Shown in pieces: positions 1 through 64,000 of a stretch of DNA of 64,000 nt. The notes under the pieces were generated by a model. The model was not told the origin of the DNA and ran no database searches. It was given only the letters and a program-made list of their open reading frames with translations. The stretch spans positions 1-64,000 of the forward strand of contig JAFRFD010000048.1 in the NCBI GenBank assembly GCA_017434525.1, given 5' to 3'. Position 1 is the stretch's first letter. Each line of letters begins with the position of its first letter. The position numbers were made by a program, and so were the translations under genes. The DNA is from Methanobrevibacter sp. (GTDB lineage: Archaea > Methanobacteriota > Methanobacteria > Methanobacteriales > Methanobacteriaceae).

Positions 1-134
1 TACGATTAAAAACCATCAAAAACAATGAAAAAATAAAAGTTCTCAGCACCCCAAAACGAAAACAAAAGCCGAACAGCCCTAAAAATAGACAAAATAAGAA
101 AAAATATTAAAAAACAAAATTATTGACATTCCCC

Positions 135-827
135 TTAAAAATCCAATAACTTTTCAATATCAAATAGTACTGTGTTAATAGCTAAATTGAATAGTCTTTT
201 TCCGTAGTCTTCATCCACATAGACGCCATTTTCTTCAACGTCCATTGCACCTTCTTCAATGTTTGGATCATCTCTGCGTGCCTGGGTAAATCCATATAGG
301 CCAACTTCTTCATATTCATTGACGTTTGCTTGGTTTTTCACTTCATCTTCGTTTAGGATTCCTAAAACCTTTGCCATTGAAAGTTCTCCGCTTCCTCCAT
401 GGGGACCTTCTGATGAGATTACCTGATTGTTGAATGTGATTGCTAGGTCAGTCTTGTCTTCAATGTCCCACAGTTCGGCCATCAATGGAATATTTCCTCC
501 GTGGGCATTTACGATCACGACCTTTTCGATATCCAGGAATTTTTTTGCAGAACTAAGCGTTTCGATAACATTTTCTTTTAGCACGTCTAGTGAAACGTGC
601 ACTCCATGGTCAATTGTATCCAATTCATATGCGGGAAATATTATTCCTAAAAATTTGGCTCCACTTAGAAGTGATGCCTGAAATGCGATGTGGGCTCCAA
701 TTTTTGCATCGGTATCGATTGGAAGTGCAGGACCGTGGTTTTCTAAATGTGATCCAAGTGCTATTATTCCAATTTTGTGAACTTGAGGGTCTTTTATGTT
801 TCCTGCTCTGTATCTCAATTCTGCCAT
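135..827 (-). CDS. arfB: FAPy formamide hydrolase ArfB (creatininase family)
   Basis: Creatininase-fold metal-dependent hydrolase of 230 aa. In methanogens this family (ArfB) removes the formyl group from the product of archaeal GTP cyclohydrolase III, an early step to riboflavin and the deazaflavin of F420. The family's metal-binding pattern is visible: E29/H31 in SHLENHGP, D38/D40 in PIDTD, NAHGGN at about 107-112, and H143/E148 in GPHGGSGELS. The length is normal for the family. It lies 9 bp downstream of the PUA gene on the same strand, so the two are probably co-transcribed. The ribosome site GGCGATG precedes the ATG. The link to riboflavin/F420 is family knowledge; nothing else in that pathway is adjacent. 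Confidence 0.85.
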   Translation of the reverse strand: MAELRYRAGNIKDPQVHKIGIIALGSHLENHGPALPIDTDAKIGAHIAFQASLLSGAKFLGIIFPAYELDTIDHGVHVSLDVLKENVIETLSSAKKFLDIEKVVIVNAHGGNIPLMAELWDIEDKTDLAITFNNQVISSEGPHGGSGELSMAKVLGILNEDEVKNQANVNEYEEVGLYGFTQARRDDPNIEEGAMDVEENGVYVDEDYGKRLFNLAINTVLFDIEKLLDF

Positions 828-836
828 GTCATCGCC

Positions 837-1319
837 TCATATCTCAAAGTTCCAGATGTCGTCGCCTACATAATGTTTGGTTGCAACTGCCTTTCCGGAA
901 TCGTTTGCAACCATTTCCTCACCGCTGATTAAACTTACTCCGATAGCCAGTGGTTTTGCGTGGGTTTCATCTATAATCAATACAATGTCTCCGGCTTCAA
1001 CGCCTTCTGATGCAGCTACAATTCCAGGACTCATGATGTCTGCACCATTGCTTACAAATCTGATGGCTCCCATATCCACTGTAACGGTTTTTGCTTCAAT
1101 CTGATTGGCAAGAGCTGCCTTTAGTGTTGGAAATGGTTTATCGTCAATTATTATGATATATGGTTCGCCATCCACTAAAATAAATGAATTAGGTTCCGCT
1201 TCAAGTATCTCAACATTCTTTTTGCCTTGAAGTAAGCTTCCATATTCGCCCAATTCTTCTTTTATCGCTTTAATTTTTTTCTTTTTTAAGAAATTTCTTT
1301 TTTTAACTTTTATAGCCAT
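837..1319 (-). CDS. PUA-domain RNA-binding protein (MCT-1/Ta1423 type)
   Basis: A 160-aa protein with a very basic N-terminus (IKVKKRNFLKKKKIKAIKEEL), a small alpha/beta pre-PUA domain to about residue 75, and a C-terminal PUA domain (about 77-158) starting at VTVDMGAIRFVSNGADIMSPGI. It matches the archaeal family related to eukaryotic MCT-1 and the eIF2D N-terminus, thought to bind rRNA or tRNA and act in translation or RNA modification. The precise role in archaea is unsettled. It is transcribed ahead of arfB. The long lysine run is typical of the family and is not an artefact. Confidence 0.8.
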   Translation of the reverse strand: MAIKVKKRNFLKKKKIKAIKEELGEYGSLLQGKKNVEILEAEPNSFILVDGEPYIIIIDDKPFPTLKAALANQIEAKTVTVDMGAIRFVSNGADIMSPGIVAASEGVEAGDIVLIIDETHAKPLAIGVSLISGEEMVANDSGKAVATKHYVGDDIWNFEI

Positions 1320-1372
1320 GCTTATCCCACAATATATTAATGAATAATATTTTGTATTCTCGATAAATAAAC

Positions 1373-1846
1373 CTATTTATTACTCCTTAGGAAAACATCT
1401 TCATAACTGATTTTATCGTTCAGCTTGGCTTTTCTCAAGGGCTTGTCCTGCCATGCGTACTTTGTTATCGTGCTTGCATTATTGTCAATCAAGGAGTTGA
1501 TGCATGAGTTAATCACAACAAGCTCCTTTTGGCTAAATGTTAAGATGGGAATGATTGTTGGATAATATTTATGGATTATCCTATTGTAATAGGGTTCCTT
1601 TCTCAAAAACAGTTGTTTTTTGGCTATCAATTCTTCCGTAATCTTTCTGAAGTGTTTCGGTTTTATGCCTCTTTTTGATTTGATGTAGGTTTCCTTTGTG
1701 AAGAATTCTCCGTAAATCTCATAATAATTGAAATCAATAAAGTACATCACGGTACAAAGCACTGTTTTGCCTAAATTTGGTTTTCCCGAACATCTGAATA
1801 ATATGTACATGATGAGGTCGATATATTTTTCTTCATTGATTTTCAT
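1373..1846 (-). CDS. Panacea/SocA-like (DUF4065) domain protein, solitary
   Basis: A single Panacea domain, the antitoxin/chaperone domain found in SocA and in many mobile toxin-antitoxin pairs. Family features seen: the opening KINEEKYIDLIMYILF, KPNLGKTVL followed by MYFIDFNYYEIYG, then KRGIKPKHF, and the tail LTFSQKELVVINSCI ending in ISYEDVFLR. The start is placed at the ATG encoding MKINEEKY. An upstream ATG at 1913-1915 would add 23 residues, but it lies inside a 20-bp motif repeated elsewhere between genes and the extra residues do not resemble the family. No recognisable toxin is adjacent: the PUA gene is downstream and Lsm diverges upstream. It may act on a distant partner, be an orphan antitoxin, or be a domesticated regulator. 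Confidence 0.75.
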   Translation of the reverse strand: MKINEEKYIDLIMYILFRCSGKPNLGKTVLCTVMYFIDFNYYEIYGEFFTKETYIKSKRGIKPKHFRKITEELIAKKQLFLRKEPYYNRIIHKYYPTIIPILTFSQKELVVINSCINSLIDNNASTITKYAWQDKPLRKAKLNDKISYEDVFLRSNK

Positions 1847-1907
1847 GTTTTTGCCTGGTGATGGTTGGTGATAGTAACTTTGTTTTAAGACAATATAAGC
1901 AAAGTCA

Positions 1908-1927
1908 GAGAGCATTTGATGAGTAAT
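1908..1927 (+). promoter_or_regulatory. 20-bp intergenic motif, copy A
   Basis: GAGAGCATTTGATGAGTAAT. It differs from the consensus GAGAGCATTTGAAAAGTAAT at two positions. It lies between the Panacea gene and lsm. On the minus strand it falls just downstream of a TATA-like ATTTAAAT, where an operator for the Panacea gene would be. Other copies are at 3937-3956, 43031-43050 and 55407-55426. Confidence 0.55.
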
Positions 1928-1993
1928 TTAAATAGTAGTTGCACTAATTATTTAGTATTGGGATTATTTTTTCATTATTTTGGCCTAAAATAA

Positions 1994-2010
1994 AGTAACA
2001 TTTATATAGT
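1994..2010 (+). promoter_or_regulatory. BRE/TATA promoter for lsm-rpl37e
   Basis: AGTAACATTTATATAGT has the purine/A-rich BRE followed by an archaeal TATA box (TTTATATA at 2001-2008). It predicts transcription starting near 2030 and a leader of about 100 nt before lsm. Confidence 0.5.
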
Positions 2011-2121
2011 AGGTTATTTATAATTAATAGTATTAGTTTTAATTAGGTTTTGTCTTATCTTAACTTGATTATATTATGGATTTAATAATTAAAATCTAAA
2101 ACTAAAATTTTGATAATATAA

Positions 2122-2361
<240 letters not shown>

Positions 2362-2420
2362 GTATTATTCAATACTTTTTCCAATTATATTCTTTAACGA
2401 TAAACTAAGGAGGTGTATCA

Positions 2421-2609
2421 ATGTCAAAGGGAACTCCATCAATGGGTAAAAAGAATAAAAAGACCCATATCAGATGCAGAAGATGTGGTAGAAACACTTA
2501 CCATATACGTAAAAAAGTTTGTGCTTCTTGTGGATTTGGTAAATCCAAAAAACTCAGAAGATACAGCTGGCAAAATAAAAAACCAACTACTAGACAAAGA
2601 TTAGTATAA
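2421..2609 (+). CDS. rpl37e: 50S ribosomal protein L37e
   Basis: A 62-aa basic zinc-ribbon ribosomal protein. Four cysteines form two CxxC knuckles (CRRC near 20-23 and CASC near 35-38) around NTYHIRKKV, and the lysine/arginine-rich tail ends [10 protein letters not shown]. The start ATG has a strong AAGGAGGTG ribosome site 5-6 nt upstream. It sits in an operon with lsm. An alternative reading frame starting at 2413 is only a shadow. Confidence 0.95.
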
Positions 2610-2624
2610 GTTGGTAAAACCCTT

Positions 2625-2660
2625 GAAGATTATTTAATAATCTTCTCTCAAACCTATTTT
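2625..2660 (+). terminator. Hairpin terminator after rpl37e
   Basis: A perfect 9-bp stem (GAAGATTAT / ATAATCTTC, 3-nt loop, 2625-2645) lies 15 bp after the L37e stop, with a short TATTTTTC tract following. It is probably the end of the lsm-rpl37e transcript. Confidence 0.5.
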
Positions 2661-2752
2661 TCAAGTTACTTTTCAGTTACGACAACTTTATAAACTTTTT
2701 TTAGATAAACTTATATAAAGATGGAATTATAATAAGTTTTAGGAGGTCTTAC

Positions 2753-3163
2753 ATGACTGATTTAAATGATATCGCTCAGGAAAATGATGTGGATTTAGAA
2801 AACTGTGTTGTTTTTGTAAGAGGCAAAGATGATATATTGGCTGTTGACATTTCTAATGCTGGAATCAGGCAAAGAAGTGATGATACAATGGGATTCACTT
2901 TTTCAATCGCTCCAAAGAAGGCATTGGCTCTGGAAGAATATTTCAACAGATTTGCAACCGGTGAAAAATTCTACTTTAACATTTCACAAACTGGTTATAG
3001 GCCTGTTTATTACAGGGGTTTGTCTCCAATGACAAAGGAAGTTAGCGTGGAGTATGAACCGAAATTTAACATTACTTTATTTGCTCAAAAAGCTATTGTG
3101 GAACCTGAAGACTCATATTTTGCACCAACATGTGCTTGCTGTGAGTTCTGCCACATTGATTAG
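2753..3163 (+). CDS. Uncharacterised protein, paralogue of the next gene
   Basis: A 136-aa soluble protein not assigned to a named family. Its core (about 48-110) aligns with the next gene product: APKKALALEEYF / FATGEKFYFNISQTG / VYYRGL matches APVFEIMDLENFF / LSSEKLTFDIGGTG / VSYRGL. This looks like a beta-rich domain built around an acidic, aromatic helix. The unusual C-terminus has a cysteine cluster (CACCEFCHID, four Cys and one His within the last ten residues) that could bind a metal; the paralogue lacks it. A good TATA (CTTATATAAAG near 2710) and an AGGAGG ribosome site show it starts its own transcript. Function unknown. Confidence 0.75.
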   Translation: MTDLNDIAQENDVDLENCVVFVRGKDDILAVDISNAGIRQRSDDTMGFTFSIAPKKALALEEYFNRFATGEKFYFNISQTGYRPVYYRGLSPMTKEVSVEYEPKFNITLFAQKAIVEPEDSYFAPTCACCEFCHID

Positions 3164-3168
3164 ATATT

Positions 3169-3549
3169 ATGTTGGATTTTTCAAACAAAATTATTATTAA
3201 AAAGATTAAAACAAATGAAAGCATAGAATTGGATCAAAGAAGTGTCCAAATTCGTGAAAATCAAAATGGATTGATGGCGGTAAGTTATGTTGCTCCTGTT
3301 TTTGAAATAATGGATTTGGAAAATTTCTTTGATGATGTGCTGTCTTCTGAAAAACTGACTTTTGATATTGGTGGCACTGGTGAGGCTAAGGTAAGTTACA
3401 GGGGACTGGTTGAAGGTAAAGGGAGGAATTTCCCTCAAAACCTGGACCATAAGATAATTCTCTTGCAGGAACCGACCTGTCTTGACGATAGGGAAAATGT
3501 TCAGATTACTGGATTTTCGAAATTCAAGCCAAGGGGCAAAATTTCTTAA
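3169..3549 (+). CDS. Uncharacterised protein, paralogue of the previous gene
   Basis: 126 aa, 5 bp after the previous stop, so translationally linked. It shares the core pattern of its neighbour (AP..., a DLENFF helix, SSEKLTFDIGGTGEAKVSYRGL) but has a different, basic C-terminus (GFSKFKPRGKIS) instead of the cysteine cluster. The divergent tails on a shared core suggest duplication followed by specialisation, perhaps as two subunits of a heteromer. Its end overlaps the convergent gene at 3546 by 4 bp. No known domain recognised. Confidence 0.7.
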   Translation: MLDFSNKIIIKKIKTNESIELDQRSVQIRENQNGLMAVSYVAPVFEIMDLENFFDDVLSSEKLTFDIGGTGEAKVSYRGLVEGKGRNFPQNLDHKIILLQEPTCLDDRENVQITGFSKFKPRGKIS

Positions 3550-3881
3550 ATCTCATCTTCCACTGCATCCCATAAATCAACTGCCCATCCTTGATTGGCG
3601 TCTATTACCATATCGAGGAGTCTTACTTTACCATCTCTGAATCTGAATAGTCTGTAGTCTTGCTGAGGTTTTTTAGCGCTTCCCTCTTTGTTGCAGTCAA
3701 GGTATATTCCTTCACTGTATTCAGCTTCAAAGTCTCCTGCCTGAACAAAATCACCAACAAGTGAATATCCGTTTCTTACACTTTTATCCAATTCTTCTAC
3801 GGTTTTTAACCATCCGCCTTGTGCTCTAAATTTTATGTCTGGATCGACTTTTGTTATTTCTTCTTTCCAATTTATTATCAT
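3546..3881 (-). CDS. Conserved hypothetical protein
   Basis: A 111-aa acidic soluble protein of no recognised family. It is rich in Trp, Asp and Glu (MIINWKEEITKVDPDIKF at the start and QGWAVDLWDAVEDEI at the end), with no signal peptide, membrane segment or cysteine motif. It is convergent with the paralogue pair (stop codons overlap) and divergent from rnc. Coding is supported by the normal codon pattern, a clear start and tight packing. The 20-bp motif copy B lies in its upstream region just after a TATA-like TTATAAATATT on its strand. Confidence 0.6.
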   Translation of the reverse strand: MIINWKEEITKVDPDIKFRAQGGWLKTVEELDKSVRNGYSLVGDFVQAGDFEAEYSEGIYLDCNKEGSAKKPQQDYRLFRFRDGKVRLLDMVIDANQGWAVDLWDAVEDEI

Positions 3882-3936
3882 AGTACCAAATCCTGTTTAA
3901 TTTTAGTTTGAATTTTCGTATTTAAAAGAAAAGAGA

Positions 3937-3956
3937 TAGAGCATTTGAAAAGTAAT
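3937..3956 (+). promoter_or_regulatory. 20-bp intergenic motif, copy B
   Basis: TAGAGCATTTGAAAAGTAAT, one mismatch from the consensus. It sits between the divergent hypothetical gene and rnc. It merges into ATTTATAA (3957-3964), so GAAAAGTAA may also serve as the BRE for rnc, while on the minus strand the motif lies between TATA and gene. Confidence 0.55.
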
Positions 3957-4037
3957 ATTTATAACTATTGTTATATAATAATTATATATAATCCAAAATT
4001 CATATTTATTACCATATAAAATAAGTTTGGGCTTAAT

Positions 4038-4709
4038 ATGAATTTATATGAAAAATTTGGCATTGACAGTGAAAATAAGTATTTGTACGATATTGCGTTT
4101 ACACACGGCTCTTACAGTACAAGATATGATTTGGACTATACTTATGAAAGACTGGAATTTCTTGGAGATTCCGTTTTAAGTTTAATAGTTTCTGAATATC
4201 TATACAAAAAGTATCCCCAATATGAGGAAGGAAAGTTAACTAAGCTAAGGGCCAATTACGTATGTCAGAATGCATTGATTTATTATTCCCATGAATTGAA
4301 TTTGCCGGATTATCTAAATATCGATACCGAAGAATCAAATTTGACTGAAAATGAGATATTGTCTGTTACTGCAGACATATTCGAATCATTTTTAGGGGCA
4401 ATATTCATAGACCAAGGCATTGATTTTGCAAAGGAATTCATAGCCAAATACATATTTGATTATATTGATGAAGAAAAGGTATTCTTTAGAGATTACAAAT
4501 CTGCAATAAAAGAATATGGTGATGCAGAAGAAGTGGAAATATCATATGAAATGATAAAAGAGTTCGGAGTTCCTCATGATAAAACATTTTTTATCTCCAT
4601 TTTAATTGATGGGGAAAAGATGGGTGTTGGAAAAGGAAAGAACAAAAAAGAAGCTGAACAGGCAGCCGCTAAAGAGGCTTTAGAAAAATTAAAAATTTCG
4701 GTGTTTTAA
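4038..4709 (+). CDS. rnc: Ribonuclease III
   Basis: A 223-aa double-strand-specific endoribonuclease. The RNase III signature ERLEFLGDSVL is at 37-47 (catalytic E40 and D44) and the second acidic pair is in DIFESFLG (D113, E116). A double-stranded RNA-binding domain follows from about 150 to the end (KKEAEQAAAKEALEKL). RNase III is uncommon in archaea but is seen in some methanogens, probably a transfer from bacteria. It would process structured or antisense RNA duplexes. Its stop directly abuts the metX start. Motif copy B lies about 80 bp upstream. Confidence 0.93.
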   Translation: MNLYEKFGIDSENKYLYDIAFTHGSYSTRYDLDYTYERLEFLGDSVLSLIVSEYLYKKYPQYEEGKLTKLRANYVCQNALIYYSHELNLPDYLNIDTEESNLTENEILSVTADIFESFLGAIFIDQGIDFAKEFIAKYIFDYIDEEKVFFRDYKSAIKEYGDAEEVEISYEMIKEFGVPHDKTFFISILIDGEKMGVGKGKNKKEAEQAAAKEALEKLKISVF

Positions 4710-6176
4710 ATGTATGAAGAATCTGTAGGCATTGTTGAGACAGAATATTTCAATATTGAAGAGCCAATTGAGTTGGATAGTGGTGAAATTCTCAATGATG
4801 TCACCGTTGCTTATGAAACTTATGGTGAGCTTAACAAGGAAAAGTCCAATGCTATTTTAATCTGTCACGCATTAACTGGTGATGCTCATGCTGCAGGATG
4901 GCACAAGGGAGATAAGAAGCCAGGATGGTGGGAAATTGTAATCGGACCTGGAAAAGCCATCGACAGTGAAAAATATTTCATTATATGTTCTAATGTACTT
5001 GGAGGTTGTAAAGGAACAACAGGTCCTAGTTCAATCAATCCAAAAACCGGCAAGGAATATGGCCTTGATTTTCCAGTGATTACCATTAAGGATATGGTTA
5101 ATGTTCAAAAGTTATTAGTTGATTCATTTGGAATCAGTCAGCTTGCGGCAATAATTGGGGGGTCAATGGGAGGAATGCAAGTTCTCCAATGGATGGTAAC
5201 ATATCCAAAAATGATGAAAAAGGCAATTCCAATAGCAACATCAGCTTTATCCTATCCTCAACAAATTGCTTTCAATGCAGTAGGTCGCCAAGCTATATTC
5301 TCAGACCCGAACTGGAATAACGGTAATTATTATGAAACAGGTAAAAAGCCTGAAAACGGACTGTCTCTAGCACGCATGATTGCTCACATTACTTATTTAA
5401 GCGATGAATCAATGGACATCAAGTTTGGGCGTGGCCTTCAGGATAAGGATGAAATAAGCTATGACTTTACAATTGATTTTCAGGTTGAAAGTTACTTAAG
5501 GCATCAAGGAAAAACTTTTGTAAAACGTTTTGATGCTAATAGTTATCTATACATTACAAAGGCCGTTGATTTATTTGACCTTTCAGTCAATAACTCTATA
5601 AGTGACGGATTTAAGGATGTCGAAGCCAAAGTGGAAGTTATTTCAGTTGATTCAGATTGGTTATATCCAACAGAACAGAATAAGGAGATTTTAACAGCAC
5701 TCAATGCAAATGATGTTGAGGTTTCCTACTCTGAAATCAAATCCAACTATGGTCATGACGCATTTTTACTTGAAAAGGGACAGCTCAATTTCATATTCTC
5801 AAAATTCCTATCAGACAATATTGTTGAGGACATAATGATGGAAGAAATTGCCACAATCAAAGAGGATGCAGATGTCAAGGAGGCAGCTGAACTAATGCTT
5901 GACAAGCATGTAACTCACATTCCGGTTGTCACTGATGATTTTAAACTGATTGGTATTGTAACTAGTTGGGATTTATCCAAATCCATTGCAACAAATTCAA
6001 ATCACCTAAAAGACATAATGACAACAACTGTCAAATATTGTCATGCAGGTGACAGCATTGAAGAAATAGCAAGAAAAATGCGTGATTTTGATATTTCCTG
6101 TCTTCCGGTTGTTGATGAAGACATGAAAGTACTTGGTTTGATTACAACAGACCAAATTAGTAATTTACTTAGTTAA
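4710..6176 (+). CDS. metX: Homoserine O-acetyltransferase with C-terminal CBS domains
   Basis: 488 aa. An alpha/beta hydrolase-fold MetX (about 1-370) transfers acetyl to homoserine for methionine synthesis. Seen: the oxyanion/substrate region [27 protein letters not shown], the nucleophile elbow GGSMGGMQ near 150, and the catalytic His in [10 protein letters not shown] near 350. A tandem pair of CBS domains (about 373-488) is fused at the end ([21 protein letters not shown] and [21 protein letters not shown]). This fusion is typical of methanogen MetX and suggests control by an adenosyl ligand such as SAM. It starts immediately after rnc; homoserine dehydrogenase is elsewhere in the window (14.65 kb). 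Confidence 0.93.
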
Positions 6177-6285
6177 ATTACTTTTCTTTTTTTTATTAAT
6201 TTTTGGAGCCGTTATTATTTCTAGAAAAGCTAAGTTTATTGATGGTGTTAAAAAGGGTATTCCAATTACATTTGGATATGTTCCG

Positions 6286-6909
6286 ATGGGAATAGGTTAT
6301 GCTGCAATTGCAATAAAAGCAGGTTTTACTCCGTTACAAACTATCTCAATGTCTTTTCTGGTATATGCCGGTGCGGGTCAAATTATTGCAGCATCAATGG
6401 CTTTAACAAGCGCAACTGCAATAGCTATCATATTAACAAATTTTGTTGTAAACTTAAGATATTTCGTAATGTCAACATGTGTCCTAAATCAGGTTGAAGA
6501 GTCTAATTTAGGATTGAATGTCCTGGCGGCACATGTTACTGTAGATGAGTCATTTGCAATGTTTTCATTATCTGAAGATTCATCAATATGGATATATCTT
6601 GGAATTGCAATCACTGCATGGTTAAGCTGGTGTTTGGGAGCGGCAATTGGTGTGGGTTTGCTGGATCTTCTTCCGGTAATTGTTACAAATAGTTTTAATA
6701 TTTCACTATATGCATTGTTTGTAGCTATTTTAACTCCTGCCATTAAGGAATCAAAACAGATTGCACTTTTGGTATTGGTAACTGCAGTTTTAAACATAGT
6801 ATTATCCCAATTTTTAGGAAACTGGTCTTTGATTGTCTCAACATTGGTGGGAGCGGCAATTGGAATGTATATCGTTGATGATGAATATTTACTTTCAGGT
6901 GATGCCTAA
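6286..6909 (+). CDS. azlC: AzlC family branched-chain amino acid exporter, large subunit
   Basis: A polytopic membrane protein (about 5-6 hydrophobic segments) of the AzlC family, which with AzlD exports branched-chain amino acids or analogues. Family hallmarks are GYVPMGIGYAAIAIKAGF and FLVYAGAGQIIAASM. The ATG at 6286 falls inside the conserved first motif. The frame stays open upstream and encodes family-like sequence (SRKAKFIDGVKKGIPITFGY) back to about 6214, with no ATG, GTG or TTG. A GGAG ribosome site at 6205-6208 is followed by GTT ATT ATT, so the real start may be an AUU codon near 6214. The stop overlaps the azlD ATG by 1 base. Confidence 0.85.
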   Translation: MGIGYAAIAIKAGFTPLQTISMSFLVYAGAGQIIAASMALTSATAIAIILTNFVVNLRYFVMSTCVLNQVEESNLGLNVLAAHVTVDESFAMFSLSEDSSIWIYLGIAITAWLSWCLGAAIGVGLLDLLPVIVTNSFNISLYALFVAILTPAIKESKQIALLVLVTAVLNIVLSQFLGNWSLIVSTLVGAAIGMYIVDDEYLLSGDA

Positions 6910-7223
6910 TGGATTATATAAGCTTGGTGATTTTAGGTTGTGCAATTGTAACGTTCATTCCAAGGTTGATACCTGCATTATTCATTGATAAAATTGATTT
7001 TCCACCTAAAGTTGAGAAATTTCTGAATCTGATTCCATATACGGCTCTTGCAGCATTGATATGTCCGGGAGTGTTGACCGTTGACAATCAGTTATGGTAT
7101 ATAGGTTTGATTGGTGCGGTTGTGGCGGCTGGTCTTGCCTGGAAAAAGGTTCCTCTTGGAGCTATTGTAATATTGACTGTTGTTGTTTTGATTACAGTTT
7201 ATTCCATTGTTCCTTTCTTTTAA
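6909..7223 (+). CDS. azlD: AzlD family branched-chain amino acid exporter, small subunit
   Basis: A 104-aa membrane protein with about four hydrophobic helices, the small partner of AzlC. Family features are AIVTFIPRLIPALF near the N-terminus and FLNLIPYTALAALICPGVL in the middle. The TAATG overlap with azlC implies translational coupling and equal amounts of the two subunits. The transcript probably ends in the T-rich stretch just after the stop. Confidence 0.88.
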   Translation: MDYISLVILGCAIVTFIPRLIPALFIDKIDFPPKVEKFLNLIPYTALAALICPGVLTVDNQLWYIGLIGAVVAAGLAWKKVPLGAIVILTVVVLITVYSIVPFF

Positions 7224-7262
7224 TTATATAAAAATAGTATTTTTTATTTTAAATGGATTTTT

Positions 7263-7382
7263 AGTCCCAAGCAGCGTTATAGAGGAAAATGGGTTGCATA
7301 ATATGGGTTCTTATTAAATATGATTTTTTTCTGCTTGGAACTATTTTGTAACATTAAAAAATGTGTTAATGAAATGTTACAT
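7263..7382 (-). ncRNA. Candidate structured RNA, 79-nt domain closed by a 12-bp stem
   Basis: The 478-bp gap between azlD and the XRE gene holds a long inverted repeat: AGTCCCAAGCAG (7263-7274) pairs with CTGCTTGGAACT (7331-7342). On the plus strand there is one C-A mismatch; on the minus strand it becomes a G-U pair, giving an unbroken 12-bp stem. A second pair (GTAACAT 7348-7354 / ATGTTAC 7374-7380) lies 5' on the minus strand. A minus-strand TATA (ATTTATATATTA, about 7401-7412) would start transcription near 7380. No C/D-box signature or convincing ORF seen. A 20-codon plus-strand ORF at about 7289 is probably chance. Confidence 0.4.
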
Positions 7383-7590
7383 ATGTTAAAGATGGTTTAC
7401 CTAATATATAAATATTTCGTTTTTTATTTTTTCATTAAACTATAAATAATATCTATCTAAATATTGTTTAAAAAATAATTATAATTCAAAATTATTAAAA
7501 AAAATATTTTTATTAGTTTTATATAAAATAAAGTTATTTAATTTTGTTTTAATTGATTTAATTTGATAAAACTAATTTTATATTAAATAG

Positions 7591-7606
7591 TAAAGTTTAT
7601 ATACTA
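7591..7606 (+). promoter_or_regulatory. BRE/TATA promoter of the XRE-DUF4013 cassette
   Basis: TAAAGTTTATATACTA is a strong archaeal BRE/TATA (TTTATATA near 7596-7603), predicting a start near 7625. An inverted repeat AAGTAATTA (7626-7634) / TAATTACTT (7645-7653) lies at the predicted start, followed by the palindrome AAGTACTT at 7656-7663. These are plausible operator sites for the regulator encoded next. Confidence 0.5.
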
Positions 7607-7701
7607 TGTAATATAACATTAACATAAGTAATTAGTTTTTAACATAATTACTTAAAGTACTTAAATACTTTTTGCAAAAATTAATTAAGTTGTGGGATAT
7701 T

Positions 7702-7938
7702 ATGAAAACCATGATTAAATATTTAAGACAGGAGCTCAAAATGAGCCAAAAAGAACTGGGGGATAAAGTTGGTGTAACCCGCCAAACCATTAATGCGTTG
7801 GAAAACGGTAGGTATAATCCATCTTTATTTTTAGCTTATGAAATAACCCAGGTTTTCAATAAAAAATTATTCAAAGGAGATCGAGAACAATACTTTGTTA
7901 TGGAAGATATTTTTATTTTCGATGATGATTATTATTAG
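7702..7938 (+). CDS. XRE-family helix-turn-helix regulator
   Basis: A 78-aa DNA-binding protein of the short Cro/XRE (YozG-like) type: IKYLRQELKMSQKELGDKV is helix 1-2 and GVTRQTINALENGRYNPSLFLAYEIT is the recognition helix and beyond. The C-terminus is acidic and aromatic (FIFDDDYY). The ATG at 7702 follows GTGGGAT; a TTG 30 bp upstream is less likely. It is the first gene of a cassette with two DUF4013 membrane proteins and a secreted protein, all within about 2.5 kb and on one strand. Inverted repeats around the promoter suggest it represses its own operon. Confidence 0.88.
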   Translation: MKTMIKYLRQELKMSQKELGDKVGVTRQTINALENGRYNPSLFLAYEITQVFNKKLFKGDREQYFVMEDIFIFDDDYY

Positions 7939-7947
7939 GTGATACAA

Positions 7948-8679
7948 ATGATTTTAGACATATATAAAGACGCACTGGAATATTCAGCTAAAGACTGGAA
8001 AACACTAGTGATATTAGGAGTAATCTGTTTATTCAGTTTCTTATTGCTCCCTGCATTTTTAATTACAGGATATAATTACAGAGTTATCAACACTGCAGTC
8101 CATGGTATTATCAATGGAAGAGACCCAATGCCTGGCTTTGAGGATATCATTGACATGTTTGTTGATGGTGTTAAAGTAGTAATAGTTCAGATTGGGTATT
8201 TGTTGGTTCCATTTATCATTTTCATGATTTTTGCAGTTATTGCATCAAATATTGGGGGAATAGCATCATCTGCAATAATGGTTGTAGGATGCATACTTAC
8301 ATTTGTCCTTTTGATTGTAGCATGTTTAATGAGTCAAATGGGATTATGTCATATGGCATACAATGACGGATCATTCTCAAAAGCATTCGCAGTAAGTGAA
8401 ATAAAAGAAGTGATTGATGAAATCGGATGGTTTAGTTGTATTGCAACATATTTAGGTTTAATAATAATAACTTTAGTCATATCACTTGTTGTAACTGCAT
8501 TAATTTATGGAATATTCACAGTATTTGGAATTTCAGGTGCCGTTTTAGGTGCTGATCCAAGTGGAATATTTATTTTGGGCATAATCATCAATTCATTAGT
8601 GACCCTGTTCATTGTAGGACCATACTTATCAATATTTAATGCAAGGTCCATTGGATTATTATACACAATGCAAATTTAA
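7948..8679 (+). CDS. DUF4013 membrane protein
   Basis: A 243-aa polytopic membrane protein (about five to six helices) of the DUF4013 family, common in Methanobacteriales. The family pattern is GYNYRVINTAVHGIINGRDPMPGFEDIIDMFVDGVK between the first helices, repeated in the next gene as GYQYNIIKFSIEKKDDLPGFSDVLGMFINGIK. The start is the ATG after AGGTGATACAA; an in-frame GTG three codons earlier is part of that ribosome site. Function is unknown. The pairing with an XRE regulator and a secreted protein suggests an envelope stress or surface module. Confidence 0.85.
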   Translation: MILDIYKDALEYSAKDWKTLVILGVICLFSFLLLPAFLITGYNYRVINTAVHGIINGRDPMPGFEDIIDMFVDGVKVVIVQIGYLLVPFIIFMIFAVIASNIGGIASSAIMVVGCILTFVLLIVACLMSQMGLCHMAYNDGSFSKAFAVSEIKEVIDEIGWFSCIATYLGLIIITLVISLVVTALIYGIFTVFGISGAVLGADPSGIFILGIIINSLVTLFIVGPYLSIFNARSIGLLYTMQI

Positions 8680-8688
8680 GGTGATTGG

Positions 8689-9525
8689 ATGGCAAGCATA
8701 ACAGATTGTGTCGTGGAAGGATTGAAATATCCTTTCAATGACATTAAAAAACTTTTAGGATTGGGTGTGTTGTTCGCATTAATAAGTGCATTGTCAACAT
8801 ATATCAGTGTTAAGTCATTTGACATTTTCAGAGCTACTGTGCATCTGGCTGAAAAAACCAATGCGGGCATATCACATTTGTCATTTTCACAGTTGCCAAC
8901 CGGTGACATATATCTTGTAGCTGGTTTGGGCATTCTTGCATTTATTGTATCCTTGTTTATTTTGGGATATCAATATAATATTATAAAATTCTCAATCGAG
9001 AAAAAAGATGACCTTCCAGGTTTCAGTGATGTATTGGGCATGTTCATCAATGGAATAAAATATTTCCTTGTAATCGTAGCTTATAATATCATTCCATCAC
9101 TCGTATTGGTGGGTGGAGTAACATTAGTGGGAGACTCATCAGCAGTGATTGCTATTTCCTTAATTTCAGCATTGCTTTTCATAATTGCAAATCTCCTATT
9201 GCTCATGGCATTGAACAATATGGTTGCTCATGACAGCATTAAAAAAGCATTCGATCTGCATGAAATCATTGGCAATATTTCCAATCTTGGATGGGGCAAA
9301 TATATTGGAATAATTATCTTTACAGTTATAGTATACATGATTATTATGGTTGCGGTAAGCTTTGTATTGAGCTTTGTAACTGTTGCACTTGCCGCAACAA
9401 TATCTAATCAGGCTATAATCATATCATTTATTATTGCAATAATTGAAGGACTATTCGTAGACTCTTATGGAGCATTATTCTATAATAGGGTTTGCGGATC
9501 AATATACAGGGAATCAGTTAAATAA
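8689..9525 (+). CDS. DUF4013 membrane protein, second copy
   Basis: A 278-aa multi-pass membrane protein, paralogue of the previous gene through the signature GYQYNIIKFSIEKKDDLPGFSDVLGMFINGIKYF, with an extra N-terminal helix and loop (residues about 20-65). It starts 9 bp after its neighbour with a GGTGAT site. The two DUF4013 proteins probably form one complex. Both lack recognisable catalytic residues. Confidence 0.83.
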   Translation: MASITDCVVEGLKYPFNDIKKLLGLGVLFALISALSTYISVKSFDIFRATVHLAEKTNAGISHLSFSQLPTGDIYLVAGLGILAFIVSLFILGYQYNIIKFSIEKKDDLPGFSDVLGMFINGIKYFLVIVAYNIIPSLVLVGGVTLVGDSSAVIAISLISALLFIIANLLLLMALNNMVAHDSIKKAFDLHEIIGNISNLGWGKYIGIIIFTVIVYMIIMVAVSFVLSFVTVALAATISNQAIIISFIIAIIEGLFVDSYGALFYNRVCGSIYRESVK

Positions 9526-9546
9526 TTAAAAATGTAAAAGAGAGTG

Positions 9547-10269
9547 ATGAATTTGAAAGTTAATTCAAAAATTTTAGGTGTTCTGTTATCTTCATTGGCT
9601 ATTGCCATGGTGATTTCGACTGCAAGTGCAGTTGATTTGGTAAGTGACTTTAATAATGGCGATTTTGGAATTGATGTTGCCTCAGGCACTAATTTCAGTG
9701 AAACTGTAAACATCGCTACAGGCGATATCAATTTAGTAATTTTTGAAAATTCCGGAGACAGTTCCAATGATGCTAATTCAATAATTTACTTTAAGGATTC
9801 TACATCAGATAAAAAAGAAGTGACCGGTTTTCTTAAGGATTTGGAAAGGGATGGAACAAAAATCGAAGAAACCGATAAGTATGTTGTTTTAAAAAACAAC
9901 CATAAATCCCATGACTTCGACATTCCAAATGACATTGGTGACATCTTTAACATGATTGGCAGCATCTTTTCAGATGAAGGTTTTAATGTTACCTCCGAGG
10001 GAAATTCAGTTTCAATCTCCAGCAAGGGTTTAGAGGTTTCTGATGCTAACGGTGAAAATGTATCCATTACCTCTGAGGGAGTGAGCGTTTCTGATGGAGC
10101 TGGCAATGAGACAGTCAATGTTTCCAGTGATGTTGATTCAAACATTAAAGACTGTGATTATTCAATATATCTGAAAAATCAGGGCAACGATAAAGTCATT
10201 GTCATATCCGGAAATAATATAGAACTATTGAAAGCGATGGCTGAAACTGTTTCTTTTAATGAGAATTAA
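9547..10269 (+). CDS. Secreted or membrane-anchored protein with beta-strand repeats
   Basis: A 240-aa protein with an N-terminal signal sequence (hydrophobic ILGVLLSSLAIAMVISTASA, likely cleaved after ASA near residue 28). The mature part is acidic and Ser/Asn/Asp-rich. Around residues 147-195 there are three short repeats of a strand-turn unit (NSVSISSKGLEVSDANG, ENVSITSEGVSVSDGAG, NETVNVSSDV), suggesting a beta-solenoid-like surface stretch. It closes the XRE-DUF4013 cassette, 21 bp after the second membrane protein. No named family recognised. Export and surface exposure are inferred. Confidence 0.75.
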   Translation: MNLKVNSKILGVLLSSLAIAMVISTASAVDLVSDFNNGDFGIDVASGTNFSETVNIATGDINLVIFENSGDSSNDANSIIYFKDSTSDKKEVTGFLKDLERDGTKIEETDKYVVLKNNHKSHDFDIPNDIGDIFNMIGSIFSDEGFNVTSEGNSVSISSKGLEVSDANGENVSITSEGVSVSDGAGNETVNVSSDVDSNIKDCDYSIYLKNQGNDKVIVISGNNIELLKAMAETVSFNEN

Positions 10270-10298
10270 TATTTTTATTCTCATTTATTTTTTTTTAA
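10258..10298 (+). terminator. Hairpin and T-tract after the secreted-protein gene
   Basis: AATGAGAAT (10258-10266) pairs with ATTCTCATT (10277-10285) and is followed by a long T-rich run to about 10305. The stem overlaps the stop codon. It separates the DUF4013 cassette from the ABC transporter that begins only about 20 bp after the T-run, so partial read-through is possible. Confidence 0.55.
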
Positions 10299-10319
10299 TT
10301 TTTTTATGGAGATTTTATC

Positions 10320-11237
10320 ATGGTAGACTATGTTATCGAAACAAACAATTTGTCAAAAATATATTCCAAAAATAAGGTTGTAGATTCTGTTAATATGCAT
10401 GTTGAAAAGGGAAAAATATATGGGCTTTTGGGCAAGAATGGGGCTGGAAAAACCACAACAATGTGTATGCTTTTAAATCTTACTCATCCAAGCAGTGGTG
10501 AAATATTCCTTTTTGGAAAAGACCCTAAGAAATATTCAAAAGATCTGTATTCAAACATTGGGTCAATTATTGAAACTCCCGGATTTTATGAGAATTTGAC
10601 AGCATATGAAAACTTGAAAATTATTGCCAAATTAAGGGGTGATTTCGACCCATATAATATTAATTCAATTCTTAAAATGGTAAATCTGGACAATGAGAAA
10701 TCAAAAAAATTTAAAGATTTTTCATTAGGTATGAAACAGCGTTTAGGAATAGCTGCGGCTATTATGCACAGTCCGAAATTGTTGATTTTGGATGAACCCA
10801 TCAATGGCCTTGACCCGTTTGGAATTAAGGAGATAAGGGCATTGCTTAAGAGATTGTCCCATGAGTTTGGAATAACAATATTGATTTCATCCCATATTTT
10901 AAGCGAAATAGAAAATATTGCAGACGTTATAGGCTTCATGGATGGGGGTGTTTTAATCGATGAGATTTCAAAAGAAGAATTATACGAACGATTGAACAAA
11001 TTTGTCGAGTTTCAGGTATCTGATATTGATTTGGCAGTTAGGATTTTTAGAGAATTAGAGCTTAAAGAAAATGATGATTTTACAGTTGATGGAAATACAA
11101 TCTGTCTGTACACTCACTTGGAGATGAGGGATTCATTCAATGCATTATTTGTAAAGGCCGGAATCAATGTTAAAAAAGTAAATCTGTGTGAAGAAAACTT
11201 GGAGGAGTTTTTCACAAGGTTTGTGTCTAATAATTAA
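10320..11237 (+). CDS. ABC transporter ATP-binding protein (BcrA/DRA type)
   Basis: 305 aa. Walker A GKNGAGKTTT near 39-48, Q-loop region GSIIETPGFYENLT, signature FSLGMKQRLG near 138, Walker B LLILDEPINGLDP near 158, and the H-loop in LISSHIL. A C-terminal extension of about 90 residues follows. This arrangement is typical of bacitracin-type (BcrA) and other ABC-2 exporters for peptides or drugs. It precedes the permease by 11 bp. The exported substrate cannot be told from sequence. Confidence 0.92.
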   Translation: MVDYVIETNNLSKIYSKNKVVDSVNMHVEKGKIYGLLGKNGAGKTTTMCMLLNLTHPSSGEIFLFGKDPKKYSKDLYSNIGSIIETPGFYENLTAYENLKIIAKLRGDFDPYNINSILKMVNLDNEKSKKFKDFSLGMKQRLGIAAAIMHSPKLLILDEPINGLDPFGIKEIRALLKRLSHEFGITILISSHILSEIENIADVIGFMDGGVLIDEISKEELYERLNKFVEFQVSDIDLAVRIFRELELKENDDFTVDGNTICLYTHLEMRDSFNALFVKAGINVKKVNLCEENLEEFFTRFVSNN

Positions 11238-11248
11238 GGTGATTTTTA

Positions 11249-11974
11249 ATGTTAACTTTTATAGAAATGGAATTTTTAAAGCTTAAGCGATCAAAGATAT
11301 TCTTGTTAAGTTTACTGGGGGCTATTCTCCCTCCGCTTTTGATGTTTATAGCTGTCACTTCATTTGATGAAGGACAGACTTTTGAGGCGTTATTTACTAA
11401 TGTGAATATGTACATGTCTGCAATGTTTGCAGTTTTAATCTTTACAATAATCATATCTTACCTATTTGGACGAGAATATAATGAACACACCCTAAAGACA
11501 ATGCTGACAATTCCTGTATCTAGGACAAAATTTCTCATAAGTAAATATGTAATGTTTTTAGTATGGATTGTTATTTTAACTATAGTTACAAGCATATCAA
11601 CACTTGCTTTTGGTTTTGCTGCAGGTCTTGAGGGATTTAGCATAAACCTAGCTGCAAATAGCTTTGCACAGCTTCTTTATGCTAACGTGTTATTGTTTTT
11701 AACATTCTCCCCATTTGTATTTGTTTCATTATTCATTACAAATATGGTTCCTGCAATGGTTGGGGGTGCAGGATTGGCATTGGTGAATTTAATGGTATAT
11801 GGTCAAAATTGGGCACCATTTGTGCCTTGGACATGCCCATATCTGATAGCCTCCGGTGAAATAGCGGAATATAGTGCAAGTATTGCAGTCTCTTACGGCA
11901 TTATTTTAGCTACTTTCTTAATTGGGATTGCTGTATCCTATATTTACTTTACAAAAACCGATGTGGCACTTTAA
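11249..11974 (+). CDS. ABC-2 type transporter permease
   Basis: A 241-aa membrane protein with about six helices of the ABC-2 permease class (LTFIEMEFLKLKRSKIFLLSLLGA at the start, FGREYNEHTLKTMLTIPVSR after helix 2, a pattern typical of BcrB-like permeases). It forms the membrane half of the exporter with the preceding ATPase. A GGTGATT ribosome site precedes the ATG. Followed by a separate zinc-ribbon gene. Confidence 0.9.
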   Translation: MLTFIEMEFLKLKRSKIFLLSLLGAILPPLLMFIAVTSFDEGQTFEALFTNVNMYMSAMFAVLIFTIIISYLFGREYNEHTLKTMLTIPVSRTKFLISKYVMFLVWIVILTIVTSISTLAFGFAAGLEGFSINLAANSFAQLLYANVLLFLTFSPFVFVSLFITNMVPAMVGGAGLALVNLMVYGQNWAPFVPWTCPYLIASGEIAEYSASIAVSYGIILATFLIGIAVSYIYFTKTDVAL

Positions 11975-12046
11975 ATATTACTTATCAAATGGTCTTTGAT
12001 TTAGTTTAAATATTCGAATGTTGAAATATAATGAAAGGTGATAACT

Positions 12047-12319
12047 ATGAATGATTTTGAAAATCAAAAATTCTGTCAATCATGTGCTATGCCTATGACT
12101 GATGAACTTTTTGGAACCAATGCGGACGGTTCAAAAAATGAAGACTACTGCATGTACTGTTTTAAGGATGGGGAATTCACTTCTGACATGTCCATGGAAG
12201 AGATGATGAATTTCTGCATTGACAAGATGGTTGAAGTTCATCCTGACATCGATAAAAATCAGGCAAGTGCAATGATGAAGGAAGTGTTTCCTAAATTAAA
12301 AAGATGGGCTAATGATTAA
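12047..12319 (+). CDS. Small zinc-ribbon protein
   Basis: A 90-aa protein with an N-terminal zinc ribbon (CQSCAMPM near 9-16 and EDYCMYCFKDGEF near 29-41, four cysteines) and a helical C-terminus (MSMEEMMNFCIDKMVEVH, MMKEVFPKLKRW). It matches the 'putative zinc ribbon' family widespread in anaerobes; its biochemical role is unknown. The ATG follows AAGGTGATAACT; the in-frame GTG within that site is not the start. It stands alone between the ABC exporter and asnB. Confidence 0.8.
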   Translation: MNDFENQKFCQSCAMPMTDELFGTNADGSKNEDYCMYCFKDGEFTSDMSMEEMMNFCIDKMVEVHPDIDKNQASAMMKEVFPKLKRWAND

Positions 12320-12385
12320 TTACCAGCTCACTTTTTCATTTCTTTTTTTTAAATTTAAGTATTATTAGTTAATAATATTATATAC

Positions 12386-13834
12386 ATGTGTTCAATAGTA
12401 GGCCTTGAAGGTAATTTTAAAGCAAAGGATATCATTAAAATGTTAAAAGCCTCTAAAAATAGAGGTCCGGATTCATCAGGCATTTATTTGGATGAAATCC
12501 ACACTAACATCAATCTGGATGAATTTGAAGATGAAAAATCTTATCCAATAGGCTTTGGCCATAATCTACTTTCTATTTATGATAAAAATAATCGTGTTTC
12601 AAAACCTCAACCTGTAGCCACAGAAAAAGTTGTTTTGGTTTTCAACGGGGAAATCTATAACTTTTTGACAATGAGAAATTTCTTAAATAAAGTAGGTGTT
12701 GAAGCCGAAATAACCTCAGACGGAGAAGCATTATTGTATTTGATTGATTTTTATGCCAAAAAATTGGATTTGCTTAAAGCCGTTCAATCTGCAATCAGAC
12801 TAATCGATGGAGATTATGCATTTGCAGTGTGGGATGGTGAAAATATTGCTATTGCGCGTGACCCATTAGGAGTTAAACCTCTATTTTACTCACAAAAAGA
12901 TGGCCTTAAGGGATTTGCTTCATCAAGATTGTCTCTAAAGGAAGCGGGTTTCACAGACATCGACATATTAAAACCGGAACACATACTTTATAACTGGGAG
13001 GACATATCCCCTGCCCAACCGATTTATGAAAAAGTCTTTGAAGGGGATGTAGCCAAAATAGACAAGATGTTAAGATTGAGCGTTTTAAAAAGGGTTGAAG
13101 GATTAAGCGAGCTTGGAGTAATATTTTCAGGAGGTGTTGACAGTTCATATTTGGCCCTTCTCTTAAAGGAAATTTCACTAAACATTCCATTGAAAATCAC
13201 TCTTTATGCAGTTGGTGCTGAAGGATCAAAAGATGTGGAAGCTGCAATATACGCTTCAAAATTCCTGAATTTGGATTTGGAAATCTTTGAAGTTACAGAA
13301 GATGATGTGCGTGAAGCCCTGCCGCAGGTAGTTAAAGCCATTGGGGATGATAACCTCATGAAGGTGGGTGTTGGTCTTACAACCTATTTTGCAACCAGAA
13401 TGGCCGCTCGTGATGGGTTGAAGGTAGCTATTTCGGGCCAGGGTGCAGACGAGCTGTTTGGAGGATATAAAAGATACCTGCAAAGCTTTGTCGATGGAAC
13501 ACTTAACTATGATCTGAGGGTTGACATGTCAAACATGTATCATGTAAATCTTGAAAGAGATGATGCATGTTCAATGCTTAATTCAGTAGAGTTAAGATTG
13601 CCGTTTTTAGATAAAAATCTAGTTGAGCTAGTCTTAAACATCCCTGATAATAAGAAAATTGTTTCAATGCATGATGAGATGAGAAAAAGTATCTTAAGGA
13701 AATTGGCTTTTGAAGAGGGCCTGGATTATGAGATAGCTTACAGGCCTAAAAAGGCAGCCCAATATGGAACTGGCATCGATAAGATATTGCGGAAAAAAAT
13801 TATCAAAGACACGGATATTTCCCAATATCTATAG
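12386..13834 (+). CDS. asnB: Asparagine synthase (glutamine-hydrolysing)
   Basis: 482 aa. A class II glutamine amidotransferase domain comes first: Cys2 is the nucleophile, with NRGPDSSGIY and FNGEIYNF for substrate binding. A synthase domain with the ATP pyrophosphatase loop SGGVDSSYLALL near 249 and GQGADELFGGY near 352 follows. The N-terminal cysteine fixes the start at MCSIVG. No ribosome site lies upstream, and a TATA-like TTTAAATTTA about 30 bp before the ATG suggests a leaderless mRNA. The next genes are a GatC-like protein and aspartate-family enzymes, which fits an asparagine/homoserine context. Confidence 0.93.
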   Translation: MCSIVGLEGNFKAKDIIKMLKASKNRGPDSSGIYLDEIHTNINLDEFEDEKSYPIGFGHNLLSIYDKNNRVSKPQPVATEKVVLVFNGEIYNFLTMRNFLNKVGVEAEITSDGEALLYLIDFYAKKLDLLKAVQSAIRLIDGDYAFAVWDGENIAIARDPLGVKPLFYSQKDGLKGFASSRLSLKEAGFTDIDILKPEHILYNWEDISPAQPIYEKVFEGDVAKIDKMLRLSVLKRVEGLSELGVIFSGGVDSSYLALLLKEISLNIPLKITLYAVGAEGSKDVEAAIYASKFLNLDLEIFEVTEDDVREALPQVVKAIGDDNLMKVGVGLTTYFATRMAARDGLKVAISGQGADELFGGYKRYLQSFVDGTLNYDLRVDMSNMYHVNLERDDACSMLNSVELRLPFLDKNLVELVLNIPDNKKIVSMHDEMRKSILRKLAFEEGLDYEIAYRPKKAAQYGTGIDKILRKKIIKDTDISQYL

Positions 13835-13929
13835 ATAATTTTTTTACTATTTTTAAGATTTTAACTTTAACTTTATTAATATCAAAAAACAAAATAAATA
13901 TATTATTTATTATTAGGAGTTTAAATTTT

Positions 13930-14145
13930 ATGACAATCGAAAAAGATGCAGAAGACATTATAGAAAAATTCTCAAAAATTTTGGAAGATATTCCGGATTC
14001 AGATGAAACATGGTACATTACCGACAACTTAAATTTAACACGTGATGATGAAGCTCACAAGAAAAATCCGGAAAAAATATTGAGAAATGCTAATATTGAT
14101 AAAGAAGGAAATCTCATTGTTAAAAAAGCAGATTGGACAAATTAA
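13930..14145 (+). CDS. gatC: Probable archaeal GatC, Asp-tRNA(Asn)/Glu-tRNA(Gln) amidotransferase subunit C
   Basis: A 71-aa acidic, mostly helical protein. The pattern KDAEDIIEKFSKILEDIPDSDETWYITDN followed by NLTRDD fits the short archaeal GatC, a linker that clamps GatA to GatB. The identification rests on this pattern and on the neighbourhood with hom and the ACT protein, which I recall is shared with other Methanobacteriales; it was not checked by search. GatA and GatB are not in the window. 12 bp separate it from the ACT gene, so they are probably co-transcribed. Confidence 0.6.
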   Translation: MTIEKDAEDIIEKFSKILEDIPDSDETWYITDNLNLTRDDEAHKKNPEKILRNANIDKEGNLIVKKADWTN

Positions 14146-14157
14146 TGAGGGATTTAA

Positions 14158-14643
14158 ATGAAAATGAACTTAGTTCTAGAACTTTTGGATGTTCCTGGTC
14201 AGTTAGTTTCCGTATTGGAACCTATCGGTTCACTTGGTGCAAACCTAGTGACTGTAATACACAAAAGGGAATTTAAAAACGAACAGGGCATGGTTCCGGT
14301 CCACTTGACAATAGAAGGAGAACGTGAAAACCTTTTCAATGTCATTCAAAAATTTGATGATTTAGGAATCTCTATTGTTGAAATGGACGGTGTTGTTAAA
14401 AAAGAAATGATCAGTACTCTTTTATACGGCCATATTGTAGATCAGGATGTAAGGGATACTATGGATAGAATTAATGCATTAAAAGGAGTGGTAATTACTG
14501 GATTTGATATTAAATTGGATGGTGAAAAGGAATCCACTGCATTAATTACTCTTGAAACTGATTATGGTAAAAAACAATTTGTTTTTGATAAAATTAAAGA
14601 GATTGCTGAAGAAAAACGCTTATTGATGATTAATGAAGTGTAG
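14158..14643 (+). CDS. ACT-domain amino acid-binding protein
   Basis: 161 aa with an N-terminal ACT domain (about 1-80: [31 protein letters not shown] is the classic beta-alpha-beta start) and a second alpha/beta segment ([25 protein letters not shown]). It sits 8 bp before homoserine dehydrogenase. This suggests it is the detached regulatory domain that senses threonine or methionine and controls that enzyme, which lacks its own ACT domain. Confidence 0.85.
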
Positions 14644-14651
14644 GGATTATT

Positions 14652-15671
14652 ATGGATGAATGTAGAGTTATTATTATGGGATTTGGTGCTGTAGGCCAAG
14701 GTGTGGCTAATGCGATTTCCCTAAAAAAAGATTTGATTAGTGAAAAAACTGGTGTGGCCATAAAAGTCGTGGCCGCCGCTGATTCATCCTCATCTGCAAT
14801 ATCTGCCGATGGTTTAGATGAAAAATTACTTGTAGAAACAAAAAATAATGAAGGAAAATTATCCGCTTATCCGGAATTCGGGTCTGATGTAAGCGGTGAA
14901 GATGTATTGGATGCTGTTGAATATGATTGTCTTATTGAAGCAACTCCTACTAATATCGTTGATGCAGAACCAGCATTTTCATTAACACTTAAAGCTTTCA
15001 GCCAAGGAAAAGATGTTGTGACATCAAACAAAGGACATTTGGCACTCAAATTCAAGGAAGTCGTCGGAGCGGCAGAAAAAGCGGGTGTCGAATTCAAATA
15101 TGAGGCTAGTGTTGGAGGAGCAATGCCAATCATCAACTTCACAAAAGACACATTGTCATCCTGTGAAATCAAATCCATTGTAGGTATATTAAACGGCACT
15201 ACAAACTATATCCTATCAAGGATGACTTCAGAAGGAACCGATTACGAAGTAACTTTAAGGGAATCACAAGAGTTAGGAATTGCTGAGACAAATCCGACAC
15301 AGGATGTTGAAGGTATTGATGCAGCTTGTAAGACCGTAATTTTAGCAAATTCCCTTTTAGGAATCGATGCAACATATAGTGATGTTAATGTTATGGGAAT
15401 ATCCAATATTAACTCACAAGCAATTGAACTTGCTAAAAGAGACGATTACCTTATTAAGCTAATAGCTGAAGTTTCCCGTGATGAGTTGAGAGTGGCTCCA
15501 CGTTTGGTTAAAAAGGGAAGTTCCTATGATGTAAGCGGAACTCTAAACATGGCTACAATCCACACTGATTTGGCCGGAGACATAACCGTAATGGGCCTTG
15601 GAGCAGGATCACTGGAAACTGCTTCTGCGATGTTGACTGATTTAATTAGTATTTTAAAAAATAAAAACTAA
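14652..15671 (+). CDS. hom: Homoserine dehydrogenase
   Basis: 339 aa. Reduces aspartate semialdehyde to homoserine with NAD(P)H, feeding threonine and methionine (metX at 4.7 kb uses the product). A Rossmann [10 protein letters not shown] lies at the N-terminus. [28 protein letters not shown] and [21 protein letters not shown] carry the family's substrate and catalytic residues (Glu and Lys of the last motif). The C-terminal ACT domain found in many bacterial enzymes is absent and is supplied by the preceding gene. Confidence 0.95.
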
Positions 15672-15703
15672 TTAAACTTCTTTTTTTATTTTTATTTGAT
15701 AAC

Positions 15704-16915
15704 ATGAAATACGTAATTTTTATCCCTGATGGGGCAAGCGATTATCCGATTGATGAATTATATGGAAAAACTCCTTTAATGGCGGCAAATACTCCAAATA
15801 TTGATAAATTGGCAAAAGGAGGATTTGGAGGATTTACAAATAATGTTCCAGATGCATACACTCCAGGATCTGATGTTGCCAATATGAGCATTTTTGGATA
15901 TAATCCTGCAGATTACTATACTGGCCGTGGACCTCTTGAAGCGGGCAGTGAAGGAATCCCAACAGAACCGACAGATGTAATATTCAGATGCAATACAATA
16001 TTCAGTCAGGATGGGGAAATGGATGACTTTAATGCAGGCCACATTTCAACTGCCGAAGCTGATGAGTTAATGAAAGGATTGAACAAATATTTCAAAGAAA
16101 AGTACCCAGATTTCAAAGGCAAATTCTATACTGGAGTAAGCTACAGGCATTTATTCATATATTCCTGTGACAGCATTGAGGATGCAGAAACCTTGTCCAG
16201 TATCAAAACAATGCCTCCTCATGACATTTCTGGTGAAAAATTAGTTGATAATCTGTTTGGAGACTGTGAATTGGCTCAGGAAATCCAACAGATAATGTTT
16301 GAATCAAGAGAATACCTAAAAGATGCTGAAGTCAATCAAAAAAGGGAGATTCCTGCAAACATGGTATGGCTATGGGGACAGGGAGTTACACCTAAATTGC
16401 CTAACTTCGAGCAAACCTATGGAATTACCGCATCAGTAATCACTGGTGTGGACTTGCTTAAGGGTATCGGAAACTTTGCAGGTATGAATGTCATTGATGT
16501 TCCTGGTGCAACAGGATACTTTGACACTGACTACAAACAAAAGGGAGAATATGGAATTGAAGCATTGAATGAAACAGATTTGCTTTTGATTCATATTGAA
16601 GCTCCTGATGAAGCGGGACACGCTCAAAACATTGAAGAAAAGGTCAAAGCTATTGAAAGAATTGATGAGTTCATTGTTGGCCCTATAATTGCAAGTTTGG
16701 AAGGTAAAGACTTTAAAGCAGCAATATTGCCTGACCATCCGACTCCAATTGATGTAGGGACCCATACTCGCGATAATGTGCCTTTAGTAATCTATGATTC
16801 ATCTAGAGAAGGTGATGAATGCGAATCATTTGATGAGGAAGGAGTCAAAAAAGGTTCACTTGAAACAAGACCTGGACACTTTTTAGTTCAAAGATTAATA
16901 TCTGGAGATTTTTAA
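15704..16915 (+). CDS. apgM: ApgM-family phosphoglycerate mutase, possible homoserine kinase
   Basis: A 403-aa alkaline-phosphatase superfamily enzyme of the archaeal cofactor-independent phosphoglycerate mutase family. Metal and phosphate ligands are visible: D10 in FIPDGASDYP, the catalytic Ser/Thr region GSDVANMSIFGYNP, HIEAPDEAGH near 295-304, and LPDHPTPIDVGTHT near 345. Because it directly follows homoserine dehydrogenase, and because some members have been proposed as the missing homoserine kinase of methanogens, a role in threonine synthesis is as likely as a glycolytic one. Confidence 0.88.
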   Translation: MKYVIFIPDGASDYPIDELYGKTPLMAANTPNIDKLAKGGFGGFTNNVPDAYTPGSDVANMSIFGYNPADYYTGRGPLEAGSEGIPTEPTDVIFRCNTIFSQDGEMDDFNAGHISTAEADELMKGLNKYFKEKYPDFKGKFYTGVSYRHLFIYSCDSIEDAETLSSIKTMPPHDISGEKLVDNLFGDCELAQEIQQIMFESREYLKDAEVNQKREIPANMVWLWGQGVTPKLPNFEQTYGITASVITGVDLLKGIGNFAGMNVIDVPGATGYFDTDYKQKGEYGIEALNETDLLLIHIEAPDEAGHAQNIEEKVKAIERIDEFIVGPIIASLEGKDFKAAILPDHPTPIDVGTHTRDNVPLVIYDSSREGDECESFDEEGVKKGSLETRPGHFLVQRLISGDF

Positions 16916-16916
16916 A

Positions 16917-17552
16917 ATGAAAGTAATTCTTGTTAATGGAAGTCCAAATAAGAAAGGATGTACATACACTGCACTTTGTGAAGTTGAAAAGACTTTAAAC
17001 GAGGCAGGTATTGAAACTGAAATTTTTTGGATTAAAACAAAACCGATTATAGGTTGTACTGCATGTTTAAAATGTAGAGAAAAAGGGGAATGCACATTTG
17101 ATAATGATGTGGTTAACGAGTTTGTCAAAAAGGCGTACGATGCTGATGGATTCATTTTCGGATCACCGGTTTATTATGCCGGTGCAACTGGCGCCATAAC
17201 ATCATTCTTGGACAGAGCATTCTATTCAAATGCACAATCCACAGGACTTGAGGCATTTAAACATAAGCCTGCTTCAGTAATATGTTCTGCAAGACGTGCT
17301 GGAACAACAGCAACTTATGAACAATTGATTAAATATTTGGGAATTTCACAAATGCCAATAATTTCATCATTCTATTGGAACATGGTTCATGGAAACACAC
17401 CAGAAGAAGTAATGGATGATGCGGAAGGCCTTGCTACTATGAGGCAGCTTGGAAGAAACATGGCATTTTTCTTAAAATGTATTGAAGTAGGTAAAAAAGA
17501 AGGTTTGGTTCCTGAAGAAGAGCCAAAAATTGCTACAAACTTCATAAGATAA
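16917..17552 (+). CDS. Iron-sulfur flavoprotein (NADPH-dependent FMN reductase-like)
   Basis: A 211-aa flavodoxin-fold protein. The FMN loop is LVNGSPNKKGCTYT near 4-17. A compact cysteine motif (CTACLKCREKGEC, C-x2-C-x2-C-x5-C near 47-59) matches the 4Fe-4S site of methanogen iron-sulfur flavoproteins (Isf). GSPVYYAGATGAITSFLDR binds the flavin edge. Such proteins take part in oxidative stress defence and in electron transfer from ferredoxin. It starts 1 bp after apgM and 4 bp before the MATE gene, so it is in the same transcription unit. Confidence 0.85.
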   Translation: MKVILVNGSPNKKGCTYTALCEVEKTLNEAGIETEIFWIKTKPIIGCTACLKCREKGECTFDNDVVNEFVKKAYDADGFIFGSPVYYAGATGAITSFLDRAFYSNAQSTGLEAFKHKPASVICSARRAGTTATYEQLIKYLGISQMPIISSFYWNMVHGNTPEEVMDDAEGLATMRQLGRNMAFFLKCIEVGKKEGLVPEEEPKIATNFIR

Positions 17553-17556
17553 TATC

Positions 17557-18912
17557 ATGAACATTTTTAAAACTCCTGAAGGTTATATTTACTCAAATAG
17601 GGCACTGCTTGCCCTATTTGTTCCACTTTTAATTGAATATGCTCTGGAATTCTTTGTAGGGCTAGCCGATTCCATCATGGTGGCGTCATTGGGAGAAGCA
17701 GCTATTTCGGGAGTTTCATTGGTTGACTTTTTAGTTCAACTACTCATTTTTTCTTTTTCAGCTCTTGCAACCGGCGGGGCCGTTGTTGCAGGACAATATT
17801 TGGGTGATAATCAAATAGACAAAGCGCAAGACTCCGCTACACAGCTTGTTTGGTTTTCAACGATTTTGTCAACAGTCTTAATGATTTTAGTAATCATTTT
17901 AAGGCAATTTTTAATCGGAATTCTATTTGGCCAGATTGAAGCTGACGTATGGCAGAATGCGGAGATATACTTGTATATTGTTGCTTTGTCAATTCCATTT
18001 TTAGCAATATATAATGCCGGTGCGGCTATTTTCAGAACAACCAACAATGCTGACTTGCCAATGAAAATATTGCTTGTATGTGATGTATTGAATGTTATCG
18101 GTAATGCGATATGTATTTATTATCTGGGCTGGGATGTTAGGGGAGTGGCCATTCCAACGGTAATTTCAAGAGCCCTTTCAGCAGTCCTGATTATGTACTT
18201 TGCAGTGGATGATGATTATAAGCTACACATTAAAAAGACATTAAGGCATAAATTCGACTTTTATATCCTTAGAAAAGTGCTTAAAGTTGGTATTCCTTAT
18301 GGTGTTGAAAATGGTCTTTTCCAACTTGGCAGGGTGCTTGTTTTAAGCATTGTTTCAACATTCGGAACAATGGCAATAGCTGCAAACTCTGTAGGTTATG
18401 CGATTGGAATATTTTCGGTATTGCCTGGTTTTGCAATTAATTTGGGATTGACTGCAGTTATTTCAAGATGTGTCGGTGCAAACGATTACGAGCAGGTCAG
18501 GTATTATAATAAGAAATGTTTAATTATAGTGGTTATTTCACACATAATCATTAATGTGATTATCTTTGCAGGCCTGCCGTTGATATTGGGCATTTATAAT
18601 CTATCCGCTCAAACAGCGGCAATGACAACGGAAATGGTTATTTGGCACGGCATATTCGCAATTATAATTTGGCCTTTGGCTTTCACATTACCATCTACGT
18701 TCAGAGGAGCTGGAGATTCAAAATCCGTAATGTACATTAGCTTGGCCGTAATGTTTATATGCAGAATCGGCCTATCTTATGTTATAGCCGAGTGGATGGG
18801 AATTGGAGTGTTTGGAACATGGATAGCAATGTTCATCGACTGGTATGTGAGGGCAGGAATTTATATTTATCGTTATTTCTCAAATAAATGGACAGAATAT
18901 AGGGTGGTTTAA
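17557..18912 (+). CDS. MATE family efflux transporter
   Basis: A 451-aa protein with 12 predicted membrane helices in two similar halves. MATE features: LFVPLLIEYALEFFVGLADSIMVASLGEAAISGVSL in helices 1-2 and FALATGGAVVAGQYLGD in the next (ALATGGAVV). The second half has PYGVENGLFQLGRVLV and AFTLPSTFRGAGDSK. It would export drugs or metabolites using a sodium or proton gradient. Its stop overlaps the start of the GNAT gene (TAATG). Confidence 0.92.
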   Translation: MNIFKTPEGYIYSNRALLALFVPLLIEYALEFFVGLADSIMVASLGEAAISGVSLVDFLVQLLIFSFSALATGGAVVAGQYLGDNQIDKAQDSATQLVWFSTILSTVLMILVIILRQFLIGILFGQIEADVWQNAEIYLYIVALSIPFLAIYNAGAAIFRTTNNADLPMKILLVCDVLNVIGNAICIYYLGWDVRGVAIPTVISRALSAVLIMYFAVDDDYKLHIKKTLRHKFDFYILRKVLKVGIPYGVENGLFQLGRVLVLSIVSTFGTMAIAANSVGYAIGIFSVLPGFAINLGLTAVISRCVGANDYEQVRYYNKKCLIIVVISHIIINVIIFAGLPLILGIYNLSAQTAAMTTEMVIWHGIFAIIIWPLAFTLPSTFRGAGDSKSVMYISLAVMFICRIGLSYVIAEWMGIGVFGTWIAMFIDWYVRAGIYIYRYFSNKWTEYRVV

Positions 18913-19319
18913 TGACAGAAATCGAGTATAAGGACATACATGAATTTAAAAAAGATGATTTGCAAGATCTATTTTTGTCTGTAGGATGGTCCTCAGGACA
19001 CTTTCCAAAAAAACTACAGATTGCAATGAAAAATTTTGAAACAGTAATCTCAGCATGGGATGATGATAAACTTGTTGGAATGGTTTGTGTGATGGATGAT
19101 GGGGTTATGAATGCATATGTTCATTATCTTCTTGTAAGGCCGGAATATCAGGATAAGGGAATAGGAAAGGAATTAGTTTCAAGAGTTAAGGAAATATATA
19201 AGGATTACTTAAGGATAATTGTAGTGGGCTATGATGAAGAAATTGGCTTTTATGAAAACTGCGGTTTTGAAAAGGCAGAGGACGCTAGTCCGCTTTTCAT
19301 CACTGACTTATGGACATAG
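18912..19319 (+). CDS. GNAT family N-acetyltransferase
   Basis: 135 aa with the acetyl-CoA-binding fold. Motif A is HYLLVRPEYQDKGIGKELVSRV near 76-97 (Q/R-x-x-G-x-G type) and motif B is IIVVGYDEEIGFYENCGFEKA. The substrate is unknown. Translationally coupled to the MATE pump through a one-base overlap, which may mean modification of the exported compound, though this operon is a mixed one. Confidence 0.88.
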   Translation: MTEIEYKDIHEFKKDDLQDLFLSVGWSSGHFPKKLQIAMKNFETVISAWDDDKLVGMVCVMDDGVMNAYVHYLLVRPEYQDKGIGKELVSRVKEIYKDYLRIIVVGYDEEIGFYENCGFEKAEDASPLFITDLWT

Positions 19320-19327
19320 GTGTTAAT

Positions 19328-20107
19328 ATGGTTTTGTTTAGAGGAGATGTAAAGTGTAAAAGCTTACAGAGACGTACAACAATTAGTGTGATATTACCGT
19401 CCGATAATATTCATTTTCTGCAGGACACAGAAGAAATAGTGCCGCAACCCTATAAGACGCTATATTTGCTCCATGGATTATATGGAAGCGATGACATATT
19501 TCTTGCAAATACTTCCATTCAGAAATTTGCCGAGGATAATGGGATAGCTGTCGTCATACCATGTGGCGAAAACAGTTTTTACGTTGATAATGAAAGGGCA
19601 CATGCATATTATGGGGAATATGTCGGTCAGGAACTTTTGGATATTACAAGAAACATTTTTCCGCTTTCAGATAGACGTGAAGACACGTTCATTGCGGGAT
19701 TTTCAATGGGAGGTTATGGTGCAATCAGAAACGGTTTGAAATACTCTCAAAACTTCTCTAAGATAGGAATGATTTCAGCGGCATTGATAACAGACGATAT
19801 TGTCAATTATGTCAGCGATGATAATGTGCTTCGCTCAAGGGATTTTTACGAATCAATTTTCGGGGATTTGGATAAATTAAAAGGTTCTGATATGGATCCA
19901 AAATATCTTATTGAAACAACGGAGGATGTTCCCGATATTTTCATGGCATGCGGTCATGATGATTTCTTGCATGACAAGAATGTTGATTTTTATGAGTTTT
20001 TGAAATTCAAAAACATTGAAGCTGACTTTGTTGAGGCTCCTGGAGAGCACACCTGGGAATTTTGTGATGAATATATAAAGGAATTCATTAAAACATTAGT
20101 TGAGTGA
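19328..20107 (+). CDS. Esterase D/tributyrin esterase-like alpha/beta hydrolase
   Basis: 259 aa from the ATG after GGTGTTAAT; an ATG at 19310 would overlap the GNAT stop. Alpha/beta hydrolase with LLHGLYGSDDIF (oxyanion region), nucleophile elbow GFSMGGYGA near 131, acid in the segment CGHDDFLHDKN and the catalytic His in GEHTWEF near 243. It fits the esterase family that acts on short acyl esters and on S-formylglutathione-like substrates. No signal peptide, so it is cytoplasmic. Confidence 0.85.
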   Translation: MVLFRGDVKCKSLQRRTTISVILPSDNIHFLQDTEEIVPQPYKTLYLLHGLYGSDDIFLANTSIQKFAEDNGIAVVIPCGENSFYVDNERAHAYYGEYVGQELLDITRNIFPLSDRREDTFIAGFSMGGYGAIRNGLKYSQNFSKIGMISAALITDDIVNYVSDDNVLRSRDFYESIFGDLDKLKGSDMDPKYLIETTEDVPDIFMACGHDDFLHDKNVDFYEFLKFKNIEADFVEAPGEHTWEFCDEYIKEFIKTLVE

Positions 20108-20111
20108 TATT

Positions 20112-20492
20112 ATGAAATGCCCCGATTGTGGAAGCGAATTGGATGAGGACAATTACTGCTTTGAATGTCAGAAGTTTTTTGATGATGACGAATTCAATGA
20201 GGATTTTGAAGAGGATTTCACACAAGATTTTGACTATGTTGATTATGATTCAAGGGTAAACAATGGGGAAGCTATTTGTCTAAACTGCACATTTTGGTCA
20301 GTAAGTCCTCATGGGTCAGCTTATGGAATGATATGTAGAAGAGGTTATTTTACGGAAGGTCCCGGTGATTCCTGTGGCGATTTCATTCCTGAAACTCATT
20401 TTGCAAGCTATGGTGATGAGGGCCAATATCAGTTTAATGAAACCGGACGTGCCATTTCAAATAAATTGTATTACTGGAAAAACAGCAGATAG
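20112..20492 (+). CDS. Zinc-ribbon protein
   Basis: A 126-aa acidic protein. The N-terminal zinc ribbon (MKCPDCGSELDEDNYCFECQKFF, C-x2-C...C-x2-C) is followed by a very acidic Asp/Phe-rich linker (DDDEFNEDFEEDFTQDFDYVDYD). A second cysteine-containing domain follows (EAICLNCTFWSVSPHGSAYGMICRRG and GDSCGDFIPE). No specific family recognised. It starts with GTGATATT before the ATG, 4 bp after the esterase stop, and is the last gene before pyrG. Confidence 0.7.
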   Translation: MKCPDCGSELDEDNYCFECQKFFDDDEFNEDFEEDFTQDFDYVDYDSRVNNGEAICLNCTFWSVSPHGSAYGMICRRGYFTEGPGDSCGDFIPETHFASYGDEGQYQFNETGRAISNKLYYWKNSR

Positions 20493-20593
20493 TATTCTAT
20501 ATTTTACCTTCTTTTATAAAGACCATATAATTTTTATATATCATGACAAACTAAAATTATAAATGTATTTTATTTAATTAAGGAGAGGATTCA

Positions 20594-22195
20594 TTGACAA
20601 AATATATTATAATTACTGGTGGGGTAGTTAGTTCCATAGGTAAGGGTATTACCTCCGCATCTATGGGAAGAATTTTAAGATCTTACGGTTTAAAAGTTGC
20701 AGCTATTAAAATAGACCCATATTTGAACTGGGATTCCGGAACACTCAATCCATACCAACATGGGGAAGTATTTGTGACTCATGATGGAATGGAAACAGAT
20801 TTGGACCTCGGGCATTATGAAAGATTTTTAGATGTTGAACTTGATGGACTGGCTAACATTACAACAGGAAAAGTTTACGAATCTGTAATCGCAAAAGAAA
20901 GAGAAGGAGGATACTTGGGCGAGTGTGTACAGGTTATTCCGCACATTACCAATCGTATTAAGGAAATGATTAGGGAAAACTCTGAAAGTGCAGATTACGA
21001 TGTGGTTTTAGTGGAACTTGGTGGTACTGTTGGAGACATTGAAAGTCAACCTTTCCTTGAAGCTTTAAGACAACTCAGAAATGAGGAAGGACGTGAAAAC
21101 GTCATGTTTGTCCATGTTACATTTATCCCCTACCTAAATGCAGCTGGAGAATTCAAAACCAAACCAACCCAACACTCTACAAAAGAGCTCAGAAGTGTCG
21201 GTATAAATCCTGACGTTATTGTATGCAGGTCCCAAGAACACATTGATGATGCATTGCTTGCAAAAGTGGCACATTTCTGTGACGTTGATAGAAATGCAGT
21301 GGTAAATACTCCTGATGCAGGCACAATTTATGAAGTGCCTTTAGTTTTGGAAGATAAAAATATTGGTGAATTTATTGTTAATAGAATAGGTTTGGATGTT
21401 GAACCTGATTCATCAAAATTAGATGAATGGAGAAAAATCGTAGAATCTCTTAGAATTACCGACCCTGAGGTTACTATTGGTATTGTCGGAAAATATGTTG
21501 AACTTGAAGACTCATACATTAGTATTCGTGAATCCCTGCTTCATGCAGCGGCCAGCATTGGTGTTAAAGCCAACATTCAATACTTAAGCTCCGATGTTGA
21601 AGAATTGGATGAGGAAGTCTTGAAAAGTTTCGATGGTATTCTGATTCCTGGAGGATTCGGAGAACGTGGATTTGAAGGCAAATTGGATGCAGTGGATTAT
21701 GCTATTGAAAACAATGTGCCTCTATTCGGAATCTGTCTTGGAATGCAATCAATGGTAACTCAATTTGCAAGAAGGAACGGTTATGATGATGCAAACAGTT
21801 CTGAGTTTGATGATAATTTGGAATTCCCTGTAATTGACATGATGGAAGAGCAAAAGAAAATCAAAAACATGGGTGGAACAATGCGTTTAGGTTCTTATGA
21901 CTGTAAAATCATAGAAGGAACTAAAACATTTGAAGCTTATGATGAAATTGATATAGAGGAACGTCACAGACACAGATATGAATTCAACAATGATTATAGG
22001 GAAGATTTGGAACAAAAAGGTTTAATCATTTCCGGAACCAGTCCTGATAACTTCTTAGTGGAAATCGTTGAACTTCCAGATCATCCATGGGCTATTGGAT
22101 GTCAATTCCATCCGGAATTTAAATCAAGGCCAAATAGGCCACATCCTTTATTCAAAGCATTTTTAGAAGCTATTTACGAGTATTCTAAAAATTAG
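20594..22195 (+). CDS. pyrG: CTP synthase
   Basis: 533 aa, makes CTP from UTP, ATP and glutamine. The N-terminal synthetase domain starts with TKYIIITGGVVSSIGKGI (ATP loop). The C-terminal class I glutamine amidotransferase domain has GGFGERG, the nucleophile Cys in FGICLGMQ near 380 and the His/Glu pair in QFHPEFKSRP near 509. The start is TTG: AAGGAGAGG lies at the right spacing and no ATG is available before the conserved first motif. Its own promoter is probably the TTTATATAT at about 20534-20542. Confidence 0.96.
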   Translation: MTKYIIITGGVVSSIGKGITSASMGRILRSYGLKVAAIKIDPYLNWDSGTLNPYQHGEVFVTHDGMETDLDLGHYERFLDVELDGLANITTGKVYESVIAKEREGGYLGECVQVIPHITNRIKEMIRENSESADYDVVLVELGGTVGDIESQPFLEALRQLRNEEGRENVMFVHVTFIPYLNAAGEFKTKPTQHSTKELRSVGINPDVIVCRSQEHIDDALLAKVAHFCDVDRNAVVNTPDAGTIYEVPLVLEDKNIGEFIVNRIGLDVEPDSSKLDEWRKIVESLRITDPEVTIGIVGKYVELEDSYISIRESLLHAAASIGVKANIQYLSSDVEELDEEVLKSFDGILIPGGFGERGFEGKLDAVDYAIENNVPLFGICLGMQSMVTQFARRNGYDDANSSEFDDNLEFPVIDMMEEQKKIKNMGGTMRLGSYDCKIIEGTKTFEAYDEIDIEERHRHRYEFNNDYREDLEQKGLIISGTSPDNFLVEIVELPDHPWAIGCQFHPEFKSRPNRPHPLFKAFLEAIYEYSKN

Positions 22196-22287
22196 CTTTT
22201 TCTTTTTTTACAATTTTACAAACTGAAAACAATTTAACGAGATTAATTTCTATCTAATTAATATATTAGTTGCTATAATCTATTTTT

Positions 22288-23154
22288 ATGAATTTAGATA
22301 GTGTGTTTTTGGTTCAAATTATAGTTACAGTTTTATTTTCTATTTTGGCATCAATTTTTGATGTTAAAAAGGGTTTTGTCCCCGACTGGTTAAATAATTT
22401 ATTGGTGGCTTTTGGTTTAGTTTCGAATTTGATTTTGACATTCATGGCAGGTAATGTTAAATTCATTTTAGCTTCAATTATTTCAATGGTTGTCACCTAT
22501 TACATATCATATTTGCTATGGCAATTGCATTTATGGGGAGGAGGTGATGCAAAATTATTCGCTTCAATTGCTACAGTTATACCATTTGGCATAAATATGG
22601 ATACTTTTAATATTTTTCCGTTGTTGTCCATTTATCCGTTTTCAATAAGTGTTATAGTGAACAGCATTTTGGTGTCATTCCCGTTTTTAATCGTATTCAC
22701 CATTAGACTAATTATAAAAAACGATTCTGTCAAGAGCAATGCGGATTTGCTGATTAACATTTTCAACTATAACGGTTTGAGGTTGTTGATCAACACCACA
22801 CTCAATAAGGCGGTAAATGTCAGGGATTTAAAAGAGGGAATGATAGTTAATGAATACTATTTTAATGATTATCATGTTTGTGAGTTAATTCAGGAATTGG
22901 ACGAAAACCTTGAAGTATATAAGAGCAAGGATGGGAATTTCAAATATTATTTTAAGTCCAGAAGTGCAGGAGGCATTACTTCAAAGGAAGTGTCTCTGCT
23001 GAAGATAATGTGTGCCCAAAAATTCATTTCCGATACCCTATGCATTAAGATTGGCTTTCCATTCACACCGGCAATACTGTTGGGCCTTTTGATTGCCTTA
23101 ACATATGGCGACCTGATGATGCTGATATCAAAAAATCTGGTTCTGGTGGTTTGA
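22288..23154 (+). CDS. Type IV prepilin peptidase (A24 family)
   Basis: A 288-aa membrane aspartyl protease that cuts class III signal peptides. Catalytic aspartates are visible in SIFDVKKGFVPDWLNN (D24 region) and in the GxGD motif GGGDAKLFAS near 88-97. Hydrophobic helices flank them. A soluble insert of about 100 residues (roughly 150-255) interrupts the last helices. It overlaps by one base the gene for a class III signal-peptide protein, its likely substrate. There is no clear ribosome site, so the mRNA may be leaderless. It resembles EppA/FlaK-type archaeal enzymes. Confidence 0.88.
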   Translation: MNLDSVFLVQIIVTVLFSILASIFDVKKGFVPDWLNNLLVAFGLVSNLILTFMAGNVKFILASIISMVVTYYISYLLWQLHLWGGGDAKLFASIATVIPFGINMDTFNIFPLLSIYPFSISVIVNSILVSFPFLIVFTIRLIIKNDSVKSNADLLINIFNYNGLRLLINTTLNKAVNVRDLKEGMIVNEYYFNDYHVCELIQELDENLEVYKSKDGNFKYYFKSRSAGGITSKEVSLLKIMCAQKFISDTLCIKIGFPFTPAILLGLLIALTYGDLMMLISKNLVLVV

Positions 23155-23582
23155 TGATAAGGGATAAGGGTGGCCAAATCTCTCTTGAATACCTATTGAT
23201 TTTTTCAGTGTCGTTTATAGTTTTAATTGCCTTTACACTGCCTCTTTTGGAAGAGAGCATGAGTTATACATTTGATGTGTCGGATTCAATCAAAACAAAG
23301 TCTGATTTGTCCAAAATCTCCGATACAATCAAACAGGTTTATGGGGAGGGGCAGGGATCTAAGAAAACCGTAAGCCTTGAAATTGACAAGCCAATTAAGA
23401 TTAATGTGTACTCTACTCATGTTTCATCCAAAATCAAACTTAAAAATAACCAATACAAGGAGATAAGTGTCAATGCAAAATCAAATCTAAAAACAACCTC
23501 GTTTAAAGTATCGAAGGGCGAAAAAATTTTTATTGTAGAATGGCCTGAAAATAGTCAAAATATGATAATGTATCAAAAATAG
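23154..23582 (+). CDS. Class III signal peptide-containing (pilin-like) protein
   Basis: 142 aa. The N-terminus MIRDKGGQISLEYLLIFSVSFIVLIAF is the classic archaeal class III (Q-x-SLEYL) signal: cleavage is expected between GG and QISLEYL, leaving the hydrophobic helix to form the pilus core. The rest is a lysine-rich beta-type domain. The TGATG overlap with the prepilin peptidase gene makes that enzyme its likely processor. No assembly ATPase is in the window, so the pilus machinery must be elsewhere. Confidence 0.88.
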   Translation: MIRDKGGQISLEYLLIFSVSFIVLIAFTLPLLEESMSYTFDVSDSIKTKSDLSKISDTIKQVYGEGQGSKKTVSLEIDKPIKINVYSTHVSSKIKLKNNQYKEISVNAKSNLKTTSFKVSKGEKIFIVEWPENSQNMIMYQK

Positions 23583-23655
23583 CCCATTTTTCATACAAAC
23601 TTATTTAACTTGTTAATTTAAATATTTAAATTAATAGTTAATGGCGTGTGAATTT

Positions 23656-24462
23656 ATGGATATGATAACTGCAATTATTTACATCATTTTATTTATAATA
23701 ATGATGGTATTTGTTTTTTCAATTGGAATGTTAAGACAATACATGCCTAAAAAAGAGATTGTTTTAGTGCTTGTTGTAGCTTTCTTAATAGGTGCAATAG
23801 GAGGTGCATTCTTCTTAGAGCCTATTTATGAAGATATGCCAACTGTTGTAAGTCTTGTTGAGAGAAATATTCCCGGTAATGAAGAGACAATGTATTTAGA
23901 TTTATCTTCTTCAATAAATATGAAAGAGTTGAGCAACGATTTGTCATCAACAGAAGGTTTCATTTCTTTTGAAGAGACAAGTATTACGATTCCGTTGTGG
24001 AAATTTAATGACAGGGAAATGGAATATTTCAATCGTGTTTTAGGAAATATTGATTCTCATTATAAACATTATAATGTAACAAAAGACGGAAAACTTGAAA
24101 TCGAACTTGAAGATAATTATTCTTCTTATGATGCTTTAAAAACATTTTCAGATTGGTACAGGTTAGTTTATGGAGGATCACTTTCTTATGCTCAGGTACA
24201 TGCAAAACTTGTTGTTGATGCATCTTCAGTTGATAAGTTCCAAAAAATCTTAATGGATAAGGGAGTTGTAGCCAGTAAGATGGAGGGGCCTGTACAAACT
24301 ACAATGAACGATACCAATTCTTCACTGATTCCATCTTATCAATTTGTATTACTTACAGGTGTTGTTGGAATCATTGTTGCAGTATTTGGAATATACTATG
24401 AGTCTTTCGGTGTTTTCTCAAGAAGATTTAAAAAATTCATGTCAGAGAAACGTAAAAGGTAG
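23656..24462 (+). CDS. Membrane protein of unknown function
   Basis: 268 aa. Two N-terminal membrane helices (ITAIIYIILFIIMMVFVFSIGML and IVLVLVVAFLIGAIGGAFFL), a large acidic extracytoplasmic domain (about 55-220) and one C-terminal helix (FVLLTGVVGIIVAVFGIYY) followed by a basic tail (RRFKKFMSEKRKR). This topology places the domain outside and both ends inside. No family recognised; it looks Methanobacteriales-specific. The ATG at 23656 is preferred to the one at 23641 because GTGAATTT precedes it. Confidence 0.7.
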   Translation: MDMITAIIYIILFIIMMVFVFSIGMLRQYMPKKEIVLVLVVAFLIGAIGGAFFLEPIYEDMPTVVSLVERNIPGNEETMYLDLSSSINMKELSNDLSSTEGFISFEETSITIPLWKFNDREMEYFNRVLGNIDSHYKHYNVTKDGKLEIELEDNYSSYDALKTFSDWYRLVYGGSLSYAQVHAKLVVDASSVDKFQKILMDKGVVASKMEGPVQTTMNDTNSSLIPSYQFVLLTGVVGIIVAVFGIYYESFGVFSRRFKKFMSEKRKR

Positions 24463-24468
24463 TAGTTT

Positions 24469-25158
24469 ATGAATGCTGCAGTTCTGTTTTCAGGAGGTAA
24501 GGATAGTACAATGGCATTGTATTATGCCTTGAAAATGGGGGAAGATGTCAAGTATCTTCTTTCCATGAAATCTCGCAATGATGAATCATACATGTTTCAT
24601 GTTCCGAATATTCATGTAACTGATTTACTTGCAGAGGCTCTTGATATTCCGATAATGTCCGTTGAAACCGATGGCATTAAAGAAGAGGAACTCAAAGATT
24701 TGAAGCATGCTTTTGAAAACCTAAAAAGTTTGGGTGTTGAGTGCATATACACGGGTGCCCTTTACTCCCAATATCAAAAATCAAGAATTGAAAGGTTAGG
24801 TTTGGAAGTCGGATTGGAAATAATCTCTCCGTATTGGCATGTTAATGAATTGGAATATATGAGGGAAATTGTTTCTCTTGGATTTAAAATAATCATAAGC
24901 GGAGTAGCTGCCTGGGGCTTGGATGAAACCTGGCTTGGAAGGGTAATCGATGATGAGGCCATCGACGAACTTGTTAAAATCAGTGAAAAGTATTATGTTA
25001 ATATTGCTTTTGAAGGCGGAGAGGCCGAAACGTTAGCCATTGATGGACCTATTTTTAAAAAGAGGCTAAAAATATTAAAAGATAAAAAGGAGTGGCATCG
25101 TGACAGTGGTGTTTATATAATTGAAGATGCCGTCTTAGAAGCTAAGGTTCATGGCTGA
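24469..25158 (+). CDS. dph6: Diphthine-ammonia ligase (Dph6)
   Basis: A 229-aa N-type ATP pyrophosphatase that amidates diphthine on elongation factor 2. PP-loop FSGGKDSTMALYYA at 8-21; family motif YTGALYSQYQKSRIERLGLEVGLEIISPYWH near 100-130; then SGVAAWGLDETWLG and AFEGGEAETLAIDGP near 185-199. The length matches the archaeal enzyme. Its last 10 bases overlap the convergent UPF0200 gene. Confidence 0.9.
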   Translation: MNAAVLFSGGKDSTMALYYALKMGEDVKYLLSMKSRNDESYMFHVPNIHVTDLLAEALDIPIMSVETDGIKEEELKDLKHAFENLKSLGVECIYTGALYSQYQKSRIERLGLEVGLEIISPYWHVNELEYMREIVSLGFKIIISGVAAWGLDETWLGRVIDDEAIDELVKISEKYYVNIAFEGGEAETLAIDGPIFKKRLKILKDKKEWHRDSGVYIIEDAVLEAKVHG

Positions 25159-25688
25159 ATCTCTTCGAAAAATTCCCTGATTTGGTCTCTGCAACTTTCC
25201 AGATCGCTTTCATTGATGATGAGCTTATCTGAAAGTGCAACCACATCACCGATACCGAATCCTAATTCTGTCACATCTCTTTTATGGAATCCTTCGTAAT
25301 CCTGGGAATCGTCTTCCCTGTTTCTAATTTTCAATCTTTCAAAACGTAAGGTAGGGTTTGCGAAAATTGAAAGGATTATGAAGTCATCAAAGTTTTCTTT
25401 AAACATGTTTACTTCGTGTGGGCTTCTGATTCCTTCGATTATGTAAAGTTTATCAGGTTGTTCTTCTTGGAGTTTTTTAATTTTTTTGATTGTCAGTTCG
25501 GAAACGATATTGTTGCCGAATTCCTTTCTTAAATTGACGGCTGTTTCTTTGGTGGGTTCATTTCTTTTTTTGGCTTCTTCTCTTATGATGTCTCCCATGC
25601 TCACGATAATTGCGCCTTTTTCAATAGCCACTTCATCAACTAAACTTTTTCCAGAGCCTGGCAGACCAGATATTCCCATTACTTTCAT
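25149..25688 (-). CDS. UPF0200 family P-loop nucleotide kinase-like protein
   Basis: A 179-aa AAA/kinase-like protein: Walker A GLPGSGKS at 7-14, IIVSMGDIIREEAKKR as the acceptor helix, the conserved VNLRKEFG, and IIEGIRSPHEVNMFKE near 83-98. The archaeal UPF0200 family resembles dephospho-CoA and adenylate kinases, but its substrate is not established. It directly follows the phosphopantothenate synthetase gene (1-base spacing), which hints at a CoA link. The recognised archaeal dephospho-CoA kinase belongs to another family. Confidence 0.8.
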   Translation of the reverse strand: MKVMGISGLPGSGKSLVDEVAIEKGAIIVSMGDIIREEAKKRNEPTKETAVNLRKEFGNNIVSELTIKKIKKLQEEQPDKLYIIEGIRSPHEVNMFKENFDDFIILSIFANPTLRFERLKIRNREDDSQDYEGFHKRDVTELGFGIGDVVALSDKLIINESDLESCRDQIREFFEEIQP

Positions 25689-26426
25689 TTATAATCCTCT
25701 TTTAATTTGTTCTAGACATTCCTTAAGGTTTTCATCATTATCAAAATCATTAACCATTTCGATTAACACGTTCTTATCTTGGGTTTTCAAGTCTTCAGCT
25801 ATTTTTGTCATGAATGGAATTGCTCTTACAATATTGTCCATGATTGAAACGTCGGACATTTTTGAAGTTCTTGAGAGCGGATTCAAGTCGATGGTAATTG
25901 TATTTTTACCGGTTTTCTTAAGAATTTCGGCTCTGTCGCCATCTTCAAGTGGAATCAGTATTGTATCTGCTGTGTAAATTCCTGTTTTACTTGCAGTAGC
26001 ACGATTATTTTTGATATCGTTTAGATATTCAATGTCGTCATCCAAAGATCCAAGAATCTCTTTATATCCGTGCTCCCTGTATAATGCGGTCAGCAGTTCT
26101 ACCCTTTCATCGGTTCTGTAGAACAGGTTTATTTCTATTTTGGCATTAACTGCATTGGCCAATTCTATTATTTCATCGATTGCCAATGCTGTCGCATTTC
26201 CATTAACTGAAATAACTGGATTATTTGATAAAAGTAATGCTGCAACCGCAACATACATCGCTCTTTTTGCAGGGTAAGTTGTTTTTTCACCTATTAAGTA
26301 ATCAAAGGCTTCTCCCCTACCGTGAGCAATCATTGAGGAGTCTGCTAGGTATCCTTTTTCAGCAGCTTTAACGATTTTATCTCTTAAAAGTAGAGATTCA
26401 TAACGTGGGTGTGATTTTGGTATCAT
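25689..26426 (-). CDS. 4-phosphopantoate-beta-alanine ligase (phosphopantothenate synthetase)
   Basis: A 245-aa archaeal enzyme (former DUF137) that joins 4-phosphopantoate and beta-alanine in archaeal CoA synthesis, replacing bacterial PanC. Seen: the opening HPRYESLLLRDKIVKAAEKGYLADSSMIAHGRGEAFDYLIGE, VSVNGNATAL near 75, and LNPLSRTSKMSDVSIMDNIVRA near 185, all diagnostic. Co-directional and abutting the UPF0200 gene. The membrane protein upstream is 11 bp away and may share the transcript. Confidence 0.92.
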   Translation of the reverse strand: MIPKSHPRYESLLLRDKIVKAAEKGYLADSSMIAHGRGEAFDYLIGEKTTYPAKRAMYVAVAALLLSNNPVISVNGNATALAIDEIIELANAVNAKIEINLFYRTDERVELLTALYREHGYKEILGSLDDDIEYLNDIKNNRATASKTGIYTADTILIPLEDGDRAEILKKTGKNTITIDLNPLSRTSKMSDVSIMDNIVRAIPFMTKIAEDLKTQDKNVLIEMVNDFDNDENLKECLEQIKRGL

Positions 26427-26437
26427 AATTCGTCTCC

Positions 26438-26827
26438 TTATTTTAAATCAATACTCATCTGTGCTAAATATCCTAAAAAGGTTGTAATCAATAAGGTTAT
26501 AACAATAATTGAAAAAACATGAAATTCGTAATCTGTGAACATTATATTTGGGGTTTTTGAGATAATCGAAAGGGAAAAATCGCAGATAACATCCACTATG
26601 ATAAATATCACTCCAACGATCAATCCTTCAATAACTTCATTTTCATATATGTTTCTAATGTAGAGTATTCCAAAAAATCCTGTTACTATAATCAGAATTA
26701 TTGGGATTACTATATTGAAACTCAAAAGTGAATTGCTGAAAATCTTGAGCGCCATCCATGTTGCAAGATATGTGATTATCCATATTAATATTCCATAGAT
26801 TATTGCTAATTTTAATTTCATATTCAA
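26438..26827 (-). CDS. Small four-helix membrane protein
   Basis: A 129-aa integral membrane protein with four hydrophobic helices (LKLAIIYGILIWIITYLATWMAL, NIVIPIILIIVTGFFGILYI, GLIVGVIFIIVDVICDFSLSII, FSIIVITLLITTFLGYLAQM). No family recognised. A minus-strand TATA (AAATATATAATC, about 26852-26863) gives it its own promoter. It leads the phosphopantothenate synthetase-UPF0200 operon; a connection with pantothenate or CoA metabolism is only positional. Confidence 0.7.
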   Translation of the reverse strand: MNMKLKLAIIYGILIWIITYLATWMALKIFSNSLLSFNIVIPIILIIVTGFFGILYIRNIYENEVIEGLIVGVIFIIVDVICDFSLSIISKTPNIMFTDYEFHVFSIIVITLLITTFLGYLAQMSIDLK

Positions 26828-26871
26828 ACCTTAATATTAGTTTGGTTTGAAAAGATTATATATTTTACTAA

Positions 26872-27002
26872 GTTAAAAAAAGTTTGGGATGATTAGGTAG
26901 CTACAAATTATAGCTACCTAATAACTTGTTTTACAAGTTTTTAGAGAAATGAATTTTAAAATTTGGCTGTTTAATCTATCTCTCTGGCTACATCGTAGCC
27001 AA
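26872..27002 (-). ncRNA. Candidate structured non-coding RNA with four hairpins
   Basis: The gap upstream of the membrane-protein operon holds four nested or tandem hairpins. Minus-strand order: TGGCTAC/GTAGCCA (27001-26985); an AGAGAGAT/ATTTCTCT pair (26985-26943) enclosing AATTTTAAAATT; AACTTG/CAAGTT (26939-26923); and an 11-bp stem TTAGGTAGCTA/TAGCTACCTAA (26921-26893), followed by a T7 run near 26882-26875. The second stem is complete only on the minus strand (G-U instead of A-C). A minus-strand TATA (TTTATATACT, 27030-27021) would start transcription near 27000, just at the first hairpin. No ORF lies inside. Confidence 0.5.
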
Positions 27003-27107
27003 GTTTATATTTGTTCTAATAGTATATAAACTTATTTGTATTTTATAAAAATTCAATTATACTTTATAAAAAAATTATATATCATTTGATATCATATTAT
27101 TTAATGA

Positions 27108-28154
27108 ATGACAGATTACAGCGAACATGAATTGTATCTAAGGAAAGTCCTTTCAAATTCAATTGGTTCTTTAAATCCTTCAGAAGATGCTAAAAAAGAA
27201 GCAAGAAAATATTCCAGCTCTTATTTTAATGATTATAAACAAAGGCTTTTGAATGAGTATGAAGGAAAAAGGTTAATGGACATTGACAATTCCGAGGTCA
27301 TTTCCACATCTTTCGGGGACACGTTAAGGATTACACAAAAGGAAGAGATTGATTTTGACATTTATGATAATGATTTTAAAAGTCAGATGAACAGTAACCT
27401 TAAGCTGCTTCCAAAAATAGGAATCAGAACAGAACAAAATCTAAAGGATAAGGGTTATACGACAATCGAATCGCTTAAAAATCATGACAGATACTGTGAT
27501 GCGGCATCAAAATTCATGGAAAACATCGATGATCTGTCATTTTGTGAGATTATTGAAATATTGGACAATAACAAATACTCAAAAAAATGCAGGGACAACG
27601 TTCTCAAGTCAATAAGCTTAACTGACAGGGAGAATTTCAAGTTTATGGATATTGAAACATTGGGCCTTTCAAACGTTCCAATAATATTGATAGGCATTGC
27701 TGAAATCAAAAAAAATAAAATCATATCTTCACAATACTTCTTAAGGGATATATACGAAGAGGGGGCGATTATTGAAGCCTACCTGTCACATTTGGATGAA
27801 GACTCCGTCCATGTAACATTCAATGGAAAAAGCTTTGATGTGCCGTTTATAAAAAATAGGTGCCGCTATAATAGGTTGGATGTTGATTTGGATTTGCCGC
27901 ACCTGGATTTGATGTATTTTGCAAAAAACCTATGGAAGGACGATTTGCCAAATTGCCAACTTCAGACAATTGAACGGGAACTATTCGGCATTGAACGTGA
28001 AGGGGATGTTCCGGGCCAGTATATTCCAAACTATTATAATACTTATTTAAGCGAAAGAAATATCGGACCGATTGTTCCAATAATAGAGCATAATCGTCAG
28101 GATATTGTTTCACTAGCCAGTTTTCTAGAGAAAATGTATGAGGAAGTAAATTAA
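27108..28154 (+). CDS. YprB/MrfB-like RNase H-fold 3'-5' exonuclease
   Basis: 348 aa. A helix-hairpin-helix-like region near 100-130 (LLPKIGIRTEQNLKDKGYTTIESL) is followed by an RNase_H_2 exonuclease domain with the DEDDh residues visible: FMDIETLG (D and E near 181-183), TFNGKSFDVPFIKNR (D near 244) and EHNRQDIVSL (H and D near 327-331). It corresponds to Bacillus YprB/MrfB, the exonuclease that works with the DUF1998 helicase MrfA in mitomycin lesion repair. An MrfA-like helicase is encoded at 55.65 kb. This copy lacks the C-terminal TPR of the Bacillus protein and abuts a HEAT-repeat gene. Confidence 0.85.
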   Translation: MTDYSEHELYLRKVLSNSIGSLNPSEDAKKEARKYSSSYFNDYKQRLLNEYEGKRLMDIDNSEVISTSFGDTLRITQKEEIDFDIYDNDFKSQMNSNLKLLPKIGIRTEQNLKDKGYTTIESLKNHDRYCDAASKFMENIDDLSFCEIIEILDNNKYSKKCRDNVLKSISLTDRENFKFMDIETLGLSNVPIILIGIAEIKKNKIISSQYFLRDIYEEGAIIEAYLSHLDEDSVHVTFNGKSFDVPFIKNRCRYNRLDVDLDLPHLDLMYFAKNLWKDDLPNCQLQTIERELFGIEREGDVPGQYIPNYYNTYLSERNIGPIVPIIEHNRQDIVSLASFLEKMYEEVN

Positions 28155-29660
28155 ATGGGATTATTTGATAGATTTAAAAGTAAACAACCTAAAAAAGAAA
28201 GGAAAACCATTCCAAAGGATATTGAAATCGATGAAGATCAGTTGCTCCTGAAAGAAATAGCTATAAATGCAAAGGACAGAACAGAAAGGGCAGTGGCTGC
28301 AGATAAAATCACCGATGAATTTGTTGCACTTGACATTGCAAAAAATGTAAAGGACAGGGCAATCAGGCTAATTGCAGCAAATAAGCTTAAGGATGAAAGC
28401 TTGCTTTGGGATGCCGCTGAAAACTCAAAGTTTTTTGATGTAAGAAGCTTTGCATATGAAAGATTGGGTGAAAACAACAAATCAATAGCCGAAATTGTCA
28501 AGAACACCAAGAAAAATAAGAATGTTGATGAAATATTTAACAAGATTGTGGATGAGCAAACCCTGGAGGACATAGCTATTGAAGCAATCGATAAAAATTA
28601 CAGAAGATTGTCTCTAGAAAAAATAGAAAGTGAAGAAATTTTATATGACTTGGTTTTTAAGGCAAAAGATTCATCCATCAGAAAATCCGCAGTAAATAAG
28701 GAGAATTTCACAGATGAAAACGTTCTCAAACGGGTTGTAATGGAAGATAAGGATGAGGCAGTCAAAATGGCTGCGGTTAATAAAATTGAAAATGGGGAAA
28801 TCTTATCTGATATTGCACTAATGGAGGATAACGCTAAAATCAGGTCAATTATTTTCGGCAAGATTGATGATGTTGAAATCCTAAAGGAAATTGCACTCAA
28901 CTCCCAAAAATCCGATGTTCGCCTGGATATTGTTAACAAGGTTGATGATGAGGATTTATTGGCTCAAATTGCTTTAGACGATGATGACAGTGTGGTTAGA
29001 AGCGAAGCTGTTAAAAAGATTACTGATAATGATGTTTTATTAAAGGTCATTCGCACAGATAAAGATCCGTTTGTAAGACAAATTGCAGTTAAGAATCTGA
29101 ATGACGCACAGGAACTGATTGATATAGCCTTAAATGATGATGATCAGTATGTGAGGTCCCATGCAATATCAAATCCCGCTTTGCATGATGAAGCCGATTT
29201 CACTTACATTGCCCTTAATTCAACACATGGGGATGTTGCATTTGAAGCAATGGAACACATTAGCGATGAGGCGAATTTCATTGAGATATTGAAAAATGCG
29301 AAATTGGAAGAGGTTAGAAAGTCTACATTGGACAACATCACAGATTTGGAAACATTAATCAGAATAGTTCTTGCAAATAAGGATGAGGAATTTTCCCTTA
29401 AAGCTTTAAATAAAATCAAAGTTGAAAGCTGCTTAATTAAAATTTATGAACAGGGCATTTCTGAAAACATATCTGTTCGTGCGGTTTCATTGGTGAGAGA
29501 TCAGAAGTTTTTAACCAAGGTTGCTAAAAATGATGAATCCTGGAGGGTTCGTGAAACCGCCTGTAAAAAAATAGTAAGCAAAAAAGTGTTGAAGGAAATC
29601 TCTATTTCTGATGAAAATGAATATGTAAGAGCAGTGGCTAAAAAAAGGATGAGTCTATAA
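28155..29660 (+). CDS. HEAT-like repeat protein
   Basis: A 501-aa soluble solenoid protein. After a basic N-terminus (MGLFDRFKSKQPKKERK) come about 15 degenerate 25-30 residue repeats with the pattern L-x-x-IAL-D-D-D-x-VR-x-x-AV-x-K-I-x-D (for example DLLAQIALDDDDSVVRSEA near 270-290), typical of HEAT/PBS-lyase-type repeats that bind proteins. It starts at the base after the stop of the MrfB-like exonuclease, so the two are translationally coupled. A scaffold role for that nuclease is a reasonable inference. No catalytic motif seen. Confidence 0.85.
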   Translation: MGLFDRFKSKQPKKERKTIPKDIEIDEDQLLLKEIAINAKDRTERAVAADKITDEFVALDIAKNVKDRAIRLIAANKLKDESLLWDAAENSKFFDVRSFAYERLGENNKSIAEIVKNTKKNKNVDEIFNKIVDEQTLEDIAIEAIDKNYRRLSLEKIESEEILYDLVFKAKDSSIRKSAVNKENFTDENVLKRVVMEDKDEAVKMAAVNKIENGEILSDIALMEDNAKIRSIIFGKIDDVEILKEIALNSQKSDVRLDIVNKVDDEDLLAQIALDDDDSVVRSEAVKKITDNDVLLKVIRTDKDPFVRQIAVKNLNDAQELIDIALNDDDQYVRSHAISNPALHDEADFTYIALNSTHGDVAFEAMEHISDEANFIEILKNAKLEEVRKSTLDNITDLETLIRIVLANKDEEFSLKALNKIKVESCLIKIYEQGISENISVRAVSLVRDQKFLTKVAKNDESWRVRETACKKIVSKKVLKEISISDENEYVRAVAKKRMSL

Positions 29661-30413
29661 ATAGAACTCAGGCTCCTTTCTTTCACTATTTGCTTGTTCA
29701 AATGCTGGTTTTTTAGCTTCAAAGGCTTCTCCTGTAAACATACGCGCATCTTCTGGACAGATGTGTATGCATGCAGTACATCTTGAACATGAATCCAAAT
29801 CAGTGTCTATTGGGTCATCTTCAGGGATTGCCTTTTCAGGGCAGATTGAAACGCAATCATAACAGAATGCGCAAAGTGCATCGTCACATGAAATGACAAA
29901 CGGCAATTGTTTATAGTCGGTATATGGTCGGTTTCCGGGAATTTCACTTTCTAAAGATGCGCCGGATTCTATTTTTTCCCGGCATTTTACAGCGAAATCA
30001 TTTATTTTTTCAATGTCTTGTGCATCCGGCCTTCCAACTGCAACGCCGCTGAATATTGAGTGATGGCTTACGGTGGATCCTGCCGCAATCACATTGAAGT
30101 TATTTTCCTTAAGCAAATCTACAAGTTCAAGCAATGAGTCGGTTACATGTGCATTACCATAATTCACGATAGCAATTGCTTTTGTTCTGCCCCCTTTAAG
30201 TTTTGCTAATCTCTCACGTCCGCTTTTTGGAATTCTTCCGGCAAACACTGGCATTCCTACAATGACAATATCGTCACCTGCAAACTCCTTTTCGGAATCA
30301 AAATTCAACAGGTCATATGTTTCCTTTTCCTGTGTAAAGTTGCTGGCTATCTGGTCAACAACTTTTTTGGTTGTGCTTGATGGGCTGAAATAAACTTTTA
30401 TCACATTTGACAT
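29655..30413 (-). CDS. EFR1-type flavodoxin-ferredoxin fusion
   Basis: 252 aa. An N-terminal flavodoxin-like domain (FSPSSTTKKVVDQIA at 9-23, VGMPVFAGRIP near 53) is followed by two 4Fe-4S clusters (CAFCYDCVSICPEKAIPEDD near 185-203 and CSRCTACIHICPEDARMF near 208-225). This matches the EFRO/EFR1 family of strict anaerobes, which moves electrons between ferredoxin pools and unknown acceptors. Cytoplasmic. Its stop overlaps the convergent HEAT-repeat gene by 6 bases. Confidence 0.87.
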   Translation of the reverse strand: MSNVIKVYFSPSSTTKKVVDQIASNFTQEKETYDLLNFDSEKEFAGDDIVIVGMPVFAGRIPKSGRERLAKLKGGRTKAIAIVNYGNAHVTDSLLELVDLLKENNFNVIAAGSTVSHHSIFSGVAVGRPDAQDIEKINDFAVKCREKIESGASLESEIPGNRPYTDYKQLPFVISCDDALCAFCYDCVSICPEKAIPEDDPIDTDLDSCSRCTACIHICPEDARMFTGEAFEAKKPAFEQANSERKEPEFYL

Positions 30414-30553
30414 TTTTTCACCTGGTATAATTTTGGTTTCACATTAACTTAATGATTTCGAATAGGATTTCAAACTCCTCTACTTTTTTTCAAATCATTT
30501 TTTTCAATAGAAACTATTTAATATTATTAAAAGTATAAAGGATATTTGGTGAT

Positions 30554-31585
30554 ATGATGGAATTAATGAGAGAGCTTTCTTTAGCACCAGGGGTTTCCGG
30601 GTCTGAAGAAGAAATAGCTAAAATTATTACACGCGAATTAGAAAATGTTGCTGATAAAATTGAAAAGGACAGTATGGGAAACCTTATTGCCACTAAAAAA
30701 GGTGAAAAAAAGGCTCCTACTGTAATGCTTGCAGCACACATGGACGAAATTGGTCTAATGGTTAGATACATTGACGATAACGGATTTATTAAATTTTCAA
30801 ACATTGGCGGAATCAACGATCAGATGCTGATGAACCAAACAGTAACAATACACTCCTCAGTCGGTGAAGATATTGTAGGTGTAATAGGTTCAAAACCACC
30901 TCACGTTACTAAGGCCGAAGAGAAAAACAAGGTTGTTAAGGCTGAGGACATGTTCATTGACATTGGTGCAAAAGATAAGGAAGATGCCGAAAAGATGGTA
31001 AGAATCGGTGATAAGATGACCTTCAATGCACTCTTTGTGGAATATCCTAACAATCTCATCATGGGAAAGGCTTTAGACAATCGTGTAGGATGTTATGTGA
31101 TGATTGAAGTTTTAAAAAGAGTAAACACCAGAGCTACTGTTTATGGTGTTGGTACAGTTCAGGAAGAAGTGGGTCTTAAAGGGGCTAAAACTTCTGCTTT
31201 CAAGTTAAATCCTGATTTGGCTATTGCTCTTGACGTAACCTTATCCGGTGACCATCCTGGAATTAAACCGGAAGAGGCTCCAGTGGTTGCAGGTAAAGGT
31301 CCTGCCATTATCCTGGCTGATGCAAGCGGAAGAGGCATTTTAACTCAGCAATCAGTTAAAGACATGCTCATCAAAGCTGGAGATGAAAACGACATTCCAT
31401 ACCAATTGGAAGTAAGTGACGGCGGAACAACTGACGGAACTGCAATTCACCTAACCCGTGAAGGAATTCCAACTGGTGTTTTATCTGTTCCTACCAGGTA
31501 TATACACACTCCGGTAAGCGTATGCAGTATGGATGACATTGAATCAACCATTCAATTGATCACCGAAGCTATAAATAATTTATAG
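30554..31585 (+). CDS. M42 family metallopeptidase (glutamyl aminopeptidase/endoglucanase-like)
   Basis: A 343-aa tetrahedral-aminopeptidase (TET/FrvX) family enzyme with a two-metal active site. Metal ligands are in [11 protein letters not shown] near 59-69, [10 protein letters not shown] near 171, [11 protein letters not shown] near 205-215 (catalytic Glu pair), [12 protein letters not shown] near 228 and [10 protein letters not shown] near 314-323. It would degrade peptides released by the proteasome. The start has two consecutive ATG codons after GGTGAT; either may be used. Confidence 0.92.
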
Positions 31586-31687
31586 CTACTCTTTTTTTCT
31601 TTTTTTATTAATTATTATTGATTCCAGCATTTTGTTTAAAAGTATTTATACTAGAAGTTCTTTAAGTTATGTTGTCGAGGTTATAAA

Positions 31688-32554
31688 ATGAGTGAGAAAC
31701 ATATTACCATCATGATTATTAGTACAATACCGGATATGTTTGCGGAACATTATTATTTCATTAAAAACGTGTTCCCGAATTTAAAGGAAATATGTAAACA
31801 ACATGATATTGAATTGGACTATCTTGATTTGTTTTATTCCATTACCGAAGAGGAATTCAATACCTGCAGGTCCATTCGCAGATATTTCACTTCAATCGAT
31901 TCGGATAGGACCTTCTATATCTGCTTTAGAGGTCAAAAATTGGGTTGCATTCCAACCCATGAGGATATTGACCAGGCAACAATACAGAAATACCCTGAAC
32001 TGGTGGACTATATCGGGGACATGTCATTTACAGAATTGACAGTAATGCATGCAATTCATCCCTTTGAAAAATGTGAAGACGGCGAAATCAAAAAGTTATC
32101 TCCCGTAAAGCATTCATTGTTCTATTTCAGGGATGACCACTATCTTGACGAGTTGTCACCGTCCCAAAAGGAGATTTACACATGCAGACCGGACTGTGAT
32201 GATGAGTTCGTACAGGATTTAAAGCTTGCAATGGCTAAGGATTTGGTTGTTCACAACAAAAGGGAATTCGATGAGCTGAAAGATAACATGGCCAACATCA
32301 ATGTTAGGAAATATGCTGGAATATGGGATGATAATGCAGATTTTGTTGATATAATAAACGGCTATACTGAGGAGTATGCCAATTTGAGAAGTGTGTCTGT
32401 TGATGATTTGGCAAATTTTTATAAAAAATTGTCATTCAAGGATTCGCAGGGCGGTTTTGTAGATTTTGAATGTGAAGGCAAATCCTTAAAAGATGTGATG
32501 ATTGAAGATTTCATCAATGAATTAAAATTAGAGTTTCCTGAAAATTTTAGTTAA
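31688..32554 (+). CDS. Stand-alone DUF4062 (STAND-associated, TIR-like) domain protein
   Basis: 288 aa. The N-terminal half follows the DUF4062 pattern at the front of STAND/NACHT ATPases: ISTIPDMFAEHYYFIKNVFPNLKEICKQHDIELDYLDLFYSITEEE (usual form ISSTFRDMxxERDxLVxxVFPxLRE). CFRGQKLGCIP then replaces the usual GxRYGWVP, followed by MSFTELTVMHAI and HSLFYFRDDHYLDEL. The expected ATPase and repeat sensor domains are absent; the protein ends about 100 residues later without a P-loop. It stands alone with its own leader. It may be a detached signalling or immune component, or a remnant. Confidence 0.7.
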   Translation: MSEKHITIMIISTIPDMFAEHYYFIKNVFPNLKEICKQHDIELDYLDLFYSITEEEFNTCRSIRRYFTSIDSDRTFYICFRGQKLGCIPTHEDIDQATIQKYPELVDYIGDMSFTELTVMHAIHPFEKCEDGEIKKLSPVKHSLFYFRDDHYLDELSPSQKEIYTCRPDCDDEFVQDLKLAMAKDLVVHNKREFDELKDNMANINVRKYAGIWDDNADFVDIINGYTEEYANLRSVSVDDLANFYKKLSFKDSQGGFVDFECEGKSLKDVMIEDFINELKLEFPENFS

Positions 32555-32561
32555 TGATAGA

Positions 32562-33047
32562 TTATTTGAATCTATCATCTGATTTTTGTGATTTTGCTTT
32601 TTGGTGTTTGGTTTCAAACCATCCTATTTTTAACTCATCTATTGTATCCTCATATAATTGGGGAACGTATGGCTTGATGTCTAAAAGTGGTGTTCCGTCC
32701 AAGACGTCAACATTTTCGATGTAGACTGTGTTGTCTTCAACTTTTTTAACTTTAACAACACTCATTCCAATTCTGTTTGGCCTTTTTGGAGATCTTGTTG
32801 CAAAGACGCCATGGGTGTCATTGTCCATAAACGGTTTTACTTCGAGCACGTATCCTTCGACTTTGTGCAATAAGTAAAGAATGTGAATGTGGGAAAATCC
32901 ATCTAGATCTTTTAATCCGTCGACATATTTATCCTTGATTTCTATTTTTCCTTCAATTCCTTTTGCGCCTGTTGGCTGAATCGGCATTCCTTCAATCTCT
33001 TTGAATTCTGTATGGATTGTACCGATTGATTCTAATTCGATATTCAT
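32562..33047 (-). CDS. trmO: tRNA (N6-threonylcarbamoyladenosine-37) methyltransferase TrmO
   Basis: A 161-aa SAM-dependent methyltransferase of the TsaA/TrmO beta-barrel family acting on t6A37 in tRNA. Seen: ESIGTIHTEFKEIEGMPIQP at the start, LKDLDGFSHIHILYLLHK near 46-63, GVFATRSPKRPNRIGMSVVKV near 80-100, and DVLDGTPLLDIKPYVP near 115-130, all hallmarks. The C-terminus is a short basic tail. Convergent with the DUF4062 gene, 7 bp apart. Confidence 0.92.
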   Translation of the reverse strand: MNIELESIGTIHTEFKEIEGMPIQPTGAKGIEGKIEIKDKYVDGLKDLDGFSHIHILYLLHKVEGYVLEVKPFMDNDTHGVFATRSPKRPNRIGMSVVKVKKVEDNTVYIENVDVLDGTPLLDIKPYVPQLYEDTIDELKIGWFETKHQKAKSQKSDDRFK

Positions 33048-33320
33048 AGTAATTAGTATTGACTTGTTTTTTAATAAAATTTTCTAAAGCTATCGTTATT
33101 ATTTTTTGAATTTCGATGAAATTTTATATTAAGAGTTTAAATTGTATTATTTTTATAATATATAATATATTAAACTTATTTTTAATTTTTAAATTTTTTA
33201 ATAATCATTTAATTAATTATATTACTTATAATTGTTTTTTATAAAAATTTATTTAAAAATTATATAGATATGAAACATATTCTGTAATCGATTTTAAAAT
33301 TCTTCTTTATACTAAAAAAC
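33048..33320. other. AT-rich intergenic stretch, no gene seen
   Basis: About 270 bp of very AT-rich DNA between trmO and the mop promoter. I see no hairpin, repeat or convincing ORF. A 42-codon frame at 33116-33244 is almost all A/T codons and looks like chance. Confidence 0.5.
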
Positions 33321-33325
33321 GAAAC

Positions 33326-33360
33326 ATTTATATACAATTCGATATAATGTTATATTGTCA
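33326..33360 (+). promoter_or_regulatory. Mop promoter with palindromic operator candidate
   Basis: ACGAAACATTTATATAC holds BRE and TATA (33327-33334). Overlapping the expected start is an inverted repeat, CGATATAATGTTATATTG (33340-33357; half-sites ATATAA/TTATAT), reminiscent of ModE-type molybdate/tungstate operators. It drives two molybdate-binding-type genes, so oxyanion-dependent control is plausible but inferred. Confidence 0.45.
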
Positions 33361-33381
33361 AAAACATACTGATGTGAAATT

Positions 33382-33588
33382 ATGAATTTAAGTGCAAGAA
33401 ATCAATTAAACGGAAAAATTACAAATGTCGAACTTGGCGCCGTTATGGCTAACATTAAAATTGAAGTAAGTGAACCTAATGTCATTACTGCAGTTATTAC
33501 AAAAGATTCTGCTGAAAAATTAGGTTTAGCTGAAGGTGACGACGTAACCGCTATCATTAAATCTACTGAAGTAATTATTGGTAAATAG
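33382..33588 (+). CDS. Molbindin-like Mop/TOBE domain protein, copy 1
   Basis: A 68-aa single Mop (TOBE) domain that binds molybdate or tungstate as a ring of subunits. The family pattern SARNQLNGKITNVELGAVMANIKIEV, VITAVITKDSAEKLGLAEGDDVTAIIKSTEVII covers the whole protein. A near-identical copy lies 16 bp downstream. Likely role: storing or buffering oxyanion for the molybdo/tungsto formylmethanofuran dehydrogenases used in methanogenesis. moaE, part of the cofactor pathway, lies just downstream on the other strand. Confidence 0.92.
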   Translation: MNLSARNQLNGKITNVELGAVMANIKIEVSEPNVITAVITKDSAEKLGLAEGDDVTAIIKSTEVIIGK

Positions 33589-33604
33589 ATAGGGATGTGA
33601 AAGA

Positions 33605-33811
33605 ATGCAACTTAGTGGAAGAAATCAATTAAAAGGAAAAGTTACCAGTGTCGATCTTGGTGCTGTTATGGCTAACATTAAAATTGAAGTAAGTGAACCT
33701 AATGTCATTACTGCAGTTATTACTAAAGAATCTGCTGAAAAATTAGGTTTAGCTGAAGGCGATGACGTAACCGCTATCATTAAATCTACTGAAGTAATCA
33801 TCGGAAAATAA
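33605..33811 (+). CDS. Molbindin-like Mop/TOBE domain protein, copy 2
   Basis: 68 aa, tandem duplicate of the previous gene. The last 46 or so residues differ at only one position (K to E), while the first 20 differ at several (QLSGR, KGKVTSVDL). The nucleotide sequences are also almost identical over the shared part, which points to recent duplication or gene conversion. It shares the upstream promoter. The two could form mixed rings. Confidence 0.92.
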   Translation: MQLSGRNQLKGKVTSVDLGAVMANIKIEVSEPNVITAVITKESAEKLGLAEGDDVTAIIKSTEVIIGK

Positions 33812-33834
33812 GTTTTAGGAATAATTAGTAGGAT

Positions 33835-33969
33835 TCAAAATCCTGCTATTCCTAACAATACAAAAATTATAAACACTATCACTGCCGCTTTTAAAAGGGT
33901 TTTTAAATTTTTAACAATTGCATATATGATTATGAATAGGATAATTACTCGTATAATGTTCATTATCAT
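33835..33969 (-). CDS. Small hydrophobic membrane peptide downstream of moaE
   Basis: A 44-codon ORF starting 2 bp after the moaE stop. It encodes almost only hydrophobic residues: IIRVIILFIIIYAIV, a short basic hinge KNLKTLLKA, then AVIVFIIFVLLGIAGF. This predicts a two-helix hairpin with the positive loop inside. Position directly after moaE suggests translational coupling. No family known to me. It is too short for ordinary gene calling but fills the gap to the convergent mop gene exactly. Confidence 0.55.
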   Translation of the reverse strand: MIMNIIRVIILFIIIYAIVKNLKTLLKAAVIVFIIFVLLGIAGF

Positions 33970-33971
33970 AT

Positions 33972-34409
33972 TTATCCACCGGCAAGGATAGTTTTAGTTC
34001 CTTCTTTGGAAATTTCCTCTTTTTTAAATTCTACATCGTATTTTACAGTTTCAATAACTTCTTTTAATGCGTCAAGAGTTTCTCCTCTGTGATTGCCCAA
34101 AACTGCAACTAAAAACAGCATGTCTCCTGTATAAAACTCACCGATGTAGTGAATGACTGAGATTTCAAATACATTGTATTTGATTTTGGCGTTTTCAACA
34201 ATTTTTTCGATTTCCTTTTGGGTTTTTTCTCTGTCTGGAGTGGTCAATATCAATTTTTCCAGGTTCATGTTTTCTTCTTTTCCACGAACTATTCCTTCAA
34301 AGGTAAAGATAGCTCCGGAATAATCAATTTTACTGCTTTTTTTCAAATCGGCTATTAAATCAGCCATTGTTACTTTATCTTCTTTTGCTTCTATAACTCT
34401 TACAACCAT
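33972..34409 (-). CDS. moaE: Molybdopterin synthase catalytic subunit MoaE
   Basis: A 145-aa large subunit of molybdopterin synthase, which adds the dithiolene sulfurs to precursor Z. Family pattern: DYSGAIFTFEGIVRGKEE near 29-46, then IGEFYTGDMLFLVAVLGNHRGETLDALKEVIETVKYDVEFKKEE (near 89-135). The archaeal form has a diverged active site region. It sits beside the mop genes. MoaD is not adjacent. Confidence 0.9.
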   Translation of the reverse strand: MVVRVIEAKEDKVTMADLIADLKKSSKIDYSGAIFTFEGIVRGKEENMNLEKLILTTPDREKTQKEIEKIVENAKIKYNVFEISVIHYIGEFYTGDMLFLVAVLGNHRGETLDALKEVIETVKYDVEFKKEEISKEGTKTILAGG

Positions 34410-34457
34410 GTTAATGTCTCCAGTAAGTATTATGTTTATAATATTATATAACTATTG

Positions 34458-35706
<1,249 letters not shown>

Positions 35707-35832
35707 AAGTCAACCTTAACAGTTATCTTATTAATTTTTGTTTTTGTTAATTAAAATACTTTTTTAATTGAATAAACATTTATTAAAGACTTTTGATATA
35801 ATATTTAATTAACAAATTATGGAGTTTTCGTA

Positions 35833-36489
35833 ATGGAAGATAAAAATAAAATTATTATTCTTGTGGCAGTTATTGCTGTTATTGCAATTGCAGGCATACT
35901 TTTCGCTACAGGAATGTTAAATGGAAATAATAATCAGATGACCACTCAATTTAAAACAGACTTTATGGAAGGCAGTTTTGTTGGAAATGTCAGCTTAGAA
36001 AATGATACACAAAAGTTCATGCATTCTTATGAGGATAAAAATCATCACATAACTTACAATATTTCAACCGTAGACAACTCATCAGAATTGATGGAAATCT
36101 ATCAGTTCCAGGGTGTTCCAAATCCTGAAGAAAGAACCTTCAACGGCAATGACTGGAACATTTACTTCACTCAGGCAATACCTGGAAATGACACTAGCGA
36201 TACAAGCAATGCCATGAATATTGTTATTTGCGAATCCCAAGGTGAAAAACAGGGGTACCTGATTTACGCTATCTTCGATGCTAAAAGTGATATCAATTCA
36301 ACCAATAACATATTCTCAGACGGTTACATCAAATACATTGAACCTTTACTTAAATCCATTACTTTAAAGGAAAGCAAAGATGTTCCAAAAATCAATGAGG
36401 AATTCGGACTGTCCGAAGATGAATTTGCACAACAGCTTGATATGATTCGCCAGTATAACGCTGGAAATACTTCCGTTTTAGAAGGATAA
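35833..36489 (+). CDS. Membrane-anchored extracytoplasmic protein
   Basis: A 218-aa protein with one N-terminal hydrophobic helix (IIILVAVIAVIAIAGILFATGML) and a soluble Asn/Asp-rich outer domain with several potential N-glycosylation sites (NGNNNQ, NVSLENDT, NISTVDNSS, NDTSDTS). No named family recognised; related one-helix proteins are common in Methanobrevibacter. It starts with GGAGTTTTCGTAATG and lies 3 bp before tsr3. Confidence 0.7.
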   Translation: MEDKNKIIILVAVIAVIAIAGILFATGMLNGNNNQMTTQFKTDFMEGSFVGNVSLENDTQKFMHSYEDKNHHITYNISTVDNSSELMEIYQFQGVPNPEERTFNGNDWNIYFTQAIPGNDTSDTSNAMNIVICESQGEKQGYLIYAIFDAKSDINSTNNIFSDGYIKYIEPLLKSITLKESKDVPKINEEFGLSEDEFAQQLDMIRQYNAGNTSVLEG

Positions 36490-36492
36490 ATT

Positions 36493-37023
36493 ATGAAGAT
36501 TACAGTTTTTCATGCAGATGAATGTGACAGGAAAAAATGCACTTCCATCAAAATGGAGAGGTTGGGCAAATGCAGGTTAGTTTACAATATAAACAAAATA
36601 CCTTCAGGTGCCATTGTACTGAATCCATATGCTGAAAAAGCTGTATCATACGAAGACTATAGATATGTCCATAGGAGAGGAATTGTGGGACTTGACTGCT
36701 CTTGGAATGAGGTGTCAAGTTCTAAAAAATTCTTTTCACTTTCCAAATATCACAGATCATTGCCTTTTTTGATTGCAACAAATCCTGTTAATTACGGAAA
36801 ACCTTGCATATTGTCGACTGTTGAAGCAATATCCGCTACTTTGTATATTACTCGTTTTAAGGATGAGGCCCGTGAACTTTTAGATGGTTTTAAATGGGGG
36901 CATACTTTTTTAGAATTGAATCATGATTTGCTTGAGGCTTATAGTGAAGCGGACACTAGCGCTGAAGTTGTGAAGGTTCAAAATGATATTCTTTCTGAAA
37001 AGGGGATTAATTCAGAAAGTTAA
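36493..37023 (+). CDS. tsr3: rRNA aminocarboxypropyltransferase Tsr3
   Basis: A 176-aa SPOUT-like enzyme (DUF367) that transfers the aminocarboxypropyl group of SAM to a hypermodified residue of 16S/18S rRNA. Diagnostic motifs: DRKKCTSIKMERLGKCRL near 12-29, IVLNPYAEKAVSYEDY, GIVGLDCSWNEV near 63-74, HRSLPFLIATNPVNYGKPCILSTVEAISATLYI near 86-118, and FKWGHTFLELN near 134. Full length for the family. A T-rich terminator follows. Confidence 0.92.
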   Translation: MKITVFHADECDRKKCTSIKMERLGKCRLVYNINKIPSGAIVLNPYAEKAVSYEDYRYVHRRGIVGLDCSWNEVSSSKKFFSLSKYHRSLPFLIATNPVNYGKPCILSTVEAISATLYITRFKDEARELLDGFKWGHTFLELNHDLLEAYSEADTSAEVVKVQNDILSEKGINSES

Positions 37024-37045
37024 CTTTTCTATTTTTTTATAATTT

Positions 37046-37195
37046 TTAATTAATTAGAATATTTAATATAATCAAAACTAAATTCAATGCAAACAGTCCT
37101 ATCATCATATATCTATATTTAAACTCTTTAGATTGATATATGAATGTTATTAGAATTAGAGTTATTATTAGATTAAGAATTGATATCCATATCAT
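37046..37195 (-). CDS. Small two-helix membrane peptide
   Basis: A 49-codon ORF opposite in direction to tsr3. It encodes two hydrophobic helices (MIWISILNLIITLILITFIY and MIGLFALNLVLIILNILI) joined by the basic loop QSKEFKYRYM. GGTGTTGAT precedes the ATG at ribosome-site distance, and a TATA-like TTATATAAA at 37228-37236 lies about 30 bp further upstream. It is next to the toxin-like peptide locus, so both may belong to one module. Function unknown; too short for standard gene calling. Confidence 0.5.
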   Translation of the reverse strand: MIWISILNLIITLILITFIYQSKEFKYRYMMIGLFALNLVLIILNILIN

Positions 37196-37237
37196 GTTAT
37201 CAACACCATTTTGTAGTAATGAGAAGGTTTATATAAT

Positions 37238-37284
37238 GAAAAAAAGAAAGGAAGTATTATGGGATTAGTAACCCCATAATACTT
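37238..37284 (-). terminator. Strong hairpin terminator of the toxin-like gene
   Basis: A perfect 12-bp stem (AAGTATTATGGG 37252-37263 / CCCATAATACTT 37273-37284, 9-nt loop). On the minus strand it overlaps the peptide stop codon (37265-37267) and is followed by CCTTTCTTTTTTTC. This bacterial-style intrinsic terminator is stronger than any other in the window. Confidence 0.6.
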
Positions 37285-37359
37285 GTAATATTAATTGCAA
37301 TATTGAAATTAAGGTCTGCATAATTCCAAGTGCAATTAATATCACTTCACTTTTTTCAT
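37265..37359 (-). CDS. Holin-like (type I toxin-like) hydrophobic peptide, frame broken in an A-tract
   Basis: A GGAGG ribosome site (37367-37371) and ATG (37357-37359) open onto ATG AAAAAA GTGAAGTGA, which stops after five codons. With one more A, or a one-base slip in the A6 run, the frame runs on for about 30 codons through SEVILIALGIMQ, TLISILQLILQ and VLWGY, a single amphipathic membrane helix like bacterial Hol_Tox/TxpA-type toxins. An unslipped GTG start at 37345 gives 26 residues. A minus TATA (37419-37430) and a leader hairpin GAGCTA/TAGCTC (37376-37394) precede it. It is either a slippage-controlled gene or a decayed one. Confidence 0.45.
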
Positions 37360-37676
37360 GGAATAACCTCCATTCGAGCTACTTATCATAGCTCTAGTGG
37401 CTAATTCTATTTTTAACTGCATATAAATCCATTTATTACATTAAAATCGCAAATGATATTTATTTGTTGTATTAAGCATGTTAAATTGATTTCACTTAGA
37501 AAAATTGTTCTCATTTTAAATTGTGTAATATTTCTTTTTTATATTAATTTTTATTATTTTGTTCTTATTTTTAAATCAGATGATATTAACAATTGTTATT
37601 TATGAAAAGAGTTTTATTGTTTTAAAATAAGATATTTAATTAAATATGTTATTCATTTTATTGTTTAGGTGTATGT

Positions 37677-38474
37677 ATGGCGAGAATGAAGTCGGTAGTA
37701 AATGAAAGTCTGTGTGTTTCATGCGGATGCAGTATTAAGGTTTGTCCAAAAGGTGCAATTGAAGTTAAGAATGGAATATGCGCAATTATCAATCAGGATT
37801 TATGTATTGGATGCGGTAAATGTGTATTGGAATGTCCCGCTTCCGTTATTGATGGGGAATCTCCAAAAAGAGATAATAAAGTTCGATTTAAAAATGGGTA
37901 TGATTATCTTTGGATTTTTACAATTGTTTACTTCACCTTAGGATTTTTTAATATAATATTTGCATGGTTAGGCATGATTTGCTTTATTTTGCCATTGCTG
38001 TTCGCCATATTTAAGGGAAACAAAGCATTTTGTAATAAATATTGTGATAGAGGACAATTTTTAGGATTGCTTGGGGGACGTTTGGGTTTATCCAGGAAAA
38101 GGGATGTTCCTAATTGGATGCGCTCAAAGGCGTTCCGCTATGGGTTTTTAATATTTTTCTTTGCAATGTTTTTTGTAATGCTTTGGAATACATATTTGGT
38201 ATTTGCAGGAACAAAAAACTTAACACAGGCAGTTACACTCTTATGGACATTTAATGTGCCTTGGACATGGGCATATCATGGGGAGGTAATAGCTCCGTGG
38301 GTTTCACAATATGCCTTCGGTTTTTACAGCGTAATGCTTACATCAACAATATTGGGTTTGGTGACAATGATTCTCTTTAAACCTAGATCATGGTGTGTAT
38401 ATTGTCCTATGGGAACAATGACTCAGGCTATCTGTAAAGTAAAAAATTATAGAAAATCTAAATTTTCAAAATGA
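37677..38474 (+). CDS. NapH-like membrane 4Fe-4S protein
   Basis: 265 aa. Two N-terminal 4Fe-4S motifs (CVSCGCSIKVCPKGA near 12-26 and CIGCGKCVLECPASV near 42-56) precede four hydrophobic helices. Two further cysteine pairs in the NapH/NosR style follow (CNKYCDRGQ near 118 and CVYCPMGTMTQAIC near 240). It would pass electrons between cytoplasmic ferredoxin and a membrane or external partner. It stands alone, so the partner is unknown. Start ATG follows AGGTGTATGT; the gap upstream to the toxin-like locus is plain AT-rich DNA. Confidence 0.85.
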   Translation: MARMKSVVNESLCVSCGCSIKVCPKGAIEVKNGICAIINQDLCIGCGKCVLECPASVIDGESPKRDNKVRFKNGYDYLWIFTIVYFTLGFFNIIFAWLGMICFILPLLFAIFKGNKAFCNKYCDRGQFLGLLGGRLGLSRKRDVPNWMRSKAFRYGFLIFFFAMFFVMLWNTYLVFAGTKNLTQAVTLLWTFNVPWTWAYHGEVIAPWVSQYAFGFYSVMLTSTILGLVTMILFKPRSWCVYCPMGTMTQAICKVKNYRKSKFSK

Positions 38475-38627
38475 TGTTCTATTCAAGGATTTGAATGAAT
38501 TTAGAGAAGTGTCATGAGCGGTTTTCAATAAGAAACTCAACATGAATTCCTTTGGGAAACACTATTATGAATACTCACTTCATAATCAAAAATTAGATAT
38601 ATGCCAATAATCCATATTTAATAATAG

Positions 38628-39098
38628 GTGATTATTATTAGTTCTAATGATATGCAAGGATTAAACGGGTTATTGAACATATTCAAAAAGGAAGTTGCTG
38701 ATTTCTCTAAAATTACTTTTATTGGAAGTCCCGGTCTTTGCACTCCATTCGCTGAATTTTTGAGTTTTGGAGTAGCTGATAAGGAAACCCACTTCATTCC
38801 TTTGCTGGATTTAAACGATTGTCATGAATTTGAATTGAAATCATATGGTATGGCACTCAAGGATGATGTTTCAAATCCAAAAGAGTCTGAAGTCATAGTT
38901 CTGTTGGGAGGATTGGCAATGCCTCAGTACAATGTGGATGTTGAGGATTTGATTGATCTGGTTGAGGACATCATGAAAAAAGATGGAAAAATCATTGGTG
39001 TTTGTTTTATGAACATGTTTTCTGATTTTGGCTGGAAGGATAAAATTAATTTTGACTGCATTATTGATGGGACATTAATACCTATGATTCAAAAATAG
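38628..39098 (+). CDS. DUF2124 family protein
   Basis: A 156-aa protein of the methanogen DUF2124 family, with FIGSPGLCTPFAEFLSFGVAD near 32-52 and VIVLLGGLAMPQYNV near 88-102 as hallmarks. It appears to be an alpha/beta nucleotide-binding-like fold, function unknown. The start is uncertain: the listed GTG is part of AGGTGATT, which looks more like a ribosome site; an AUU near 38637 or the ATG at 38652 could be used instead. Confidence 0.75.
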   Translation: MIIISSNDMQGLNGLLNIFKKEVADFSKITFIGSPGLCTPFAEFLSFGVADKETHFIPLLDLNDCHEFELKSYGMALKDDVSNPKESEVIVLLGGLAMPQYNVDVEDLIDLVEDIMKKDGKIIGVCFMNMFSDFGWKDKINFDCIIDGTLIPMIQK

Positions 39099-39131
39099 CT
39101 AAATGTTAATGTCGACTCCATATGCGATTTT

Positions 39132-39172
39132 CTTGAGTTTGAAAATATATTATTTTTCTTTCTCAAGATATT
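39132..39172 (+). terminator. Hairpin after the DUF2124 gene
   Basis: CTTGAG (39132-39137) pairs with CTCAAG (39162-39167), with an inner GAAAA/TTTTC extension, about 35 bp after the stop. It is a plausible transcript end, though it lacks a long T-run directly after it. Confidence 0.35.
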
Positions 39173-39317
39173 TTCGTTAATTTAAGTCTTTTCTACTAAA
39201 CATTTAAATACTATTAAGTTAAAATAATTAATTAATAGTTATGAAGACTGAAATATTACTTTTAATTTCATAACATTTATTATTACTAAATTTTCATGAT
39301 TATAGGAGGAGTTATTA

Positions 39318-39467
39318 ATGGCAAGATTTGAAGTAGCAGAAAACAGAATGTTCAATGTTAAAATCTGCTTAAAATGTAATGCTCGTAACCCTGCTGGTGC
39401 TAAAACCTGTAGAAAATGTGGTTACAAAGGTTTAAGATTCAAAGCAAAAGAACCAAGAGGATCATAG
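39318..39467 (+). CDS. rpl40e: 50S ribosomal protein L40e
   Basis: A 49-aa zinc-binding ribosomal protein: [23 protein letters not shown], then [19 protein letters not shown]. Two CxxC pairs (CLKC near 17-20 and CRKC near 31-34) bind zinc. It is the full length of the archaeal protein. A very strong AGGAGGAG ribosome site precedes the ATG at 5-6 nt. It is monocistronic, ahead of GGGP synthase, with a T-rich stretch after the stop. Confidence 0.95.
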
Positions 39468-39581
39468 ATTTATTCTATGTTTCTTTTACTATTTTTTTTA
39501 TAATTTTTTTTAATTTATTCTAGTTTTAAAACAATTAATTTAATATATCATTTTTAATAAATCTTATTTTAGGTAATCTTT

Positions 39582-40334
39582 ATGAAAAACGTTGAAAATT
39601 ATATTAGAGATATTCTTAAAGAAAGAAAAATTCACTTTACTTTGATTGATCCTGACGAACAAACACCAGAGGAAGCTTTAGAAATAGCCACTCAGGCTAT
39701 CGAAGGTGGAACTGATGGAATCATGATTGGAGGATCTACAGTAAATGGTGATGATGTAGACAATACCTGTAAGATTTTATCTGAAAACATTGCAGTGCCA
39801 ATTATCATTTTCCCTGGAAACACCAGCAGTGTAAGCAAATATGCAGATGCTATCTTTTACATGAGCTATGTAAATTCCAGAAACCCTCATTGGATTAACG
39901 GTGCTCAAGCAATTGCCGCACCTGCAGTCAAGGCATCCGGAATGGAAATATTGTCCATGCACTATATGGTTATCGCTCCCGGTGGAACTGTTGGTTGGGT
40001 TGGAGATGCGAACTTAGTTCCTAGAAACAAACCTAAAATACCTGCCGTTTATGCAATGTCTGCAGAATTGTTTGGAATCAAATTCTTCTATCTTGAAGCG
40101 GGTTCAGGTGTTGATGAACCGATTCCAGCTGAAATGATTGCATACTCCAAAAGGGCTGCTCCTAAAAACATTCTTGTTGTCGGTGGAGGAATCCGTGATG
40201 GAAAAGCAGCTTACATGGCAGCAAAAGCTGGTGGGGATGTAATTGTAACAGGAACTGTCGTTGAAGAAGTTTCAGATGTTAAAGCTAAAATTCAAGAATT
40301 AACCGGAGCCATTAAGAAGGCTTCATTAGAGTAG
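39582..40334 (+). CDS. Geranylgeranylglyceryl phosphate synthase
   Basis: A 250-aa TIM-barrel enzyme that makes the first ether bond of archaeal membrane lipids from glycerol-1-phosphate and geranylgeranyl diphosphate. Hallmarks: HFTLIDPDEQTPEEA near 18-32, GTDGIMIGGSTVNGDDVD near 43-60, PIIIFPGNTSSVSKYADAIFYMSYVNSRNPHWI near 72-104, YLEAGSGVDEPIP near 171-183, and VVGGGIRDGKAA near 200. A core archaeal enzyme; its presence supports the archaeal origin of the window. Confidence 0.95.
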   Translation: MKNVENYIRDILKERKIHFTLIDPDEQTPEEALEIATQAIEGGTDGIMIGGSTVNGDDVDNTCKILSENIAVPIIIFPGNTSSVSKYADAIFYMSYVNSRNPHWINGAQAIAAPAVKASGMEILSMHYMVIAPGGTVGWVGDANLVPRNKPKIPAVYAMSAELFGIKFFYLEAGSGVDEPIPAEMIAYSKRAAPKNILVVGGGIRDGKAAYMAAKAGGDVIVTGTVVEEVSDVKAKIQELTGAIKKASLE

Positions 40335-40398
40335 TTATCAACTGCTCTCTCTATATTTTTTTATACACCATTGACCTAATTGTTAATTAGGAGATATT

Positions 40399-41475
40399 AT
40401 GTTAAATTCACTATATGAAAAGGCCATCGCTAAAAGAGGATTTATCCATGATATTGAATCAGAAACAGATATAGAATCACTGCTTGAAGGCAGATGGTTT
40501 GATAGGGATATCGGTGAGAGTTCTGACGACTTTATCATTGCAGCGGGAGACGGAAGTTTTAACAAAAAGAAATTTCTAACAACTAACTTCTGTGCTGTAG
40601 GTGCAGAATCCATAATTTATGATGGAAAAATTAAAAAAATTGATGATTCCGATATTTTTGACATTGGACATGTTTCTTTTTTGGATGATCTTTTAGGCAA
40701 TTACATGGCAATCTATGAGTTAAAATGTGCCTTAAGAGCTATAAAGGAATATGATGTAGACTATTACATGTTTGACGGTTCCATATTGGGCGACCTTCAG
40801 AATGCATTTCCAAGAAGTGCCAAGTTGCCGGATAAAATCAGGAATAACTTGGATGATACTCTTTTGAATGAATTCGAGAGAAGATTAGCCAAAAATCCTT
40901 ATGGATTGGTATTTCCAGAGATTAGAGATACTTTTAAGTTAATGGAACTTCCAAAGAGTGAAAATTCCAATAAGATAGAGCAGTACAATTTGCATCTGGC
41001 ATCCATTGAAAAGATTATACTGTTAAGGGAAATCCTGCAATACAGAAAGAAAATTATTTCCATTTCAAAAACATCTTCTGACAATTCATTGTTTCATTGG
41101 AATATTCCAGACATTGCATTTTTGGATAAAAACACTAAAAAACAGGGAATTTCCTTAATCAAGAATGATTTTAAGGTATATGAAAATGCGCCTTTCCCAT
41201 TTTACAATGATTTTTTCAAGAAAATTACATTTACGATATTTTATGTCAGACTTCAGGATAATAAAAACGTTTTGAAGGTGGAATTGCCTTATAAAGCTTC
41301 AAACAAAGAAGTGTTTGAAATATTAAGAAAAATAAATGTTTTATCCGTTCAAGGGTATCCGTATCTTTTAAATAAGGCACACAATGATGTTGTAATTACA
41401 GACAGGAACATTAAGGAATTATTAAAGATAGCTAAAATTTATGAAACAACCAATAGGGAAGTGATGTCATGGTAG
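40399..41475 (+). CDS. nurA: DNA double-strand break repair nuclease NurA
   Basis: A 358-aa 5'-3' exonuclease/endonuclease that partners with HerA in resecting DNA ends. Its RNase H-like fold shows the metal-binding acidic residues in IIAAGDGSFNKKKF near 49-62 and YYMFDGSILGDLQ near 120-132, and a C-terminal VQGYPYLLNKAHNDVVI near 316, all typical of the family. It overlaps herA by 7 bases. First gene of the nurA-herA-mre11-rad50 set. Confidence 0.9.
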   Translation: MLNSLYEKAIAKRGFIHDIESETDIESLLEGRWFDRDIGESSDDFIIAAGDGSFNKKKFLTTNFCAVGAESIIYDGKIKKIDDSDIFDIGHVSFLDDLLGNYMAIYELKCALRAIKEYDVDYYMFDGSILGDLQNAFPRSAKLPDKIRNNLDDTLLNEFERRLAKNPYGLVFPEIRDTFKLMELPKSENSNKIEQYNLHLASIEKIILLREILQYRKKIISISKTSSDNSLFHWNIPDIAFLDKNTKKQGISLIKNDFKVYENAPFPFYNDFFKKITFTIFYVRLQDNKNVLKVELPYKASNKEVFEILRKINVLSVQGYPYLLNKAHNDVVITDRNIKELLKIAKIYETTNREVMSW

Positions 41476-42971
41476 TTGGAATTTGTGTTGGGGAAACCTC
41501 ACTTACAGAAGTTACATTCATCTCAGACAAGATGCCTAAAGTTGGTGAATATGTAACTATTGAATATGATGATAAAAAAGTTCTAGGTATGATTGAAAAC
41601 TTGATTAGAGGTAATGATGCGTTAAATGTTGATATAAATGATTTTAAGGCAATACAAAAAATCTCAAGCATAGGGGTTGACGACAATTACATTAGGGGCA
41701 AAGTCAAAATTCTTGGTGATGTCAACGACAATTTAAAATTGCCTAGAACACCTGTTTTACCTGGAACAGAAATCAGATTGGCCGATAATGACATTTTAAA
41801 AGAGATATTTAAGGTCAAAAACCCTTTAAAATTAGGTTGTCTTGTAAATCAAAGTGATGTCGACGTCAACGTCGATGCCAATCCGATTTTATCAAGGCAT
41901 CTTGCTATTTTGGCAATGACCGGTGCGGGTAAATCAAATACGGTGTCTGTATTGATAGACCAATTATTGGGCTACAGCATTCCTGTATTTGTATTTGACA
42001 TGCATGGCGAGTATAAGGACGCCAGCTTTCCGAATGGGGAAGTGAATGTAATCAATCCGAAAATCAATCCTAATTACATGGCATTCAATGAAATACGAAG
42101 ATTGGTTAACATTCCAACTAATGGTTATATTCAGGAAAGGCATTTTAGAAGGGCATTCAAGGAAGCAAAGGCAATGCTTTCAGACGGAAGGGCATCAACA
42201 AATAATTTCCTGCAGTTGATGTACGATTTCTTATACGAAAAATCTCTTGAAGAGGGTTCAGATAAGCAAATAGTCGATGTAATGAACAAGATTGATGATT
42301 CAATGGATAGATATTCCAAGCTGTTTGACAAGAATGTAAAAAACATATTGTCCAACATCAAATCAGGATACGTTAATGTTTTGGATTTAAGCCAGGTGGA
42401 TGAATCCGTGGCAAGCGTACTTGTAAGCCATATCTTGAGAAATTCACTTCAACGCTCTAAAGATGCCGCCCACAGCGGAAACAAAGAGGATTTGTTGAAT
42501 AATTCCGTGTTCTACATTTTAGAAGAGGCACATATTTTAGCCCCAAATAAACGTGATTCCGATTCAAAAAGATGGATTCAAAGGGTTGCAAGAGAAGGTC
42601 GTAAATTTGGTTTGGGATTATGTCTGGTAAGCCAGTCCCCAAAGACTGTTGACCATGATGCGTTATCTCAAATGAACAACATGATCATTTTAAGACTTGT
42701 GGAGCCTGAAGACCAAAGGCATGTCCAGTCAGCAAGCGAAAGCCTATCACAGGATTTGGTCAATCAACTTCCTTCATTAAACGTTGGTGAAGCTATTGTT
42801 TTAGGTTTAATGAGCAGAGTGCCTACCCTTGTTAAAATCGATGAGTTTAAGGGTCGCCGCCATGGTGATGACATGGATATCGTATCTCATTTTAAAGACA
42901 TCAAAATGAAGGAAGCTCAAAAACTTGAAGATGCGAAAAAAGAAACACTAGATATGGGATATGATTATTAA
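41469..42971 (+). CDS. herA: DNA translocase HerA
   Basis: A 500-aa hexameric bipolar DNA translocase/helicase of the FtsK-HerA ATPase class that pumps DNA into NurA. N-terminal HAS barrel (about 1-120), Walker A AMTGAGKSNTVSVL near 153-166, DMHGEYKD near 178, Walker B VFYILEEAHILAP near 346 and the arginine finger region KRWIQRVAREGRKFGLGL near 369. It is followed by a 183-bp gap with motif copy C before mre11. Confidence 0.95.
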   Translation: MVVGICVGETSLTEVTFISDKMPKVGEYVTIEYDDKKVLGMIENLIRGNDALNVDINDFKAIQKISSIGVDDNYIRGKVKILGDVNDNLKLPRTPVLPGTEIRLADNDILKEIFKVKNPLKLGCLVNQSDVDVNVDANPILSRHLAILAMTGAGKSNTVSVLIDQLLGYSIPVFVFDMHGEYKDASFPNGEVNVINPKINPNYMAFNEIRRLVNIPTNGYIQERHFRRAFKEAKAMLSDGRASTNNFLQLMYDFLYEKSLEEGSDKQIVDVMNKIDDSMDRYSKLFDKNVKNILSNIKSGYVNVLDLSQVDESVASVLVSHILRNSLQRSKDAAHSGNKEDLLNNSVFYILEEAHILAPNKRDSDSKRWIQRVAREGRKFGLGLCLVSQSPKTVDHDALSQMNNMIILRLVEPEDQRHVQSASESLSQDLVNQLPSLNVGEAIVLGLMSRVPTLVKIDEFKGRRHGDDMDIVSHFKDIKMKEAQKLEDAKKETLDMGYDY

Positions 42972-43030
42972 TATCTCATCTTTTTTTTATTTCATTTTAA
43001 TTAAATATTTACATTCCAATATCAATTTTG

Positions 43031-43050
43031 ATTACTTCTCAAATGCTCTC
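43031..43050 (-). promoter_or_regulatory. 20-bp intergenic motif, copy C
   Basis: Minus-strand sequence GAGAGCATTTGAGAAGTAAT, one mismatch from the consensus. It lies in the herA-mre11 gap about 105 bp upstream of the mre11 start, inverted relative to the other copies if those are read on the plus strand. Confidence 0.55.
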
Positions 43051-43154
43051 TTAGCAAACTATTAAATATACATTCAAATAAAATAATATTCAGTTAAATA
43101 CTGTTATAGTGTTTAAATTGGTTATAATACAATTAAATTAAAAAGGGTAATATA

Positions 43155-44420
43155 ATGAAATTTGCACATTTAGCAGATACTCATTTAGGTTATCGCCAAT
43201 TTGGATTAATTGAGCGTGAAAAAGACTTTTATGAAGTATTTGGAAAAGTAATAGATAAAATAATCGAAGAAAAAGTAGACTTTGTAATACATAGTGGAGA
43301 CTTATTCGAAACCGAAAAACCATCTCCAATGGCGCTTTTAGAATTCCAAAAAGGATTGCTCAAGCTTAAGGGTGCAGGAATTCCAATGTACGCAATTGCA
43401 GGAAACCATGACTCTGTAATGCGTAAGGGTGCGATTCCACCTCAAGTGATTTTTAAAAAAATGGGTTTGAAAGTTATTAGTCCGATCAATACTAATTACA
43501 TGCATGATGATGTTTTTATTGCAGGATTGCCATTTTATCCGGCATCCCAAAGCAATGTATTGAAATCCAAGTTAGTGGAACTTTCAAAAAAGGCTGCTGA
43601 TCATGATAAATCAATTTTAGTATTGCACCAGGGAATAGATTCACATTTGAACATACAATATGAATTGGAAATTGGTGATATACCTGATAATTTTGATTAT
43701 TATGCATTGGGTCATATTCACAAATATATCGTGACAGACTTTGGAAAAGGAAAATTGGTGTATCCAGGCTCTAGTGAAATATGGAAAACCGATGAAATAG
43801 AGGATTATCGCAAAAATGGAAAAGGTTTTGTAGTCGTTGACTTGGATGGTTCCAAACCACAAATTAAAAGGGTGAAAATTGACATTCCACGTGAATTCAT
43901 AGAAAGGTCTCTTGATTACAAGAACCTTGAAAGCGGTATAGAGGGTTTAAAAGAAACAATCAAGGACCTTGACAAAAAGCCTATTCTGAAATTGAAAATT
44001 AACAATGTCGATTCAGATACAGGTTTTGTTTATGATATTATTAAAGAAGAACTTGGAGAGTTATCCCTAATGATTAGACCTACTTTCAATATGGTTGGCG
44101 ATGATATCGAAATAGGGAACGATATAACTAATTCCATTGGTCCTGAAGAGTTAATAGTTGAAAAGTTGGAAGGTTATGGAAATAGTGATGTTGACAAGTT
44201 GGCCATAGAACTCTATAGGCTTTTGTCAAAAGATAGGCTTGAGGATTCACAGACCTTGATAGATCAATACTTCGTAGATAATTATCAATCAACCAATGAT
44301 GAAATGGAATTCAAAACAGAAAAAATCGAAGAAGACGTCGAAGAGGATGTGGCTGAAGATGAAAACATAGATGAGGAATCTAGTGATGTTCAAGTAACAT
44401 TTAAGGGGGCTCTAAAATGA
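43155..44420 (+). CDS. mre11: DNA double-strand break repair protein Mre11
   Basis: A 421-aa two-metal phosphoesterase nuclease of the Mre11-Rad50 complex. Phosphoesterase motifs: ADTHLGYRQ at 6-14, IHSGDLFE near 46, AIAGNHDS near 78, LHQGID near 160 and GHIHKY near 191. A capping domain follows, and the acidic C-terminal tail (VEEDVAEDENIDEESSDVQ) carries the Rad50-binding helix. Its stop overlaps the rad50 ATG (ATGA). Confidence 0.95.
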   Translation: MKFAHLADTHLGYRQFGLIEREKDFYEVFGKVIDKIIEEKVDFVIHSGDLFETEKPSPMALLEFQKGLLKLKGAGIPMYAIAGNHDSVMRKGAIPPQVIFKKMGLKVISPINTNYMHDDVFIAGLPFYPASQSNVLKSKLVELSKKAADHDKSILVLHQGIDSHLNIQYELEIGDIPDNFDYYALGHIHKYIVTDFGKGKLVYPGSSEIWKTDEIEDYRKNGKGFVVVDLDGSKPQIKRVKIDIPREFIERSLDYKNLESGIEGLKETIKDLDKKPILKLKINNVDSDTGFVYDIIKEELGELSLMIRPTFNMVGDDIEIGNDITNSIGPEELIVEKLEGYGNSDVDKLAIELYRLLSKDRLEDSQTLIDQYFVDNYQSTNDEMEFKTEKIEEDVEEDVAEDENIDEESSDVQVTFKGALK

Positions 44421-47164
44421 TTTTCACAAAATTAAAACTTAATAATTTCAAATCTCACCAGAACACTACAATTGAATTCAACACTGGAATAAGTGTTATA
44501 GTTGGTGAAAATGGTGCTGGAAAATCCACAATTTTAGAAGCAATAAGCTTTGCTTTATTTAAACAACATACAGCTAAAAAAATTGATGATTTGGTTAGAA
44601 ACAACGCAAAATCAATGGCTGTTGAATTGGAATTCACTTCTTATGGCAAGCAATATAAAATTGTACGTGAGAAAAAATCCAATTTAAAATCATCCATTTA
44701 CACTAAAACATCTGTAGATGGGGGTTATGTCCACATTTGTACTGGTGATAAAGAAGTAAATGAGCAAATTCGCCAAATCCTGGATGTTGATTCCGATTTG
44801 TTCTTGAATGCAATTTACATCCGTCAGGGTGAGATAGCCGAATTGGTTGACAAATCTCCTGCAGAGAAAAAATTATTGATTGCAAAATTGCTCGGTATAG
44901 ATTCTCTTGAGAAAGCTTGGAAAAATCTTCTTCCATTCATCAATGAATATGAAAACAAACTTTCTGAACTCAAAGGAAAATTGTACAATTCAAAAGAGCT
45001 AAAAGAAGAGCACGAACAAAAAATGATTGAATTGAACGAGCTCAAAGATAGGGGTCATGAACTCGAAGAGCAAATAGAAGACGTTACCCAATCTTTAAGG
45101 GAAATTTCAGAAAGTAAGAGGGACATGGAGACGGAAAAGGAAATCTATGAAAACTTAATTAATAATCTAGAGATTGAAAAAAATAATTTAGAGAAATTAG
45201 AAACAAACAAACGGTCAATTCAAGAAAATCTGGATAAGATCAGAGAATCAGAAGAACAAATTCTTCGATTGGAAAAATATGTATCTAAGTTGGATGTTTA
45301 TCTTGAGTTTGAAAAATCAGTTATCAATATTCAAAATCTAAAAGAAGAAGAAAAACGCATAAATGAAAAATTGGATTCAATCAGTCAACAAAAAGCCATT
45401 GTAAGCGATAAAAAAGAGGGATATGATAAGTTCCTGGCTTCAGATGAAGAAATTACAAAATTGGATAATCAAAAGGTCCAATACGAAAAGGATTTAGCTA
45501 CAATGACCAAGCTTGAACAGGATAAGAAAGATCTTCTTGAATCTATTGAAAATGAAAGAAATGACATAGAGAAATTTTATTCACTCGCTAAAGATAAACT
45601 TGCTGACACTGGTTTGGATGAAGAGGATTTGGATAAAATAGATGGATTCAACAGTCTTGAAAAAACTACTAACGAATTCATTGAGCGACTCTCCCAAAAA
45701 ATTGATGATTTATCAAATGATATCATTTCTAAAAATGAGGATATTGTCGTATTCAAACAAAACATCAAATCTGCTCAAAAGCCATTAAAGGAATTGGACG
45801 ATGTGGACAACAGATGTCCTGTATGTCAATCTGAACTAGATTCTAAAAGGAAACTTAAATTAATACAACAGTATGAAACTGAAATAGTTGAAAACAAGAA
45901 ACTGATTTCCCAAAATGAGGAAGATGTTAGTTCATTCACAAGAAATAAAAAAAGCTTCGAAGAAAAACTTTCCACAATCAATGATTTATCTAAAGAAATA
46001 ATTGAATATAAACAGAAATTCAATCATTTAGAAAAAGAATTGGTTAAATTGAATAAATTAGATGAAGGTTTGGAGTCCAAAGAGTCTGTCAGCAATAAAC
46101 TCGGGGAGATTATTCTTGTAATTGCTAAAGAAAGAACCAATCGTGAAAACTATCAGGATTCCTATGATGCATATAATCAAGCTAAAGGCGCTTTGGAGGT
46201 TTTGGGTGACCAGACAGAAGTTCAATATAAGCTTAAACAAGTCAAAAACGAAATTGATAATCATGTTAAAAATATTAAGTTGGCTATTGAACAGGATTCA
46301 CATTTAAGTGTAGATATCAGTACTTCTGAACTTCAAAATCGCATATCCGATTTGAAACAGAAAAACGAGGAGTATAATCAGCTTAAAGGTTTTGTTCAAA
46401 ATAAAAACTCTTTAATGACTCAGCATGATACAATTAAAGAGGAAATAGGTACTTCCATTAATCAAATTGAAATCACTGAAAATAAAATTGAAGCAACCCT
46501 TTATGACAAGGAAAAATATGAACAGATTCTTTATCGCTATGAAAGATATGAAAGACAACATAATGCATTTAGCAATGAACTTTCAGAACTTAAAGGCAGG
46601 GCTCGTGAATCAATAGTTTATATTAAGGAATTGGGTGAAAAAATACATATGACTGAACAATTCCAACAGGAATATAATGATGTTAAAGATTATATAAATC
46701 TATTGAACCATATTAGGGATTTATATAATAAAAATGGCATTCAAAAGGATTTAAGGAGTATTTCAAAGCCTTTAATTCAAAAATATACCAAGGAATTCTT
46801 CAATGAATTCAACTTCAATTACTCTGATTTGACTTTGGATGAGGATTATGACGTTACTGTATATGGTCCTGAAGGTGAATCATCCATGACTATGGTGAGT
46901 GGTGGTGAAAAAATTGCTATTGCACTTGCTTTAAGATTAGGAATCACACAAGCATTGTCCAAAGGAGAATTAGATACAATTTTATTAGATGAGCCTACAA
47001 TTCATTTGGATAGTTCTAGAAGACATGAACTCATTAATCTATTAAAAGACATGTCTTTACTGCCGCAAATGATTATTGTAACTCACGAAAGTCAGCTTGA
47101 AAATGCGGCTGACAACTTGATTAAAGTTGAAAAAGAAAATGGTATTTCAAAAGTCATTGTTTAA
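44417..47164 (+). CDS. rad50: DNA double-strand break repair ATPase Rad50
   Basis: A 915-aa SMC-like ATPase. Walker A GENGAGKSTILEAI near 33-46 and Q-loop IYIRQGEIAEL near 134. Long coiled coils on both sides of the zinc hook RCPVCQSEL (near 466-474). ABC signature SGGEKIAIALALRLG near 830 and Walker B LDTILLDEPTIHLD near 853. It tethers DNA ends with Mre11. Full length and intact; translationally coupled to mre11. Confidence 0.95.
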   Translation: MIFTKLKLNNFKSHQNTTIEFNTGISVIVGENGAGKSTILEAISFALFKQHTAKKIDDLVRNNAKSMAVELEFTSYGKQYKIVREKKSNLKSSIYTKTSVDGGYVHICTGDKEVNEQIRQILDVDSDLFLNAIYIRQGEIAELVDKSPAEKKLLIAKLLGIDSLEKAWKNLLPFINEYENKLSELKGKLYNSKELKEEHEQKMIELNELKDRGHELEEQIEDVTQSLREISESKRDMETEKEIYENLINNLEIEKNNLEKLETNKRSIQENLDKIRESEEQILRLEKYVSKLDVYLEFEKSVINIQNLKEEEKRINEKLDSISQQKAIVSDKKEGYDKFLASDEEITKLDNQKVQYEKDLATMTKLEQDKKDLLESIENERNDIEKFYSLAKDKLADTGLDEEDLDKIDGFNSLEKTTNEFIERLSQKIDDLSNDIISKNEDIVVFKQNIKSAQKPLKELDDVDNRCPVCQSELDSKRKLKLIQQYETEIVENKKLISQNEEDVSSFTRNKKSFEEKLSTINDLSKEIIEYKQKFNHLEKELVKLNKLDEGLESKESVSNKLGEIILVIAKERTNRENYQDSYDAYNQAKGALEVLGDQTEVQYKLKQVKNEIDNHVKNIKLAIEQDSHLSVDISTSELQNRISDLKQKNEEYNQLKGFVQNKNSLMTQHDTIKEEIGTSINQIEITENKIEATLYDKEKYEQILYRYERYERQHNAFSNELSELKGRARESIVYIKELGEKIHMTEQFQQEYNDVKDYINLLNHIRDLYNKNGIQKDLRSISKPLIQKYTKEFFNEFNFNYSDLTLDEDYDVTVYGPEGESSMTMVSGGEKIAIALALRLGITQALSKGELDTILLDEPTIHLDSSRRHELINLLKDMSLLPQMIIVTHESQLENAADNLIKVEKENGISKVIV

Positions 47165-47187
47165 ATATCATTTTTTTTATTATTTTT
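47165..47187. terminator. Bidirectional T/A-rich terminator between rad50 and the TIR-like gene
   Basis: The short convergent gap contains a T8 and a T7 run on the plus strand right after the rad50 stop, typical of archaeal T-rich termination. Confidence 0.4.
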
Positions 47188-47583
47188 TTAGAATAGTTCA
47201 TCGGCATTTTTAACGGAGTCTATGATGCAATTTGCATTCCATCCGACAATTGTTGCAGCTTTTTCTTCCAATTCTATTGGAACTTCTTCAAGACCCAATG
47301 GTCTTACTAAAATTATTGGAATGTCGTACTTTTCACTTGCATCCAATAAGGTATCGAAAAGTTCTTTGTTGTCCTTGTAAAGTCCTGCCAGTAAGACTAT
47401 TCTGTCAACCTTGCTGTAGAATTGTTCGCTGGCGTGAGCATATGATCCGGAAATTGATTCTTTCCATAAGAAATCAACTTTTGAAAATAGCTTTTCAGTA
47501 AATTGCCCGTATTCATTCTTTTTGTCAATACCATTAGAAATTACTAAATTGTAAATCTTATCATCTTTCTCATCTTCAAACAT
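47188..47583 (-). CDS. TIR-like domain protein of the MTH538/ThsB type
   Basis: 131 aa. A flavodoxin/TIR-like fold with the family pattern YNLVISNGIDKKNEYGQFTEKL, VDRIVLLAGLYKDNKELFDTLLDASEKYDIPIILVRPLG, then IVGWNANCIIDSV. This is the signature of the family containing M. thermautotrophicus MTH538 and the Thoeris TIR protein ThsB. It lacks a partner ThsA (SIR2/SLOG) gene nearby. It is convergent with rad50 and divergent from the Mur ligase. It could be a lone immune sensor/NADase relative or a housekeeping variant; enzymatic residues cannot be judged by eye. Confidence 0.7.
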   Translation of the reverse strand: MFEDEKDDKIYNLVISNGIDKKNEYGQFTEKLFSKVDFLWKESISGSYAHASEQFYSKVDRIVLLAGLYKDNKELFDTLLDASEKYDIPIILVRPLGLEEVPIELEEKAATIVGWNANCIIDSVKNADELF

Positions 47584-47705
47584 TTAATCACCTTGCTTTT
47601 AATTTAATTGTCATATTTAAAAAATATTTCTTTTTTACACAATATTTATTAGTCCAAAAGTAGTAACTTATGTATAGTAATTATTTTTTTAAGGATTAGT
47701 TTTTT

Positions 47706-48998
47706 ATGAAAGCAGCTGTAATAGGTTTAGGTGTAGAAGGAAAAAAAGCAGTCAATTCCCTTTTAAAACATGGTTGGGAAGTTTATGCTACAGATTTGAA
47801 TATCAATGTCGATTTAAACGGTTTGGATTTGCCAATGATTTCTATGGATATGATGGATGGTGAGCAAACAGTATCTATTGTTGGTGAAAACATTACTTTG
47901 GATTTGGGATTTACCAATCCCTATGCTGTTGAGCAATGTGATGCAATAGCTATTAGTCCCAGTATGTTCGGAGGTCCATTCGCAGAAAGATTATTGGCAG
48001 ACGGACATCTCTTGAGTGATGTGGTAAATAAACACAAGGACATATTCACAATTGGAATTACAGGAACCAACGGTAAAACCACTACAGTGCACATGTTAAA
48101 AAGCATTCTGGAAAGTGCCGGCAAAAAAGTTTTAGTCGGGGGAAATGGTGGCGGAGGATTTTCAGGCTATTATGATTTAATCCTTGAGGCTAGCCAAGGT
48201 GATTATGATATATTGCTTGTGGAAGTATGTGACATGACCCTTGACTTTTGCAGGTATTCCTTTGATTTTGACATGATCGGCCTTACAAACATTGGCAACG
48301 ACCATATGAATGTTCATAAAACCATTGCAAATTATAAAAATTCTTTAGTTAGGTTTTTTGAAGATAAACTAATATTTACAGCTTTTAATCAGGATTTCAA
48401 TAGTGATTTTAAGGAATCTGCCAACAGGACTATTCCTTATTTCGAATATCAGGATGAACTGCAGGTATTCGGGAAATTCAATTTGCTTAATGCAGGCCTT
48501 GCAACAGCCATTGCGAGGGAATTGAAAGTGCCAAAAGATGTTATTAGAGATACATTAAGTAATTTTAAGGCTGTTGAAGGCAGATTGGATGTTTATAAGA
48601 TTAATAATGCTTCCGTTTATGTGGGAAAAACAGATAACTCAGATGCTTTGGCGTCCGTATTATCCGAGAAGGATTTCTATGCAATATTCATTGGAACTCC
48701 AAGGCGTAATGAGGAACACAGATTGGATATTTTGGATGTTGCCGTCAAATATAATCCGGAAGTGATTGTATTGTTTCCGGGACTGGATGATACATTGGAC
48801 ATGGCAATTTATAGGCTTAATTTGTTGGGTTATGGGGGCAATATCATCACAGTTAACTCATTGGATGAGATTATTGAACTTGTTGCCGAATATTCCCATG
48901 AAGATGCAATATTGATTGGAGGCAATGGTCAAGAGACCATTATTGACATTCAAGAAAGGATTAAATTAATCTCTGAAAAATTATCCACCGAATACTAA
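47706..48998 (+). CDS. Mur ligase family protein (MurD-like)
   Basis: A 430-aa ATP-dependent amide ligase. N-terminal Rossmann domain (AVIGLGVEGKKAVNSLLKHG), ATP loop GITGTNGKTTTVHMLKSIL near 116-134, central GLTNIGNDHMNVHKTIANY near 196-214 and a C-terminal ligase domain with AVEGRLDVYK. Methanobacteriales use such ligases for pseudomurein peptide cross-bridges, and a MurD relative (CfbE) finishes coenzyme F430. The classic MurD-like N-terminus here makes a pseudomurein role somewhat more likely, but the substrate is not decided by sequence. Confidence 0.8.
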   Translation: MKAAVIGLGVEGKKAVNSLLKHGWEVYATDLNINVDLNGLDLPMISMDMMDGEQTVSIVGENITLDLGFTNPYAVEQCDAIAISPSMFGGPFAERLLADGHLLSDVVNKHKDIFTIGITGTNGKTTTVHMLKSILESAGKKVLVGGNGGGGFSGYYDLILEASQGDYDILLVEVCDMTLDFCRYSFDFDMIGLTNIGNDHMNVHKTIANYKNSLVRFFEDKLIFTAFNQDFNSDFKESANRTIPYFEYQDELQVFGKFNLLNAGLATAIARELKVPKDVIRDTLSNFKAVEGRLDVYKINNASVYVGKTDNSDALASVLSEKDFYAIFIGTPRRNEEHRLDILDVAVKYNPEVIVLFPGLDDTLDMAIYRLNLLGYGGNIITVNSLDEIIELVAEYSHEDAILIGGNGQETIIDIQERIKLISEKLSTEY

Positions 48999-49088
48999 TC
49001 TTTTTATAATATTATTACTAAACTTAATATTTAGTATAAACATGAAATTTAATACAATAATTAATTGTCTGATATTGGGAGTAAAATA

Positions 49089-50276
49089 ATGAAAAATTGG
49101 AGAAGGAAATCATTAATAATCGTATTAGCATTATTATTTGCTTGCATTCTTTTATTTGCTTTTTCATCAGTAAGCAGTACTCCATATACTGGTCAATCAG
49201 TAGCAGATGCCTATAATATATCCGTTGGCCAATCCATGTTTGATGGTGACTCTATTTTGGGCCATAATAGGACAATCGAAGTTCCATTATTGAATAATTT
49301 CGGATTTTTATCCCATCAATTATTAGCTTTGGATTTTCAAGGAATTTTGATGTCACTTTCCACAGGGGTTGTGCCATTTGATTTTACAACAGTATCTGGA
49401 GAAGGCGTTGACTCATATGGAAATGCAAAGGGTATAGATGGACCAGGTTATTTGACCTATGAGGGGGATAAATTAGCTGTTAAAAATCCTGATAATTATG
49501 TATGGGGTTACAGTGCACCTTATAAACTTTTATGTAAAACTAGTACTGGAGTAGATGTTATTGAAGGGGACAAAGTAGTTCAATCTGTTCCAGTTGATCA
49601 AATCAAACATTTAAACTACAGTACTGATTATTATGATAATAACACTATTGTAAGCTGGTATAATTATGATGCAGTGGAAGGTTCAACATTCACTTTGGAA
49701 AAGGGAATGGTTGGATTTTCTGATGGAAGGTCTGATATTAGTTCACAGGAAGTTCCATATATATTCGGTCAGGATGTAGTTGACTATGCTGCAGAATATC
49801 CTACAGGTTCTCCAATTCTATTATATTCCGGTAATTATACGGAAGAGAATGGTGAGGTCTATGGTACTTCATTAGGTTCACATCCAGAATATGGTGATTC
49901 CATAAGGGAAGTAAATGCCAGACAATTTGTAGAAGCATGGAATGGTACTGTCATACCTCCGAACTCCACCAGTTCCGGAAAGGATTATATCTACTTTGAA
50001 GCCGCAAGTGATGCGGAAGCTCCGGGTGGAAGTGCAGCTCATGGAGTATGTCCATCAGCAAGGGCATTAAGAGCAGCTGTTCTTGCAGAAGGATTTGGTT
50101 TGCCTGTTGGTATGGATGGAACTGAAAATGCAGTATTGTATGGTTACAACCCTGCTAGTGGAATTACCGTTACCAATAACCATGATTATCCGGTTAAAAT
50201 CAATATGTGGACTGAAGGTTCAGGAACAGGTATGGGAATTTATGCGCAAATTACAAGATATATTCCGAATAAGTGA
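49089..50276 (+). CDS. Secreted/anchored protein with VanW-like C-terminus
   Basis: 395 aa. A basic start (MKNWRRKS) and a hydrophobic helix (LIIVLALLFACILLFAF) give an N-terminal anchor or signal. The last 60 residues (RALRAAVLAEGFGLPVG, ENAVLYGYNPASGITVTNNHDYPVKINMWTEG) resemble the end of VanW-type domains (AxLxAGLxxxER...NxxxYPVxI). That similarity is by eye only. The start ATG follows GGGAGTAAA; an upstream in-frame TTG is less likely. It may act on the cell wall, next to a Mur ligase. Confidence 0.65.
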   Translation: MKNWRRKSLIIVLALLFACILLFAFSSVSSTPYTGQSVADAYNISVGQSMFDGDSILGHNRTIEVPLLNNFGFLSHQLLALDFQGILMSLSTGVVPFDFTTVSGEGVDSYGNAKGIDGPGYLTYEGDKLAVKNPDNYVWGYSAPYKLLCKTSTGVDVIEGDKVVQSVPVDQIKHLNYSTDYYDNNTIVSWYNYDAVEGSTFTLEKGMVGFSDGRSDISSQEVPYIFGQDVVDYAAEYPTGSPILLYSGNYTEENGEVYGTSLGSHPEYGDSIREVNARQFVEAWNGTVIPPNSTSSGKDYIYFEAASDAEAPGGSAAHGVCPSARALRAAVLAEGFGLPVGMDGTENAVLYGYNPASGITVTNNHDYPVKINMWTEGSGTGMGIYAQITRYIPNK

Positions 50277-50299
50277 ATATAATCTTTTATTCTTTTTTT

Positions 50300-50953
50300 A
50301 TGTCTATTTCAACTATTATTACTGCAGCCGGAAAGAATTCCCGGATGAGAAAAGATCAATTGGCCAGAAACATTGATTTAAAAAATAAACTAATTTTACC
50401 ATTTAAAGATAAGACGGTCATAGAGACAACTATTGACAATGCATTATCCTTGGATATAGATGAATGTATTGTGGTGCTTGGCCATTATGCTGATGAAATA
50501 AAAGAAGCCATATTTGATAATTATGAGGGCCAAGTCAAATTCATAGAAAATAATCCTGTTGATGTAGGTTTATCAATATCACTTTATAACGGGCTGTCAA
50601 ACATTAGCTCTGATTTTGCATTGTGCATTACTGCAGACCAACCGACGGTTTTGCCTGAAACATTTAATAGGATGATTGAGACTAGTCTAAATAGTGAAGA
50701 TCCCTTTCATACAATTTCAATATTGAGAAGAAGAAAGACTGGTTTGTTGGATACTGCTGAAGGTCTTGGCATGCCTTTTGTAGCGCCAAGAGAAAACTTA
50801 ATGAAGTATCTCGAACATGAAGATGATAATTTAAATCCCATTTTAAGAAAAATTTTTGCTGATGGTTATACTTTTTATGGAATAAAAGAAAAAAATAAAA
50901 AAGAATTATTAAATATCAATCATTATGATGATTATCTAAATCTTTTAGATTGA
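50300..50953 (+). CDS. MobA-like nucleotidyltransferase
   Basis: 217 aa. An NTP_transf_3 (MobA/MocA-like) fold: STIITAAGKNSRM at the N-terminus (GxxxxM loop), ECIVVLGHYADEI near 55, NNPVDVGLSISLYNGL near 84 and LCITADQPTVLPETF near 110 (metal-binding Asp). It could add CMP or GMP to a molybdopterin-type cofactor or activate another small phosphate compound. The start is the ATG at 50300; a GTG overlapping the previous stop would add nine untypical residues. No ribosome site is visible. Confidence 0.8.
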   Translation: MSISTIITAAGKNSRMRKDQLARNIDLKNKLILPFKDKTVIETTIDNALSLDIDECIVVLGHYADEIKEAIFDNYEGQVKFIENNPVDVGLSISLYNGLSNISSDFALCITADQPTVLPETFNRMIETSLNSEDPFHTISILRRRKTGLLDTAEGLGMPFVAPRENLMKYLEHEDDNLNPILRKIFADGYTFYGIKEKNKKELLNINHYDDYLNLLD

Positions 50954-51625
50954 ATCAAGTCCGGAAATTACTTCTTCAATCATTTCAGAACTAATTCCCA
51001 CAGTCATTTCATTATCTTTAATGTCAGCTGCTTTTCTGGAACCGTCACAACCTAAAGTGAAGTTAACGCCTTTTGCAAGGTATGGGTTTGCAAATGCATC
51101 TCCACATAATGATTGAATGCCTGCAAATGAAGGTTCGATTTTTTCACCTGTTTTGTAAACTATGCTTTGTGCAAGTTTCATTCCGCCGACAGGTTCGGTG
51201 ATGACTTGAATGACGTCAGCCTCAAAATCCGCTTCATCTAAAGGTGCATAAATAATTCCCCAACTTATATCTTTAATGATTGAAAGTTTGCCAGTGAGTT
51301 TTTTAGCGGTTTCCAAATCTTGGAATCTGCCTAATGAGAAATATTTTTCACCGTTTGCCAATTTTTCAGGCATGTCTCTAAGTCCGATAGCTCCAGCTCC
51401 ACCTAAACACATTTGTTGTTCAATGGTTGAGTAAAACTTATTTCCTAATGATGCTTTTCTTACCATTTCACAATGTCTGATTTTTTCATCAATTAGATCG
51501 TAACCTTCAGGGAGGTCATCTTCTGTTTTAATTAATTTCATTGCAACAGGCTTTGCATCAAGCTTAATTTTACTTTCAATTGCTTCGCAATATTTTTTAT
51601 TTATTTCGAGATTTGAATCTGCCAT
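50945..51625 (-). CDS. DUF169 family protein
   Basis: 226 aa of the DUF169 family, frequent in methanogens and other anaerobes. Pattern: KPVAMKLIKTEDDLPEGYDLIDEKIRHCEMVRKASLGNKFYSTIEQQMCLGGAGAIGLRDMP (about 26-85) with two conserved cysteines, and IEPSFAGIQSLCGDAFANPYLAKGVNFTLGCDGSRK near 160-195 with two more. Four conserved Cys suggest a metal or Fe-S site, but the function is unknown. It overlaps the convergent MobA-like gene by 9 bases. Confidence 0.85.
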   Translation of the reverse strand: MADSNLEINKKYCEAIESKIKLDAKPVAMKLIKTEDDLPEGYDLIDEKIRHCEMVRKASLGNKFYSTIEQQMCLGGAGAIGLRDMPEKLANGEKYFSLGRFQDLETAKKLTGKLSIIKDISWGIIYAPLDEADFEADVIQVITEPVGGMKLAQSIVYKTGEKIEPSFAGIQSLCGDAFANPYLAKGVNFTLGCDGSRKAADIKDNEMTVGISSEMIEEVISGLDSI

Positions 51626-51651
51626 ATAAATCGCCTAATTAATATTATGTA

Positions 51652-52869
51652 TTAAGGAATTTTAAAGTCTTTTGTTATGTCACTGTTATTTTTACAAAAT
51701 GTCCTAAAATCACATGCACTGCAGGTTCTTTTGTCCGCCTCGGCTTTCCATGCATCTTGTATTTTGCACCCTTTCGTCTCTTTGATAAGTGAGTTTTCAA
51801 TATCTTCAACGACCCTATCAAATTTTTCCACGGCTTTGCGGCGTTCCTCATCGTTAATGGCTATAAATCTTATGGAACGGGCAATCTTGAACTCCTCACT
51901 TAAGTTAGGCATTTTCTCGTCTTCCTGCCAGTTCAATATTAATTGTATGTCGTCGTAAAATTCATCATTAACAGGAACGTCGGTTAAATCATTAATGATT
52001 TCTTCTTTAATCAGGGTTAAATCCTCAATTGAAGGCACTAATTCATTTAAATAAAGGATTATCCCTGCAGATATATTTTTAGCATCTTCCTGTTTTGACC
52101 TAAGCCAGGAATATGTTAAAATCTGCTGTTTATGATTTTCCCATTTGTCCTCGCTTTGAAGATCGGCAACTTTGGTAGGGGGTCTTTTCATTCCTTTATA
52201 ATCTATTATGATTTCATAGTCCTCTATGTCGGTTTCATCTAGATTTTTTTTAATAAATTCAACGATTTTGTTGTCAAAATTGTAGAGGGTGCTCTGTTCA
52301 TGAATCCTATTTATTTTTGTAGATGTCAAAACGTCAACAACACCGTTGATTCCATAGTAATTGGACCTGGAGATATTTTTATCGTAATTTGGCATTGGAC
52401 GAACTCCCTTAATGAGAATTTCAGATGCGTCAATTAAAGGGAACAAATGCCTTCCCCAAATGTTTATTGCCTTTTCAGCTCTTGCACTGGCTAACTTCTT
52501 ATGGTCATGTTCATTCAAATCCTCAAGCTTCAAATCGCTTCCAGGCTGGTTAATGCTGAAAAATAAATCTTCATCGTGAGGATATAATCCTCTTACCTGC
52601 AATCTTAAGTCGATTTCATCTTCAATAGGCCTTATGTCAGTTTTCCAATCCCACGGAAATTCTTTTTCATGATATTTCCAATCAAGATATGCCTCTTCCA
52701 TCACTCCATGGATAAACTCACCAAACCATCTTTGAACAGGTTTTGACGGCGGGAGCGTGCCCTTATTTTGATAACGGTATTGCAGGCCACAAGTAATGTA
52801 GGACAATAGGTCTCCAGTCAAACTGTATTCAGGTATCATGTATGATTTTGATCTTGTAGGTAATTTCAT
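51652..52869 (-). CDS. PD-(D/E)XK nuclease with Fe-S cluster (AddB/Cas4-like)
   Basis: 405 aa. The nuclease core is readable: FGEFIHGVMEEAYLDW (motif I His), INGVVDVLTS (metal Asp near 166) and EIIIDYKGMK (D-x-K near 217-219). A cysteine near residue 27 (YITCGLQY) plus C-x2-C-x5-C at the end (CSACDFRTFC) make the 4Fe-4S staple seen in AddB, Cas4 and related nucleases. It is 8 bp downstream of the UvrD helicase and probably forms an AddAB-like end-resection or defence enzyme with it. There is no CRISPR array, which argues against Cas4. Confidence 0.82.
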   Translation of the reverse strand: MKLPTRSKSYMIPEYSLTGDLLSYITCGLQYRYQNKGTLPPSKPVQRWFGEFIHGVMEEAYLDWKYHEKEFPWDWKTDIRPIEDEIDLRLQVRGLYPHDEDLFFSINQPGSDLKLEDLNEHDHKKLASARAEKAINIWGRHLFPLIDASEILIKGVRPMPNYDKNISRSNYYGINGVVDVLTSTKINRIHEQSTLYNFDNKIVEFIKKNLDETDIEDYEIIIDYKGMKRPPTKVADLQSEDKWENHKQQILTYSWLRSKQEDAKNISAGIILYLNELVPSIEDLTLIKEEIINDLTDVPVNDEFYDDIQLILNWQEDEKMPNLSEEFKIARSIRFIAINDEERRKAVEKFDRVVEDIENSLIKETKGCKIQDAWKAEADKRTCSACDFRTFCKNNSDITKDFKIP

Positions 52870-52877
52870 GGTTCCTC

Positions 52878-55346
52878 CTAAATTAGATAGATTTCTTTAA
52901 ATCCAATATAATTTTCATCTCTGCTCCATCCAAGAGCAATGTTTGGAATGTCAATGTGCTGATTTTTTATTGGATATCCTTCAATGGCCGGATTAAGGCC
53001 AACCAATAGCAAAACACTTTCGGCTCTTGAAAATGCCACAAAGTACAGGCGTGTCAAATCATCAAACAGCCTGTCCTTTTCGCTTCTTTCACTTTCTCCC
53101 AATGTGGAGTATTTTCTGATGCTGTCTTCAATTGTTTCCTTATCCTCAATCTTTTTTGGGAATCTTAGCCTTTGGGTCTTAATGTTATTTGTCTTAAATT
53201 TGGAGCCCACATCAACAATGACCAGTGGAAATTCCAGACCTTTTGATTGGTGAATTGATAAGACGTTGATTCTATCTTCGGGAAGTGTTTCATATTGGGT
53301 TTCATTAACTTTGACTCCGCCGCTTGATATCGGTACAAAAATATTCCAAATGGCCTCTAGAACGGAATCCCTTTCGTCAATCGGGCTTTTAAATGAAATA
53401 TTTGAATGGTATTTATTGAAAAAGCCTGTTTGAGTGATTGACTTTGTAATCGCTTCAAGGTATGCGACACCTTCCACATCACTTTGAAGAGGTTCTATCC
53501 ATGTTGTGAGTTTATAGGCTAGTTCCATTAGGCTAACTATTTTTGGCCATTTGGCTTCTCTTCCTTTTTCATCAACTTCAGGATATGGTCGTCTAATCTG
53601 CCAACGGGTTACAAACGAATTCAATTCCATTGGGTCTCTAGGTTCCGGATTTGATTTAATGTACTCTTTTGCCTGCACTCTCCATCGGTTCATGTTATAT
53701 TTGGCCAGATTTGGAATTGTCTTATCCGTTTTTTGTATTCCTCCTTCAGGGTCAATACATTCCAAAATCAGTCCGCAGAATATGGCAACAATTTCAACAT
53801 CCTGAAGGTCAATTCCTCTTGGATTGAATATTTCAATTGGTTTTCTGGAATGTTTCAATGTTTTTCTGAGATTATATAAAAATGAATTCGGACCATTTTT
53901 AACTTCTTTAGGCGAATAGGATAGGATGGCTATGTCTGAAGGGGAACCATATTCGCTGTCCAATGCAAGTTTTATCTTTTCTATTTTCCTTCCTTTGCGA
54001 ATGTTTTCTTGCTTGAGCTTTTGAAGCTCTGCAATGCTTATGTTGCCATTGACCTTTTTATAGTAGTCTTCATTCAACACCTGAAGGACCTTCAATTCCA
54101 CTTCTCCTTTGTTCACTAAACTATTGATTAGTTTTGCAAGGGAATTTGCCAACATTTCAGGATTGTTTCTGAACATTCCTAAAACCGGCATCTTTTCCTT
54201 ATCGAAATCAGGTGCAATGATTTTTGGTTTGTTTTCAACCCTTGCCTTTTGATAATCCTTATCCAGTTCAGCAAAATGGTTGCAATGTTCTATGATGTTT
54301 TCTGTAGAGCGGTAATTGGTTCTCAGGTTAATCTCTTCAACTTCAATGCCCAAACGTTGGTTTACACGCTGTTTATAATTTGTAAACAGGTCAACTGTAG
54401 CTCCTCTAAAACGGTAAAGGGATTGGTCATCGTCCCCTACAACGGTAATGCTTCCTCCGTTTTCTATGGCGGATTCGGCAATGGTAAAGTATATGTCCTC
54501 CTGAATGAGATTTGTGTCCTGGTACTCGTCGATTAGAACAATTTTGATTTCATCTAAAAAGTCTTCAAATTGTCCTTCCTTGAGCCTTTCAAGGAAATTA
54601 TATTCAAGCATTGTAAAGTCAATGGTGTGCCTTTCCTTTAGGGTGTTTTCATATTCTGAAATGCAATCCAGGGCAAGTCTAAGGCCGCTGTCTGCCTGTT
54701 CATATAGTTTATCAAAATCCACCTGGTCAAAATAGATTCTGTTTTTCATTTCAATCAAGATGCCACTTATTCTTGACGGTTCCTCGAGCTTTTGCCATCC
54801 GGTTAACTCTTTGAGATATGCTATAAGGTCCTCATCACGATATCTTTCGTCCTTAAGAAGAATTTTCATCATTGCTGAAGTACAAACAAATTCCTCAATG
54901 AGAACGGGTTGTGTTTCACCGGGTTTTTTAAAGTCCCTTAATAGCTCTTCAGATAGGCTGTCTGTTGTGCCAATGTAGATTTGGTTGAAATCAATTCTTT
55001 CGATTTCAACGATTTTTGCGATATCATTGAAGTCACTTTCATCCAGACTGCTTGTAAGATGATTTTTGATTTCATCCCCCCAACCGAGAATTCTAGAATA
55101 CAGTTCCTCTGCGGCTTTTTTTGTGAAGGTTGTGGCCAATATTTCACTTGGGCTTATTCCATCAACAAAAATGTATTTTAATATTTTAAGAACCATAACG
55201 GTTGTTTTTCCAGATCCGGGTCCTGCCACAATGAAAAGGGATTCATTGCAATCAGATAATATTGCTCTTTTCTGGTCTTCATTTGAAGAGATGTCTCTTT
55301 TAAGAATATTTACTACTATGTCTTCAAATTCCTCATATGAAATCAT
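52878..55346 (-). CDS. UvrD/Rep (AddA-like) superfamily 1 helicase
   Basis: 822 aa from the ATG preceded by TGAGGG (a further ATG four codons upstream is possible). Helicase motifs: Walker A VAGPGSGKTTVMVLK near 40-54, TTFTKKAAEELYSRI (motif Ia), VLIDEYQDTN (motif II), VGDDDQSLYRFRGATVD (motif III) and VLSIHQSKGLEFPLVIVD (motif V), then LYVAFSRA. The nuclease domain of bacterial AddA is absent, so cutting must come from the adjacent PD-(D/E)XK protein. This bacterial-style pair is unusual beside the archaeal HerA-NurA set and may have been acquired. Confidence 0.92.
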   Translation of the reverse strand: MISYEEFEDIVVNILKRDISSNEDQKRAILSDCNESLFIVAGPGSGKTTVMVLKILKYIFVDGISPSEILATTFTKKAAEELYSRILGWGDEIKNHLTSSLDESDFNDIAKIVEIERIDFNQIYIGTTDSLSEELLRDFKKPGETQPVLIEEFVCTSAMMKILLKDERYRDEDLIAYLKELTGWQKLEEPSRISGILIEMKNRIYFDQVDFDKLYEQADSGLRLALDCISEYENTLKERHTIDFTMLEYNFLERLKEGQFEDFLDEIKIVLIDEYQDTNLIQEDIYFTIAESAIENGGSITVVGDDDQSLYRFRGATVDLFTNYKQRVNQRLGIEVEEINLRTNYRSTENIIEHCNHFAELDKDYQKARVENKPKIIAPDFDKEKMPVLGMFRNNPEMLANSLAKLINSLVNKGEVELKVLQVLNEDYYKKVNGNISIAELQKLKQENIRKGRKIEKIKLALDSEYGSPSDIAILSYSPKEVKNGPNSFLYNLRKTLKHSRKPIEIFNPRGIDLQDVEIVAIFCGLILECIDPEGGIQKTDKTIPNLAKYNMNRWRVQAKEYIKSNPEPRDPMELNSFVTRWQIRRPYPEVDEKGREAKWPKIVSLMELAYKLTTWIEPLQSDVEGVAYLEAITKSITQTGFFNKYHSNISFKSPIDERDSVLEAIWNIFVPISSGGVKVNETQYETLPEDRINVLSIHQSKGLEFPLVIVDVGSKFKTNNIKTQRLRFPKKIEDKETIEDSIRKYSTLGESERSEKDRLFDDLTRLYFVAFSRAESVLLLVGLNPAIEGYPIKNQHIDIPNIALGWSRDENYIGFKEIYLI

Positions 55347-55406
55347 TTTTTCCCTCATAGTCTATAATAATTAATTTTTCGTTTTAATTATTTAAATAGT
55401 AATAGT

Positions 55407-55426
55407 GAGAGCATTTGAAAAGTAAT
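55407..55426 (+). promoter_or_regulatory. 20-bp intergenic motif, copy D
   Basis: GAGAGCATTTGAAAAGTAAT, the consensus form. It lies in the divergent region between the UvrD-like helicase and the MrfA-like helicase, about 60 bp upstream of the former and 225 bp upstream of the latter. On the UvrD strand it is just upstream of a TATA-like ATTTAAATAATT. Confidence 0.55.
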
Positions 55427-55489
55427 GTTAGTTTTCTTCAAAATCTTTTGATAACAAGACTTAACAATAAAAAAAATTAAAGTTTATTC

Positions 55490-55544
55490 ATGGAAAAAAT
55501 ATTTTTCCATAATATGCATAAGTTAGGGAAATTTTTTTCCTAAC
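55490..55544. other. Two tandem hairpins in the helicase divergent region
   Basis: ATGGAAAAA/TTTTTCCAT (55490-55510, 3-nt loop) and GTTAGGGAAA/TTTCCTAAC type stem (55522-55544, 10 bp with one G-U on the plus strand). They lie upstream of the TATA of the MrfA-like gene (AAATATAAATATT, about 55620-55632), so they are probably not in its leader. They could be terminators, a small RNA, or protein binding sites. A T8 run follows on the minus strand. Confidence 0.4.
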
Positions 55545-55652
55545 TTCATTTTAAAATTCTATTTTTCTTTCAAGATTAATTCGAAAATCAACGAATAATT
55601 TAAATAATATTTCAATTTAAAATATAAATATTAATCCAAATTAGCTGATATT

Positions 55653-58532
55653 ATGTCTGAGCCCAACAATATTGATATGTTTAAAAATGATGTCCGATTT
55701 AGGGATAATATTGCACATGTTGAGACAATACCTGCTAAAAAAGCTAATTTTAAAAAAGTCGATAATTTAAATGAAAAAATTATAGGATATTTGGATTCAA
55801 AAGATGTTAAACTTTATACTCACCAAGCAGAAACTTATGAAGCCATTAGAAATGGCAAAAACGTTATAATCACAACACCGACTGCTTCCGGGAAAACTTT
55901 GGCATTTAATTTGCCGATTATGGAAACAATGATAGATGATATGGAAGCCACTGCCCTTTACATCTATCCCGCAAAGGCGCTGTCCAATGACCAGCTGCAT
56001 GTATTGGAAAATCTTGAAGAAGAACTTGAAATCGATATCAAACCAAGAACCTATGACGGCGATACTCCAAGGGAAGAAAAGAAGGGCATCAGGGAAAATT
56101 CAAGGATTGTCTTAACAAATCCATATCAATTGCATCTAATTTTGTCCTGGCACCATCAATGGAGTCGTTTTTATAAAAATTTAAAATACATTGTCATAGA
56201 CGAGTCACATTACTATAAGGGAGTGTTCGGATCAAATGTGGCATTTCTAATCAAAAGATTAAAAAGAATAGCCAATTTTTACGGTTCAAATCCGCAGTTT
56301 ATTTTATCTTCGGCAACACTGGCCAATCCTTTGGAGTTGGCTAACAGATTGACAGGTGAGGAATTCACATTGGTCGATGAGGATGCATCCCCCAGCGGCG
56401 AAAAAGACTTTATCATGTACAATCCTTTCAAAAACTACAGAAGAAATAGGGTCAACATGCAGAATGCCCCTTCCGTTCACATGGAAACTGAAAACATTTT
56501 TATTTACATGATGCTTAAGGGGATTCAAACATTATGCTTTACGGTTTCAAGAAAAACCACAGAACTGATTGCAATGTGGGCCAAAAAGGACATGACCCAA
56601 ATTAAGGGGAAATTGGCACATAGGATTGCCGCTTATCGTGCAGGATATAGGCCACAGGAAAGGCGTGAAATTGAAGAAGGGCTTAAAAGCGGCAAATATT
56701 TGGGTGTCACATGTACAAATGCACTTGAATTGGGCATAAATATAGGGTCTCTTGATGCGGTAATCATTTCAGGATATCCCGGAACGATGATTTCCACATG
56801 GCAGCAATCCGGAAGGGCAGGCAGAAGCAACCAAAAATCTCTTGCTATTCTGATTGCATTTGAAAATCAATTGGACCAATATTTCATGAACAATCCCTCA
56901 TTTTTCTTCGATAAGCCTCATGAAAACGCAATCATTGATTTGACCAATCCTATATTGCAGGAAGCACATCTGTTATGCGCCGCTAAGGAGTTGCCTCTCA
57001 AAAAAGGAGAGGTTAAAAAATATTTCGGGATTGGTGATGAAATCTTGGATGATTTGGTATCCAAAAAGGATTTGCATAAAAATATCCGCGGTGATTATAT
57101 GTATCCTTATGATGATAATCCTGCACTTGACCATTCGCTTGACCAGATTTCAGGTCAGGAATTTAAGGTAATGAATAATGGAAGGCTTTTGGAGACAATG
57201 GAAAGGTCTCAAGTATATAGGGAAGCTCATGAAGGAGCCATATTGATCAATAAAGGAGATACTTATGTTGTAAATAGCGTTAACTTGAAGAGCGGTTTTG
57301 TCAACGTCAGTCAAAAGACCGTAGATTACCATACGATGGTTTTAAACAAAACGGAAATTAACATTGAAAAGAAATTGTCCAAAACAAAATATGGTGATTT
57401 GACAATCCACTTTGGAGAGTTGACCGTTAGCGAGGATTACTTTAAATATAAAAAAATGCAGTTTTCAAAGGCAATCGGAACCTATCCGCTTGATCTGCCT
57501 CCCTTAAAGTTCAAAACCAAGGGATTATGGTTCACCATTCCAAAGGTTGTAAGCGACACTCTTGAAGACATGTTTCCAAATGAGGAGGAAGTGTTTGAAG
57601 GAGGGCTTCACGGTGCAGAACATGCTTTAATCGGACTGTTTCCACTTCATACAATGTGTGATAGGTTTGACATCGGTGGGCTTTCTACAAATTATCATGA
57701 GGACACTCAGGAGGCAACCATATTTATCTATGACGGTTATGAGGGAGGAATAGGCATAACTGAAAAGGCTGTTGATGTTTTTGTTGAATTGCTTAAATCC
57801 ACAATTGATTTGCTTGATAACTGCAATTGCAAAAGCGGTTGTCCTGCGTGCATCTATTCTCCAAAATGCGGAAACGACAACAAGCCTCTTCACAAAAACG
57901 CAACCAAATTCATTCTCAACTACATGTGCAAATTGATTTCTAAAAAGGAAGGGGTCGAAAGGGAAATAATTGAAGAAGCGGTTGATAAGAAAGGGGATAG
58001 TGATGTTGAGGAGTTATTTGGTGAAGCTTTAGAACTCTTTAATAATGATGATTATTCATCTTCAAAAGACATTTTAAATAACATTTTGGCAATTGATAAA
58101 AAACATGTGAATTCGCTGGCATTAATGGCTAAAATATTGTATAATCAGGAACAGAGGGACATCTCATTATATTTTGTTAAAAAGGCTTTGGCATTGGATA
58201 GGTCAAATGAGATGGCCAACGAATTGGATGTTCTTCTTTCAGCTAAAAAACAAGATGAAACAGTCAGTGAGGAGTTCGAGTCATTAGATGACATTGATGT
58301 GATGTATGAGGAAGCCTATGACCTATATGTCCAGGGAGATTTGGAAACATCCAGCGAAATCTTGGAAAAAATCTTAAACTTCGATGACAGAAATGCAGAC
58401 GCACTGGCTTTGATGGGATTGATTTATTATAACTCCGGAATCTTTCCTAAAGCGGTTGAATGTTATAGGAAAGCATCGAAAATAAATAAAAATGGTGAAA
58501 TGGTTAGGGAATTAAAGATGAGAGTTGCTTAG
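55653..58532 (+). CDS. DUF1998 DEAD-box helicase (MrfA-like) with C-terminal TPR region
   Basis: 959 aa. Superfamily 2 helicase: Walker A TTPTASGKTLAFNLP near 73-87, YIVIDESHYYKGVFG near 180 (DESH box), LSSATLANPLELA near 215, and QQSGRAGRSNQKSLAILIA near 385 (motif VI). The DUF1998 zinc region is CNCKSGCPACIYSPKCGNDNKPL near 727-750. This matches Bacillus YprA/MrfA, a mitomycin-lesion repair helicase. Residues about 790-955 form TPR-like repeats (ALELFNNDDYSSSKDILNNIL, AYDLYVQGDLETSSEILEKIL), absent from MrfA but present on its partner MrfB. The MrfB-like exonuclease is at 27.1 kb. Confidence 0.88.
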   Translation: MSEPNNIDMFKNDVRFRDNIAHVETIPAKKANFKKVDNLNEKIIGYLDSKDVKLYTHQAETYEAIRNGKNVIITTPTASGKTLAFNLPIMETMIDDMEATALYIYPAKALSNDQLHVLENLEEELEIDIKPRTYDGDTPREEKKGIRENSRIVLTNPYQLHLILSWHHQWSRFYKNLKYIVIDESHYYKGVFGSNVAFLIKRLKRIANFYGSNPQFILSSATLANPLELANRLTGEEFTLVDEDASPSGEKDFIMYNPFKNYRRNRVNMQNAPSVHMETENIFIYMMLKGIQTLCFTVSRKTTELIAMWAKKDMTQIKGKLAHRIAAYRAGYRPQERREIEEGLKSGKYLGVTCTNALELGINIGSLDAVIISGYPGTMISTWQQSGRAGRSNQKSLAILIAFENQLDQYFMNNPSFFFDKPHENAIIDLTNPILQEAHLLCAAKELPLKKGEVKKYFGIGDEILDDLVSKKDLHKNIRGDYMYPYDDNPALDHSLDQISGQEFKVMNNGRLLETMERSQVYREAHEGAILINKGDTYVVNSVNLKSGFVNVSQKTVDYHTMVLNKTEINIEKKLSKTKYGDLTIHFGELTVSEDYFKYKKMQFSKAIGTYPLDLPPLKFKTKGLWFTIPKVVSDTLEDMFPNEEEVFEGGLHGAEHALIGLFPLHTMCDRFDIGGLSTNYHEDTQEATIFIYDGYEGGIGITEKAVDVFVELLKSTIDLLDNCNCKSGCPACIYSPKCGNDNKPLHKNATKFILNYMCKLISKKEGVEREIIEEAVDKKGDSDVEELFGEALELFNNDDYSSSKDILNNILAIDKKHVNSLALMAKILYNQEQRDISLYFVKKALALDRSNEMANELDVLLSAKKQDETVSEEFESLDDIDVMYEEAYDLYVQGDLETSSEILEKILNFDDRNADALALMGLIYYNSGIFPKAVECYRKASKINKNGEMVRELKMRVA

Positions 58533-59677
58533 GGAAAACTTTCATAAGGGCTGAAACCCTCTTCGAAGTTTTCGCAAACTTTTTCTAGTTCTTCAGGAAT
58601 GTCTATTTTTTGAGTGCAATGGTCAAGACAGGTTCCGCAGTAAGTACATTCGTCGGCAGGCACTTTTTCATCAGCTAGTTTGTCGAAATATAGTTTATAT
58701 ATGTTTTCTTGAGGTCTGTTTTTACTTAAATTGTATAGACTGAAGTATTCAGGAATGGGAATCATTTCAGGACAGGCATCAACGCAGTATCCGCATTCGC
58801 TGCATTGTACTGCAACTGATGAATCTAATTTTTTCGCCATCTTTTTAAGAAATTCTTTTTCTTCATCGCTTAACACTTCAAAATTCTCGAATGTATTGCA
58901 GTTGTCAAGCATATCTTCCATCTTGTTCATTCCGCTCAAAACAATTTTAACGCTGTCGAGTGATGCGGCAAATCTTAAGGCAAAACTGGCTATTGATTTG
59001 TCAGGATTGAATTGCTTGAAATCGTTTTCAATTTCTTCAGGGCAATTTATAATCACTCCTCCTTTTAAGGGTTCCATCACATAAACGTCAAGTCCATGTT
59101 CAACGCATAACTCATAACATTTGCGTGATTCAATTGCAGGATCTTCCCAATCAAGATAATTTAACTGCAGTTGAACAATATCGAACATGTCCCCATATTT
59201 GTCCAGGACTTTTTCAAGCAGTTCTGCCCCATCATGAAAACTGAAACCAATTTTTTTAGCTATTCCGTCTTCTTTCATCTTTTTAACATATTCGAAAGTT
59301 TCACACTCTTCTGCTAATTTCAACCAAGGAGTGTTGATGTTGTGGATAAAAAAGACATCGAAATAATCAGTTCCTAATCTTTCAAGCATTTCATTGACAA
59401 ACTTTTCATTATCCTCTTTGGAGGTTAATGCCCATGTCGGCATTTTGTCACAGATTTGAAATGATTCGCGGGGATATCTTTCAACCACCGCTTTTCTTAT
59501 TGCAACTTCGCTAATGCCTCCATGATAAGCATAAGAAGTGTCGAAGTAGTTAAATCCTTTTTCCATATAGGTATCAACCATTTTGTTAAATAGTTCCTGA
59601 TTGACTTTTGTAGGGTCATTTGAGTCGGTTTGCGGAAGTCTCATGCATCCAAAACCGAATTTTGATTTGTAGGTCAT
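58529..59677 (-). CDS. Aldo/keto reductase with C-terminal 4Fe-4S domain
   Basis: 382 aa. N-terminal AKR barrel: GFGCMRLPQTD, NYFDTSYAYHGGISE (catalytic Asp and Tyr near 44-50), DYFDVFFIHNINTP (His) and IASFALRFAASLDSVKIVLSGMNKMEDM near 230-255. A ferredoxin-like tail has CSECGYCVDACPEMIPIP near 294-311 and CTYCGTCLDHCTQKIDIP near 346-363. This Fe-S AKR group of anaerobes probably uses ferredoxin-derived electrons; the substrate is unknown. It overlaps the helicase gene end by 4 bases. Confidence 0.9.
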   Translation of the reverse strand: MTYKSKFGFGCMRLPQTDSNDPTKVNQELFNKMVDTYMEKGFNYFDTSYAYHGGISEVAIRKAVVERYPRESFQICDKMPTWALTSKEDNEKFVNEMLERLGTDYFDVFFIHNINTPWLKLAEECETFEYVKKMKEDGIAKKIGFSFHDGAELLEKVLDKYGDMFDIVQLQLNYLDWEDPAIESRKCYELCVEHGLDVYVMEPLKGGVIINCPEEIENDFKQFNPDKSIASFALRFAASLDSVKIVLSGMNKMEDMLDNCNTFENFEVLSDEEKEFLKKMAKKLDSSVAVQCSECGYCVDACPEMIPIPEYFSLYNLSKNRPQENIYKLYFDKLADEKVPADECTYCGTCLDHCTQKIDIPEELEKVCENFEEGFSPYESFP

Positions 59678-59772
59678 AATATAGTCTCCGAATGTAATTG
59701 ATATTATATTTTTATCGAAATCTATTTAAATGTTGCTAATTACAACATTAATTCATTTTTTTTAAATTATAT

Positions 59773-59815
59773 TATTACTCGAGTATTACTCAAATATTAA
59801 ATAGGTTTATAAATG
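59773..59815 (+). promoter_or_regulatory. hypAB promoter with direct repeat
   Basis: TATTACTC occurs twice (about 59773 and 59784), the first copy overlapping the palindrome ACTCGAGT, just upstream of AGGTTTATAAATG (TATA near 59806-59813). The TATA predicts a start about 30 bp before hypA. The repeated element could be an activator or repressor site. Confidence 0.4.
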
Positions 59816-59865
59816 TATAAAATCATATTTACTATATTAATAATTATATTATAGGAGAAAATATA

Positions 59866-60243
59866 ATGCATGAATTATCTATGGCTCAAGGTATTATCAA
59901 TGCAGTTATAGATACTGCTGAAAGTAATAATGCAACCGAAGTCACTGAAGTCACAATAGAACTTGGTAGGCTTGCAATGGTAAATCCTGAGCAGTTGAAA
60001 TTTATTTTAGGAGTTTTAGTTGAAAATACTATCGTTGAAGATTCAGAAATTATTTTCGAAGAGATTCCTGTAGAAGTTAAATGTTCAGAATGTGAATTCC
60101 ATGGGGATGCAATACTTGATGATAAAGATCATTATGCGCCAATAGTTAGATGTCCGAAATGTGATAGTTTGGCTGTTGAAATTCTTAATGGAAGAGATAT
60201 TGTAGTTAAAAATATTGTTATTGAAAAACCTGATGATAATTAA
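59866..60243 (+). CDS. hypA: Hydrogenase nickel insertion protein HypA
   Basis: A 125-aa nickel metallochaperone for [NiFe] hydrogenases. The nickel site is at the N-terminus (MHELSMAQGI, His2). A zinc-binding domain has two pairs of cysteines (CSECEFHGD near 73 and CPKCDSLAVEIL near 97). It hands nickel to HypB, encoded 17 bp downstream. Methanogens need it for their Frh, Mvh, Eha and Ehb hydrogenases, none of which is in the window. AGGAGA precedes the ATG. Confidence 0.95.
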   Translation: MHELSMAQGIINAVIDTAESNNATEVTEVTIELGRLAMVNPEQLKFILGVLVENTIVEDSEIIFEEIPVEVKCSECEFHGDAILDDKDHYAPIVRCPKCDSLAVEILNGRDIVVKNIVIEKPDDN

Positions 60244-60260
60244 TTGAATAAGGTGAAAAG

Positions 60261-60917
60261 ATGCACCAAGTAGCAGATATAGAAGTAGCAAAAAATATTA
60301 TGGACGCTAATAAAAGGTTAGCTGATAAAAATCTTAAACATTTAGAAGAGAAAGGCATTTTCTGTGTTGATTTTGTAGGAGCAATCGGTTCTGGTAAGAC
60401 AACTTTAATCGAAGAAATCATTGACAACACAGATTATAAAATAGGCGTTATTGCTGGTGATGTCATCTCCAAATTTGATGCAGAACGTATCGAAGCACAT
60501 AACGTTCCCGTTGCAGGATTGAATACCGGTAAAGAATGTCATTTGGATGCACATTTGGTCCATCATGGACTTCATGACTTGCCGTTAGATGATTTGGATA
60601 TGGTAATTATTGAAAATGTGGGTAATTTGATCTGTCCTGTTGATTTTGATTTGGGTTCTCACATGAGGATGGTTGTTGTCAGTGTCACTGAAGGTGATGA
60701 CACCGTAGAAAAACACCCAATTATTTTCCAAACATCAGATGTCATTGTTATCAATAAAATAGACTTGGCGGATGCCGTTGGTGCAGATATTGATAAGATG
60801 GTGGCAGATGCTAAAAAATTAAACCCTAATGTTCAGGTCATTACATCTAATTTGAAAGATGGTAAAGGATTGGATGAGATTATTCAAGCAATTGAAGATG
60901 CTAAAAACAGTTTATAG
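60261..60917 (+). CDS. hypB: Hydrogenase nickel incorporation GTPase HypB
   Basis: A 218-aa SIMIBI GTPase. Walker A VDFVGAIGSGKTTLIEEI near 34-51, GDVISKFDAERI near 72, ENVGNLICPVDFDLG near 117 (metal-binding Cys and switch region), and the guanine specificity motif VINKIDLAD near 165. The His-rich N-terminal nickel store seen in some bacteria is absent. Works with HypA; an AAGGTGAAAAG site precedes the ATG. Confidence 0.95.
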   Translation: MHQVADIEVAKNIMDANKRLADKNLKHLEEKGIFCVDFVGAIGSGKTTLIEEIIDNTDYKIGVIAGDVISKFDAERIEAHNVPVAGLNTGKECHLDAHLVHHGLHDLPLDDLDMVIIENVGNLICPVDFDLGSHMRMVVVSVTEGDDTVEKHPIIFQTSDVIVINKIDLADAVGADIDKMVADAKKLNPNVQVITSNLKDGKGLDEIIQAIEDAKNSL

Positions 60918-60935
60918 AACTTAATAGGTGGTTTC

Positions 60936-61967
60936 ATGAAAGTATGGATTGATATATCCAATGCACCCCATGTTAGGTTTTTCAAGGATGTAATCAAATA
61001 TCTGGAAGCCGAAGGTGAAGATGTAATCGTCACAGGAAGGCAATTCGGTGATATCCACAAATTGATGGAGATGTATGATATTGATTTCATATCCGTTGGA
61101 AAACATGGTGTCAGTTTATATGATAAGTTAAGAGAAAGTACATCAAGAGTTTATAATCTTGTTGATATTATACATGATGAAAAGGTGGATGTTGCCCTTA
61201 GCAAGCATTCTATTGAGCTTCCTAGAATTTCCTTCGGTCTAGGGATCCCAAGTTTGTACGTTTTAGACAACGAACATGCCCTTGCGGCTAATAAATTGAC
61301 ACTTCCGTTATGTGACAGGATTATCACTCCGAAAATAATAGACATGTGGAAATTAATGAAGTTTGGAGCAGACCCAAACACTATCATTTCATATGATGGA
61401 ACCTCTGAACTGATGCATTTTAAAAGTTTCGAATATAATGATAATGTTTTCAATGATTTGGATTTGGATTTAAAACATCCGAAAACAATATTGATGAGGC
61501 CTGAGCCTTCTCTTGCATCATATCTGGATGCGGACTGTAGGAAATCTGTTCTGTCTCCTATTGTTGATGAATTAAAGAATGTGGCCAACATTTTAGTTCT
61601 GCCAAGATTCAAAGAACAGGCAGAGATTTTTGAAGGAATTGACAATGTTTCAATTTTAAAACCTCCAGTAGATACATCCAGTTTAATCAAAAAATGTGAT
61701 TTGGTTATTGGTGCAGGTGGAACAATGAATAGGGAAGCTGCAATATTGCAGACTCCAGTAATATCATGTTATCCTGGAGAAACATTGTCTGTTGACCAAT
61801 ATTATGTCAATCATGGCTTAATGTACAGGTCAATTGATACGGATGATGTAATCAACAAGGCACTGGATTTCATTGTAAATCCTCATGAACATGTTGACAT
61901 CAAAACCGATGATTTATTCCAAGTCATCATAGACAATTTATATGACTTGGCTAAAAATGGAAAATAG
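60936..61967 (+). CDS. DUF354 family protein (glycosyltransferase-like fold)
   Basis: A 343-aa protein of the archaeal DUF354 family, with a GT-B-like two-domain fold related to UDP-GlcNAc 2-epimerase. Hallmarks: MKVWIDISNAPHVRFFKDVIKYLEAEG at the start, SKHSIELPRISFGLGIPSLYVLDNEHA near 90-116, and KCDLVIGAGGTMNREAAILQTPVIS near 253-277. It may act in surface polysaccharide or glycolipid synthesis. It follows hypB by 18 bp with GGTGGTTTC before the ATG; the link to hydrogenase maturation is only positional. Confidence 0.85.
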   Translation: MKVWIDISNAPHVRFFKDVIKYLEAEGEDVIVTGRQFGDIHKLMEMYDIDFISVGKHGVSLYDKLRESTSRVYNLVDIIHDEKVDVALSKHSIELPRISFGLGIPSLYVLDNEHALAANKLTLPLCDRIITPKIIDMWKLMKFGADPNTIISYDGTSELMHFKSFEYNDNVFNDLDLDLKHPKTILMRPEPSLASYLDADCRKSVLSPIVDELKNVANILVLPRFKEQAEIFEGIDNVSILKPPVDTSSLIKKCDLVIGAGGTMNREAAILQTPVISCYPGETLSVDQYYVNHGLMYRSIDTDDVINKALDFIVNPHEHVDIKTDDLFQVIIDNLYDLAKNGK

Positions 61968-61978
61968 TTTATATATTA
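61964..61978 (+). promoter_or_regulatory. tRNA-Ala promoter
   Basis: ATAGTTTATATATTA (TATA at 61968-61975) overlaps the stop of the DUF354 gene and lies about 45 bp upstream of the tRNA, predicting a short 5' leader removed by RNase P. Confidence 0.5.
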
Positions 61979-62019
61979 ATACTTCCAAATATTATTATTG
62001 TATTAATTTTAATTTTTTT

Positions 62020-62092
<73 letters not shown>

Positions 62093-62125
62093 TTTATTAA
62101 ATAAAGAGAAATTTGTGATTAAAAT

Positions 62126-63208
62126 ATGTTGTTAATTGCTCAAAATCATTTACAATTGATTGTTGAAATGGGTTTAATGCTATTTGTTACAATGGTATTT
62201 TTCCTTAACCTGATTCCGCTCTCATTAAGTGTTGTTACTTTCTTGTCCTTGTTTATCATGGGAGGTTTTACATTTATTTTTGGTGCGGACATTGTTCTTT
62301 TGATAATATCTTCAAGTCAGGCGGAATTCACTCACCCATTTGGTCCAATTGCACTTTTAGGGGCGGTTGCTGCTTTAGCATCGCTGAAGGTAATGAAGGA
62401 ATCGGGTGTAGATATAAGACCCTTAAGAAGATTTGTAATAATATTCTTAATTGCTATTACAGTATTCGGAGGATTGATGCACAGGTCTTTCTTGTTACTG
62501 TGGATTTTAGGTTTATTCCTGGGATACATGATCATTTCCAAATCCTTCAGAGAAAAATCCATCTTAACCGGAAAAAGAATTTTGATGTTTTTAGGTGTGG
62601 CAGGTGCAGGATTCATACTCCTGGAAGTGATTGCAAGAGTCTCCGGCATGACAATTTTCTCACCACTTTTGAGGTTGGGCAGGATTGAACAATATTCCTT
62701 ATCAAGTATTAAGACGGTATTAAACAACATTCAGGTTATAGGCCATAGTGCTAAGGCTTCCTATTGGGGAGCAGAAGGAACAGCATTTGCTGAAGGTTAT
62801 ATCACATTACCAATGCAATTGGTTTTATTCTTCGGTCTTCCATTCCCAATGTTTTTCGGTATATTAGTTAACCAAAAAGATACAATCGATTATATGCTTC
62901 CGGGTATTTTTGGTTATGGATTTGATTTCGGATATTTGGGTCTTGTAGGATTAATGGTGTTCGTACTTGGAACAATCCTTATTGGTTTTAAAATTTTAAC
63001 AATATATAGAGAAAAAAGAGAGAAAAACAATAAAAAGTACTTGGGAAGAGAAGTACTGTTAACAGGTGCATTAGCAGCATTTTGTGCACAGGCCATAATT
63101 GGTATGTTTGTATTTAACAGAACAATTAACGGTATGGCACTATTGACATTCATATTTATAGGAGCGCTGATTTTAGCTAATGCAGTTACGCTTAAATCCA
63201 GATCATAG
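62126..63208 (+). CDS. Polytopic membrane protein of unknown function
   Basis: 360 aa, about nine membrane helices. A cytoplasmic segment (SKSFREKSILTGKR) and a non-membrane stretch in the middle (RLGRIEQYSLSSIKTVLNNIQVIGHSAKASYWGAEGTAFAEGY, about 185-227) interrupt them. No transporter signature recognised; the family appears to be confined to Methanobacteria. TTGTGATTAAAAT gives the ribosome site. It is followed at 12 bp by the DUF1890-DUF1894 pair, so a shared transcript is likely. Confidence 0.75.
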   Translation: MLLIAQNHLQLIVEMGLMLFVTMVFFLNLIPLSLSVVTFLSLFIMGGFTFIFGADIVLLIISSSQAEFTHPFGPIALLGAVAALASLKVMKESGVDIRPLRRFVIIFLIAITVFGGLMHRSFLLLWILGLFLGYMIISKSFREKSILTGKRILMFLGVAGAGFILLEVIARVSGMTIFSPLLRLGRIEQYSLSSIKTVLNNIQVIGHSAKASYWGAEGTAFAEGYITLPMQLVLFFGLPFPMFFGILVNQKDTIDYMLPGIFGYGFDFGYLGLVGLMVFVLGTILIGFKILTIYREKREKNNKKYLGREVLLTGALAAFCAQAIIGMFVFNRTINGMALLTFIFIGALILANAVTLKSRS

Positions 63209-63220
63209 AGAGGTTTGATT

Positions 63221-63679
63221 ATGAAAGCTTTAGTTTTACTAGGATGTCCTGAGACTCCTTCTCAAACTCCAATGGCAGTTTATGTATTCAATAAATTAAC
63301 AAAATTGGGCTATGATGTCACAATAGCTGCAAACCCTGCAGCATCTAAATTGGTTAAGATATCCGATCCTGAAGGATTATACAATCTTAAATTAATGGAT
63401 TTGGAAAGGATGTTGGGAGATATTAACGAAGGAGATTATGATTTATTGGTTGGTTTTGTTCACAAGGATGCAGCAGCATCATTTTTCGTAACATTTGAAC
63501 AGATATTGCAATGCAAATCTTTAGCACTTGTATTTTCCAGAGATGCTGATGAAGTTGAGGAATTCGTCAATATGATTGAAGAAAGCGGATGCAATGCTAA
63601 AATTGCCGCTGTTAGAGCGTTCCACAATCCTTCACCAATTAAAGTTAAATTCGACAAAGCGATTAAGGAGTTTGAATAA
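63221..63679 (+). CDS. DUF1890 family protein
   Basis: A 152-aa protein of the methanogen-specific DUF1890 family. It is Rossmann-like: ALVLLGCPETPSQTPMAVYVFNKLTKLGYDVTIAANPAASKLVKISDPEG (about 3-52) and DYDLLVGFVHKDAAASFFVTF. Function unknown. The ATG at 63221 (MKALVLL) follows GAGGTTTGAT; a TTG two codons upstream is less likely. It ends one base before the DUF1894 gene, a pairing conserved among methanogens. Confidence 0.85.
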   Translation: MKALVLLGCPETPSQTPMAVYVFNKLTKLGYDVTIAANPAASKLVKISDPEGLYNLKLMDLERMLGDINEGDYDLLVGFVHKDAAASFFVTFEQILQCKSLALVFSRDADEVEEFVNMIEESGCNAKIAAVRAFHNPSPIKVKFDKAIKEFE

Positions 63680-63680
63680 T

Positions 63681-63995
63681 ATGTCTTTTTGTTTAGATAC
63701 TTACCTTCAGCAATCCGATAATTATGAAATTCATGCTTCAAAAGCAGGTTTTAAAGACTGTGCAATGATTATCAGATTTAAAGCTGAGGATATTGTTTAT
63801 ATTAAACCTGGTGACCAGGTATTGGGAGTCAGAGTCATAGGAATTCCACCGATACCAATCGGTTTTGACCATGAAAAGGGAACTGTATTTTTACCTTACA
63901 CAAAACCTTGCCATGGAACTTCTGTTGTAGAGCTGCCGATTGATGAAGAGGAAGTCGAAAAAATCAGAAAATTAGACACTGGTAATAAAAAATGA
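63681..63995 (+). CDS. DUF1894 family protein
   Basis: A 104-aa protein of the methanogen DUF1894 family: FCLDTYLQQSDNYEIHASKAGFKDCAMIIRFKAEDIVYIKPGDQVLGVRVIGIPPIPIGFD covers most of it. Function unknown; the consistent coupling to DUF1890 suggests a complex. The start is the ATG at 63681, one base after the DUF1890 stop; a longer frame reading back to 63576 only overlaps DUF1890. Confidence 0.85.
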   Translation: MSFCLDTYLQQSDNYEIHASKAGFKDCAMIIRFKAEDIVYIKPGDQVLGVRVIGIPPIPIGFDHEKGTVFLPYTKPCHGTSVVELPIDEEEVEKIRKLDTGNKK

Positions 63996-64000
63996 GATCC
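63992..64000 (+). CDS. Possible start of a further gene, cut by the window edge
   Basis: ATGAGATCC overlaps the DUF1894 stop (ATGA), the usual coupling seen in this genome, so a next gene in the operon may begin here. Only three codons are visible. Confidence 0.3.

Follow-up and report, generated by a model that had tools for sequence, protein, structure and literature searches.

The 64,000-nucleotide stretch of Methanobrevibacter DNA analysed here (hereafter the window) holds, between an RNase_H_2 gene and a gene for a 129-aa hydrophobic protein, a gap that raises two questions: does it encode a structured RNA, and would such an RNA be a transcription unit of its own or the leader of the gene downstream? 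The initial annotation had proposed an RNA of about 130 nucleotides with four hairpins on the minus strand. Fold and homologues bear this out: a structured small RNA of ~129 nucleotides lies at positions 26875-27003 of the minus strand, scores 137.6 bits with its covariance model and has 56 homologues. A ~130-nt transcript of this segment is predicted from sequence alone.

Fold, strand and boundaries of the RNA

In the window, the RNA folds with a minimum free energy (MFE) of −38.1 kcal/mol compared with −18.5 ± 3.3 kcal/mol for dinucleotide shuffles (z of −5.9), and none of 200 shuffles folded as well. Four hairpins, all on the minus strand, follow one another. At the 5′ end, hairpin 1 (26986-27000) is a stem of 6 bp, GGCUAC-GAU-GUAGCC, with 99.4% of its cells paired among the homologues. 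It is followed by hairpin 2 (26943-26985), which has 8+4 bp, one A·C mismatch, a large loop and 93% of cells paired, by the conserved 7-bp hairpin 3 (26923-26939; AACUUGU-AAA-ACAAGUU), and by the long 3′ stem of hairpin 4 (26892-26922), of 14 bp in the MFE fold.

Covariation was analysed in two alignments. In 44 sequences aligned with MAFFT, an alignment not fitted to the model and read with a structure itself derived from the window sequence, changes on both sides were found in 11 of 36 pairs, compared with a shuffled mean of 4.2. In all 56 sequences, double changes occurred in 18 of 36 pairs versus 6.6 after shuffling, and none of 500 shuffles reached as high a count; this alignment leans towards the structure because it was fitted to the covariance model. 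There, 95.4% of cells pair, and slid-partner controls yield 2-6 double-change pairs. The signal is carried by hairpin 4 (11 of 12 modelled pairs) and hairpin 1 (three of six pairs), and double changes in hairpin 3 are single occurrences. A GC-to-AU double change in hairpin 1 (L026, L041, L042, L056, L058 and L062/L063) arose several times, since its carriers sit apart on the gene tree. Judged by this covariation, the structure of the RNA is under selection. The covariance search had been suggested across the Methanobacteriales; compensatory changes did emerge among the 56 species, within one genus-level clade rather than the whole order, and not in stem 2.

Hairpin 2 showed no covariation among the 56 homologues. 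Its loop, AAACAGCCAA, and its 3′ arm, AAUUCAUUUCUC, are nearly invariant in the alignment while the 5′ arm drifts, and the partition function leaves the loop largely unpaired. This stem thus appears conserved by sequence and not by covariation, and its pairing is plausible. Together, the invariant loop and arm span some 30 nucleotides, longer than a typical seed, and exceed the conservation that a stem needs, which suggests a face that contacts something. A switch pairing between UUGGCU in the hairpin 1 arm and AGCCAA in the loop was discarded, as the UUGACU and UUAGCU variants of the arm leave the loop unchanged.

Over the 56 homologues, paired cells comprised 180 G-U versus 15 A-C, and the mean fold z was −6.8 on the RNA strand versus −3.8 on the opposite one, which settles the minus strand as the RNA strand. 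The G-U argument for stem 2 made in the initial annotation agrees with this, as two of its G-U pairs would read A·C on the plus strand. The claim that the RNA contains no open reading frame held as well: none of conserved length was found on either strand across the homologues, the longest on the RNA strand ranging from 0 to 23 codons and differing among species. A plus-strand frame beginning ATGAATTTTAAA was dismissed, since it is shifted by small length changes among species.

Upstream of the RNA, a TATA box, TTTATATAC (27022-27030, minus strand), is preceded by a BRE-like AAATAAG; it is conserved, and nearly all homologues carry a TATA box upstream of hairpin 1. The centre of the box lies 26 nucleotides from hairpin 1, the usual archaeal spacing between TATA box and start, so that the RNA is predicted to start at about 27000-27003, at the first hairpin, where the initial annotation had placed it. 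At the other end, a U7 tract (26875-26881, minus strand) is a putative archaeal termination signal, with a run of 5-8 T following hairpin 4 in 52 of the 56 homologues. Of the 11-bp hairpin and T-run originally described, the T-run stands, the stem has 14 bp instead, and 10 nucleotides separate the two; this gap points to an archaeal U-tract and not a bacterial hairpin-U terminator. Just downstream of the intact copy in L041, a weak model match of 16.2 bits (L041:1666-1722) may represent an incomplete tandem copy of the 3′ portion.

Distribution and origin

Homologues were searched by blastn in 150 genomes, with the covariance model in 139 genomes of the family and with a rebuilt model in 152 genomes of the phylum; the large scans used stricter Infernal filters, so very diverged copies could escape them. 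The RNA was found in 56 of the 67 genomes that share the window's genus, in single copy and in the same gene neighbourhood, any further matches in a genome being faint reverse-strand signals from that one locus. Its single copy per genome rules out a mobile repeat. Elsewhere in the family, the covariance model scans gave no credible homologue in any of 16 further genera. A pattern scan matched 38 named Methanobrevibacter records, among them MAGs of M. thaueri and M. millerae, and no viral contig; it also matched L123, a contig of Peregrinibacteria, which was set aside as chance, as the covariance model did not match it. The window's own assembly (G000; 3.13 Mb in 173 contigs) has an estimated contamination of 7.9% and may therefore mix strains.

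Among the genomes with the RNA is G034, which we take to be M. smithii ATCC 35061, so the RNA is probably present in M. smithii; G068, presumably M. ruminantium M1, gave no match. The RNA is also present in the cultured M. millerae SM9 (G014; genome in PMC4987999). The RNA-less count includes two genomes in which the locus falls at contig ends (G032 and G036), and G012 and G027 are outside the locus comparison. On the gene tree, the RNA-less G021, G030, G033, G063 and G066 form a sister clade, which makes one gain, followed by loss in G008 and perhaps G048, the simplest history. The RNA thus seems to have a single origin, in the common ancestor of a clade that holds M. millerae SM9 and, in all likelihood, M. 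smithii. At least one species (G008) has lost it, so it is not essential.

Known RNA classes and antisense searches

Against Rfam 15 the RNA had no match at gathering score and none at E up to 10 near any family threshold, the best sub-threshold match reaching 16.6 bits versus 76; in the whole window only a tRNA was recovered. Direct reading revealed no C box (RUGAUGA) and no D box (CUGA), and there was no Rfam match to a C/D box sRNA. Likewise, the 3′ end reads CAUCCCAAACUUUUUUU, not ACA three nucleotides from the end after a pseudouridylation-pocket hairpin, and no H/ACA sRNA was matched in Rfam. The flpD motif (RF01737) of Euryarchaeota is similarly a structured RNA motif from comparative genomics (PMC2864571); the present RNA, however, matched it neither at the gathering score nor with E values up to 10. 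The nearest systems are two intergenic sRNAs of Methanosarcina mazei. sRNA154 has a secondary structure through whose loops it contacts mRNAs, and it resembles the present RNA in its stable structure and its conservation within one genus; however, it is nitrogen-regulated, has known targets and belongs to a different methanogen order, and no sequence relation between the two was recognised (PMC5867862). sRNA162, likened here by description, is also a methanogen intergenic sRNA that acts on mRNAs, but it does so on cis- and trans-encoded ones through two domains (PMC3510493). No description of small or structured RNAs in Methanobrevibacter was found in the open-access papers searched. As far as sequence comparison can tell, the RNA is a new family of a kind already known, the archaeal intergenic sRNA.

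Limited pattern searches in 8-25 genomes gave no conserved antisense target. TTTGGCTGTTT, an 11-mer antisense to the loop, had 58 matches beyond self versus 43 for the reversed control in 14 genomes, and AGAGAAATGAATTT, with one mismatch allowed, had 46 versus 21; the latter were rejected as targets because their positions were unrelated or coding. Matches to a two-part pattern were rejected too; apart from self, most lay in the conserved coding sequence of a GTPase-like protein. Also rejected was a recurrent match upstream of a metal P-type ATPase gene, where the 11-mer is not kept, the repeats are operator-like and a near-same form occurs in a genome without detected RNA. Upstream of this metal-transporting P-type ATPase gene, 2-3 spaced copies of AGTAATACTgAGTATTTAAATGAACTCAAAAAAAGTAATACT were observed across the genus (L174:1400-1640, L233, L257 and L277); they resemble a repeated operator that overlaps TATA boxes and may respond to metal.

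Gene neighbourhood and possible modes of action

Wherever an RNA-bearing locus has sufficient flanking sequence, a divergent RNase_H_2 gene is followed by the RNA, the 129-aa protein gene and a gene for 4-phosphopantoate-beta-alanine ligase. In the window, the adjoining RNase_H_2 (PF13482) exonuclease-like protein is encoded at 27108-28154 (plus strand), and the 129-aa hydrophobic, probable membrane protein, which matched nothing in Pfam or NCBIfam, at 26438-26827 (minus strand). In G008, which lost the RNA, the RNase_H_2 gene appears split in two frames with a stretch missing (L140:1486-2446).

As the RNA lies on the same strand as the 129-aa gene, and always directly upstream of it in RNA-bearing genomes, it might be a cis-acting 5′ leader, a riboswitch or attenuator, of that gene and the ligase gene. 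Such a leader would be part of the downstream mRNA; the sequence, however, points to two units. The RNA has its own promoter and ends at the U-tract, and a separate promoter, AAAATATATAATC (26854-26866, minus strand), is conserved between the U-tract and the start codon of the 129-aa gene. This TTAGAAAAGTATTTAATATT-type element, ~55 nucleotides before the gene, is also present in the RNA-less G008. Spacing between RNA and gene varies from 133 to 260 nucleotides and reaches 678 in L061, and no alternative pairing between hairpin 4 and the core was seen. Moreover, presence of the RNA is independent of the gene, which is found with and without it: G008, G021, G030, G063, G033 and G066 keep the gene and lack the RNA. 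In G063, G030 and G071, of another genus, a methylated-DNA-cysteine methyltransferase-like gene occupies the position of the RNA; the RNA-less gaps measure 288 nucleotides in G021 and 131 in G008, and G033 and G066 are rearranged. Given the separate promoter of the downstream gene, and gains and losses of the RNA that do not follow this gene, we consider the RNA free-standing and a leader unlikely. That the gap merely holds a structured, non-transcribed sequence by chance, for which its AT-richness could speak, is hardly credible: sequence conservation over 56 species and the mean fold z speak against it, and the covariation refutes it in practice.

The comparisons above show that the RNA has homologues, keeps its structure, strand and promoter, arose once and does not depend on the gene next to it; this fits best with a free-standing intergenic Methanobrevibacter sRNA with its own promoter, acting in trans by mRNA pairing via the hairpin 2 loop, a reading to which we assign a probability of roughly 0.6. 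Transcription would run leftward from the TATA/BRE promoter to the U-tract, and hairpins 1 and 4 would cap both ends and stabilise the RNA. Hairpin 2 would present its single-stranded loop beside the invariant arm, and the loop would most likely base-pair in trans with at least one mRNA, altering its translation or stability as sRNA154 does. Against this count the antisense seeds, which turn up about as often as expected by chance; a protein or a small molecule would be an equally plausible partner for the loop. Hairpin 2 might thus bind a protein instead of mRNAs, the RNA being part of an RNP or titrating the protein. The length of the invariant face and the failure of a conserved antisense target to emerge favour such a scaffold or decoy, and the absence of kink-turn, C/D and H/ACA signatures on direct reading and of any Rfam RNP family match weighs against it; we hold it possible, if tentative. 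Doubtful to us is the wider proposal of a standalone structured RNA, gained once by the ancestor of the principal Methanobrevibacter clade of gut and rumen, with a nearly invariant core of ~30 nucleotides as the binding site for a specific protein or small molecule; if true, it would be a regulatory RNA mechanism undescribed in methanogens.

The trans-acting sRNA that we favour is probably a regulator. Methanobrevibacter dominates among the methanogens in the guts of ruminants and humans, and the RNA may be relevant to methanogen physiology and methane mitigation. Its function is directly testable, given the covariation support, its presence in a cultured strain (M. millerae SM9) and probably in M. 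smithii, and the natural loss mutants. Elsewhere in the window, the protein encoded at 22288-23154 matches FlaK (preflagellin peptidase) in part, with a score that falls short of the family cut-off. A recurrent intergenic element, GGCTGTTTTGGCTGTTTTTAGGTGGGTGCTTATATTTTGTATAGT, was also observed (L171, L184, L246 and L247); G065 has it three times, and it occurs in G010 too.
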